From IMG/VR virus record IMGVR_UViG_3300008120_000487, positions 1 to 34,910 of that record: DNA of 34,910 nt; one strand, given 5' to 3'. Both the position numbers and the translations under genes were made by a program. Shown piece after piece: positions 1 to 34,910 of this stretch (position 1 is its first letter; each line of letters opens with the position of its first letter). The DNA comes from a virus. Under the pieces are notes generated by a model. It was not told where the DNA came from. It ran no database searches and saw only the letters and a program-made list of their open reading frames with translations.

Positions 1-41
1 TAATCATGTGATTAGCAGCATCACAGAAACGGAGAAGCACA

Positions 42-170
42 GTGCCTAAGTACATACTCACATTGCAAGTGGAAAGCGACACCAATCCAAAGGATTGGTA
101 TTTCGGTGACACCCTTATCATCGATGAAGAATACGAACTACTAAAAGTAGAGGAGGTAAGCAATGCCTAA
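42..170 (+). CDS. small hypothetical protein, MPKYI family (42 aa)
   Basis: A 42-residue reading frame starts at a GTG with GGAGA six bases upstream (31-35) and ends in TAA at 168-170. Its stop overlaps the ATG of the next gene, as expected for translational coupling. The product begins MPKYI, exactly like the next gene, so the two look like tandem paralogues. It is acidic (DEEYELL near the C-terminus) with no membrane segment or metal-binding motif. Function is unknown. The short length makes it less certain than its neighbours, but the ribosome binding site, the coupling and the shared N-terminus all support it. Confidence 0.6.
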   Translation: MPKYILTLQVESDTNPKDWYFGDTLIIDEEYELLKVEEVSNA

Positions 171-381
171 GTACATCGTATGGCAGAAGCGTGAGTTCAT
201 GTTCTACCAAGAGGTAGAAGCAACAAGCAAGACCCAAGCCCTAAAGATTGCTGAAGAGCAATCGGATTGGGAGCAAGACCAAAACTATGCCGAGCATGAG
301 TACACAGTCGAGCTCGTGCCTAACGAATACCAACCAGAGGTCGATGACCTCGTAAAGAACCAGGAGGAAAGTAATGGGTAG
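163..381 (+). CDS. small hypothetical protein, MPKYI family (72 aa)
   Basis: The ATG at 163 is preceded by an AGAGGAGG ribosome binding site at about 149-156. The 72-residue product starts MPKYIVWQKREF and shares its first residues with the upstream 42-aa gene. The central pattern EVEATSKTQALKIAEE resembles small phage proteins in which a short strand is followed by an Ala-rich helix, but I cannot name the family with confidence. The C-terminus is acidic. It overlaps the next gene by eight bases, so it belongs to the same early transcript. Function is unknown. Confidence 0.7.
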   Translation: MPKYIVWQKREFMFYQEVEATSKTQALKIAEEQSDWEQDQNYAEHEYTVELVPNEYQPEVDDLVKNQEESNG

Positions 382-631
382 CATGATGTCGCATGACTTA
401 GCAGAGAATGTCGTCGACATTCGCCAATCAATCGCAATCCAATTGCGAAGCAATCACTATCCGCCAGTGCCACTGAGCATGGTGGAACCATGTATCGAAG
501 CCATCTATGCCTGCAGTGATGAGGACTATGACAAACAAATAGCACTCCCAGAGGGAGTGACATGGCGGGGCAATACAACTGCACCTGCATCAGCCATCGT
601 TGAAGGTCATCACCTGGAAGCATGGCTATGA
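374..631 (+). CDS. conserved hypothetical phage protein (85 aa)
   Basis: The ATG at 374 has a strong AGGAGG at 363-368. The 85-aa product has a well-formed globular pattern including RSNHYPPVPLSM, ACSDEDYDKQI and LPEGVTWRG. This resembles small conserved proteins I associate with actinophage early regions, although no function is known to me. There are no membrane segments and no CxxC pairs. It overlaps the previous gene by 8 bp and the next by 10 bp, so translation is likely coupled through the cluster. Confidence 0.75.
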   Translation: MGSMMSHDLAENVVDIRQSIAIQLRSNHYPPVPLSMVEPCIEAIYACSDEDYDKQIALPEGVTWRGNTTAPASAIVEGHHLEAWL

Positions 632-807
632 CTAAGCACATCTATGACATGACGCAGGAGGAACTGGCGCAAGTTGTCTGCTTCTCCTGCAAGACCAACA
701 CGATGGACGAATATGGCTGTCGCAATAGCATGAAAGACAACGAAGCATTCTGTTCAGAATGCTGTGCCGATGAGAAAGATGGCACTGGAATCTCGTGCTG
801 CGGATAG
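622..807 (+). CDS. Cys-rich small protein, probable zinc-binding (61 aa)
   Basis: A 61-residue protein with eight cysteines: a CFSC pair near residue 20, a single Cys near residue 33, then CSECC and a terminal CCG. The CxxC pairs suggest one or two structural zinc sites, as in small phage zinc-finger proteins. The ATG at 622 lies inside the end of the previous gene. A second ATG two codons later is an equally possible start. It is followed by a 70-base gap holding a repeated stem-loop. A DNA- or protein-binding adaptor role is possible but not shown by the sequence. Confidence 0.65.
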   Translation: MAMTKHIYDMTQEELAQVVCFSCKTNTMDEYGCRNSMKDNEAFCSECCADEKDGTGISCCG

Positions 808-813
808 TGCGTA

Positions 814-843
814 TCTTTATAGCACATCAAAGATGTGCTTATT
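814..843 (+). repeat. intergenic 30-bp stem-loop repeat, copy 1
   Basis: This 30-base segment recurs without a mismatch at 1909-1938. Its core is a perfect 8-bp stem with a 3-base loop, AGCACATC-AAA-GATGTGCT (821-839). It lies between the Cys-rich gene and the GP88 gene, about 35 bases before the GP88 start and its AAAGGAG ribosome binding site. The hairpin is not followed by a clean T-run, so a processing, stability or weak termination signal is at least as likely as a terminator. Confidence 0.75.
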
Positions 844-877
844 TATAGTCGGTAACAATCAAACGAAAGGAGCAATC

Positions 878-1585
878 ATGCCGAAACTAAAGCGGTCGCA
901 TGACCGTAAGGTAACTACGTTATCAACACCGAATGGCAAGCGGTCAGCAATCGCTAACACGTTCGGTCTGCCTAGTGGCAAGCAATACTCATGCCCCTAT
1001 GCAACAAGCATCTGCGAGCGCATCTGCTATGCAGGCAAACTCGAAAAGATGTACACCTCAGTTCGTGAAGTATTACTTCACAACTGGAATGCACTTCGCA
1101 ACGCCGACAAGTATGACACTTGGGCAATGCTCGACACCATGATTCTTGATTTCAAGAATGACTGTGATAGCAAAGGTGTTGAGAAACTATTCCGCATCCA
1201 TTGGGATGGTGATTTCTTCTCCGATGACTATACATGGGCATGGAAAGTAACAATCGAGAATCATCCAGACGTACAGTTCTGGGTGTACACACGTAACCCA
1301 CACGCAGCTCGTGCGCTACGTGGCATTGACAACCTCTCGCTGTACTACTCAGCAGACAACGAGAACTGGGAGTCTGCACCTGAAGGTGTGAAGATTGCAT
1401 ACCTATCAGACACATTCGCTCAAGCCAAACAAGCCATGCTTGGTCTAACCAACAAGCCAGGGGCTTCATGTCCCGAACAACTCAAGCGCATCCCACTCAT
1501 CTCCGAAAAGGGTGGAGCCTGTGCGGTATGCCGTCTATGTATAGACGGTAAGTCCGACATTCGATTCAGCATCTCAAAGAGATAG
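878..1585 (+). CDS. GP88-family actinophage protein (235 aa)
   Basis: The product matches the actinophage 'gene product 88' family from its overall pattern. The N-terminal part has a cysteine cluster at Cys39, Cys46 and Cys50 (CPYATSICERICYAGK). The middle has an aromatic-rich region with FRIHWDGDFFSDDYT and VQFWVYTRNP. The C-terminus carries a CAVCRLC cluster. The spacing of the cysteines suggests a metal or Fe-S site, but the family's function is not established. I chose the ATG at 878 because AAAGGAG lies just upstream and the family begins there. The open frame continues upstream to 764 with no initiation signal and overlaps the previous gene. It follows stem-loop copy 1 and is followed closely by the next early gene. 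Confidence 0.85.
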   Translation: MPKLKRSHDRKVTTLSTPNGKRSAIANTFGLPSGKQYSCPYATSICERICYAGKLEKMYTSVREVLLHNWNALRNADKYDTWAMLDTMILDFKNDCDSKGVEKLFRIHWDGDFFSDDYTWAWKVTIENHPDVQFWVYTRNPHAARALRGIDNLSLYYSADNENWESAPEGVKIAYLSDTFAQAKQAMLGLTNKPGASCPEQLKRIPLISEKGGACAVCRLCIDGKSDIRFSISKR

Positions 1586-1593
1586 GAGCAAAC

Positions 1594-1917
1594 ATGGAAC
1601 CATCATTCATGATAGCGCAGGTAGAAACTACGCTATCCAATTACGTCAATCATCACCGCCGTCCAGGTATGCAAGACCTTGCTATCTGGCAATCACTTGA
1701 GCCATTGTATTCACGACCAGAGGAATACGACATAGTCGTAACCTCCACACGTGAAGAAGCCTTCGACCGCATGGTCAAGGACAACTGGTTCGTGAACATG
1801 GGCGACCACTTCTTCGGTATCGACTATGAAACTACCGACGAACTGGTTCTCGAATACCTCATCGACAACAAACTTGCTACTCGTGTGGACGAGGATGACG
1901 CAGATGATTCTTTATAG
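1594..1917 (+). CDS. hypothetical protein (107 aa)
   Basis: The ATG at 1594 follows ATAGGAGC, eight bases after the GP88 stop. The 107-aa protein is acidic at its C-terminus (DEDDADDSL) and has a folded, mixed alpha/beta look (VVTSTREEAFDRMVKDNWFVNMGDHFFGIDYE). It has no cysteine cluster, Walker motif or membrane segment. I do not recognise the family. The second copy of the stem-loop repeat begins inside its last codons, so the hairpin overlaps this gene's stop. Confidence 0.75.
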   Translation: MEPSFMIAQVETTLSNYVNHHRRPGMQDLAIWQSLEPLYSRPEEYDIVVTSTREEAFDRMVKDNWFVNMGDHFFGIDYETTDELVLEYLIDNKLATRVDEDDADDSL

Positions 1918-1938
1918 CACATCAAAGATGTGCTTATT
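1909..1938 (+). repeat. intergenic 30-bp stem-loop repeat, copy 2
   Basis: An exact copy of the 30 bases at 814-843, with the same 8-bp stem and AAA loop (1916-1934). It starts nine bases before the end of the upstream gene and ends 33 bases before the next ATG, which again has a CGAAAGGAGC ribosome binding site. Two identical stem-loops in comparable positions, each between a small gene and a well-initiated gene, suggest a conserved RNA signal. Confidence 0.75.
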
Positions 1939-1971
1939 AGTAGCCAACCCTAACCGAAAGGAGCAACACCA

Positions 1972-2439
1972 ATGACAATGATAGACCCAGCAGTAACCGT
2001 TGACGAGTCACCTAAAGTAACAGTCGACACAATCAAGGAGCAGGTATCAACACTCGAAGCACAAGTCAACACTCTCCGCGACACAGTCGCAAGAGAGCGT
2101 CAATCTGTACGTAATCTATACACACAACTCAACGACACCATTCAAGAGAATGAGTCGGATGATAGTGACACCATCACCTACGGTGAACTAAGCGACATAC
2201 TCGCATCTGTATTCGGCAACAAACTCTCCTTCTTGGAAGAGTACGAAGCAGAGATTGAGTTCGTTGTTCGTGCAGTTGCCAAGTTCAAGGCAACCGATAG
2301 CGAGGCAGCGCGTGAGATTGCAGACTCAGTCGAACTAAGCGTCGACGAGGATGACATCTCATGGAACGGCGATGGCAATGATGAGATATCCGAAATCTAT
2401 GTGGACTCAACACGAGTTCGCTCATGCAGTGAACAGTAG
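1972..2439 (+). CDS. acidic coiled-coil hypothetical protein (155 aa)
   Basis: The 155-aa product starts at ATG 1972 behind CGAAAGGAGC. Residues about 17-60 form a heptad-like coiled coil (IKEQVSTLEAQVNTLRDTV followed by polar helix). The rest is strongly acidic with many Asp and Glu residues, and the C-terminal part contains DEDDISWNGDGNDE. This composition suits an oligomeric, possibly DNA-mimicking or protein-binding factor, but no known domain is visible. It is the first gene after stem-loop copy 2 and is followed by a 12-base gap. Function is unknown. Confidence 0.75.
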   Translation: MTMIDPAVTVDESPKVTVDTIKEQVSTLEAQVNTLRDTVARERQSVRNLYTQLNDTIQENESDDSDTITYGELSDILASVFGNKLSFLEEYEAEIEFVVRAVAKFKATDSEAAREIADSVELSVDEDDISWNGDGNDEISEIYVDSTRVRSCSEQ

Positions 2440-2451
2440 AAAGGAACACAC

Positions 2452-2697
2452 ATGACAGACACAATCGTATCCACCCCCAAGAGGGGTGACCTTTGCGCCA
2501 ACGGTGCAACCATTCTCGATATCAAGAAAACCATAGGCGATGGATGGATAGTCCTTTGCCTGTACCCACAGTCCAAGTACCACCCATTCGTGACATGGTG
2601 GGCGTACTGGTCACAGACAGGCGAGCTAGCCTGCAGCATGGGTCATTATCATGACCAACTCTCCCAAGCAATTGTTGACTTTGACAAACGCTCGTGA
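2452..2697 (+). CDS. hypothetical protein (81 aa)
   Basis: The ATG at 2452 follows GAAAGGAA. The 81-aa product begins with Thr-rich residues and then shows a compact beta-rich pattern (KRGDLCANGATILDIKK, WIVLCLYPQSKYHPFVTWW). The many aromatic residues and the -GDGWIV- turn suggest a small barrel or SH3-like fold. I cannot assign it to a family. It sits 12 bases after the acidic coiled-coil gene and 40 bases before the DUF932 gene, within the same plus-strand cluster. Confidence 0.7.
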   Translation: MTDTIVSTPKRGDLCANGATILDIKKTIGDGWIVLCLYPQSKYHPFVTWWAYWSQTGELACSMGHYHDQLSQAIVDFDKRS

Positions 2698-2737
2698 GAT
2701 ACTCTCTCCCAACCAACCATCAAACGAAAGGAAACAA

Positions 2738-3706
2738 ATGACAACCACACGCAGAATGTCAGCAAGTATTGCTGGCTCAGCAGTAACCGCAACATCCGCA
2801 CAAGATGCAGCCAAGCAAGCAGGTCTTGACTGGCACGTATCTCTCGCTGAACTTGAGGCTATCTCAGTCAACGATGACGGAGTCAGTAGACTCCCTGTCC
2901 CATCCACGTTCGGCACTGTACGTACCGACAAGGATGGCAAGCAGTCAGTGCTAGGCACTGTCGGTACACGATACAAGGTGTTCCAGAATGGAGAGATGTT
3001 CTCCGCACTAGATGCACTGGTTGATTCAGGCGAGGCACGCTATGCCAACGCAGGTGAACTGCGTGGCGGTGCTCAAGTCTGGATGCTCTTGGAATTACCA
3101 AGAGAAGTAAAGATTGCAGATGACCCACACGCTGCATACTTGCTAGCTCGCACATCACACGATGGGTCTTGCTCACTCGGCGTTAGCCCAGTGGTCAACC
3201 GACTCTTCTGCTCTAATCAAATCAGCGGTATCTTCCGTAAAGATACCAAGTACTCACTGCACCACACGACCAACGCTAAGTTGCAGGTCGAGCAGATGCG
3301 TACCATGTTGCAGGTAATTTACACAGGTATCGAAACCTACGAAGTTATCGCAGATAAACTACTCAATGTATCGGTGACAGATACACAGGTGGAGAACATC
3401 TTCAAGAAGATGTGGACACTACCATCCACAATCGAGAAGACACCGTACTTCAAACTCACAACTGGCGAGCGCCGTACATACAATCGTGTACAGGATGCAC
3501 GCAATACTGCACTCAACATCTACCAGTACAGCAGTACACAGGAGAACATCAAAGGCACAGCCTTTGGTGCGTTCCAAGCAATCGTCGAGTACCTCGATTG
3601 GAACTCACACAAGTCGGAGGCTACTCGTGCTGAACGTGTAATCGCTGGCAAGTATGACCGCATCAAGAGCAAAGCTCTTGACCTAGTAACTCAGGAGGTT
3701 GCATGA
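2738..3706 (+). CDS. DUF932 phage/plasmid-like protein (322 aa)
   Basis: The overall pattern matches the DUF932 family (phage/plasmid-like protein TIGR03299), common in phages and plasmids and of unknown function. Matching landmarks are VLGTVGTRYKVFQNGEMF in the first third, GGAQVWMLLELP in the middle, the SLGVSPVVNRLFCSNQ segment, and a helical C-terminus with NTALNIYQYSSTQENIKGT. The length of 322 aa is normal for the family. The start is the ATG at 2738, preceded by CGAAAGGAAAC. The frame is open upstream to 2651, but that part overlaps the previous gene and has no initiation signal. The last codon overlaps the next start as ATGA. Confidence 0.85.
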   Translation: MTTTRRMSASIAGSAVTATSAQDAAKQAGLDWHVSLAELEAISVNDDGVSRLPVPSTFGTVRTDKDGKQSVLGTVGTRYKVFQNGEMFSALDALVDSGEARYANAGELRGGAQVWMLLELPREVKIADDPHAAYLLARTSHDGSCSLGVSPVVNRLFCSNQISGIFRKDTKYSLHHTTNAKLQVEQMRTMLQVIYTGIETYEVIADKLLNVSVTDTQVENIFKKMWTLPSTIEKTPYFKLTTGERRTYNRVQDARNTALNIYQYSSTQENIKGTAFGAFQAIVEYLDWNSHKSEATRAERVIAGKYDRIKSKALDLVTQEVA

Positions 3707-3933
3707 AACCAAATCCACTAAGCAAGTATCTCGACCAGTCGTATGTTCAACAGCCACTCACGCCACGAGTGGCTCAGTACATACTCAAGGCGCTTGACTA
3801 CCTGCACATCTACTCACAGAAACATAATGAGCCTGCTCTTATTGAGCAGCCATTACATGACGAAGCAGAAGGATTGATTACTGATGTAATCATCTATGCA
3901 CCAGAGGAGAATGATGGGCAAACTAAAGACTAA
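3703..3933 (+). CDS. hypothetical protein (76 aa)
   Basis: This 76-aa gene begins at an ATGA overlap with the DUF932 stop and has CAGGAGG upstream at about 3692-3698. The product is helical (TPRVAQYILKALDYLHIYSQ) with an acidic tail. No motif links it to a known family. Overlap with both neighbours places it in the early plus-strand operon. Confidence 0.7.
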   Translation: MKPNPLSKYLDQSYVQQPLTPRVAQYILKALDYLHIYSQKHNEPALIEQPLHDEAEGLITDVIIYAPEENDGQTKD

Positions 3934-4144
3934 CCATGTACTAGAAACAAACAATGCAACGCTACTCGTAGTACCCAAGGCTGGCTGGTCTTGGTACTGC
4001 GGGTATCACGACACCGCTGGCTCAGGCGATGACAAGGACGAAGTCCAGTTCATGGCAGGAGCACACGTTCACTACCACGCAGTTGATGGCGAGGTATGTG
4101 AACTGTATTATCGACAACACAAAGTACGAAAGGAAAAGAAATGA
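3914..4144 (+). CDS. hypothetical protein (76 aa)
   Basis: Two ATGs are possible at 3911 and 3914. I chose 3914 because the GAGGAG at 3904-3909 is better spaced from it. The product has a beta-rich core (NATLLVVPKAGWSWYCGYHD), an acidic loop (GSGDDKDEVQF) and a Lys-rich C-terminus. It contains several His residues (GAHVHYHAVDG), but they do not form a clear metal motif. It overlaps its upstream neighbour by 20 bases and the next gene by an ATGA. Function is unknown. Confidence 0.65.
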   Translation: MGKLKTNHVLETNNATLLVVPKAGWSWYCGYHDTAGSGDDKDEVQFMAGAHVHYHAVDGEVCELYYRQHKVRKEKK

Positions 4145-4296
4145 AAGTGTATGACACTTGGGTCAAGTACATAGACGGATGGTTCATCCATTACTGCGAA
4201 CTCTGCAATGCAGAGATTGCAGGCAAGACACCACAAGAACTGCATGACCAACTTGATAAACACAAGTTGTTTGTTGCCTGTTCTAAGGGGTACTGA
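4141..4296 (+). CDS. small CxxC protein (51 aa)
   Basis: A 51-residue gene with an ATGA overlap at its start, a TGATG overlap with the next gene, and a CGAAAGGAAAAG ribosome binding site at 4126-4137. The product begins MKVYDTWVKYIDGWFIHYC and holds one CELC pair (Cys19, Cys22), followed by a helix (TPQELHDQLDKHK) and a late Cys. This is a half zinc-finger layout, perhaps completed by a His from HDQLDKH or by dimerisation. The perfect coupling to both neighbours is the main support for its being real. Confidence 0.65.
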   Translation: MKVYDTWVKYIDGWFIHYCELCNAEIAGKTPQELHDQLDKHKLFVACSKGY

Positions 4297-4616
4297 TGCC
4301 ACGTCCACGTCCAACTGAGGTCAAGTTGGTAGCCAACTTGCTTGACCCTGACAATACTAACTCCGAAAGTGCTGCGGAACTTGCGGTGGAAATCATCGAG
4401 GCTCTTGATGAATCAAGAGGCAAGCGTGAATCCTACGTACTCGTAGCACAGCTAGCGTCATGGGCTCCTGTTCAGGCGTGGGGTGAGTTCAGTACCAAAC
4501 TGCAGGCAGAGAAGTTCGTGAAGCACTTGTCCTCACCCGATAAGGGTGGTGGCAAGGCTGTAGTCTGTCGAATGGAACTACCAGAAAAATTTTTAGAGAG
4601 AATAGGAGGTAAGTGA
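4296..4616 (+). CDS. hypothetical protein (106 aa)
   Basis: The ATG at 4296 overlaps the stop of the 51-aa gene. The 106-aa product begins with a basic stretch (MPRPRPTEVKLVANLL), followed by an acidic helix (SESAAELAVEIIEALDESR) and a beta-rich half (ESYVLVAQLASWAPVQAWGEF). The latter part resembles small phage domains with a GxFSTKLQAEKF pattern, but I cannot name the family. Its stop TGA overlaps the start of the final gene of the operon. Confidence 0.7.
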   Translation: MPRPRPTEVKLVANLLDPDNTNSESAAELAVEIIEALDESRGKRESYVLVAQLASWAPVQAWGEFSTKLQAEKFVKHLSSPDKGGGKAVVCRMELPEKFLERIGGK

Positions 4617-4759
4617 TGCTGACTGTATTACTAAGTGCATGCATTGCATACGTTGCTTACAGAATTGGTAAGCGTCGTGGTGCAGATGAGATGTACTACC
4701 TATGCAGAAGTGCTGACCAAGCACAGCGAGAGTTCTTCTCTCGTGTCAGTTTGAACTAG
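4616..4759 (+). CDS. small membrane-anchored protein (47 aa)
   Basis: The 47-residue product begins MLTVLLSACIAYVAYRIG, a single short N-terminal hydrophobic segment followed by KRRG, which suggests an inner-membrane anchor with a cytoplasmic tail. AGGAGG lies at 4604-4609 and the ATG overlaps the preceding TGA. It is the last gene of the plus-strand cluster. Its last 14 bases overlap the end of the opposing glycosyltransferase gene, and a strong terminator follows 9 bases later. Function is unknown. Confidence 0.65.
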   Translation: MLTVLLSACIAYVAYRIGKRRGADEMYYLCRSADQAQREFFSRVSLN

Positions 4760-5573
4760 AAGTATCAGGGGCGGGGGCTTGTGCCTCCGCCTCTTTTTCT
4801 TTTCGCGCCTGCGCTACCTGTGAGTTAGCCATCGTAATCCAGTACAACTTATAGAACTCTTCATCGAATGCGAATCTCTTCATGTGTTTGACTGTCGCAC
4901 CAGTGTGAACATGAAGTGGAATGCCAGCCTCTTTCATCTTCATAAAGAACTGGATGTCTTCACCAATGAATGTATCTTTCTCTCGGTTCGCCTCATCCAT
5001 AGACTCAATAAAGAATGAGATGTCACCATGAAACTCACGCATCTTGTCAGCCACTGACCGATGCATAAGTAAGAATCCAAACCCAGCGTAATCCACCTTC
5101 ATCAATGCATCAGGTGGTAGTGGGTGTACGTATGTCATGAGGTACTTGTCATCTTCATGTGCCATGAATACAGCTGGATATGGCTGCATGATTGAAGACT
5201 CCATCTGCTTAGAGATGAAGTAAGTTCCGCTAACGACAGGTCTGTCCTGAATGTGGCGGGAGTTCCATACTTTCTGTAGTGACTCGTTCGTAAGAACGAT
5301 GTCGCTATCTACCCATAACAACCAATCAAAATCTGTCTGTCTGTGCCAGACATCAAAGGCTGTCTGCCTTTGTCTACCTATCTGGTTGCCCTGCACGCGC
5401 TGTGCGCTAGTGATAGGCAAGCCACTGGTCAGCATGGTATAGACCACGCCTTCCATAAACTTTCCATCCACTGTTCCGTTGTCACACCAGACCACCATTA
5501 TCTGGTCGTTAGCTGTGCTATTAACAGGCTTCACTTGGTCTGCTCGTTTAGCTGGGTTACCTGACTTACCCAT
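4746..5573 (-). CDS. GT-A type glycosyltransferase-like protein (275 aa)
   Basis: The central part carries WLLWVDSDIVLTNESLQKVW, a hydrophobic strand ending in an Asp-x-Asp motif typical of metal-dependent GT-A glycosyltransferases that use nucleotide sugars. Upstream, GNQIGRQRQTAFDVW fits the nucleotide-binding half. Downstream, VDYAGFGFLLMHRSVADKM and FIGEDIQFFMKMKEAGIPLHVH fit the acceptor side, with GEDIQFF resembling the conserved ED motif of the fold. I chose the ATG at 5573, which has GGGGAGG well placed upstream. The frame is open to 5657, but that part overlaps the zinc-ribbon gene. The C-terminal tail is low-complexity (Lys/Glu/Ala/Pro/Ser). It is the last gene of the replication operon. 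The target could be phage DNA, host wall polymers or a protein, and the sequence does not decide. Confidence 0.75.
   Translation of the reverse strand: MGKSGNPAKRADQVKPVNSTANDQIMVVWCDNGTVDGKFMEGVVYTMLTSGLPITSAQRVQGNQIGRQRQTAFDVWHRQTDFDWLLWVDSDIVLTNESLQKVWNSRHIQDRPVVSGTYFISKQMESSIMQPYPAVFMAHEDDKYLMTYVHPLPPDALMKVDYAGFGFLLMHRSVADKMREFHGDISFFIESMDEANREKDTFIGEDIQFFMKMKEAGIPLHVHTGATVKHMKRFAFDEEFYKLYWITMANSQVAQARKEKEAEAQAPAPDTSSSN
4768..4803 (+). terminator. intrinsic terminator of the plus-strand early operon
   Basis: An 11-bp G/C-rich stem (4768-4778 with 4783-4793, two G-U wobbles, loop TTGT) is followed by TTTTTCTTTT. It lies nine bases after the last plus-strand gene and inside the 3' coding end of the convergent minus-strand glycosyltransferase gene, whose C-terminal Glu/Ala/Pro-rich residues it encodes. 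Confidence 0.85.
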
Positions 5574-5736
5574 TGTGATTGCCTCCCCATCCTCCACCTT
5601 TGAAGTGAACTGGATTTGCTGTCCATACTCTGGACATAGTTCTGAAACACTTCTCACAATCTGGACCGACTTCGAATCGTTCCTGATATTCCTTTACATA
5701 ATCACAGTGCTTGCACTGGTATTCAAATGTAGGCAT
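5566..5736 (-). CDS. FmdB-like zinc ribbon protein (56 aa)
   Basis: A 56-aa reading frame that starts MPTFEYQCKHCDYVKEYQE and has a second pair CEKC, then FRTMSRVWTANPVHFKGGGW. This is the layout of the FmdB family of putative regulatory zinc ribbons: MPTYEY start, CxxC, CxxC and a terminal HFKG(S/G)GW motif. The start is coupled by TAATG to the gene upstream, and the stop overlaps the chosen glycosyltransferase start by 8 bases. The family's function is not well defined. A role as a small transcription or protein-interaction factor is only inference. Confidence 0.8.
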   Translation of the reverse strand: MPTFEYQCKHCDYVKEYQERFEVGPDCEKCFRTMSRVWTANPVHFKGGGWGGNHNG

Positions 5737-5897
5737 TACTTCTTTTTCTTGCGGGCAACAGCAGCGTTGTCAATCAAGTTTGGATATGGACGACCAGCAG
5801 CTTTGGCACGAGCACGTGCTTCAGCTTTCTGTTCTGGTGTCAACGGAGTTGACTTCTTCTTTGGATTGGTTGTCTTCCAGAATGGTTTCTTATTCAT
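5736..5897 (-). CDS. small basic conserved protein (53 aa)
   Basis: The 53-aa product begins MNKKPFWKTTNPKKKSTPLT, continues with an Ala/Arg/Lys helix (KAEARARAKAAGRPYPN) and ends in RKKKK. I recognise this as a recurrent small phage and bacterial protein pattern ending AAGRPYPNLIDN, without a known function. The high positive charge suggests nucleic-acid binding. It is coupled at both ends: its ATG overlaps the stop of the sigma-like gene (TAATG), and its own TAA overlaps the zinc-ribbon ATG. Confidence 0.75.
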   Translation of the reverse strand: MNKKPFWKTTNPKKKSTPLTPEQKAEARARAKAAGRPYPNLIDNAAVARKKKK

Positions 5898-6535
5898 TAG
5901 TATGGCGATGCTCCTCCGAGATATTCAGATATATCTCTTAGTCCTTTGTTTACTATTTGTTCTACTCGCTGCGGAGATATCTCCCACTCAGTTGCTATCT
6001 CTGATAGAGGTAAGTCGTTTGCGAATCTTAAGTTTAGAATCCCAGCAGTACGTGGGTCAAGCTTCTTCATAGCCTTGTCCACATCTGACAGCATTGCCAA
6101 GAGATTGTTCCCCTCGCTTGCTTGCTTCTTAGCTTTGACACCATGCACATCTGGGTCCAACACTTGGTTGGACAGGTGTGCATCTTCGGAGCCGAGCACT
6201 TTGATTAGGTTCTCAATCATTGCAGTCTTGTAGAAGTACTCATCACCGAGCTCAAAGCCAAGCGCACGTGCCTTCTCTTTGCGAGCGTAGCGCTCGCCAG
6301 CCCTACGCATAAACGTAGTAAATGCCTTGCATCCTGCACGGAATTCATTCTCATCCTCACGGATAAGATACTCAGCTACTTTGTCTTTACGTTTCCAAGC
6401 GTACTCACTCATTGCTTGCTTGATATCATCAAGCTCAGCAAATCGATGATACTTCTTGGACAAACCCCAGGCTATACTTGAGGTGATGTCATCCACCATT
6501 CCCCAAATGGAATGGTCGCGGTCGAGTTCAGTCAC
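5897..6535 (-). CDS. sigma-70-like factor (212 aa)
   Basis: The N-terminal half (ITSSIAWGLSKKYHRFAELDDIKQ, residues about 17-40) resembles sigma region 2, with the usual aromatic/acidic helix. The C-terminal part (DPRTAGILNLRFANDLPLSE onward, ending in a helix-turn-helix with IATEWEISPQRVEQIVNKGL) matches region 4, which reads the -35 box. Length (212 aa) suits a small alternative sigma factor. The start is a GTG at 6535, overlapping the endonuclease VII stop by 8 bases. A phage sigma factor would redirect host RNA polymerase, most plausibly to the late operon. It could also be an anti-sigma or region-4-only adaptor if region 2 is degenerate. Confidence 0.75.
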   Translation of the reverse strand: MTELDRDHSIWGMVDDITSSIAWGLSKKYHRFAELDDIKQAMSEYAWKRKDKVAEYLIREDENEFRAGCKAFTTFMRRAGERYARKEKARALGFELGDEYFYKTAMIENLIKVLGSEDAHLSNQVLDPDVHGVKAKKQASEGNNLLAMLSDVDKAMKKLDPRTAGILNLRFANDLPLSEIATEWEISPQRVEQIVNKGLRDISEYLGGASPY

Positions 6536-6818
6536 GTTGCTTCACCAAGTACAGGAATGTTTTAGCGATTAGTTCTGGGTCATCATTGAGTAGACCGAGA
6601 GCTCTGTTGTGTACAGAGCAGAGCAAGCCACGCACCTTGCCAGTCTTGTGGTCGTGGTCTATATCAAGAGCTCGCTTCTCTGTTGGTTCCTTGCCACAGA
6701 TATAGCATCCACCGTTTTGTTCTTCGAGCATACGCTCATAGTCAGGGACATCTATCCCATACATACGGATGCGCGAGATGCGCTGCTCTTCGTAAGTTTT
6801 ATTTCTGTTTCTCGGCAT
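6528..6818 (-). CDS. endonuclease VII-like HNH (recombination endonuclease VII family, 96 aa)
   Basis: Clear family signature: CYICGKEP (Cys38, Cys41), LDIDHDHKTGKVRGLLC (His55, Asp56, His57, Cys67) and SVHNRALGLLNDDP. The four cysteine/histidine ligands plus the DHDH motif define the His-Me-type endonuclease VII fold of T4 gp49, which resolves branched DNA and mismatches. The protein is short (96 aa), lacking the C-terminal dimerisation extension of T4 gp49, but many phage homologues are this size. It overlaps both the DUF1599-like gene upstream and the sigma-like gene downstream. It probably trims branched intermediates before packaging. Confidence 0.9.
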   Translation of the reverse strand: MPRNRNKTYEEQRISRIRMYGIDVPDYERMLEEQNGGCYICGKEPTEKRALDIDHDHKTGKVRGLLCSVHNRALGLLNDDPELIAKTFLYLVKQRD

Positions 6819-7113
6819 ACTTAGCCCACACTCCGCGCTGTACCATTAAAGCAATGATGGCATAGTTAGCCATATCAATAAACGAATCTTCAAGAGATTC
6901 GTTATTGGGCTCTATCTTTTTGTATATCAGATTCTTCAAGCGTTCAAGCTTGTCTGACATACGTACCATCAGCCCATTGGTTGCGCCACCTGGTGCATGC
7001 CAGATGTTGTATGGACCGTAGTCGATTTGTTTCTTTACTAGAATTGATAACAGTTCATCGTAGATTTTTTGTGCATCTTCTTCGAACTGCAGGATGGTTG
7101 TATCTTCAGACAA
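6799..7113 (-). CDS. DUF1599 / Nmad1-like small protein (104 aa)
   Basis: The 104-aa product has the pattern KKQIDYGPYNIWHAPGG, then MVRMSDKLERLKNLI and SLEDSFIDMANYAIIALMVQ. This matches the family I know as DUF1599, or nucleotide modification-associated domain 1, an all-helical phage domain related in layout to MazG-type nucleotide pyrophosphohydrolases. The conserved Lys-x2-Asp-Tyr-Gly, Asp-Lys-x2-Arg and Glu-Asp-x3-Asp residues are present. The family is often found next to base-modification genes. Here the only candidate partner is the glycosyltransferase 1.2 kb downstream, so a role in modified nucleotides is possible but unproven. Confidence 0.75.
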   Translation of the reverse strand: MSEDTTILQFEEDAQKIYDELLSILVKKQIDYGPYNIWHAPGGATNGLMVRMSDKLERLKNLIYKKIEPNNESLEDSFIDMANYAIIALMVQRGVWAKYAEKQK

Positions 7114-7124
7114 CGGAGCCCCTT

Positions 7125-7772
7125 CTATTCATCCAGTGCGTTAATCAACTTAGTTAACGCTTGAGCTCCTTGGTCTACAATTATACTATTAATGTCACTG
7201 TTAGGCGGAAGCGACACGCGGACAGCTTGAGGGATTGCATCCTGCAATCTGCGAGCTAACTCCTGTCCTGGGTTAGAGCCATCCTCTTTAGAATCATTAT
7301 CGGTTGCTATAACAACGCGACCAATCCCATCAAAACAACGGCTAAAGTGAGGCTTCCAAGCATTAACGCCAGCCACAGCGACAGCAGGATGACCAACAAG
7401 GGTCGCAGATATCGCATCGATTTCTCCTTCCACAATCAGCACCTCACGTACTGCATGGATGATGGCGCTTACGTTATATAGGTGGTGCTTCTGACCAGTA
7501 GGAATCATATACTTAGGGTCACCATCGTCGATACGACGGAACTTAAAACCAACTACACCAGCCTCAGTTATATACGGTATAGATAGATGGTGCTTGAGTC
7601 TGTCCTCATGACCAGGTGCTACCTCTTCAACATAGCCAAGCATGAATCTCTCAGCTCCATCTAAGATGCCACGCTTTTCTAGGTACGCCTCTGCTGGTGA
7701 ACCAGCAAGGCTAGCGTGATAAGACTTAGCAGCTTTGGTCCAAAGGTCTATGAGTTTCTGATTTGGTTTCAT
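7125..7772 (-). CDS. primase, Toprim-domain half (215 aa)
   Basis: Residues about 10-100 resemble the N-terminal RNA-polymerase region of DnaG-type primases (YLEKRGIL, GYVEE, LSIPYITEAGVVGFKFRR). Residues 109-120 carry the Toprim glutamate motif VLIVEGEIDA (Glu115, Glu117, Asp119), and VVIATDND at 153-160 is the Toprim Asp-x-Asp pair. The protein makes RNA primers for phage DNA replication. It has no zinc-binding domain of its own. That domain is encoded two genes upstream (8299-8628), with a proteasome-like gene between. The start is the ATG at 7772 with a GGAGAAAAG ribosome binding site, overlapping the previous stop by four bases. Confidence 0.88.
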   Translation of the reverse strand: MKPNQKLIDLWTKAAKSYHASLAGSPAEAYLEKRGILDGAERFMLGYVEEVAPGHEDRLKHHLSIPYITEAGVVGFKFRRIDDGDPKYMIPTGQKHHLYNVSAIIHAVREVLIVEGEIDAISATLVGHPAVAVAGVNAWKPHFSRCFDGIGRVVIATDNDSKEDGSNPGQELARRLQDAIPQAVRVSLPPNSDINSIIVDQGAQALTKLINALDE

Positions 7773-8302
7773 CTTTTCTCCTGCCTATGAACAATGAAAG
7801 GAGGAGCAGTATACACGTCATTCTTTGCTGCAATCTGCAACGCCTTCTTCCAATTAGCACCAGATGCGATAGCACCTATGGCATAGGAAGACCCAGAACC
7901 TAAACCATAGATGCCATCATCGCGAAGGAAGACTGAGTACGTATCATCTACTTCATAGATGGTTCCGTTCACAGCCATTAAGAATAAGAACTCATACTCA
8001 TCGGCTTTCTCATCATGAACAAATCCATTGTCACGCAAGCAGTCACGCATACTTGGTATCACAGTTGTAATCATGAAGTGATAAGTGTCTTTAATGTTAG
8101 TTGGTATGGCAGGCGGTTTCCATATATGTTGGACTATGTCGCATGGCTGGGTAGTACCAGCGCCAGCAATAAGGAACTTGCCACGCTTTGTAATCTTAGT
8201 TGTAATCGGGTGACTATATGGTCGACCCTTCTCGGTTGTAGTTCTACTATCGGCTGCAATGATGCAGCCATCTGGTTCTTGAATGCCAATGATAGTTGTC
8301 AT
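7769..8302 (-). CDS. proteasome/HslV-like Ntn hydrolase (177 aa)
   Basis: After the initiator Met, the protein reads TTIIGIQEPDGCIIAADSR. Thr2 becomes an N-terminal Thr1 nucleophile once Met is removed, and Asp18 becomes Asp17, exactly the HslV/proteasome-beta spacing. Lys36 (TTKIT) matches the catalytic Lys33 region. Residues 132-142 (YGLGSGSSYAI) match the conserved GSGS loop, and Asp162 (KNDVYT) fits the late Asp. At 177 aa it is the size of HslV (about 175), with no propeptide. It is a putative self-compartmentalising threonine protease. No HslU or other unfoldase is encoded nearby, so it may use a host ATPase or act alone. It lies between the two primase halves with four-base overlaps at both ends. 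A closely related Ntn amidase cannot be excluded. Confidence 0.85.
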   Translation of the reverse strand: MTTIIGIQEPDGCIIAADSRTTTEKGRPYSHPITTKITKRGKFLIAGAGTTQPCDIVQHIWKPPAIPTNIKDTYHFMITTVIPSMRDCLRDNGFVHDEKADEYEFLFLMAVNGTIYEVDDTYSVFLRDDGIYGLGSGSSYAIGAIASGANWKKALQIAAKNDVYTAPPFIVHRQEKR

Positions 8303-8628
8303 AGTGAAGCTCTCAATCTAGGTGGGGTCCAGCGACCACTAGACTTGCGACCACGACTGGGTGCTTGCTTCTTGGTTTCTTTGCCAATGTTTTTCTCTGC
8401 CCACTTGCGGGCTTCTGGGTATGTTAGATGTTCACGCGCCATGATTATATGGATACCAGAACCACGACCGTTACATGCATAACATACCCAGACACCCTTG
8501 TCTGAATTCACTGATGCAGATTTATGTGAGTCATCATGTACAGGACAGAGGATGGACTTCTCACCGCCAAGCGGTAGGTCCAATCCGTAATGACTAAACA
8601 CTGCCTCAAGGAATTCAGACTGATTCAT
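8299..8628 (-). CDS. primase, CHC2 zinc-binding half (109 aa)
   Basis: The N-terminal 60 residues match the DnaG CHC2 zinc-binding domain: Cys28-x2-His31 (ILCPVHDDSHKSASV), then Cys49-x2-Cys52 (WVCYACNGRGSGIHIIM), and the usual helix LTYPEARKWAEKNIG. This domain recognises the template trinucleotide in bacterial primases. The C-terminal 25 residues are a basic, disordered tail (KKQAPSRGRKSSGRW). There is no catalytic domain: the Toprim half is a separate gene (7125-7772). The stop overlaps the start of the Ntn hydrolase gene as ATGA. The two primase halves are presumably meant to act together. Confidence 0.9.
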   Translation of the reverse strand: MNQSEFLEAVFSHYGLDLPLGGEKSILCPVHDDSHKSASVNSDKGVWVCYACNGRGSGIHIIMAREHLTYPEARKWAEKNIGKETKKQAPSRGRKSSGRWTPPRLRASL

Positions 8629-8631
8629 TTG

Positions 8632-9012
8632 TTAATACCAATTCCTTTCCTGGTGGAACCTGTACGCATCACACCAAGTGTCATAACGATGTAGCACATA
8701 CTTGTGTGCTTCTTCTGTTTGTTTGAGTAATGACCACCCTGGTTTTGCCCAGAGTAACTGCCACACTCCACGTGCTCCACTCGACCTGTTGAGGGAGTCC
8801 ACGTTGTATCGGCTCTCCTTGTACGCTATTTCTAACGCACATCGAACCTCGCGTTTGTTGTCTGTGAACTGGGATATCGCAAACTCCACTCGGTCCTTCT
8901 TGTCTGTAATCACAGACAATCGTTTCTCGACTGTAAGTATTGGCGATAGCGCTTGGGCTGGTGTTGCCAATGGCAATACCATTCCAATCAGTGTCACTAG
9001 TACTAACCGCAT
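8632..9012 (-). CDS. secreted lytic transglycosylase-like (SLT) protein (126 aa)
   Basis: The first 22 residues form a Sec signal peptide (MRLVLVTLIGMVLPLA, cleavage likely after ATPAQA). The mature part carries ALEIAYKESRYN, with Glu66 in the position of the catalytic Glu of SLT transglycosylases and goose-type lysozymes, followed by SSGARGVWQLLW, the family's Gly-x-x-Gln-(F/L) segment. It would cut the glycan strands of peptidoglycan outside the membrane. At 126 aa it is a minimal catalytic domain. Its place in the replication operon, rather than with the holin and endolysin at 15036-15878, is unusual and suggests an early role such as wall remodelling or superinfection control. Alternatively it is a host-derived resuscitation-type factor. 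Confidence 0.75.
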   Translation of the reverse strand: MRLVLVTLIGMVLPLATPAQALSPILTVEKRLSVITDKKDRVEFAISQFTDNKREVRCALEIAYKESRYNVDSLNRSSGARGVWQLLWAKPGWSLLKQTEEAHKYVLHRYDTWCDAYRFHQERNWY

Positions 9013-9050
9013 AGTTACCTCTTTTCATTTCGTGAGGCACTGTCACTACT

Positions 9051-9404
9051 TCACTGATGTCCATTGTAACCTGCCTGTTTTAGCAGATTCACCCAGAGCT
9101 CCGCAGACATTACTGCATATGACTCTGAGATATTAGATGTGCCACGCTTCTTGATGAGGACCACGCCTGTTTCCGCATCAGCGTTTATCATTTCATCCTC
9201 TAGCTCTTGGAGATAGCCAGGGATATTAATTCTCTTTTCGTTCTTACATTCTATAACTACACCATCAATACCGTCTATGTCACCGACATCATCGTGTCGA
9301 CCTGCACCATATGCACGCTCGGCACATGGATAGCCCATAGTGATGAGCCACTTGACTACATCACGCTCGAACTGTGAGCCCTTGCGTTTGGATGGTGTTG
9401 TCAT
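9051..9404 (-). CDS. PD-(D/E)XK resolvase-like nuclease (117 aa)
   Basis: The protein begins with a basic KRKGSQFERDVVKWL (Glu13). It then shows GRHDDVGDIDGIDGVVIECK, with Asp42, Glu52 and Lys54 as the PD-(D/E)XK active site. This layout matches the small Holliday-junction-resolvase-like nucleases common in actinophages, which bind branched DNA as dimers. The C-terminal half (VLIKKRGTSNISESYAVMS) fits the family. The ATG at 9404 overlaps the stop of the 49-aa gene (TAATG). Together with endonuclease VII it gives the phage two different branched-DNA nucleases. Confidence 0.85.
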   Translation of the reverse strand: MTTPSKRKGSQFERDVVKWLITMGYPCAERAYGAGRHDDVGDIDGIDGVVIECKNEKRINIPGYLQELEDEMINADAETGVVLIKKRGTSNISESYAVMSAELWVNLLKQAGYNGHQ

Positions 9405-9553
9405 TACAACTCAATGCTGAACCAAAAGAATAGTAGGTCTATGTTTATAGAATACCTATCAACTGAAAAACCAATAGCCACTCGCTTTAAGTTATAGCCA
9501 GAACAGATATAAAGCTTACCTATCTTTAGGTGTCCTGATTTGAATAGTGTCAT
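9404..9553 (-). CDS. small hypothetical protein (49 aa)
   Basis: I place the start at the ATG at 9553 because it overlaps the WhiB stop exactly as ATGA and its end overlaps the next ATG as TAATG. A longer frame to 9640 runs antiphase through WhiB and is unlikely. The 49-aa product is MTLFKSGHLKIGKLYICSG followed by a beta-rich region that ends in hydrophobic, aromatic residues (LLFFWFSIEL). It could be a small beta-structured or weakly membrane-associated protein. Nothing else identifies it. Confidence 0.55.
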   Translation of the reverse strand: MTLFKSGHLKIGKLYICSGYNLKRVAIGFSVDRYSINIDLLFFWFSIEL

Positions 9554-9810
9554 ACATACTCCCTTACATATATCTCTTGAAGAATAATCTTTCTTTGTCG
9601 CCTGATTGACCGACGTTCTGTTGGAGTTGTACCGCCCCACATTCCATGGTCCTCATGCTTAACTGCCCACTCTAAACATTCCTGCTTAACTGCACAACCA
9701 GAACAAATCTTTCTGGCAAAGCTGTAGAGTTCAACAGTTGATTCATCTGGGAAAAACGGTTCAATCCCTATCTCTCTACATAGCCCCTTGGTTAAGTCTG
9801 GAAAGTTCAT
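9550..9810 (-). CDS. whiB: WhiB-family Fe-S regulator (86 aa)
   Basis: All four family cysteines are present: Cys11, then Cys36-x2-Cys39-x5-Cys45 (KICSGCAVKQECLEWA), which bind a 4Fe-4S cluster. They are followed by the family turn HGMWGGTTPTERR and a basic C-terminal tail (RRQRKIILQE) for DNA binding. WhiB proteins are restricted to Actinobacteria and their phages, and act by binding region 4 of the primary sigma factor. The length (86 aa) is normal for a WhiB2/WhmD-like protein. The start ATG at 9810 has AAAGGAAA upstream. In phages such as mycobacteriophage TM4 a WhiB homologue affects the host WhiB2 programme and superinfection. A similar role is plausible here. Confidence 0.93.
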   Translation of the reverse strand: MNFPDLTKGLCREIGIEPFFPDESTVELYSFARKICSGCAVKQECLEWAVKHEDHGMWGGTTPTERRSIRRQRKIILQEIYVREYV

Positions 9811-10201
9811 TGGTTTCCTTTCGCAATGTTTTAGTTGTAAGAAGTAAATCTTCTACTTGTATCAAGTAGCCCTTACTTCTATTCGGTGGTATCTCGCAAG
9901 TTATCTCGCGACCGAAGTTCTTAACCGCGTACCATACATGGTCAGTAGGAATCATGACAATACTTTGCTCAAGAACAAATGCCCAATAGTCAGCTTTTGT
10001 GACAGATAATCCAGAAGGTTCCCAAGACTGGGACTTCATGTACCAGCACTCAACTTCTATATAAACATTATTAGTTTGACACCACTTGCGGTCACGCTTT
10101 ACTTCCACTGTCTTGCCATTGGTTAGAAGTTGTTCAACCAACTTCTCACCCTCACGACCGTATGTGAAATCTAAATCAAAGCTTGACTTGTTTACTTCCA
10201 T
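9776..10201 (-). CDS. PD-(D/E)XK-like nuclease family protein (141 aa)
   Basis: The N-terminal half contains FTYGREGEKLVEQLL, then KTVEVKRDRKW with a Glu-x-Lys pair (Glu33, Lys35), and NVYIEVECW (Glu49). SGLSVTKADYWAFVL follows. This strand-turn-strand layout with E-x-K and a following IEVE strand fits a restriction-endonuclease-like fold seen in small phage nucleases. The full catalytic Asp is less certain; Asp11 or Glu18 may serve. The C-terminal half is variable. It overlaps the helicase-like gene upstream and WhiB downstream. It may be an active nuclease or a structural relative. Confidence 0.6.
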   Translation of the reverse strand: MEVNKSSFDLDFTYGREGEKLVEQLLTNGKTVEVKRDRKWCQTNNVYIEVECWYMKSQSWEPSGLSVTKADYWAFVLEQSIVMIPTDHVWYAVKNFGREITCEIPPNRSKGYLIQVEDLLLTTKTLRKETNELSRLNQGAM

Positions 10202-11025
10202 TGGCTGACGGTCCTTGCTCTAAACAAATCAGCCGATGTGTTATAGAGAATCATCTTGCTTGCTTCCGCTGCCAGTGTTACATACTCTTCAGCATTCGGG
10301 TCAGCCTTGCCATGACGATTCTTAACTACCGCAACGCGGTAGACATTGGCAGTGCTATCCAGCGCCACGGATAAAACTAATTCTGGTAGGGCAGCAACCT
10401 TGCCCATCAGAGCTTTACGTGGCGCTGGGTAGTTTGGCTTACTCATCTTTTCATTCTCACTTACGTGATGCAGAACGATGAATGCTGTTTCGTATTCACG
10501 AGCCATGTAGTGAAAGGCGGACATTGCGTCGCGTAACGCTGTCCATTCGTTGTCGCTGGCTGCTGCGACGTTCATTAAGTTGTCTACATATACTGCAACA
10601 GGTGGAGCACCGTGCAATTCAATCCACGCTTCTATCTCTTCCTCGATGTCCTGCAAGGATGGAGCAGGGTCGAAGGCAAATCGAACGTGTGCTGCGCCTT
10701 CGGCTAGTGCATCTTCCAAGAGAACACTAGCTTCGGTATCCATGATTCTCTCAACATCGGACACATCTCTGTTCATAATTATTGCGCCTGCACGAGTCGC
10801 GATTGTTCTGGAATCAGAGTCAGCTGAGATGTATAACGCTGGAACCTTAGATGTAACTGCATACCACAGTGCAAGTAGGGTCTTACCGCCACCTGGTTGT
10901 CCTGCAATTAAATGCAGTTGTGCCTGACGAAAGGTAACTTGACTAGCAGTAAGTAGCGGTAAGACCTCTGGCAATTGCTTGCCAGCTGGTGATTCTACAC
11001 CAACTACTTGCAACAGTGAACGCAT
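10192..11025 (-). CDS. DnaB/RecA-like helicase ATPase (277 aa)
   Basis: A RecA-fold ATPase: Walker A at residues 41-50 (AGQPGGGKTL), a hydrophobic strand ending PVAVYVDNL at 142-150 as Walker B, and a later VVKNRHG (residues 233-239) that matches the arginine-finger region of DnaB-type helicases. FIVLHHVSE (residues 182-190) fits motif H3. The length of 277 aa is only the ATPase domain. The N-terminal primase-interacting domain of full DnaB is absent, so this resembles the small AAA_25/RepA-like helicases of phages. It probably unwinds the fork or loads other replication proteins. It lies between the unknown 11025-11483 gene and a nuclease-like gene. Confidence 0.8.
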   Translation of the reverse strand: MRSLLQVVGVESPAGKQLPEVLPLLTASQVTFRQAQLHLIAGQPGGGKTLLALWYAVTSKVPALYISADSDSRTIATRAGAIIMNRDVSDVERIMDTEASVLLEDALAEGAAHVRFAFDPAPSLQDIEEEIEAWIELHGAPPVAVYVDNLMNVAAASDNEWTALRDAMSAFHYMAREYETAFIVLHHVSENEKMSKPNYPAPRKALMGKVAALPELVLSVALDSTANVYRVAVVKNRHGKADPNAEEYVTLAAEASKMILYNTSADLFRARTVSQWK

Positions 11026-11483
11026 TACTTAGTCCAGATTGTTTCTGCTTCTACAGCACCTGGCTTGAAAGGCTTTGGACCTTTTGCTGGGTCGAACCAG
11101 CCAACGTAAGTTTTACCTGCCTTAGATACGCCCTTCTTCTTGGCGTAGTTGCCACGACCATCTGGTAGTAATGGAGCATCTGGGTGTCCATATGTCCACT
11201 CATTACCATACTTGTCTTTGACTACCTCAATTGCTTGAGCAGTAGCAGGTTGTGTAGATACAGGTTCAGCCAGCATACCAGCCTCCTGTAGTGCAGTGAT
11301 TGCTCGGTCCATACCTGACGGATTGGAACGGCTAAGCAACTGTGTATGTAGGTCTGTCGCTGATGCGATAGCAAGCAGCGCAGCTTGTAGGTTTGCAGTG
11401 AACTCAGCAACTGTATTACCTCGGACGGTAAACAAGTCCTGTCCATTCAACTTGCCAGTGTATGAGAACGTAGACTCAGTCAT
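11025..11483 (-). CDS. hypothetical protein, possible accessory replication factor (152 aa)
   Basis: The N-terminal half is a beta-rich opening (FSYTGKLNGQDLFTVRGNT) followed by an Ala-rich helix. The C-terminal half has GNEWTYGHPDAPLLPDGRG, KKGVSKAGKTYVGWF and DPAKGPKPFKPGAVEAE. I have seen similar Gly/Pro/Lys-rich C-termini in actinophage proteins next to Cas4-like nucleases, but no function is known to me. Its position between the nuclease halves and the helicase suggests a role in DNA metabolism, perhaps as a single-strand-binding partner. That is inference. A GAAAGGAAAG ribosome binding site precedes the ATG. Confidence 0.7.
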   Translation of the reverse strand: MTESTFSYTGKLNGQDLFTVRGNTVAEFTANLQAALLAIASATDLHTQLLSRSNPSGMDRAITALQEAGMLAEPVSTQPATAQAIEVVKDKYGNEWTYGHPDAPLLPDGRGNYAKKKGVSKAGKTYVGWFDPAKGPKPFKPGAVEAETIWTK

Positions 11484-12149
11484 CTACTTTCCTTTCTTTC
11501 CCTTTGTTGTAGGTATTTGCAATGGGAAATCTTTTGAGCCCATGGCTGGGCATTTCTCTTGGAACGAGCACATCTTGCAGTTCTCTCCGACGGATGGTGG
11601 AAACCATCCCTTCTGCACACTGTCGTTCATGGCTCCGAATACATAGTCGAAATAATCCATCGTCAAATGCGATAAGTCAATGAGGTCATCAAGTTGACCT
11701 TGGCGTGTCATAAAGAAAGCGCCCCACTTCGGGCGAATACCATACATACGTTCAATACCGCTGGCGTACAAGCCAGCCTGAATCATGCCAAACGGTGTCC
11801 TAGCACCTGTCTTGTAGTCGACAATGACAAGGTCTTCCCCTACCTTGTACACCACGTCTACGACAAAGCGCACAGGTGTGCCTCCGAAATGCACACTTGC
11901 GTCCCATTCAATGCCAGGACGACCGTCGGGCATAGTAGCAATTTTCCAACCAGATTGTTTGTACCATGCTTGGTACGCCTCAACCTGCTTGAGTCCATCG
12001 CTTTGCCAGAACGCTAGGTCTTCCCCATCTGGGCGAGCTGCAGTCTTACGACCGCTAGTCTTCCACTCAGAGGTAGGAATCCCTGATTGTTCTTCGGCAA
12101 TTCTAACCGCTTCATTAAATACGTCAAGCCACTTCTCAGCTAAAGTCAT
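11484..12149 (-). CDS. Cas4/RecB-like nuclease, C-terminal half (221 aa)
   Basis: The active-site motifs of RecB/Cas4 nucleases are present in order: RFVVDVVY (Asp98), LVIVDYKTGA (Asp111, Lys113) and the Gln-Tyr motif MIQAGLYASG (Gln124, Tyr128). A C-terminal cysteine cluster follows, ENCKMCSFQEKC (Cys191, Cys194, Cys200), which in Cas4 and AddB bind an Fe-S cluster with a fourth N-terminal Cys. That N-terminal Cys and the conserved His are missing here; they lie in the separate gene at 12332-12538. The protein presumably processes DNA ends as an exonuclease. The ATG at 12149 has AAGGACGAAG upstream and overlaps the zinc-ribbon stop by 14 bases. Confidence 0.9.
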   Translation of the reverse strand: MTLAEKWLDVFNEAVRIAEEQSGIPTSEWKTSGRKTAARPDGEDLAFWQSDGLKQVEAYQAWYKQSGWKIATMPDGRPGIEWDASVHFGGTPVRFVVDVVYKVGEDLVIVDYKTGARTPFGMIQAGLYASGIERMYGIRPKWGAFFMTRQGQLDDLIDLSHLTMDYFDYVFGAMNDSVQKGWFPPSVGENCKMCSFQEKCPAMGSKDFPLQIPTTKGKKGK

Positions 12150-12366
12150 CTTCGTCCTTCGGAGTATAGTCGGGGTTATCCACAGGGGTGGGGGTTGTCA
12201 TAGGGCTACCGCAATTAGCGCAGAAACTATCAGTAAACCACATGACCAATTCGTAGTCCTGGAATACTGCCCTGATAATCTGTATGTTTGAGCCACAGTT
12301 GATACACTCATTGCTGGGTATACCTCGCTGGTCAATTAGATTCTTGTTGGGCTCTGTAGAAGTCAT
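12136..12366 (-). CDS. zinc ribbon protein between nuclease halves (76 aa)
   Basis: Two CxxC pairs, ECINCGS (Cys21, Cys24) and FCANCGSP (Cys49, Cys52), frame a short beta-rich segment with ELVMWFTDS. This is a classic zinc ribbon, with flexible acidic and proline-rich tails. It overlaps the end of the nuclease N-half by 35 bases and the start of the C-half by 14 bases, using the third frame. No enzymatic motif is present. An attractive but unproven idea is that it bridges or recruits the two nuclease polypeptides. Confidence 0.75.
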   Translation of the reverse strand: MTSTEPNKNLIDQRGIPSNECINCGSNIQIIRAVFQDYELVMWFTDSFCANCGSPMTTPTPVDNPDYTPKDEDDFS

Positions 12367-12538
12367 GGTTCAACCATTCCAGCATAGAGTGGACAGCGGA
12401 ACCAGCAGCCAAATAGACTGCAGGTTTCTCTGGAACCATAGCTACTTTGCTAAGATAGTATTTCTGTGGGCAGGATTGCCAAGTAGATAACTGACTGTAC
12501 GACCTATGAGGGGGAAGTTTTTCCATACCAGGAATCAT
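12332..12538 (-). CDS. Cas4/RecB-like nuclease, N-terminal half (68 aa)
   Basis: The 68-aa product carries SYSQLSTWQSCPQKYYLSKV, the signature N-terminal motif of Cas4/RecB-family nucleases with the first Fe-S cysteine (Cys23). It also has AAGSAVHSMLEWL with the conserved motif I His50. In ordinary single-chain relatives these lie in the first 70 residues and run directly into a helix like FNEAVRIAEE, which opens the C-half gene at 12149. The protein ends after DFYRAQQESN, so it holds no catalytic Asp or Lys. It is the first gene of the minus-strand replication operon. A second ATG four codons in is possible. No clear Shine-Dalgarno is visible, so it may be leaderless. Confidence 0.85.
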   Translation of the reverse strand: MIPGMEKLPPHRSYSQLSTWQSCPQKYYLSKVAMVPEKPAVYLAAGSAVHSMLEWLNHDFYRAQQESN

Positions 12539-12558
12539 AGTGCCAACTTTCTAACCGA

Positions 12559-12574
12559 GCGTGTAGCGACACGC
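12559..12574. promoter_or_regulatory. 6-bp inverted repeat in divergent control region
   Basis: GCGTGT-AGCG-ACACGC is a perfect 6-bp inverted repeat with a 4-base spacer. It lies about 20 bases upstream of the replication operon's first start codon and about 60 bases upstream of the plus-strand gene. It could be an operator or a leader hairpin. I see no convincing -35/-10 pair on either strand. Confidence 0.4.
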
Positions 12575-12613
12575 CGATTCTTGTGATAGGGTTGAGGGGT
12601 GGTGGGCGGGAAA

Positions 12614-12633
12614 GGCTCGCCAGGAGGCGAGCC
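12614..12633 (+). promoter_or_regulatory. hairpin overlapping the ribosome binding site of the 12635 gene
   Basis: GGCTCGCC-AGGA-GGCGAGCC is a perfect 8-bp, G/C-rich palindrome ending two bases before the ATG at 12635. The AGGAGG ribosome binding site (12622-12627) forms the loop and the first bases of the 3' arm. In RNA it would be partly sequestered, a layout that can control translation. Confidence 0.6.
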
Positions 12634-12634
12634 G

Positions 12635-12841
12635 ATGAAAGAAGAAGAAATAGAAAAATGGAATCAATACATCGATAGTCTTATTGGAAGACAAGATGAG
12701 AAATACCGTGAGCATATGCGAACGGTTATCTTCAAGATATTAGAAACTCGTATAGCACCGAAGGATGAATGGTGTCAAGGGTTCAACACTGGACTGGAAT
12801 GGTCTATAAGAATTTATTTGAAAGACAAGTCAGCCTACTAA
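12635..12841 (+). CDS. small acidic hypothetical protein (68 aa)
   Basis: The only plus-strand gene between the two large minus-strand operons. I chose the ATG at 12635 because AGGAGG lies eight bases upstream. The frame is open to a GTG at 12599, but that segment is the hairpin leader. The 68-aa product begins MKEEEIEKWNQYIDSLIGRQ and is helical, with a Trp-containing C-terminus (GLEWSIRIYLKDKS). Its base composition is more A-rich than its neighbours. A terminator follows 10 bases after its stop. Function is unknown. Its isolated, divergent position and hairpin-covered start suggest a separately controlled small regulator. Confidence 0.65.
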   Translation: MKEEEIEKWNQYIDSLIGRQDEKYREHMRTVIFKILETRIAPKDEWCQGFNTGLEWSIRIYLKDKSAY

Positions 12842-12851
12842 AAACAAAAAG

Positions 12852-12877
12852 AGGGGGAACCATTTACGGTTCCCCCT
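12852..12877. terminator. bidirectional terminator between convergent units
   Basis: A 10-bp stem, GGGGGAACC pairing with GGTTCCCCC plus one A-T pair, with loop ATTTAC. Reading plus, it is followed by TTCTCTTT. Reading minus, by CTCTTTTTGTTTT, a strong T-run. It therefore ends both the small plus-strand gene and the long minus-strand virion operon, whose last gene stops at 12891. Confidence 0.88.
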
Positions 12878-12890
12878 TCTCTTTGGCTCC

Positions 12891-13109
12891 CTACCATTCA
12901 GGCGGAGCAACTGCGAGCGCATCCAGCGTGGCTAAGTTGATGCACCCGACTGCTGGGATGGAAAGACGATGCTGCAAACCTCTAAGCACTTCAGCTAGGG
13001 GAGCATCTAACACATCATCGCCAGCTATATTCAGCGCCACTCGTACTGCTGTTACCAAAGGGTGGCGCTCACCTGGACTAACCAGGGATATTAGTTTGTT
13101 TTCTTCCAT
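12891..13109 (-). CDS. small peptidoglycan-binding-like protein (72 aa)
   Basis: The C-terminal part, AEVLRGLQHRLSIPAVGCIN followed by LATLDAL, resembles the PG_binding_1 domain (the usual pattern is VRxLQxxLGxxxxGxxGxxTxxAL). The N-terminal part (SPGERHPLVTAVRVALNIAG) may be the first helix of the same domain. It has no catalytic residues. It is the last gene of the virion and lysis operon and starts at a TAATG overlap with the large tail protein. It could be a wall-binding virion part or an unrelated small helical protein. Confidence 0.55.
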   Translation of the reverse strand: MEENKLISLVSPGERHPLVTAVRVALNIAGDDVLDAPLAEVLRGLQHRLSIPAVGCINLATLDALAVAPPEW

Positions 13110-15025
13110 TACTGGATAGGTAGTTCGGTATCAATAGTTTGTAACTGGATAGTTACGATTCCACCGAATCCCGACGCAAAAGAGGGAGGTGCTGTCTGCT
13201 CGAATTGAATAGCGCGGATAGTACAGACTCTTTCTTCTCCTGAAGAAAAGTCTTGGAATAGTACCGCTCCTCCATTTTGTTCAATGCGTTCCAAATAGTT
13301 AATGCGCTCCCATGGGGCGGATACTCTTGTGACTCCATTTGGGTCGCGCTCCTCTTCGTAGCAAAGTAAAGGTAAAGTAATTGTACGAGAACGAAGTGGT
13401 GCAGGTAGAGCACGACACTGCCATTCTTCCACCTTTGGTCCAACTGTTGTATCAGATGAACTACGTTCTAAAGTTAGTTGAACTTCAAAGTGGTCAGCTG
13501 GTTGAAGACCAGCAGACAATTGGAACTCGGTTGCGCCAGTAAGCGGAATAGCATCAATCAAAGTTGTATTTAATTCTTGGTCATAGACTGAGAAGCCGAC
13601 ACGTCCGCCACCTTCGCAGCGAACTGACAATGAAACAGGCTGTTTCTTTTCTGCAGTACCCCAACGAATCCAGCCAGACTTAATAACGCCAGAGGTTGCT
13701 AGTGTGGTTGCTGATTCAATCCATACACCTGATGCACCAACCATAAATTTTCTAGCACCAGTTCCAAGGAATGCTATACCAATAACATCAGAGGCATCTG
13801 TTTCTAAATCAGCTGCGTATGCATAACCATTATCTATAGTTTGACCAAGGTCAATCTTCCATAAACCTTTTTTGTTATTGATATCTTTAGACCTTGTTGC
13901 GTATACAAATCTATCAGTGAATGCAATGTCTTGGACATTTCCAGTTACATTCAGTGGTCCATATGTAAACGACAAACCATCTGTACTTTGCTGACCAATT
14001 CTAACACCAGCAGTTGTTGCCATAACAACAAACTCATTTAGATACGTTCTAATCTGGTGAAGGGTTTCACCGCGGGGAAGTTCTGCAATAACAATTGGGT
14101 CTTTGATTGCAGCAAGCGGTGAAGTTTCGTCGATAGCAAATGACAATACACGAGAGATAGCACCGAGTGTGTAACCCACAATGATGGCACTGTTGAGTTC
14201 ACCAACAGAGTTCCATACTAGGTTAGGGTCTTTGAACGTATAGCGTTCTTCAGTGTTTCCGATTGTTGTAGGAGGTGTGCTAGGAAACCTTGCCAACTCG
14301 TACACAACAGACTGAGTATTGTTTTCATTTACACCAATAACTATACGGTCCTTGACGAACCCAATAGCCTGAACTGTAAAAGATGTAGTCGCTGTGTTTG
14401 GCTTGTTCCAAATCTTGGAAACAACCATTGAAGTGCTGACTGTGTACACACCTTCGTTGCTACCAACAATTGCACTGTTGCCGTCACTGGCTAGAACTTG
14501 CGCTGTTACTGATGTAGCTAAAGATGTGGATGTTGCTGTATTAGTTGAGGCATTGTAATAATAAACATTGCCACCCTGGATGTAGAACGCTCCGCCGTTT
14601 GTGGTTGCTGGCTTAGCTGTAATACCTACAGTTGAGAACTGGGTGGTTGCTTTGATAAGGCTAATAGAACCAGTGTCAGAAAATACATCTATGTTATTTG
14701 ATTCATAGAATCTAAATGTATCCGATGCGTCAGCATCGTAATAACGCTCACCAGCGCCATGATGCCAAGAGGTTGCAGACCGAAGCCACCAGTTAGACAA
14801 AGAGTTTTCACCAGCGGTTGTACCCTGGTCAATACGTTCCTTCTGGTATGTCGTAGTGATACGACTGATACGGTTCTGGTCGGAAGCAGCCGACAACCAT
14901 GGTGTATTACCAATAGCGTAGCTTGCAGCAAAATCCTCACGCTGGTACTTAACCAGCGCAGTAGGGATTGCTTGGCTAAGGATGATTGGTAAATCGCCAA
15001 CAATCTTTTTATTATCTGTTGCCAC
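13109..15025 (-). CDS. large tail protein, probable beta-propeller (638 aa)
   Basis: The 638-aa product is beta-rich throughout, with repeated short strands separated by Gly/Asp turns (for example VQAIGFVKDRIVIGVNENN, RTYLNEFVVMATTAGVRIG and IAFTDRFVYATRSKDIN), suggesting a beta-propeller of several blades. The N-terminus (TTYQKERIDQGTTAGENSLS, NWWLRSATSWHHGAGERYYD) and the C-terminus (APWERINYLERIEQNGG, FGGIVTIQLQTID) resemble large minor tail proteins of actinophages. It may form a tail nozzle or a receptor-facing hub. It lies downstream of the lysis genes and 10 bases after the endolysin stop. A precise role cannot be read from the sequence. Confidence 0.75.
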   Translation of the reverse strand: MATDNKKIVGDLPIILSQAIPTALVKYQREDFAASYAIGNTPWLSAASDQNRISRITTTYQKERIDQGTTAGENSLSNWWLRSATSWHHGAGERYYDADASDTFRFYESNNIDVFSDTGSISLIKATTQFSTVGITAKPATTNGGAFYIQGGNVYYYNASTNTATSTSLATSVTAQVLASDGNSAIVGSNEGVYTVSTSMVVSKIWNKPNTATTSFTVQAIGFVKDRIVIGVNENNTQSVVYELARFPSTPPTTIGNTEERYTFKDPNLVWNSVGELNSAIIVGYTLGAISRVLSFAIDETSPLAAIKDPIVIAELPRGETLHQIRTYLNEFVVMATTAGVRIGQQSTDGLSFTYGPLNVTGNVQDIAFTDRFVYATRSKDINNKKGLWKIDLGQTIDNGYAYAADLETDASDVIGIAFLGTGARKFMVGASGVWIESATTLATSGVIKSGWIRWGTAEKKQPVSLSVRCEGGGRVGFSVYDQELNTTLIDAIPLTGATEFQLSAGLQPADHFEVQLTLERSSSDTTVGPKVEEWQCRALPAPLRSRTITLPLLCYEEERDPNGVTRVSAPWERINYLERIEQNGGAVLFQDFSSGEERVCTIRAIQFEQTAPPSFASGFGGIVTIQLQTIDTELPIQ

Positions 15026-15035
15026 GGTTTAACCT

Positions 15036-15455
15036 CTATTTCTTAGGGCAGTGCTGACAGCACTTAGATGTATCTTCCTTTGGATAAGGTTTCTTATCAG
15101 GTAATGGTTTAACCACAGCCTTAACTTGATTGACCAACTTAGGTTGGTTTAGCCACCAGAACCAAGGGCTAGTGTCATCACCGTGACCATCATTAATAGA
15201 AACATGAAGGTGCTTAGAGTGAGAATTACTACCAGTGTACTTTCTGTTACCCTGTTTAGCTTTTTCTTTAGACCAAATCTTTCCATTAAAGATAAGGTAT
15301 TTGACACGAGCATCCTCTTTAAGTTTTTCAAAGATGACTGCACAATCAATACCATTCTTTGGGTCATGGGTGAGGTCGACTGCTAGCCCAGTATTGTGGT
15401 CCGAAGTTGGACTCGCCTTCAGGTGAGCTGCACTTGGCAACAATCCGTCCGACAA
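15036..15455 (-). CDS. endolysin, LAS/M15-type peptidase (139 aa)
   Basis: Zinc ligands of the M15 (LAS) peptidase family are visible: SDHNTGLAVDLTHD (His and Asp in H-x6-D) and SKHLHVSI (H-x-H). The intervening VKYLIFNGKIWS and YTGSNSHSKH match actinophage D-Ala-D-Ala/L-Ala-D-Glu peptidase endolysins. The C-terminal 45 residues are Pro/Lys-rich with CCQHC, possibly a wall-binding or disulfide tail. The only plausible start is a TTG at 15455 with weak AAAGAAG upstream; an in-frame stop lies seven codons earlier. It overlaps the DUF2746-like gene by 92 bases. The start is close to where family members begin their conserved SDG motif, so the catalytic domain is complete. Confidence 0.88.
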   Translation of the reverse strand: MSDGLLPSAAHLKASPTSDHNTGLAVDLTHDPKNGIDCAVIFEKLKEDARVKYLIFNGKIWSKEKAKQGNRKYTGSNSHSKHLHVSINDGHGDDTSPWFWWLNQPKLVNQVKAVVKPLPDKKPYPKEDTSKCCQHCPKK

Positions 15456-15669
15456 CTTCTTTCGCTTCGGCGATTAGTGATTCCTTAACCAACTCAGTAA
15501 GAAGTTCTACCTTCTCCTCTAATCGGTTGACCTTGTCTTTAATACTTGAGCCACCATTGGGCTTGAGTTCAGTGAGGTAGTGCTTGACTAACCAGCGAAC
15601 GGAACCAGCAAAGCTGGCGACTATTGTGGTGACTGCAACTGCAACACCAGCCCATTCGTTGGCACTCAT
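15364..15669 (-). CDS. DUF2746-like membrane/coiled-coil protein (101 aa)
   Basis: Residues 5-27 form a transmembrane segment (WAGVAVAVTTIVASFAGSV). It is followed by LVKHYLTELKPNGGSSIKDK, the DUF2746 signature, then a coiled coil (VNRLEEKVELLTELVKES). It lies between the holin and the endolysin, a place where phages often encode a second membrane protein that adjusts lysis timing. The start ATG at 15669 overlaps the holin stop. Its last 92 bases also encode the start of the endolysin in another frame. Confidence 0.8.
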   Translation of the reverse strand: MSANEWAGVAVAVTTIVASFAGSVRWLVKHYLTELKPNGGSSIKDKVNRLEEKVELLTELVKESLIAEAKEVVGRIVAKCSSPEGESNFGPQYWASSRPHP

Positions 15670-15878
15670 TACTCTGTCTTACCGAACGCTGAATCGGATG
15701 TATCTAAAGCGCGGAGCAAGACGGGCAGCACAGCCACGACTCCCGCTGTGACGATTGCTTTGAATCCTTCGGCATTAAGAGCGAAGATATCCCCGCCAGC
15801 AACAGCAAAGGCAGCAAGGCAAGCACCGAGAAAATGGCGAGCGTAGCTCTTAATAGCTGCAAAAGTTTTTTCATTCAT
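15669..15878 (-). CDS. holin, r1t-like (69 aa)
   Basis: Two hydrophobic segments (HFLGACLAAFAVAGG, then IVTAGVVAVLPVLLRAL) separated by a short loop with FALNAEGF. The ending DTSDSAFGKTE matches the r1t-like holin pattern in actinophages (usually LRxLNPxDxAFG). It would form membrane lesions that release or activate the endolysin. It precedes the DUF2746-like protein and endolysin in the same transcript. It has the correct size (69 aa) and topology for a two-pass holin. Confidence 0.85.
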   Translation of the reverse strand: MNEKTFAAIKSYARHFLGACLAAFAVAGGDIFALNAEGFKAIVTAGVVAVLPVLLRALDTSDSAFGKTE

Positions 15879-15881
15879 TTA

Positions 15882-16103
15882 TTATTCCTGTTCTGTTGAT
15901 TCTTCAACTACTGGTTCTGTAGTAACTAGATGGAATCCTTCTTCTTCCGAATGGTTCCATCCAATTCCTACGTTTTTTTCATTATTAGTTAAATCAATTA
16001 ACTTATATCCTTGAGCTGACAAGAACCCAAACAGGGGATTGCTATTGTCTATCTCAATAACATTTTCAACGATGTCGTTTTTAACAACTGCGTGAGATGC
16101 CAT
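15882..16103 (-). CDS. hypothetical virion-region protein (73 aa)
   Basis: I chose the ATG at 16103, which overlaps the stop of the Gly-rich fibre gene (TAATG) and has AGGAG upstream. The frame is open for six more codons. The 73-aa product has a beta-hairpin-like start (HAVVKNDIVENVIEIDNS), a middle part with GFLSAQGYKLIDL and an acidic Glu-rich tail. Similar small proteins follow fibre genes in marine and freshwater phages. A tail-fibre chaperone role is possible by position only. Confidence 0.65.
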   Translation of the reverse strand: MASHAVVKNDIVENVIEIDNSNPLFGFLSAQGYKLIDLTNNEKNVGIGWNHSEEEGFHLVTTEPVVEESTEQE

Positions 16104-17083
16104 TAGAACTCCTCTACCCATTTAATTATTACTAAACCAGAACCACCATTGGCTCCGTTTCTTGTTGTTACATTTGTTGCAGTAAGATTGTCGGCTCCAC
16201 CTCCACCACCGCCACCAGTGTTTGGTAGTCCAGCAACAGCTCCTATATAAAGGTTTGAGCTTGAATTCCATGTAGCTCCATTACCGCCACCATCAAATCC
16301 AAATCCACCTACCATTGCATTTCCAGTTGCGGTATAAGAAGTTCCACGAGAAAAACCTCCACCTCCACCACCTGAATATCCACGACCTGTATAGCCACCA
16401 AAACCGCCAACAGTCTTATATGGAGGATAGTTATAGCTAGACCAGCTTGCAGCATTGGTTGCGCCATCTCCACCAAATGCTCCACCAAACATATTTGCTG
16501 GCTGATATGCTCCTCTGTCTGCAGCAAAGTTTTGCCCAACATACGTTGCGCCTCCACCAGAAAGTGGGTTGTTAGAAGTTGTTGTGATTCTTACTAAATG
16601 CATTTCTGCTGCAGTAACGCCAGCAGAACCACCACCGCCCGCTGAATGATTTGCGCTTGACGTAGAAGCTAAGTTGCCACCAGTACCATGACGCAAGTTA
16701 GACCAGTCGTTTAGATTTCCACGACCAGCAGAACCACCGTATGCAATAACATGAGAAAATTGGCTATCTCCACCAGGAGTTCCAGGTTCACCCCAGTTGC
16801 TGTTTGAAGAACTGTAAACTCCACCTTTGCCACCAGCTCCAACAATTACTGGGATTTGTGCTCCAGGAGTAACTGCTACGCTTGTTTCAAGCCATTGTCC
16901 ACCTGCTCCACCGCCACCCGCTGATGAGTTACCTGAGCCAGCATTGGCAGCGCTACCGCCACCACCACCTGCTACAAGGAATACGTTCACAGAGTGAACA
17001 TTATTGGGAACCGTGAAGATGCCAGACGACTTGAAGGTTTTCTGACCTTGACGGCGAATGTTTGTAAGCGATTGAACCGCCAT
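16103..17083 (-). CDS. glycine-rich tail fibre/adhesin (326 aa)
   Basis: The N-terminus (SLTNIRRQGQKTFKSSGIFT) leads into a glycine-rich body with repeated GGGGG runs, for example LVAGGGGGSAANAGSG, AGGGGAGGQW, YSGGGGGGFSRG and NTGGGGGGGADNL, separated by short strands. It ends with GSGLVIIKWVEEF. This is the layout of Gly-rich phage adhesins, in which polyglycine-II-like helices pack to form a receptor-binding tip. It follows two further fibre genes. The start overlaps the stop of the CBM-containing fibre (TAATG). It probably recognises a surface polymer of the host. Confidence 0.85.
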   Translation of the reverse strand: MAVQSLTNIRRQGQKTFKSSGIFTVPNNVHSVNVFLVAGGGGGSAANAGSGNSSAGGGGAGGQWLETSVAVTPGAQIPVIVGAGGKGGVYSSSNSNWGEPGTPGGDSQFSHVIAYGGSAGRGNLNDWSNLRHGTGGNLASTSSANHSAGGGGSAGVTAAEMHLVRITTTSNNPLSGGGATYVGQNFAADRGAYQPANMFGGAFGGDGATNAASWSSYNYPPYKTVGGFGGYTGRGYSGGGGGGFSRGTSYTATGNAMVGGFGFDGGGNGATWNSSSNLYIGAVAGLPNTGGGGGGGADNLTATNVTTRNGANGGSGLVIIKWVEEF

Positions 17084-19206
17084 TATGAAATCTCCGTTCC
17101 GAATACATTTACTGCAACAGGACTGTTGGCAGCTTGAACTTGAATCTGGTCGCTACTCCCTAGGGTTATTCCTTCGGTAATAGCTTTTGTTTCTCCTTTA
17201 TCTATAAGCTCATCAAATACTATGTAGTGCTTATTGGATAAAGTTTCCGTAGGTGGGACCACGGCAATTCTGAATGAACCAGGAGTGCTGCCAACATTGG
17301 CTACCGTAATGGTAGAAACTACAGCCTGGTTACCTGATGGAACCGTATATACAGATGACATGGAACCATAACTTGATGCTGGTGGATTCATGAATGACCA
17401 TGAATCAGCAGTTACACCAACCCAGTTACAGTTTGTGTCGTTACCGTCAAACCATTCCTGAGCCTCAAACCCAGCATTACACATTGGTCTTCCGACGTTT
17501 ACTTGGAAACCTGCTGCAAAGTTATTCTGGTCAGAGGACCAAAATAAAAATATAAATTTGGTTCCCTCTACTGGTCTAATAGTGTGGGTTAACCTAGTCC
17601 ACTTTCCTATTTCGCAAACTTGGTTTGCGCTAGTATTGGTTCTCAGGTAACCACTATCAGCTCCATGCATATTAGCTGTAACTCTATAACTTAAGGTAGC
17701 CCCAGTATATAAATAATAAGAAAGCGTATATACGTCTGTTCCGTTAGCAACCTTAGGAAGTTCGGTAACGCCAAGAATTGCAAAGAATTCATTAGCTGGA
17801 ATCGAGCCAGCCTGACCAGTAATACCTATAGTTTGTCTGTTAAATAAAGGAAGATACCCAGCCGTGTTAAGCGATGTAACAACTTGATAATCGTTTGCAT
17901 CTGCTGGCTTTACTTGAAAGCCAGGGTTTCTGTGTAAATTTACACTGGTTGCCTCAGATGGATTATACGTGCTAGGGGAAAAGTTTTTAGCCCCAGTCCA
18001 TCTACCGCCAGGAACGCTACCATCAAAATATGTGTCATTGTATGTTGATGATTCTTCAATCATCACATTGTCAATCCAGTACTCTGCTTGGTTCATTGTT
18101 GCAGAACCATCCCTAAAGAATCTTAGGTTTACTCCAACTGCATTTAATGGAATGGTTGCTTGTTCCCAAATTCTTGAGAATGTTGTTGAAGTAGCAGGAG
18201 GCGCTGCTGTTGGAGATTCGGAAATATAGTTACCGTTTCCATCAAACCAAACCAGCTGAAGACCTACGCGATTTTGACCAGTTGAAGCAGTTACAGTTCT
18301 TACATCAGCTGAAAACTTAACCGTTTTTCCTTGGAGTCCATGCATTAACTGCTGGATAAAGTAAGCACCGCTGCCACCAATATCTGTTTGGATTGTATGA
18401 TAAGCGCTTCCAGTGCTTGATGGAAATATAACCCTAGCGCACCAAAGACTCTTGCGGTCTGTATTACTATTGTCTGTAAGTTTCAATATCCTGGATATGT
18501 TTGTTCCAGTCCATCCTTGAAGACTGTCTTCAAAAGAAGGATTGTAAACATAGTTCCTACGAATATTAGTAGGCATGATAACTCTGACACCTTCGACATA
18601 AGCACCAGGTGTTTGGTCATCAAAGTACTCACCTAAAGTTTCACCAGGCTCAAGCATTGGAGCGTCAAGATATACCAATGAGCTGTTTGTAATAGCTGCT
18701 CCAGTATATCTGAATGTCATCCATATGTTTTGCGTTGTTCCACCAGAAGCAATTGAAGTTGGATTAAGGGTAAATGTATGTGAAACTCTTTGCCAAGTGT
18801 CGGCAACTATTGTTGGAAAGTTTGTAGATATACCTGTATAAGTTCCATTTGCCATTTCTGGATATACAGCCATTTGTCTTCCAATTATGCTTGAGCCAGC
18901 AGGCGCATAAACATATGCTGAAACCGTGTAAGTTCCAGCAGTCATTGTTACACCACAGTTAAATGTATTTGTATCTCCACTGCTTGTAAGTGTAGAGCGA
19001 ACCGATAAACCAGTTATAGATGGAGTGTTTACAAACGCTGTAGCCTGAGCATTCCAGTTGACCATTCCAGGTCCCCATGGATAGGCATTACCACCCTGGT
19101 TTGCTGGACGTAAAAATAAATTTGTTCTATGTCCTGGAATAACTCCTTGCGTTCCAAACGGTGCAGTTACTCCAGAGTTGGTTAGTCTTTTATATGTTGT
19201 TGGCAT
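17083..19206 (-). CDS. tail fibre with carbohydrate-binding-like modules (707 aa)
   Basis: A 707-aa beta-rich protein. Three modules each begin with an Asn/Pro/Phe-type start (LFLRPANQGG; YVYNPSFEDSLQGWTG; LHRNPGFQ) and end with a Phe-Asp box near a Trp or aromatic (EYFDDQTPG; TYFDGSVPGGRWTG; EWFDGNDTNCNWVG). This is the pattern of CBM4/9-like jelly-roll domains in phage fibres, which would bind host glycans. The last about 90 residues are a paralogue of the downstream-encoded 109-aa protein and share the ending FGTEIS. The N-terminus MPTTYKRL also matches it. It may therefore have arisen by insertion of modules into a short fibre. Confidence 0.8.
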   Translation of the reverse strand: MPTTYKRLTNSGVTAPFGTQGVIPGHRTNLFLRPANQGGNAYPWGPGMVNWNAQATAFVNTPSITGLSVRSTLTSSGDTNTFNCGVTMTAGTYTVSAYVYAPAGSSIIGRQMAVYPEMANGTYTGISTNFPTIVADTWQRVSHTFTLNPTSIASGGTTQNIWMTFRYTGAAITNSSLVYLDAPMLEPGETLGEYFDDQTPGAYVEGVRVIMPTNIRRNYVYNPSFEDSLQGWTGTNISRILKLTDNSNTDRKSLWCARVIFPSSTGSAYHTIQTDIGGSGAYFIQQLMHGLQGKTVKFSADVRTVTASTGQNRVGLQLVWFDGNGNYISESPTAAPPATSTTFSRIWEQATIPLNAVGVNLRFFRDGSATMNQAEYWIDNVMIEESSTYNDTYFDGSVPGGRWTGAKNFSPSTYNPSEATSVNLHRNPGFQVKPADANDYQVVTSLNTAGYLPLFNRQTIGITGQAGSIPANEFFAILGVTELPKVANGTDVYTLSYYLYTGATLSYRVTANMHGADSGYLRTNTSANQVCEIGKWTRLTHTIRPVEGTKFIFLFWSSDQNNFAAGFQVNVGRPMCNAGFEAQEWFDGNDTNCNWVGVTADSWSFMNPPASSYGSMSSVYTVPSGNQAVVSTITVANVGSTPGSFRIAVVPPTETLSNKHYIVFDELIDKGETKAITEGITLGSSDQIQVQAANSPVAVNVFGTEIS

Positions 19207-19535
19207 TAGCTAATCTCCGTACCGAATGCAGAAAATGAACATGAGCCATTTGCTCCATATACGCGGACCGTATCTCCTGTCGCTAGCGTTATACCAAATA
19301 CAAGTCCGACATCTTCTTTAGCGCCAAGAGGTGTATCAAAGGCAATGTAGTGTTGGTTGCCAAGAGTGCCACCACTTGGTACAACTGCAATACCAAAAGT
19401 TGTCGCAGCAGTTCCTCTATTAACAACTCTTATTGAAGACACTATTGTCGGAACCGCAGCAGTGGCTAAAGTTGTTGTTGCTGTAGATGAAGCTGCTGGA
19501 GCAGCTTGACCTAGGATTTTATAAGTTGTTGGCAT
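19206..19535 (-). CDS. short fibre paralogue (109 aa)
   Basis: The 109-aa product begins MPTTYKILGQ and ends SFSAFGTEIS, matching both ends of the neighbouring 707-aa fibre. Its core (VSSIRVVNRGTAATTFGIAV, then LGNQHYIAFDTPLGAKEDVG) is a single Ig-like or jelly-roll beta-sandwich that matches the fibre's C-terminal domain. It lies between the Ala-rich fibre and the CBM fibre and its stop overlaps the next ATG (TAATG). It may form a cap or joint in the fibre, or be an alternative short tip. Confidence 0.8.
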   Translation of the reverse strand: MPTTYKILGQAAPAASSTATTTLATAAVPTIVSSIRVVNRGTAATTFGIAVVPSGGTLGNQHYIAFDTPLGAKEDVGLVFGITLATGDTVRVYGANGSCSFSAFGTEIS

Positions 19536-19538
19536 TCG

Positions 19539-21095
19539 TTATGCTCCCATCAATAAGAAAGGAGAAATAACATTCTCCCATTTGACACCAGTTGCTGTTG
19601 TGGAGTCGGCAGTTAACACCATGTTATTGCCACCCACACCAATTCTTACAAAAGTATTTGCACCTGTAGCTACAAGCATGTCACCTTTAGTTGTTGCTGT
19701 TGCTTGAGTTACATAATCTGCAGCGACTAATGCAACAAACTGCCAACCAGTCGATGTAAATACTTTCACACGCTGTGACGTTGTATTGAAATACTGAGTT
19801 CCTTGGGTTAAGGCATTACCATCATTATCCACAGTTGGGTCATTAGCAAAAGAACCAAGGAACCTATCATCAAAAGCATCATAAGATGCAGCAGCTGCGG
19901 TAGCACTTGCTGCTGCAGATGAAGCAGAAGTCGCAGCACTTGATGCTGAGGTTGCAGCTGCAGTAGCAGATGTAGCAGCAGAAGCTGCTGAGGTAGCTGC
20001 TGCTGTCTGAGATGTTAATGCGCTAGCAGCAGATGTCGCAGCAGCGGTTTGACTTGTTAGCGCTGAAGCTGCGGATGTTGCTGCTGCAGTTGCAGAAGCT
20101 GCTGCTGATGTTGCGCTTGTCGCTGCGCTTGTAGCAGATGTTGCTGCCGAAGTAGCAGATGTTGCAGCCTGTGCTGCAGATGTTGTTGCCGTAGCAGCTG
20201 AGTTCAAAGCAGTTGTTGCGCTAGCAGCAGCAGAGGTAGCCGAGGTAGCAGCAGCAGTTGCACTTGCTGCAGCACTTGTCGCGCTTGTAGCAGCAGCAGT
20301 TTGGCTAGTCAATGCAGAGGCTGCGGAAGTAGCAGCTGCAGTTTGAGATGCTAATGCACTAGCTGCGCTAGTCGCTGCAGCTGTCTGAGAAGCTAAAGCA
20401 CTAGCTGCTGAAGTAGCAGCAGCGGTGGCTGAGTTTGCAGCGTTTGAAGCTTGAGTGGAAGCGCTTGATGCACTGCCTGCTGCTGCGGTCTGTGATGAAA
20501 GAGCAGATGCTGCAGAGGTTGCAGCAGAAGATGCAGAGGTTGCAGCAGAGCTAGCAGAGATAGCAGCGCTAGATGCAGATGCTGCAGCCGATGCTGTCTG
20601 TGTATCAATGTATGCCTTGGTTGCAGCGTCAGAAGATGAAACTGGTGTAGCCAAATTGGTAATTCTAAATGTAGCTGCATTAAGGTTTGTACCAAGTTGA
20701 GCATCAGATAATGTCTTGCTTGAAAGTGTCTGAGCTCCATTTGTTCCAACTACGTTTCCAGTAACGCCGTGTGCAGTAGTTGCATCTTCGTGCGAACGAG
20801 ATTCGGCAAAGTCGCGGGCAGATACACCATGCTCTACCGTTGCACCGATTGAGTGTGACTTAGATGTTGAACCATCTTCACCGCGGATAACGGTGTATGA
20901 GTTACCTACCTTGCCAGTTACCGTTACGATTTCTTCGTTAGCGGTATCCTTTTCAATAATAAGTGTGAATGGGTACTGCGATGGTAAACCTGTAGCAGCA
21001 GCCAGCGAGAAGCTGGTGCTGGTAGTGCTGGAGTCAACGGCGCTAGAGAGCGTGGTCTTAGCAGCAGTTGAGCTGTAATAACGTGTGATTGCCAT
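19539..21095 (-). CDS. Ala/Ser/Thr-repeat tail fibre (518 aa)
   Basis: Residues 1-160 form an N-terminal beta-rich head (FTLIIEKDTANEEIVTVTGK, YTVIRGEDGSTSKSHSIGAT), probably the attachment domain. Residues about 165-405 are almost only Ala, Ser, Thr with Gln, in 7- and 14-residue units such as SAASALTSQTAAAT. This fits a long trimeric coiled-coil shaft. The C-terminal about 110 residues (FLGSFANDPTVDNDGNAL, GDMLVATGANTFVRIG) form a globular end that often precedes other fibre proteins. It is the first of the fibre genes in transcription order. Confidence 0.85.
   Translation of the reverse strand: MAITRYYSSTAAKTTLSSAVDSSTTSTSFSLAAATGLPSQYPFTLIIEKDTANEEIVTVTGKVGNSYTVIRGEDGSTSKSHSIGATVEHGVSARDFAESRSHEDATTAHGVTGNVVGTNGAQTLSSKTLSDAQLGTNLNAATFRITNLATPVSSSDAATKAYIDTQTASAAASASSAAISASSAATSASSAATSAASALSSQTAAAGSASSASTQASNAANSATAAATSAASALASQTAAATSAASALASQTAAATSAASALTSQTAAATSATSAAASATAAATSATSAAASATTALNSAATATTSAAQAATSATSAATSATSAATSATSAAASATAAATSAASALTSQTAAATSAASALTSQTAAATSAASAATSATAAATSASSAATSASSAAASATAAAASYDAFDDRFLGSFANDPTVDNDGNALTQGTQYFNTTSQRVKVFTSTGWQFVALVAADYVTQATATTKGDMLVATGANTFVRIGVGGNNMVLTADSTTATGVKWENVISPFLLMGA
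19880..20603 (-). repeat. in-frame repeats of the fibre shaft
   Basis: About 720 bases built from degenerate 21-base units (seven codons, mainly Ala, Ser, Thr) with a 42-base higher-order period where Gln-Thr-Ala alternates with Ala-Thr-Ser. Such repeats can change in copy number by recombination, altering shaft length in whole heptads. Confidence 0.75.
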
Positions 21096-21098
21096 TTA

Positions 21099-21998
21099 TT
21101 ACCTCGTATACTGTATGGTGTTTAGGAAGTTTGCTTGCTGCTTTGCAATTTCTTCGGATAGACGTACTGTGTATAACTGGAAGATATACTTTGCAGCAGT
21201 GGTTGATGCTCCAGCTTGTACTGGTTGGTCAAGAGCATCGGCAGATACCGATACAGCGCTGACCTTTCCAGGGTCTACTGTTGATAGTAGACGATACATA
21301 GCACCAAGACGTACAACATCTTCGCAGGAAGATGGCAGCCCAGATACTGTTAATTCTTGATTATCTGTAATGGTTGTTGGAAACTTTGTGTATTGCACGT
21401 TGACCGTGCGACCAGGCATAGGTGCTTCGTTGAGAATCAAAGCTTGCTTTATGCTTGAAGTAGCAGTGTCATAATAATTTTTGTCTACGCGATAGCGTTT
21501 AATTAACTGCCATACTCCAGTTGAATCTGGCACATCCCATGAGATACCAACAATATCTTCTGTAGCGTCTGGCAAAATATATGAATAATCGGAGCCATTA
21601 AATGTAAATGTATGGCTTGCTATGCAAGGGAAATTCATTCCCTTAATTGTTTCTAAGATAGCCCGCTTGACCTGAGTCCGCGGGAAAATTGGATTGTTAC
21701 GTACTACTGAGCCAGACGGATGACTTGTTCGTGTAGTGCCACGCCAGCCACGTCCTACTGGGTTGCCTTCAGTACCAAGGATTTGGATAGTACCGCTGGC
21801 TGCGATTGCCTTCTTAGCGTAAAGCAACTCATCGTCAATCTCGACGATACCCTTACTTAATGAGGTGACATCATCTACGGAGATGGTAACGGCGCTAGAT
21901 GAAATCTCGCTTGTTATGATTGTGACCGATTCCTGGTTCTTTACATAGGAATTGATTTCAGCAATAGTCTGCTCGGTCAGTTGGTTTAGCGTTGCCAT
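21099..21998 (-). CDS. putative connector/adaptor or tail protein (299 aa)
   Basis: The 299-aa product has a Thr/Ser-rich N-terminal beta region (VTIITSEISSSAVTISVDDV, LLYAKKAIAASG, RGWRGTTRTSHPSGS), a central helix (FPRTQVKRAILETIKGMNFP) and a long C-terminal helical part (VVRLGAMYRLLSTVDPGKVS). Its size, and its position between the capsid-proximal small genes and the fibre genes, fit a head-tail connector or upper tail protein of a short-tailed phage. This is inference from context. It has no enzymatic motif. Confidence 0.6.
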   Translation of the reverse strand: MATLNQLTEQTIAEINSYVKNQESVTIITSEISSSAVTISVDDVTSLSKGIVEIDDELLYAKKAIAASGTIQILGTEGNPVGRGWRGTTRTSHPSGSVVRNNPIFPRTQVKRAILETIKGMNFPCIASHTFTFNGSDYSYILPDATEDIVGISWDVPDSTGVWQLIKRYRVDKNYYDTATSSIKQALILNEAPMPGRTVNVQYTKFPTTITDNQELTVSGLPSSCEDVVRLGAMYRLLSTVDPGKVSAVSVSADALDQPVQAGASTTAAKYIFQLYTVRLSEEIAKQQANFLNTIQYTR

Positions 21999-22252
21999 TA
22001 TGCTTGCGCTGCCCTTCCGATAGTGTCAGATACTCTGACTGCTTTTTGTATATCTTTCATTTTGGTAGAAGCTGGTTGAATACCAAGTTTGCGTGCATCA
22101 CGGTAAGCGCTTAACTCTCTGTCAGTATTCTTGATTGCAGCAGCAACTGGTTCGTTACTGATAGCAATGTTTGATGCTCTTAAGCATTCACCCCATGACT
22201 CATGGTCTTGGGTCTTGCATCCACTTCTACACTTCGACAATGTATTCACCAT
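21998..22252 (-). CDS. conserved small virion-region protein (84 aa)
   Basis: The N-terminus (KCRSGCKTQDHESWGECLR) has three cysteines with spacing C-x3-C-x10-C, followed by a conserved ISNEPVAAAIKNTDRELSAY and RKLGIQPASTKMKDIQKAV. I recognise the pattern CRSGCKTQDHxSWGECL from marine and freshwater phage genomes, but know of no function. It overlaps the preceding gene by 26 bases and the next by one. A small structural or metal-binding role is possible. Confidence 0.7.
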   Translation of the reverse strand: MVNTLSKCRSGCKTQDHESWGECLRASNIAISNEPVAAAIKNTDRELSAYRDARKLGIQPASTKMKDIQKAVRVSDTIGRAAQA

Positions 22253-22484
22253 ATCCAGCAGCAGTTAACTCTGCTGCTTCTGCATCTGTTATTGGGTTGT
22301 CGTAACCGCCACGCAATACTCGTGCATAGTCAGCAAGCGTGCTGTCTTGTGGTGAAACAATTGTTGACCAAACACCACTGGTGCTTTTAACAACCGTCTT
22401 ACCCCATGGGTATGAAACAAACCAAAGGTCATTTTCCATACCTAGTTTGATTCTCATGGTTGGTCCACGAAATATCTTTGCCAT
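22227..22484 (-). CDS. small hypothetical protein (85 aa)
   Basis: I place the start at the ATG at 22484, which overlaps the preceding stop (TAATG). An ATG two codons earlier lacks that coupling. The 85-aa product has a beta-rich first half (MRIKLGMENDLWFVSYPWGK, WSTIVSPQDSTLADY) and a short helical end (DAEAAELTAAGYGEYIVEV) whose last part is acidic. It could be a capsid decoration or connector part by position only. Confidence 0.65.
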   Translation of the reverse strand: MAKIFRGPTMRIKLGMENDLWFVSYPWGKTVVKSTSGVWSTIVSPQDSTLADYARVLRGGYDNPITDAEAAELTAAGYGEYIVEV

Positions 22485-22759
22485 TACCATTTAGCCTTGT
22501 CTGCCCAGTACGCTGCTGACATAGGACCCTTGGCAATGTTCTTAGCATGACGAGCCTTAAAAGATTGACGACGTTGGCGATAGGCTTTACCTTCGCCTGC
22601 TTTTTGTGGTGAACCACTAACACCTTGTTGACCAAAGCGAATAGTCTTTACTTGTGAGCCAGACTTGGCTACAACCACATGAGATTTAGTCGGATGGTTC
22701 GGAGTACGCTTAGGCTTGTTGTATCCCGCTACCCCTGCCCTCTTTAGTCTTGGGTCCAT
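22484..22759 (-). CDS. basic conserved small protein (91 aa)
   Basis: The start is the ATG at 22759 with GGAGAG upstream. A TTG 18 bases earlier is possible but has a poorer signal. The product is rich in Lys and Arg, with KSHVVVAKSGSQVKTIRFGQ, then YRQRRQSFKARHAKNIAKG and MSAAYWADKAKW. This pattern (KTIRFGQQGVSG...SFKARHAKNI) recurs in phage genomes and I cannot give a function. It overlaps the previous gene by 50 bases. A nucleic-acid-binding virion role fits its charge. Confidence 0.75.
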   Translation of the reverse strand: MDPRLKRAGVAGYNKPKRTPNHPTKSHVVVAKSGSQVKTIRFGQQGVSGSPQKAGEGKAYRQRRQSFKARHAKNIAKGPMSAAYWADKAKW

Positions 22760-22889
22760 TCTTTTTATACTCTCCAACTTTTCCTAGTACCGATTGGATT
22801 CGTCCATCTTTTCGGAGGCGTACCACCATGCCATCCTTAATCTGTATCGGGTTAAAGCCATGATGCGACTTGTATTTACCCGACGACAT
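22710..22889 (-). CDS. small basic protein (59 aa)
   Basis: A 59-aa frame between the DUF6496-like gene and the 91-aa basic gene. Its ATG overlaps the preceding TAA (TAATG). The product, beginning MSSGKYKSHHGFNPIQIKDG, has a short beta part (GMVVRLRKDGRIQSVLGK) and a Lys-rich tail. Its end overlaps the start of the next gene by 50 bases. It has no known relative that I can name. The continuous coupling through five genes supports it. Confidence 0.65.
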   Translation of the reverse strand: MSSGKYKSHHGFNPIQIKDGMVVRLRKDGRIQSVLGKVGEYKKNGPKTKEGRGSGIQQA

Positions 22890-23065
22890 TACTTCTTCTT
22901 TACTTTAGGCTTCTTGACTCCAGGTTTCTTTTTAGCCATTCCAGCCTCGCTCATTGCAATAGCAACAGCCTGCTTGCGTGACTTGACAACTGGTCCTTTT
23001 TTGCCTGAATGCAGAGTTCCTCTTTTGAACTCGCCCATTACTTTTTCTACTTTATTCTTTTTCAT
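22889..23065 (-). CDS. DUF6496-like small basic protein (58 aa)
   Basis: The central sequence KVMGEFKRGTLHSGKKGPVV followed by KSRKQAVAIAMSEAGM matches the small DUF6496-type pattern found in phages and bacteria. Its function is unknown. I chose the ATG at 23065, one base after the upstream 16-aa gene. The frame is open to a GTG at 23092, but that would run through the tiny gene. The ending, KKKPGVKKPKVKKK, is a strongly basic tail suited to nucleic acid binding. Confidence 0.75.
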   Translation of the reverse strand: MKKNKVEKVMGEFKRGTLHSGKKGPVVKSRKQAVAIAMSEAGMAKKKPGVKKPKVKKK

Positions 23066-23066
23066 A

Positions 23067-23117
23067 CTAGCACTTGCACTTTGCCTTGCCACACTTCTTG
23101 CACTTTTTTGCTGGCAT
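23067..23117 (-). CDS. possible 16-aa Cys-rich microprotein
   Basis: A 16-codon frame reading MPAKKCKKCGKAKCKC and ending one base before the next ATG. Four cysteines in a CxxC-x4-CxC arrangement, separated by lysines, could hold one zinc ion. A weak AAAGG lies upstream. It fills the whole gap between two coupled genes, which is the main reason to believe it is translated. So short a frame could still be a chance arrangement. Confidence 0.4.
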   Translation of the reverse strand: MPAKKCKKCGKAKCKC

Positions 23118-23118
23118 G

Positions 23119-23253
23119 TTACTTACCTTTCTTAATTTTCTTTGGAGGAGTTTTCTTGGTTGGCTTGGTATATCCCATGCCAGGTAGAATTACGTCGTAA
23201 TCTGGTGGAAGCTTTGGCTTCTTACCTTTAATAGTTGGCTTCTTAACTGCCAT
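23119..23253 (-). CDS. small basic protein (44 aa)
   Basis: A 44-aa frame starting at a TAATG overlap with the 66-aa gene and ending just before the 16-aa frame. The product begins MAVKKPTIKGKKPKLPPDYD and ends in a Lys-rich KKTPPKKIKKGK, with one short hydrophobic part (VILPGMGY). Pro/Lys-rich small proteins of this kind may bind DNA or capsid surfaces. No family is recognised. Confidence 0.6.
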   Translation of the reverse strand: MAVKKPTIKGKKPKLPPDYDVILPGMGYTKPTKKTPPKKIKKGK

Positions 23254-23453
23254 TATTCTGTATCCTTTTCCATGAACTCTGGTTCATCTAGTTCCCAATC
23301 AGGAAGGTGACGGACCATAAGTTCCCACGCTTCACCTTCGGTAAATCCTGCCTGTGCAAACGAGTTGTATAACTCGTGTGCTTGTATTGCATATTCTTGT
23401 AATGGCGTGAAGAAATCAAGTGGTAACTCTTCAGCCTTCTTCTTCTTTGCCAT
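23253..23453 (-). CDS. small acidic helical protein (66 aa)
   Basis: The first gene after the major capsid protein. The 66-aa product starts with a basic MAKKKKAEELP, then LQEYAIQAHELYNSFAQAGF and TEGEAWELMVRHLPDW, two helices with many aromatic and acidic residues, and ends acidic. I have seen similar short 'FTPLQEYA...ELY' proteins after phage capsid genes, with unknown function. It is preceded by a stem-loop between it and the capsid gene, and coupled to the next gene. Confidence 0.7.
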   Translation of the reverse strand: MAKKKKAEELPLDFFTPLQEYAIQAHELYNSFAQAGFTEGEAWELMVRHLPDWELDEPEFMEKDTE

Positions 23454-23468
23454 TTAACTCCCTATGTG

Positions 23469-23494
23469 AGAAGGGGCGGTTTCCCGCCCCTTCT
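23469..23494 (-). terminator. GNRA-capped hairpin after the major capsid gene
   Basis: A perfect 11-bp stem (AGAAGGGGCGG with CCGCCCCTTCT) with a GAAA tetraloop in the minus-strand RNA, 11 bases after the capsid stop. The following bases are not T-rich, so it is more likely a partial attenuator or an RNA-stability element that keeps capsid expression higher than downstream genes. Confidence 0.6.
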
Positions 23495-23504
23495 ACTAAG
23501 TAAA

Positions 23505-24482
23505 CTACGCAGTTGCGATGCTTGACTTGGTCTGGATGACATAACGTGCTTCCTTGCGGTAGACGTTCCATCCGAGTAGACCCTTCCAACCCGCTGGGCG
23601 GAAGCGCATCAACTTGTCAGTTACTGGACCGATAACGGTCTTTGGCTCATAAGAAACAGCTTCAACAAGAGCCTGCTTACCAAGGATGACAGTTGCATAA
23701 ACCTTGGATGTACCAGAACCAGAAATGGATTCTGCACGTGGAGTTTCGATATAACGAACCTGGTCGTAGATACCGATTTCACCGTTCCAGAGGTTAGCTA
23801 CGCCAGCCTCAGTGTAGGTGTGTGGGAGCTGCCATGAAACATTTCCAGCAGTTGCTGCTTCCGAACGAAGGTCGAAAGATACATCTGGGTGGATAAGTGC
23901 TGTATAGAAGCCACCGTCACGTGGTTGTACAGATGCGCCACGAAGCTTTGCAACAGCCTTGCGAGCAAGTGCTGCAGAGATATATGGAGCAGTTGTGCTT
24001 GAGGATACGTTCTCACCGTTGATGGTTGTTTCATCAGCAGAAGTGGTTCCTGTGAAACGACCTGTTGCAAGAGATGTTAGCTTCGCCCATACGAGTGAAT
24101 CTAGTGAATCACGCATGTTGAATGAGAGCATGTCTGCAACTGCAGGGTCGATTGCTGAGATTGACTCAAGAGCAAGACGCTCAGTTGTGATTACAGCATT
24201 GCCGTACTCATCAACAGTTACGTTCACCTTATCGGTGTTGTTTAGTGTAACTGCATCTGGGTCTTGTGTCTGAGTTAGTGCGGTTGTCGCACGTGATAGG
24301 TCCTTGTAGACCTGGAAGACGACGGTGTTACCTGGGTTTGTCACATCGACTGGGCGCTTGTCCGCAAACTTACGGAACATTGGCTCAGAGCGAAGGTTAA
24401 ACTCAATGTACTTGTCATACGCCGTCTGAATCAAGTTCGACATCGTTGATGTCGTAGTTGATGTAGCTGGTGTAGTAGGCAT
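23505..24482 (-). CDS. major capsid protein, N4-gp56 family (325 aa)
   Basis: The protein opens with a Thr/Ser-rich tail, then SNLIQTAYDKYIEFNLRSEP and MFRKFADKRPVDVTNPGNTV with VVFQVYKDLS, the signature start of the N4-gp56 family of major capsid proteins. The middle (ITTERLALESISAIDPAVAD) and the C-terminal YVIQTKSS ending fit the HK97-like fold. The length is usual for the family. It follows the scaffold gene and is expected to be the most abundant virion protein. A stem-loop follows its stop. Confidence 0.92.
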   Translation of the reverse strand: MPTTPATSTTTSTMSNLIQTAYDKYIEFNLRSEPMFRKFADKRPVDVTNPGNTVVFQVYKDLSRATTALTQTQDPDAVTLNNTDKVNVTVDEYGNAVITTERLALESISAIDPAVADMLSFNMRDSLDSLVWAKLTSLATGRFTGTTSADETTINGENVSSSTTAPYISAALARKAVAKLRGASVQPRDGGFYTALIHPDVSFDLRSEAATAGNVSWQLPHTYTEAGVANLWNGEIGIYDQVRYIETPRAESISGSGTSKVYATVILGKQALVEAVSYEPKTVIGPVTDKLMRFRPAGWKGLLGWNVYRKEARYVIQTKSSIATA

Positions 24483-24516
24483 GATTTCCTTCTAATTAGG
24501 TTGACTTGTGGACTTG

Positions 24517-24969
24517 TCAGCCTTTGAGTAGTTTTGATAACTCCTCTGGAGAACCAGCATTCGCAATTCGCGAAGCTAGGTCGTTGCCCACATATGGGTC
24601 AACTTCTCCATCGTCAAAGCCTGACATTTGCTCAAATGCTTGAGCGTCGGGGGACGGTGTCCCCTCTTCTTCAATGGCTTCAATACCGAAAGCCTCACCG
24701 TATTCGTTTAGCCATTCGGCTACAGCATCCTCATCTGCTTCAATATCATCTGGGATGAATTGAGCAATTCGTGGATTGAGTCCAAAACTTTCTAAGATTT
24801 CCCCTACAGATGCTTCGTGACTTAGTGTTGTGTACTCTGCAAGAATTTCATCGCGTTCCTTAACTTGCTTCTGGAGCGCATCGATTTGCTTGCGAAGTTT
24901 CTTTACTAGGTCAGTTCCACTGCCGTAGTCTTCATCTTCCATTTCGTACTCGTTGTATTCTTCTGCCAT
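24517..24969 (-). CDS. capsid scaffold protein (150 aa)
   Basis: I chose the ATG at 24969 because GGGAG lies just upstream. The frame is open to 25074, but that part holds the leader hairpin. The 150-aa product is very acidic (EEYNEYEMEDEDYGSG), with a coiled coil (LVKKLRKQIDALQKQVKERD) and a short basic C-terminus (PEELSKLLKG). A coiled coil, acidic character and location immediately before the capsid gene are typical of phage scaffolding proteins, which guide procapsid assembly and leave the head. Confidence 0.85.
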   Translation of the reverse strand: MAEEYNEYEMEDEDYGSGTDLVKKLRKQIDALQKQVKERDEILAEYTTLSHEASVGEILESFGLNPRIAQFIPDDIEADEDAVAEWLNEYGEAFGIEAIEEEGTPSPDAQAFEQMSGFDDGEVDPYVGNDLASRIANAGSPEELSKLLKG

Positions 24970-24991
24970 TGTTTCTCCCTTATTAGTAGTT

Positions 24992-25008
24992 AAACCCTCT
25001 TCGGGTTT
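24992..25008 (-). promoter_or_regulatory. leader hairpin before the scaffold gene
   Basis: AAACCC-GAAGA-GGGTTT in the minus-strand RNA, a 6-bp stem 22 bases before the scaffold start. No long T-run follows. It could be a stability element or a weak terminator of the upstream gene. The 140-base gap 24970-25109 is the longest non-coding stretch in the virion operon. Confidence 0.45.
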
Positions 25009-25065
25009 TGCACCACACGTACTCCTCAGCAGGGGTACTGATTCGTAGACGTGATGACTTCCAGA

Positions 25066-25071
25066 CTTATA
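25066..25071 (-). promoter_or_regulatory. possible extended -10 element for scaffold/capsid
   Basis: The minus strand reads TGTGTATAAG, an extended -10-like sequence (TATAAG at 25071-25066), about 100 bases before the scaffold ATG and within the only sizeable gap of the operon. No clear -35 is visible. A 6-bp inverted repeat (GTGATG...CATCAC, 25051-25079) flanks it. This is a weak call. Confidence 0.3.
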
Positions 25072-25109
25072 CACATCACCAGGGCTGGACGGTCTGGGAC
25101 GGAATCTAA

Positions 25110-26900
25110 TTAAACGTCAGGATTTCTTAAACGAGAACCCAACGATGTTTTGTCAAGAGCACTTCGTTGCTGGAACTTAGCGCGTTCTTTAGATGCAAGC
25201 TTCTTGGTTTTAATACCAACTTCAGCACCGCCAGCAAGAGCTAGCGCTTCACGTGCTAGGTCTTCTGTACCAGCAGTTTCACCGTATAGCTGCATCAAGC
25301 GACGGTAATCTTCTTGGTCACGAGCTGCACCTTGGAATGCACGTTCTGCTGCATCAGCCTTACCTGCTGCTCGGATTTCTTCTCCGAATTGTTCAGTGAT
25401 ACCACCCATGCCTGCACGTGTAGCTGCGCCTCCAACTTCAGCAACCTGGTAACGGCGCTGTAGTTCTGGCGTGGTGTATGTAAACCTAGAGTCAATTGCT
25501 CGGAATGCTTTATCTGGGTCTAGCAAATAGGCGACCATGTCACCTTCTGACCAACCGTAATATGACTTCAAAGCATCTTTAATATTCTGGTCTGCATCCT
25601 GCAAAGCACGCTTTGCTATGTTGACACGCTCACTAACTTCAGCAACTGAAGTTCCAAGCTCGCCAATCATCTTAGTAAAGTCTTCTTGTTGGTCATAGAA
25701 ATAACTAGGTAGACCAGCCTCAGACATAATCTCTTTGTATGCAATCTCTGTCTGGATATATTCTGCTGGTTTAAGAAGTCTATCTCCTGGCAAGCCTTTG
25801 CCTTCCGCCATACGCTTTCTAATAATTTCGTTAGCAGCAAATCTTGTTTTATATGCGTCGCTTGTGTAAATACTATTAAGAACCTGTGCCTCAGTTGGCA
25901 TGATATTGTCTTCGTATACCTTGTCAACAGTATCCATCAAAGACTTAATAAAGTCATCACCAAGACCAGTATTCTCAAACATCTTCATTACTGAATCGCG
26001 AGCGCCGAAGTCCTTGTATGATTCAATCACTCTACCTTGTGAACCATCAGACATGACTTCTACAACTTCAACAACGCCACCAGTTTTACGAACCGTGCGT
26101 GTGCCTACAACTTTTGGCTTTGCAGCTTCAGCTGCAGCAGCAGCCTGCTGTGCAGCAAGTTGTTCAGTTAAAGCTTTGATTTGGTCAAGAATTGCTTGTT
26201 GCGCTGCATCGGCTGGACCTGAACCACCAGCTCCTGCGCTAACGCCACCACCAGTTACTGTTGTATCTGCGCCAGTAGAACCGCCAGTAGAACCACCAGT
26301 GCTACCACCAGTATCCCCACCAGTATCCCCACCAGTATCCCCACCAGTATCCCCACCAGTGTCACCACCAGTGTCACCGCCAGTGTCACCGCCAGTACCA
26401 TCATCACCTTTTGCACCAGCTGCAGCAGCTGCATCAGCATTTGCTTTTTTAATTCTTTCTAGTTCAGCTTTAGCTAAAGCTAAATCGTATGCTGCTTCCT
26501 CCTGAAGTTTGCGTGCTTCTATCTGGGCAGGAGATAAACCAGTGACTGGGTCACGCGTGTAATAAAGGTCAGTCTGAGCATCCTTTGCCTTTGCTTGAGA
26601 TTGTTCATCTACTATTTGGTCAATCTTTGCAGCCTTAGCTGCTGCTGCGTTTTGTTCTTTTTCTGTTGCTCCTGCTGGCTTACCACTAGAAGTAGCTTTA
26701 GGAGCCTGTGCAGCTTTAGCCAGTGCCTGACTTCTCTCGTCTACTATCTGGTCAATCCTGGTCGCTTTGGCTGCAGCAGCATTCTGTTCTTTTTCTGTTG
26801 CTCCTGCTGGTCTACCACTGGCAGCAGTTTGCACTGCTTGGACAGATTCGTAGAAGCTATCGCCTCCACCATCCATCATCATTACATCATATCTTGGCAT
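25110..26900 (-). CDS. virion protein with tandem and GGDT repeats (596 aa)
   Basis: Residues about 29-59 and 73-103 are a 44-residue-period tandem repeat (PAGATEKEQNAAAAKA, then IDQIVDE). Residues about 168-215 are a Gly-Gly-Asp-Thr / Gly-Gly-Ser-Thr linker. The C-terminal half is helical (RVNIAKRALQDADQNIKDAL; FRAIDSRFTYTTPELQRRYQ; AERAFQGAARDQEDYRRLMQ). No enzyme motif is seen. It lies directly upstream of the scaffold. Together with the next two genes it fits a set of internal or ejection proteins of a short-tailed phage, though a tail-associated role is also possible. Confidence 0.7.
   Translation of the reverse strand: MPRYDVMMMDGGGDSFYESVQAVQTAASGRPAGATEKEQNAAAAKATRIDQIVDERSQALAKAAQAPKATSSGKPAGATEKEQNAAAAKAAKIDQIVDEQSQAKAKDAQTDLYYTRDPVTGLSPAQIEARKLQEEAAYDLALAKAELERIKKANADAAAAAGAKGDDGTGGDTGGDTGGDTGGDTGGDTGGDTGGDTGGSTGGSTGGSTGADTTVTGGGVSAGAGGSGPADAAQQAILDQIKALTEQLAAQQAAAAAEAAKPKVVGTRTVRKTGGVVEVVEVMSDGSQGRVIESYKDFGARDSVMKMFENTGLGDDFIKSLMDTVDKVYEDNIMPTEAQVLNSIYTSDAYKTRFAANEIIRKRMAEGKGLPGDRLLKPAEYIQTEIAYKEIMSEAGLPSYFYDQQEDFTKMIGELGTSVAEVSERVNIAKRALQDADQNIKDALKSYYGWSEGDMVAYLLDPDKAFRAIDSRFTYTTPELQRRYQVAEVGGAATRAGMGGITEQFGEEIRAAGKADAAERAFQGAARDQEDYRRLMQLYGETAGTEDLAREALALAGGAEVGIKTKKLASKERAKFQQRSALDKTSLGSRLRNPDV
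26258..26399 (-). repeat. 12-bp tandem repeats encoding GGDT/GGST linker
   Basis: About eleven head-to-tail 12-base units encoding Gly-Gly-Asp-Thr then Gly-Gly-Ser-Thr, in phase with the gene, so copy-number change would keep the reading frame. Codon use within the array is nearly uniform, consistent with recent expansion. Confidence 0.85.
26592..26816 (-). repeat. 132-bp-period internal duplication
   Basis: Two related segments, about 26724-26816 and 26592-26684, offset by 132 bases (44 codons). They encode the N-terminal tandem unit of the 596-aa protein. The DNA is similar but not identical, so the duplication is older than the 12-base linker expansion. Confidence 0.7.
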
Positions 26901-26904
26901 TTAT

Positions 26905-28323
26905 TTACCCCAGGAATCCAAAGTCGCGAAGAATTGCTTGGGCAATTCCAGTTTTTTCTTCTTTTGCTTGCTGAGTTCTATCAAACATATCTTTGTTACG
27001 GCGAGCTAATTTCTTAGTTTCATACAAGTTCATTGTTGTAAAGTTGCCCTTATCATCTTGGGCGTTGATTGCTCGCTGTACATAATCATTGTTTAGGTCT
27101 ACGGAGTCTGGGTCTACTTCCCATGTCATAGCAACAGCATTAAGCCATGGGTTAGCAGCCTGACGGAGAGTTTGACCTTGGTCAATAAACTTAGCCAAAC
27201 CAGGAGCAAATGACTTTGCTCGTTCTTGTAGTAGGTTATCTACATCTTCTGGGTTAGTAGTTCCAGCAACAAGACCTCTGATATTTCCTTCAAACCACTG
27301 ACCAAACGCTTCGTTTGACATTGTCTGTGGGAATCCATAGTCCCATGCTCGCTTATATAATTCACTAGCCATAGTTTCTAGCTTGCCAGCTAAACCATTG
27401 TATGTAACTCGCCCATCAATGCTTCCAGTTTTTTCAAACTTAATTGAGTCGGACATTAATTTATTTAGATAGTCTTGGTCGAATCTAACAACTTTGCCGT
27501 CTTTAATTACTACTTGCTTCATCATGTTTTCGGCATACTCAATCGCCTGCTGCGCTGTAATGTTAAGACCCATTGAAGCGTATTGCTTTACAATGTTGCT
27601 TGCATTTTTCTGTAAGTCTGCAGCGAATTGACCAGGGTTGGTAGCCTTGTAATAATCATATGTACGTTGAGTGTCAGTCTGGTCGCGATACCAAGATGTA
27701 CCCTTAATGATTGCTTCCTGTAACGCTGGGTCCTCAATCATTGGTCCACCATCTGCACCAAGAATTTTGTTCAATGCTGCAAGAAGGCTTGGATTGTTTG
27801 CTAGTACGGCAGCAGCAATTCCATATTGCGCCTGCAGCTGAGCCATTGAAAGTTTATCGCGACCTGTTGGATATACAGAAGACACTCCACTTCCAGATGG
27901 AGAAGAAGGGTTTCCGTATTGACCATATCCTGGGTCGTATTGAGATGTGCTAGGAAATGACCATGAACCACTAGTAGAACCACCAGTAGAACCGCTGGTA
28001 GAGCCACCAGTGGAACCGCCTGTGGAACCGCCTGTGGAACCGCCTGTAGTTATGTTTGGTTTTGGTAAATCTTTAGATTCGCCTGCACGCCATCCAGCAG
28101 TTCCTTGCCAGCCACTGCCAACAGTTCCAGAAGTTTTAGGTGGATTTTTAGGTGGATTTTTAGATGGAATATTAATCTTTGTTCCAGAAAATATAGTACT
28201 TCCACCCTTGTATTTAGGGTCAGTGGTTAGTTTAGGGTTGGCTTTTTTAAGCGCAGCAACGGTTGTCTTATTTGCCTTAGCAATTGCACTAAGGGTGTCA
28301 CCCTTCTTAACTGTGTATGCCAT
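26905..28323 (-). CDS. LysM-domain virion protein (472 aa)
   Basis: Residues 3-53 are a LysM peptidoglycan-binding domain: YTVKKGDTLSAIAKANKTTV, ALKKANP and SGTKINIPSK. It is followed by a Pro/Lys stretch and a Gly-Gly-Ser-Thr linker (residues 93-120). The remaining about 340 residues are helical (QQAIEYAENMMKQVVIKDG; AFGQWFEGNIRGLVAGTTNP; NLYETKKLARRNKDMFDRTQ). There is no signal peptide or catalytic domain, which points to a virion part that touches the cell wall during entry. It starts at a TAATG-type junction with the upstream gene and precedes the 596-aa protein by four bases. Confidence 0.82.
   Translation of the reverse strand: MAYTVKKGDTLSAIAKANKTTVAALKKANPKLTTDPKYKGGSTIFSGTKINIPSKNPPKNPPKTSGTVGSGWQGTAGWRAGESKDLPKPNITTGGSTGGSTGGSTGGSTSGSTGGSTSGSWSFPSTSQYDPGYGQYGNPSSPSGSGVSSVYPTGRDKLSMAQLQAQYGIAAAVLANNPSLLAALNKILGADGGPMIEDPALQEAIIKGTSWYRDQTDTQRTYDYYKATNPGQFAADLQKNASNIVKQYASMGLNITAQQAIEYAENMMKQVVIKDGKVVRFDQDYLNKLMSDSIKFEKTGSIDGRVTYNGLAGKLETMASELYKRAWDYGFPQTMSNEAFGQWFEGNIRGLVAGTTNPEDVDNLLQERAKSFAPGLAKFIDQGQTLRQAANPWLNAVAMTWEVDPDSVDLNNDYVQRAINAQDDKGNFTTMNLYETKKLARRNKDMFDRTQQAKEEKTGIAQAILRDFGFLG
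27964..28047 (-). repeat. 12-bp tandem repeats encoding GGST linker
   Basis: About seven 12-base units for Gly-Gly-Ser-Thr with one Ser-Gly variant, between the LysM domain and the helical body. It is the same kind of array as in the neighbouring 596-aa protein, suggesting exchange or independent expansion of one linker type. Confidence 0.8.
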
Positions 28324-29261
28324 TATTGAACCACCTCGCCGATTGCGTTAGGGTCGCGAAGAATACGTTGAATAAGCCCAAGTACTGACTTGGTTGCAAA
28401 AGACTCTGCGAAATCGGGACGACTTCTAGCAAAGTTAAGTGCATACATTGATGGGTCAAATCCACCACTTGTCATTGATTCTGTTACTGTAGAGCCAAGG
28501 TCTGGGCTGGTTTTACCAGCACCCGCTCCAGCTCCAGCAGGCACAAGATTTCCTTTGCCTGGAGTTGTCGTAACTCTTTGGCTGGTAATGGTTGGCGATG
28601 CTTTAGCAGCAGCGTTTACGCCAGCAAGGTATGCGTCTACTTCTTCTTTGGTCGCAGTTCTACCAACCTCAGAAGTAATGTATCTATTTACCATACTTCC
28701 AGCTTCAGATGGGCTGTATTGTGTAGTAGAAATTTGTTTGTTTAGGCTAGTTCCATACTTAGGACCAGTACCACTTCCAGCATAATCTGACGCATCCATT
28801 ACACCGAGGTATCCAGATGGGTCTGCTTTACCATTGATGAGTGGTGGGTTAGCACCTACTGTTTGTGTCCAGTCAACTGCATCTTTCCAAACTGAGTTCC
28901 ACTTTGACTTTGGCACACCAAGTGCTGTTAGCCGTGCAGTAAACAAATCATATGCCTTACGTGCAGGGCTTCCTTTAGGAGCCTTAGCTGCTACAAGTTT
29001 GAACCAACCATAAGCCTCTGCTGCAGCAACGCCACGATTAGCAAACCCTGGCAATCCAATAGGAGGAATGTCCATGCTTGGATTAAAGGTTGGAGTGTTA
29101 GTTGTGCTAGTACCCTTTGGTCTGTTTCCAAGATTGGGACTTGATGACTTGCTTGGTGTTGGTTTAGGCGTTGGCTTAGGCGTTACCTTTGGCGTAGGCT
29201 TTGGGGTAGCTTTTGGCGTAGCTTTTGGCGTAGGCTTTTTAGTGTTCTTGTTCTCAGACAT
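28323..29261 (-). CDS. virion protein with TPKP-repeat N-terminus (312 aa)
   Basis: Residues about 9-37 are a Thr-Pro-Lys repeat (TPKATPKATPKPTPKVTPKP), a stiff basic linker or DNA/wall-binding tail. The rest is mostly helical: VAAAEAYGWFKLVAAKAPKG, then ARKAYDLFTARLTALGVPKS and a Ser/Thr-rich loop before SAGSM-type turns. The C-terminus (YALNFARSRPDFAESFATKS) is helical. No enzyme motif is seen. It overlaps the giant gene's stop (TAATG) and lies just upstream of the LysM protein, so it fits the same group of internal or entry proteins. Confidence 0.7.
   Translation of the reverse strand: MSENKNTKKPTPKATPKATPKPTPKVTPKPTPKPTPSKSSSPNLGNRPKGTSTTNTPTFNPSMDIPPIGLPGFANRGVAAAEAYGWFKLVAAKAPKGSPARKAYDLFTARLTALGVPKSKWNSVWKDAVDWTQTVGANPPLINGKADPSGYLGVMDASDYAGSGTGPKYGTSLNKQISTTQYSPSEAGSMVNRYITSEVGRTATKEEVDAYLAGVNAAAKASPTITSQRVTTTPGKGNLVPAGAGAGAGKTSPDLGSTVTESMTSGGFDPSMYALNFARSRPDFAESFATKSVLGLIQRILRDPNAIGEVVQ
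29154..29240 (-). repeat. repeats encoding Thr-Pro-Lys N-terminal tail
   Basis: Degenerate 12-base units for Thr-Pro-Lys-(Ala/Pro/Val) near the 5' end of the 312-aa gene. They are in frame, so their number can vary without breaking the gene. Confidence 0.7.
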
Positions 29262-32200
29262 TATCGGCTCACCACAATTTCTTCATTTAGTTCGGGTATG
29301 TTGTTCAACCATCTATAGGCAAAAGCAGCAAATTCATCCGATGCTGTCTGCAAGAAGTCGTAATGGAACTGAGAGAATTGAGCTTTCAATGAAAACTTTC
29401 TTTCGTCCGTGTTGATTGGTTGGTCATATGCTGTCTTGAATCGACGCGCTGCGTCGACCCAGTAGGCAATCTCTTCCCATTTGTCGCCACTCTTGTAAGC
29501 ATGAGCACGCCACTTGGTATCCTCAACAATCTTTTCAACTGTTGGAATCAAGCCTCTCCAATAATCTTCACGATTATTGTTGTATGCATCTGTCCAGCCA
29601 GGGAAATCTTTAGCAATTGAGTCAACCATCTTGTCGTACTCTGCCTTGATACCGCTGCGTTCATACATAACTGCTTGAGTAGATGGGATTCCGTACTGAT
29701 ACATCATGGCATCGCGCCATTCCTGTGCTTTCTGGTACTCAGCCCAACCACGACGTGCTTCAGTTTCTGACTGGATTCCTCCAGCGCCAGAAATTTTCTT
29801 ACGCTCAGTGATTGGTAAGTCTACAGTTCCTGGGAAATCCAATCTCTTGTAGATTGCTGCGATTTCCGTTGAGTATTCTGTATTGGTTGTTAAGTCGCTG
29901 TCATAGCCAGATGAAAGCATTCCAGCGTACTTAGAGTTAGCTCTTCCTAGAGATTCAAGTAATCCCTCGAAATTGCGAATAATCTTTATATCTTTTTGTG
30001 TAGCAGCAAGACCAGCGTTGTTGCGTTGGCTAGAACCAATCAGGGCTAGAGAGTCGATACCCCAGTCCTCAATCATCTTCTTTTGAGCTTTGTCGTAGTC
30101 ACCCTTATATTCTTCTACCAAGTCTGCGTAGTAAGTAGTTGCTGCGCGGGTTACTGGGTCAAAGGCAACTGAGATAGGTGCGCTGAACTGTGTTACAGCG
30201 CGAATAAACATCATAACGCCAGCTGCTTTAGCAGCCTGTCTTGGTGTTGGAGGATTACCTACACGACCATTTCTATCCCATTCTGCATAAGCAGTCTTCC
30301 ACTGAGCCATAATTTCATCAGCTGCTCGGTCAGAACCGTCTTTACCAAACATTAATTTAAGGCTGTCAGATAAAGACTTTCCGTAACCTGGGAAGATTGT
30401 ATTAAGGGCTGTGTCTACATAACCGCCACCTTGGGTTGGATAACCACCATAGATAACGCTTGACTCAAATACATCATCGCCGAGAACGTTACGCATTCCC
30501 TGCGCTAATTCCTCTCCGTGTATCTTCCATGGACCTACACCAAAGCCATCCTTGATTAACTCGGATATTGTTGTAGAACCAAACCAAGATACTGATGGGT
30601 CAGCTACCATGAACTCTAGTTGTTTAGGGTTAATGCGAACTCCACCACCGCGGGCATCTGTGTATGGCTTAAGAGCTCCCTGTAACCAACCTGGAATCTT
30701 GTCGTGCAGTGGGAACTTTACGCTTACTGGTGTTCCTGGTGGAACGTCCTTAATGCTTCTGTAAGTATTTCCATCTTGGTCTTCATAAGCCTCAAACTTA
30801 TCCATTGCTGTAGCAATGCTGTTATACCAATATGCATTCATTGGGTTGCGAGCCATTAGACGAAGCGCAACGTACTGGCTGTTGAAGAAAGCCAAGGGGA
30901 AGCTCATGGCATAACGTGCCATGTACATACCATTGGTTAGGCGACGTGAAGAATAAAGAGTTCTTTCTACGCGAGCAAGAGCATTTCTATATGCAATCTG
31001 GCGAAGCTCGTTGTTAACAACTAAGTCTGAAGGACTTATACCAGAGCGTTCTGCTGCATTGATTAGCGTCTTCATTTCATCACGAGCGTATGCAAGAAAG
31101 AGTGGGTTACGAGCCATTCTGTTTTCAGAATAAGCAAGAACCTTCCATGCTGCATCTAACGCACCAGATGCTTTAGCTAATCCCTTTTCAAGATTGTTCA
31201 AATCGCTGAGCTTTAGGCTTGGTCCATCAATAGACTCAAGCAAATCAAGGCGACCTTCAAGCGCAGCTGATATTTCTTTTGGCGTTACGTTCCTGCTCAG
31301 AATCAAACTACGCAATTCTTCGCTTGGATACATACGCATCAGCTTGTCTTGAGTTTCGTCAATCCATGCTGCAAAATCATCTTTGGTCATTGGACGACCG
31401 TAACGAGATTCCATACGGCGACGGTATTCTTTACCAGCTGGACTATATAACCACTTAAGCACATCGCCTTGTGAGTCACCACGAAGCATCATGCCAACAG
31501 GCATATCCAATTCATTACGAACCTGGCGGTTTGCTATGTGAGCAAGCGCGTTCCAGTATTCATCGCCATCGCTTCGCTTAATCTTTACGAATCTTGAACC
31601 ATCGTATCTAACACGGCGAGCAATCTCTGATTGCATAGAGGCTGAATAAAAGTTCTGACTGCTGTCTACTTCTGCCATATAAGCACCAACACCACGTTGG
31701 TTAGGGTCAGCTAGTCCAGCAATTGTGTATTTCTTACCGCTTGCGCTGGTAATAACTTCATCTTCCATGCCAAGCATCTTTACATTTTTTAGCTCGCCTT
31801 CTTGGAAGGCAATAGGAAGAAGCTTTTGGCGTTCTACTTCAATGAGCTTGGCATAACCATTTATCTCATCGGCAACTTTATTCAAAGCATTATCTGCAGT
31901 GGTGAACTCATCCAGGGCTCTTAAGTAATCGTCCTCAGCTGCATGATATGCAGCATGAACATCTGGGTTATCGCTCTTGGCAGCACGTGCTTTAAGTCTG
32001 TCGCGTTTAGCAGTTGCTTGCTTCAGTAATACTTCAGCATCATCTGCAACCTGCTCCGCTGCTTCTTTAATAGCAATCTTTGGTTCCAAGTCACTGCGAA
32101 ACTTCTTTATATTGTAGCGAGCTTGTTTTTCAATTTTACGAGCATTAAACTTTGGACTGCCAGGGACAAATCTTTTTAACCGCTCAGCACGAAGTGAGCT

Positions 32201-33745
32201 GTTGTAGAGGAAGTTAGACATCCCTGGTAGCGAATTACGCACAAGTTCAGTTGACTCAAGTGCCATGCTTGCACGAGCGATAGGGTCAACCATTGAGTTC
32301 TTTGGGATGTAAGCAAGGCGAAGCAAGTTTAGATTGCTAAATGCCATGTTAGCTAAGTCTAAGAACTCACCTAACTTAACACCGCCTGCTGCAAAGCGAG
32401 CTCTGCGAGCATCGGCTGGCTTTACCAAGCCCTCGCCAGTTCCACGCAAATGCATAATAACGTCACGTTCCAACTTGGCAAAGTCAAGCATGGGAAGAGT
32501 TTGTGCTTCGTTAGCAACAGAAATAAAGTTCTGGTGGTTAAGCGCACCGTCTTCTGGAATGTAACCGTTCTTAGCAGCGTATGACTTTAGTGTTGAGCGG
32601 TTGTCACTAATACGTGAATGCCAACTCTTCATACGCTTGATGGCATCATCGGTTGTACGAACATCCATCATCTCGGTTACGCCATAACGCTTAGCTAAGC
32701 GTTGCAAAACTTCTTGTTCAATCTCTGTCAACACAATGGCACGAGTGGTGTCATCTTGTGCTTGCAAATACTTATTGACCATGTCGCGCTTAAATGCAGC
32801 ACCTTCTGCGCCTTTAAGGAACAGGACTCGGTTGAGGTCAGAACGCAGGTCGTTAGCTGCCTCAAATCGACGTGGGTTAGAAATATTAATATGACCTTGT
32901 GGACGACCTGACCCTGTCCATGCAATGACTCGAATCAATCTATCGTAAGGCTCAGACTGGTAAACTTTTACTTTCCAAGCACTGTTACCGTCTTTGCCAA
33001 ATAGCTTTAAGTCACCAAACTGTGCTTGGTTAGCTATTTTCTTGCGGGCAAGATTAAGAGATTCAATTGATGCAAACTTACCTGGGGTATAGCTTTCAAG
33101 CACACCCATCTTGGTTTTATTTAAGAAGTCATCAAGTGCGTTAGCAAAATCTCTGTCAGTTGCTTTCTTAGCATCAATAACTCTTTGATAACGCTCAGTT
33201 AGCTTTGGGCTAAGTTCATCAAGGTTTAGGTCTTCAAAACTAGATATTGGCTTAGTAAGCTGAATGCCATAGTTATCTAAATGGTCAGCCTTAAGCGGAT
33301 TCTTTTCAAAGAATCTTAAGAATGCTGCTGTATCTCCACGCTCAGCAAGCAAATAATCTGCAACATCTTGGTGGTTATCCAGCCTAGATACGATTGTTGC
33401 AGTGCGGTATGGGTTAGCAGTTTCTGAAACCAATGGGTTTGAAGACAACTTGCTAACATCTTTTTCATTTACTAAATCATCTACAAGTACACTAAGCCCA
33501 GAGCGGGTACGCTGCTCGACAGGCAAAGCTTGGTCAGCCACAATATCATTCATCTGAGTGCGGAACGCATTCATGTCTTGCGCTGTGGTTATCTTGCTAG
33601 GACCGACAACTTTCTTGGTTCCTGCACGAACGGCAGTGCCAACGCCTTTTGTTCCAACAAGTGCTAAAGCCATATCGGTAGCACCAGAAGCAAAGATACC
33701 TAACCACTCATCACGAAACTCTAGCAAAACGGAAAGATTGGATTG
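29261..33745 (-). CDS. giant internal virion/ejection protein, main body (about 1,494 aa)
   Basis: The largest gene. The body is predominantly helical, with a clear coiled-coil zone (EKQARYNIKKFRSDL, KQATAKRDRLKARAAKSDNP, LIEVERQKL) and later aromatic-rich blocks (FFNSQYVALRLMARNPMNAY). Size, location in the virion operon and lack of enzyme motifs suit an internal ejection protein like T7 gp16. The frame is open to 33847, but its upstream residues are an Arg/Leu-rich shadow of the overlapping 33711-34043 gene. There is no good start: the first in-frame ATG is 33673, a TTG is at 33727, and neither has a ribosome binding site. The sequence becomes protein-like near 33745, where a +1 shift from the overlapping gene would give GNPIQ joined to LSVLLEFRDEW. 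I therefore regard this as the continuation of that gene. Confidence 0.8.
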   Translation of the reverse strand, partial: QSNLSVLLEFRDEWLGIFASGATDMALALVGTKGVGTAVRAGTKKVVGPSKITTAQDMNAFRTQMNDIVADQALPVEQRTRSGLSVLVDDLVNEKDVSKLSSNPLVSETANPYRTATIVSRLDNHQDVADYLLAERGDTAAFLRFFEKNPLKADHLDNYGIQLTKPISSFEDLNLDELSPKLTERYQRVIDAKKATDRDFANALDDFLNKTKMGVLESYTPGKFASIESLNLARKKIANQAQFGDLKLFGKDGNSAWKVKVYQSEPYDRLIRVIAWTGSGRPQGHINISNPRRFEAANDLRSDLNRVLFLKGAEGAAFKRDMVNKYLQAQDDTTRAIVLTEIEQEVLQRLAKRYGVTEMMDVRTTDDAIKRMKSWHSRISDNRSTLKSYAAKNGYIPEDGALNHQNFISVANEAQTLPMLDFAKLERDVIMHLRGTGEGLVKPADARRARFAAGGVKLGEFLDLANMAFSNLNLLRLAYIPKNSMVDPIARASMALESTELVRNSLPGMSNFLYNSSLRAERLKRFVPGSPKFNARKIEKQARYNIKKFRSDLEPKIAIKEAAEQVADDAEVLLKQATAKRDRLKARAAKSDNPDVHAAYHAAEDDYLRALDEFTTADNALNKVADEINGYAKLIEVERQKLLPIAFQEGELKNVKMLGMEDEVITSASGKKYTIAGLADPNQRGVGAYMAEVDSSQNFYSASMQSEIARRVRYDGSRFVKIKRSDGDEYWNALAHIANRQVRNELDMPVGMMLRGDSQGDVLKWLYSPAGKEYRRRMESRYGRPMTKDDFAAWIDETQDKLMRMYPSEELRSLILSRNVTPKEISAALEGRLDLLESIDGPSLKLSDLNNLEKGLAKASGALDAAWKVLAYSENRMARNPLFLAYARDEMKTLINAAERSGISPSDLVVNNELRQIAYRNALARVERTLYSSRRLTNGMYMARYAMSFPLAFFNSQYVALRLMARNPMNAYWYNSIATAMDKFEAYEDQDGNTYRSIKDVPPGTPVSVKFPLHDKIPGWLQGALKPYTDARGGGVRINPKQLEFMVADPSVSWFGSTTISELIKDGFGVGPWKIHGEELAQGMRNVLGDDVFESSVIYGGYPTQGGGYVDTALNTIFPGYGKSLSDSLKLMFGKDGSDRAADEIMAQWKTAYAEWDRNGRVGNPPTPRQAAKAAGVMMFIRAVTQFSAPISVAFDPVTRAATTYYADLVEEYKGDYDKAQKKMIEDWGIDSLALIGSSQRNNAGLAATQKDIKIIRNFEGLLESLGRANSKYAGMLSSGYDSDLTTNTEYSTEIAAIYKRLDFPGTVDLPITERKKISGAGGIQSETEARRGWAEYQKAQEWRDAMMYQYGIPSTQAVMYERSGIKAEYDKMVDSIAKDFPGWTDAYNNNREDYWRGLIPTVEKIVEDTKWRAHAYKSGDKWEEIAYWVDAARRFKTAYDQPINTDERKFSLKAQFSQFHYDFLQTASDEFAAFAYRWLNNIPELNEEIVVSR

Positions 33746-34043
33746 GGTTGCCCTTACCAGCAGCCATAGCTTGCGGTGTAAGCAACGCAGTCGATACGCC
33801 TTGCGTAATCGGCTGCACAACCTTCTCTCCAAAAAATTCAAGAGCACGCATTGCTGGATTTAAGACAGCGCCAAGTATTGGCTTCTTGCTTCCAGCTTCT
33901 AAAGCACCAGCAATCTTTGGCATGATTGCTTGTTCCACTTTACCGACTTTTGTGTTGTCGGTCTGCTGCTTCTTAAACTTATCTATCTTTGAGGTTGGAC
34001 GAGATACAGGAGTGTCTTCGTATAAATCAGCCCATAGACTCAT
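33711..34043 (-). CDS. N-terminal segment of the giant virion protein (110 aa frame)
   Basis: The ATG at 34043 has GAGGAGG upstream. The product begins MSLWADLYEDTPVSRPTSKI, then a basic KFKKQQTDN, an amphipathic helix (GALEAGSKKPILGAVLNPAM) and QGVSTALLTPQAMAAGKGNP. It then runs through IQSFRFARVS to a stop at 33711. The last about ten residues look unlike the rest, while the +1 frame continues with a normal sequence into the giant gene. Most likely this is the N-terminus of one about 1,590-aa protein, split by a true programmed frameshift or by one extra base (for example in the four-T run at 33726-33729). If the shift is real, a short 110-aa product would also be made. Confidence 0.75.
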   Translation of the reverse strand: MSLWADLYEDTPVSRPTSKIDKFKKQQTDNTKVGKVEQAIMPKIAGALEAGSKKPILGAVLNPAMRALEFFGEKVVQPITQGVSTALLTPQAMAAGKGNPIQSFRFARVS

Positions 34044-34197
34044 TTGGCGCAGCCTCCTCTTTGTCCGTCAATTCCTCTAACATTGCATATCGGTCATCGT
34101 CGGATTCAAAAGGAAACTTGGCTAAGTCCCACGCCAACGGAGCCATTTCAAAACCAAGGGCTTCGAGATTCTCCTCGAACTTCCTTAGTATTTTCAT
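34027..34197 (-). CDS. small hypothetical protein (56 aa)
   Basis: A 56-aa frame whose ATG overlaps the stop of the 138-aa gene (ATGA) and whose end overlaps the start of the giant gene by 17 bases. The product begins MKILRKFEENLEALGFEMAP and continues LAWDLAKFPFESDDD, ending with an acidic EELTDKEEAAP. It is a short helix plus acidic tail. Tight coupling on both sides is the main evidence. No function can be assigned. Confidence 0.65.
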   Translation of the reverse strand: MKILRKFEENLEALGFEMAPLAWDLAKFPFESDDDRYAMLEELTDKEEAAPNESMG

Positions 34198-34610
34198 TCT
34201 GTTTGACTCCGTAGATATTTAACAAAAGCTTTCATGGTTCCTGAAGATTGTGGTGAATCTGCAAACTGCATCATCATTGGCATGTATTTTGATATACGCG
34301 CTAAATCTTCTAATTGTGCATCCGTTGGTGATTTAAGTCCTAAGACTTCACGACCTGGTCCTGGACCAGCATCTACGCCAGCAGTAACTGGTTCATCTGG
34401 TCTACGTGTAGGTGCATTTAATGGAACGACGTTAGCCATCAGGTCGTTAACAGCAGGACGTTGTCCTTGGCTTTTTGCCATAGGAGCACCCATTTGCTGT
34501 TCCTGAAATTCCTTTTGCTCACCATAGGCAGCATTAGGAAGGCGCTTTGCGCCTTGACGGTCAGTCCTTTTTGCAAATGGACCTGGACCTGATGGCTGCA
34601 TCATTGACAT
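34194..34610 (-). CDS. hypothetical virion-region protein (138 aa)
   Basis: The 138-aa product has a flexible N-terminus rich in Gly, Pro, Gln and Lys (MQPSGPGPFAKRTDRQGAKR; EQKEFQEQQMGAPMAKSQGQ) and a helical C-terminus (TDAQLEDLARISKYMPMMMQ; FVKYLRSQTE). The N-terminal part is typical of disordered virion-associated or scaffold-like proteins. It starts at the ATG at 34610, nine bases after the LysM gene's stop, with AGGTAAC upstream. No family is recognised. Confidence 0.65.
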   Translation of the reverse strand: MSMMQPSGPGPFAKRTDRQGAKRLPNAAYGEQKEFQEQQMGAPMAKSQGQRPAVNDLMANVVPLNAPTRRPDEPVTAGVDAGPGPGREVLGLKSPTDAQLEDLARISKYMPMMMQFADSPQSSGTMKAFVKYLRSQTE

Positions 34611-34618
34611 TTAGTTAC

Positions 34619-34910
34619 CTACTTCTTTGGAATACGTACTTTCGTTCCTGAATAAATCATCGAACCCTGCTTGTATTTCTTATTCTTTGTAAACTTAGGG
34701 TTCGCTTCGCGAATTGCTGCAAGAGTTGTGTTGTTTGCTTTAGCAATTCCAGAAAGAGTGTCGCCCTTCTTAACGGTATAGGTGCTACCACCTGCTCCGA
34801 TAAAGCGACCTTGTCCAGTGATACGTGGTTGATTGCTGCGAGATTTTGTTCCAATAACTTCACTTACTGGTTTTGTTTCTCCGCGCTTTCTAGCACCTGC
34901 TGGTTGCTTT
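34619..34910 (-). CDS. LysM-domain protein, C-terminal part (window edge)
   Basis: An open frame enters from the right edge and ends in TAG at 34619-34621. Its last about 53 residues are a complete LysM domain: TYTVKKGDTLSGIAKANNTT, REANPKF and SGTKVRIPKK, very close to the N-terminal LysM of the 472-aa protein. The visible part before it is basic and Gly-rich (ARKRGETKPVSEV, GQGRFIGAGG). The 5' end lies outside the window, so start and total length are unknown. It is a second LysM-bearing member of the virion operon and would bind peptidoglycan. Confidence 0.82.
   Translation of the reverse strand, partial: KQPAGARKRGETKPVSEVIGTKSRSNQPRITGQGRFIGAGGSTYTVKKGDTLSGIAKANNTTLAAIREANPKFTKNKKYKQGSMIYSGTKVRIPKK

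Follow-up and report, generated by a model that had tools for sequence, protein, structure and literature searches.

A predicted proteasome-type Ntn hydrolase of freshwater actinophages, encoded in the replication module or behind the portal gene

The window (i.e., the whole 34,910-nucleotide stretch of viral DNA analyzed here) carries, between two primase genes, a gene whose product is predicted to have a proteasome-type Ntn fold and is very likely, judging from its sequence and that of its relatives, a working Thr hydrolase. With moderate confidence, we read it as a small Thr-type Ntn hydrolase that would carry out ATP-independent intracellular proteolysis during infection rather than virion maturation. 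To our knowledge, phage proteasome homologs have no known function. As a kind, they are not new (PMC8665760; phrog_1040); what is new is the near-constant presence of the gene in the window lineage, the portal-adjacent position of most of its relatives, and the single relocation between modules that these positions suggest.

Gene neighborhood and predicted fold

The first-pass annotation had reported a 177-residue open reading frame at 7769–8302 without giving its strand; the frame exists as described and is on the minus strand. It belongs to the following set of genes.

7125..7772, minus strand: TOPRIM-type primase part, downstream neighbor (phrog_47, 3.5e-31; phrog_849, 8.6e-31)
7769..8302, minus strand: proteasome-like Ntn (Thr) hydrolase gene, 177 aa (phrog_1040, AlphaFold2, Foldseek)
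8299..8628, minus strand: primase zinc-finger gene, upstream neighbor (phrog_360 DNA primase, 1.8e-24)
9550..9810, minus strand: WhiB-like regulator (Pfam PF02467, 1.6e-15; phrog_472)
10192..11025, minus strand: DnaB-like helicase, same gene cluster (phrog_243, 3.7e-74)

ATGA overlaps join the Ntn gene to both of its neighbors, at 8299–8302 to the primase zinc-finger gene and at 7769–7772 to the TOPRIM-primase gene. The cluster also holds a resolvase and an exonuclease, with an endonuclease VII and a sigma factor further on, and the placement among DNA replication genes noted earlier is borne out by the primase, TOPRIM, and DnaB-like neighbors. Because WhiB is an actinobacterial-host marker in freshwater phage studies (PMC6802176; PMC10202952), the WhiB gene in the window points to an actinobacterial host. 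A transglycosylase-like gene (phrog_35836; 8632–9012, minus strand) lies inside the replication cluster, just before the primase zinc-finger gene, and keeps this place across the window clade. Elsewhere in the window, a 1528-residue virion-module protein (29261–33847, minus strand) has no Pfam match, its 1711-residue relative in the cultured phage F5 matching phrog_10618 (function unknown), and a LysM-like peptide at the window end (34611–34910, minus strand) adjoins a phrog_8200 gene.

Residues 1–175 of the window protein align to phrog_1040 ("peptidase HslV family") with E = 5.7e-27, and 9 of 9 diverse relatives tested also match this group. The Pfam Proteasome model (PF00227) matches 26 of 28 family members, with a best value of 1e-6, and gives 0.003 for the window protein itself, under the Pfam cut-off. 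Compared with the PDB, a profile built from 28 relatives found BPH (9e-10) and HslV (5e-7). An AlphaFold2 monomer model of the window protein (pLDDT 89, pTM 0.85) has helices H1 and H2 (residues 51–60 and 73–91) and helices 3 and 4 (residues 138–146 and 151–161), and a Foldseek search with this model returned BPH (5ovs; E = 4e-10, TM up to 0.78), HslV (TM 0.65–0.68), proteasome beta, and many phage protein models (TM up to 0.88). The predicted fold is thus the proteasome-type Ntn sandwich that the first-pass annotation had proposed. Its description of the protein as HslV-like holds for size and fold, whereas the nearest solved relative is BPH, followed by HslV; membership of HslV proper was rejected, the NCBIfam HslV score being 18.4 bits against a cut-off of 157.75.

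Active-site residues and selection

The residues expected of a proteasome-type active site were located in the window and counted among 204 distinct relatives, down to ∼28% identity.

8297..8299, minus strand: Thr2 codon, corresponding to proteasome Thr1, the nucleophile once the start Met is removed (T in 204/204)
8249..8251, minus strand: Asp18 codon, corresponding to proteasome Asp17 (D in 204/204)
8195..8197, minus strand: Lys36 codon, corresponding to proteasome Lys33 (K in 204/204)
8156..8158, minus strand: Gly49 codon, by alignment the likely equivalent of the oxyanion-hole Gly47 (G in 201/204)
7892..7900, minus strand: Gly135-Ser136-Gly137 loop, Ser129 region (G135 and G137 in 204/204; S136 in 173/204, T in 27)
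7808..7819, minus strand: Asp162-x-x-Thr165, possible Asp166/Ser169 equivalents (position 162: D in 86, N in 82, T in 26; T165 in 192/204)

The Thr immediately after Met, the Asp at proteasome position 17, the Lys near position 33 (Lys36, i.e., residue 35 after Met removal), and the GSGS loop (within GLGSGSS at residues 133–139) had all been picked out from the window sequence, and each is present, with Thr2, Asp18, Lys36, Gly135, and Gly137 invariant among the relatives, as is Pro64. The late Asp named alongside them is found in the window protein as Asp162 but is not conserved. Thr2 is preceded in the relatives by ATG, GTG, or TTG start codons; its invariance is partly favored by scan patterns beginning MTT, and relatives recruited via the portal gene alone, with no motif, have the same catalytic residues. 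Pairwise dN/dS inside the window clade is 0.04–0.13 (the comparison of the window with contig L054 is left out as an alignment artifact), which, together with the invariant catalytic residues, argues that enzymatic function has been kept. At the level of sequence, the catalytic features of the window protein are far beyond chance.

Distribution and genomic position

As to how widespread the family is in environmental phages, a question raised earlier, IMG/VR contains hundreds of relatives (348 in one scan, 199 in another). In the window lineage, the gene is present in 20 of 20 long contigs picked by their capsid gene. Each of 30 long records has exactly one Ntn copy, and the idea that window-type phages carry an additional one by the portal was rejected on this count. 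One record, L279 (IMGVR_UViG_3300027754_000069; 82688 bases), has two slightly different copies 42 kb apart; at about double the usual 41-kb length, it probably arose when the assembly fused the genomes of two related phages. One scan of a species-genome collection gave a single bacterial relative, in a gammaproteobacterial MAG (33%), and host origin of the gene is not shown by this lone match.

Among cultured phages, OX376640.1 (39.1 kb) and OX376641.1 (LanE43-AprF5, 38.9 kb) carry the gene and fit the "Ca. Planktophila" phages E7 and F5 of PMC10202952; the main text of that paper makes no mention of HslV, proteasome, or protease, and a literature search found no relevant paper on a Planktophila proteasome. 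Microbacterium phages and phAPEC8-like coliphages are also cultured carriers, and annotation of the phrog_1040 type is found in dozens of phage records, including phAPEC8-like, Vibrio, Moorella, and Geobacillus phages. The Ntn gene lies beside thymidylate synthase in the T5-like phage AAS21, beside ThyX in Pumpernickel, and beside WhiB in DSL-LC01; in LeeroyJenkins it is gp16, with a separate capsid maturation protease (gp25) behind the portal. The hosts of window-type phages are very abundant freshwater bacteria, and phAPEC8-like coliphages grow on E. coli K-12. With carriers in culture (E7/F5, Microbacterium phages, and phAPEC8-like phages), both the substrates and the need for an ATPase are directly testable.

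The position of the gene differs between clades. In the window clade, it is directly behind the zinc-finger primase gene in 65 of 67 non-redundant loci, with TOPRIM next in 63 of these and the contig end cutting the other 2. The sister clade has it after TOPRIM or DnaB, or elsewhere. In a third group, in which portal and TerL were identified, it is directly behind the portal in 70 of 73 loci. Loci found by the portal gene alone give a similar picture: among the 74 with enough sequence, the Ntn gene lies ≤100 bases behind the portal in 64, whereas in the remaining 10 the portal, a small gene, and a phrog_8200-like gene follow one another without an intervening Ntn gene. Three portal-selected contigs of 30–40 kb, which may be incomplete, have intact portal genes and no Ntn gene anywhere, and in phages that lack the Ntn gene no other protease was seen to occupy the slot behind the portal. 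The cultured F5 has the order TerL, portal, Ntn gene, virion genes. In F5-type phages, the Ntn gene shares its end with an overlapping, conserved 84-residue gene (contig L066, 20534–20788), which has no PHROG match and is a possible partner. The long wider-group contigs L362, L390, and L351, with an intact portal region and no proteasome-like gene, are a natural comparison set for the function of the Ntn gene.

Phylogenetically, the copies in the replication module group together as a single clade, separated from the portal-adjacent copies with support of 99/98. This suggests, as the simplest reading, one relocation from the head module to the replication module, the direction being inferred from a tree rooted at the midpoint only. 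The first-pass annotation had taken expression with replication rather than virion genes as an argument against a head-maturation protease; this argument fails, since in most relatives the portal gene immediately precedes the Ntn gene and the placement in the window appears to be a relocation. The move of the gene between head and replication modules is a caution against reading function from position.

Possible roles and known systems

That the phage encodes no unfoldase had been noted for the window, and the same is found more widely: no HslU/ClpX-type ATPase (AAA_2/PF07724) was detected in 15 phage records including the complete F5, while the same search gave a match in 14 of 14 cellular genomes. 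Since no HslV is marked for Actinobacteria in the survey table of PMC8665760, HslU is also unlikely as a partner ATPase supplied by the host. In the HMMER alignment, HslV and BPH have ∼9 additional residues in the helix 3/4 hairpin relative to this family; because helices 3 and 4 make the main ring-ring contacts (PMC8665760), it is uncertain whether the window protein, as modeled, would form a normal double-ring barrel.

In the reading that we favor, host methionine aminopeptidase would remove Met1, after which the now N-terminal Thr would cut peptide bonds with the help of Asp and Lys. The enzyme, with neither a propeptide nor a dedicated unfoldase, would most likely be an ATP-independent homo-oligomer (a ring or smaller) acting on substrates that are unfolded, short, or a specific protein set inside the infected actinobacterial cell, and its purpose would be host takeover or amino-acid recycling. 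This reading is supported by the early or nucleotide-metabolism placement of the gene in carriers from other phage groups; the variable Asp166 equivalent and the short helix 3/4 hairpin count against it, as does the portal adjacency of most relatives, since the slot behind the portal gene is usual for a prohead protease.

That slot is also the main argument for an Ntn protease that cuts the capsid, scaffold, portal, or an internal virion protein during assembly: the gene is directly behind the portal in most clade-3 and portal-selected loci, F5 has it between portal and virion genes, and no S78 or ClpP-type prohead protease was found in the 13 records searched. We nevertheless consider head maturation unlikely, because some phages of the group (10 portal-selected loci at this position, and the longest contigs altogether) are without the gene and LeeroyJenkins has a separate capsid maturation protease; moreover, the window clade has the gene among replication genes, T5-like and other phages hold it among metabolic or early genes, and a separate scaffold-like gene stands beside the capsid gene, whose product by inspection has no obvious N-terminal delta domain. 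It is quite unlikely, too, that in Nanopelagicales phages the Thr protease first served virion assembly behind the portal and that the window lineage later moved its gene into the primase operon, for a new role or still for the head. Were this so, the short hairpin at the ring-ring contact would imply that the subunits assemble differently from a double ring. A virion-assembly role would make this the first Ntn-type virion protease that we know of.

A protease that removes one specific host protein early in infection, in host takeover or anti-defense, would suit the strong purifying selection and the location of the gene among early or replication genes in a number of unrelated phages. We regard this as doubtful: no substrate is known, a defense-specific gene would less typically be so nearly constant within one lineage, and the portal adjacency of most relatives suggests late expression there. 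Very improbable, finally, is a small Ntn amidase or connectase-like protein ligase in place of a protease; the small fold and the missing unfoldase are in keeping with it, and the same family includes the ligase connectase, which demonstrates that the fold can act in this way (PMC8665760), but connectase is without helices 1 and 2, both of which are present in the window protein, and BPH and HslV are the solved structures most closely related to the latter.

Phage proteasome homologs have been described as PPH, AAH, and CPH by Fuchs, Alva and Lupas (2021; PMC8665760), and a Salmonella jumbo phage was reported to encode one with no accompanying HslU (PMC7823757). The window protein shares with PPH, AAH, and CPH the Group I (HslV/BPH-like) character, the Thr1/Asp17/Lys33 set, compact size, occurrence in tailed phages, and the lack of a detected AAA+ partner. 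With 177 residues and both H1 and H2 in the model, it does not match PPH, which has ∼140 residues and no H2. No AAH was found by those authors in Actinobacteria-specific phages (PMC8665760), whereas the host of the window phage is actinobacterial by its WhiB gene and the cultured Planktophila phages. Connectase, with H1/H2 absent and a two-helix insertion, was rejected as the family of the window protein on its helices H1 and H2. HslV (ClpQ) has size, fold, Met-Thr start, and GSG loop in common with the window protein, but no HslU was found in the phages searched and the HslV model score is far under its cut-off. The closest solved system is the beta-proteobacterial BPH (PDB: 5OVS, 5OVT, 5OVU), the best match by both profile and fold, which has a free N-terminal Thr, as predicted for the window family, and differs in its longer helix 3/4 hairpin and in sequence (∼20% identity). 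With respect to phrog_1040, the window protein represents one freshwater actinophage branch, and nothing excludes its membership.
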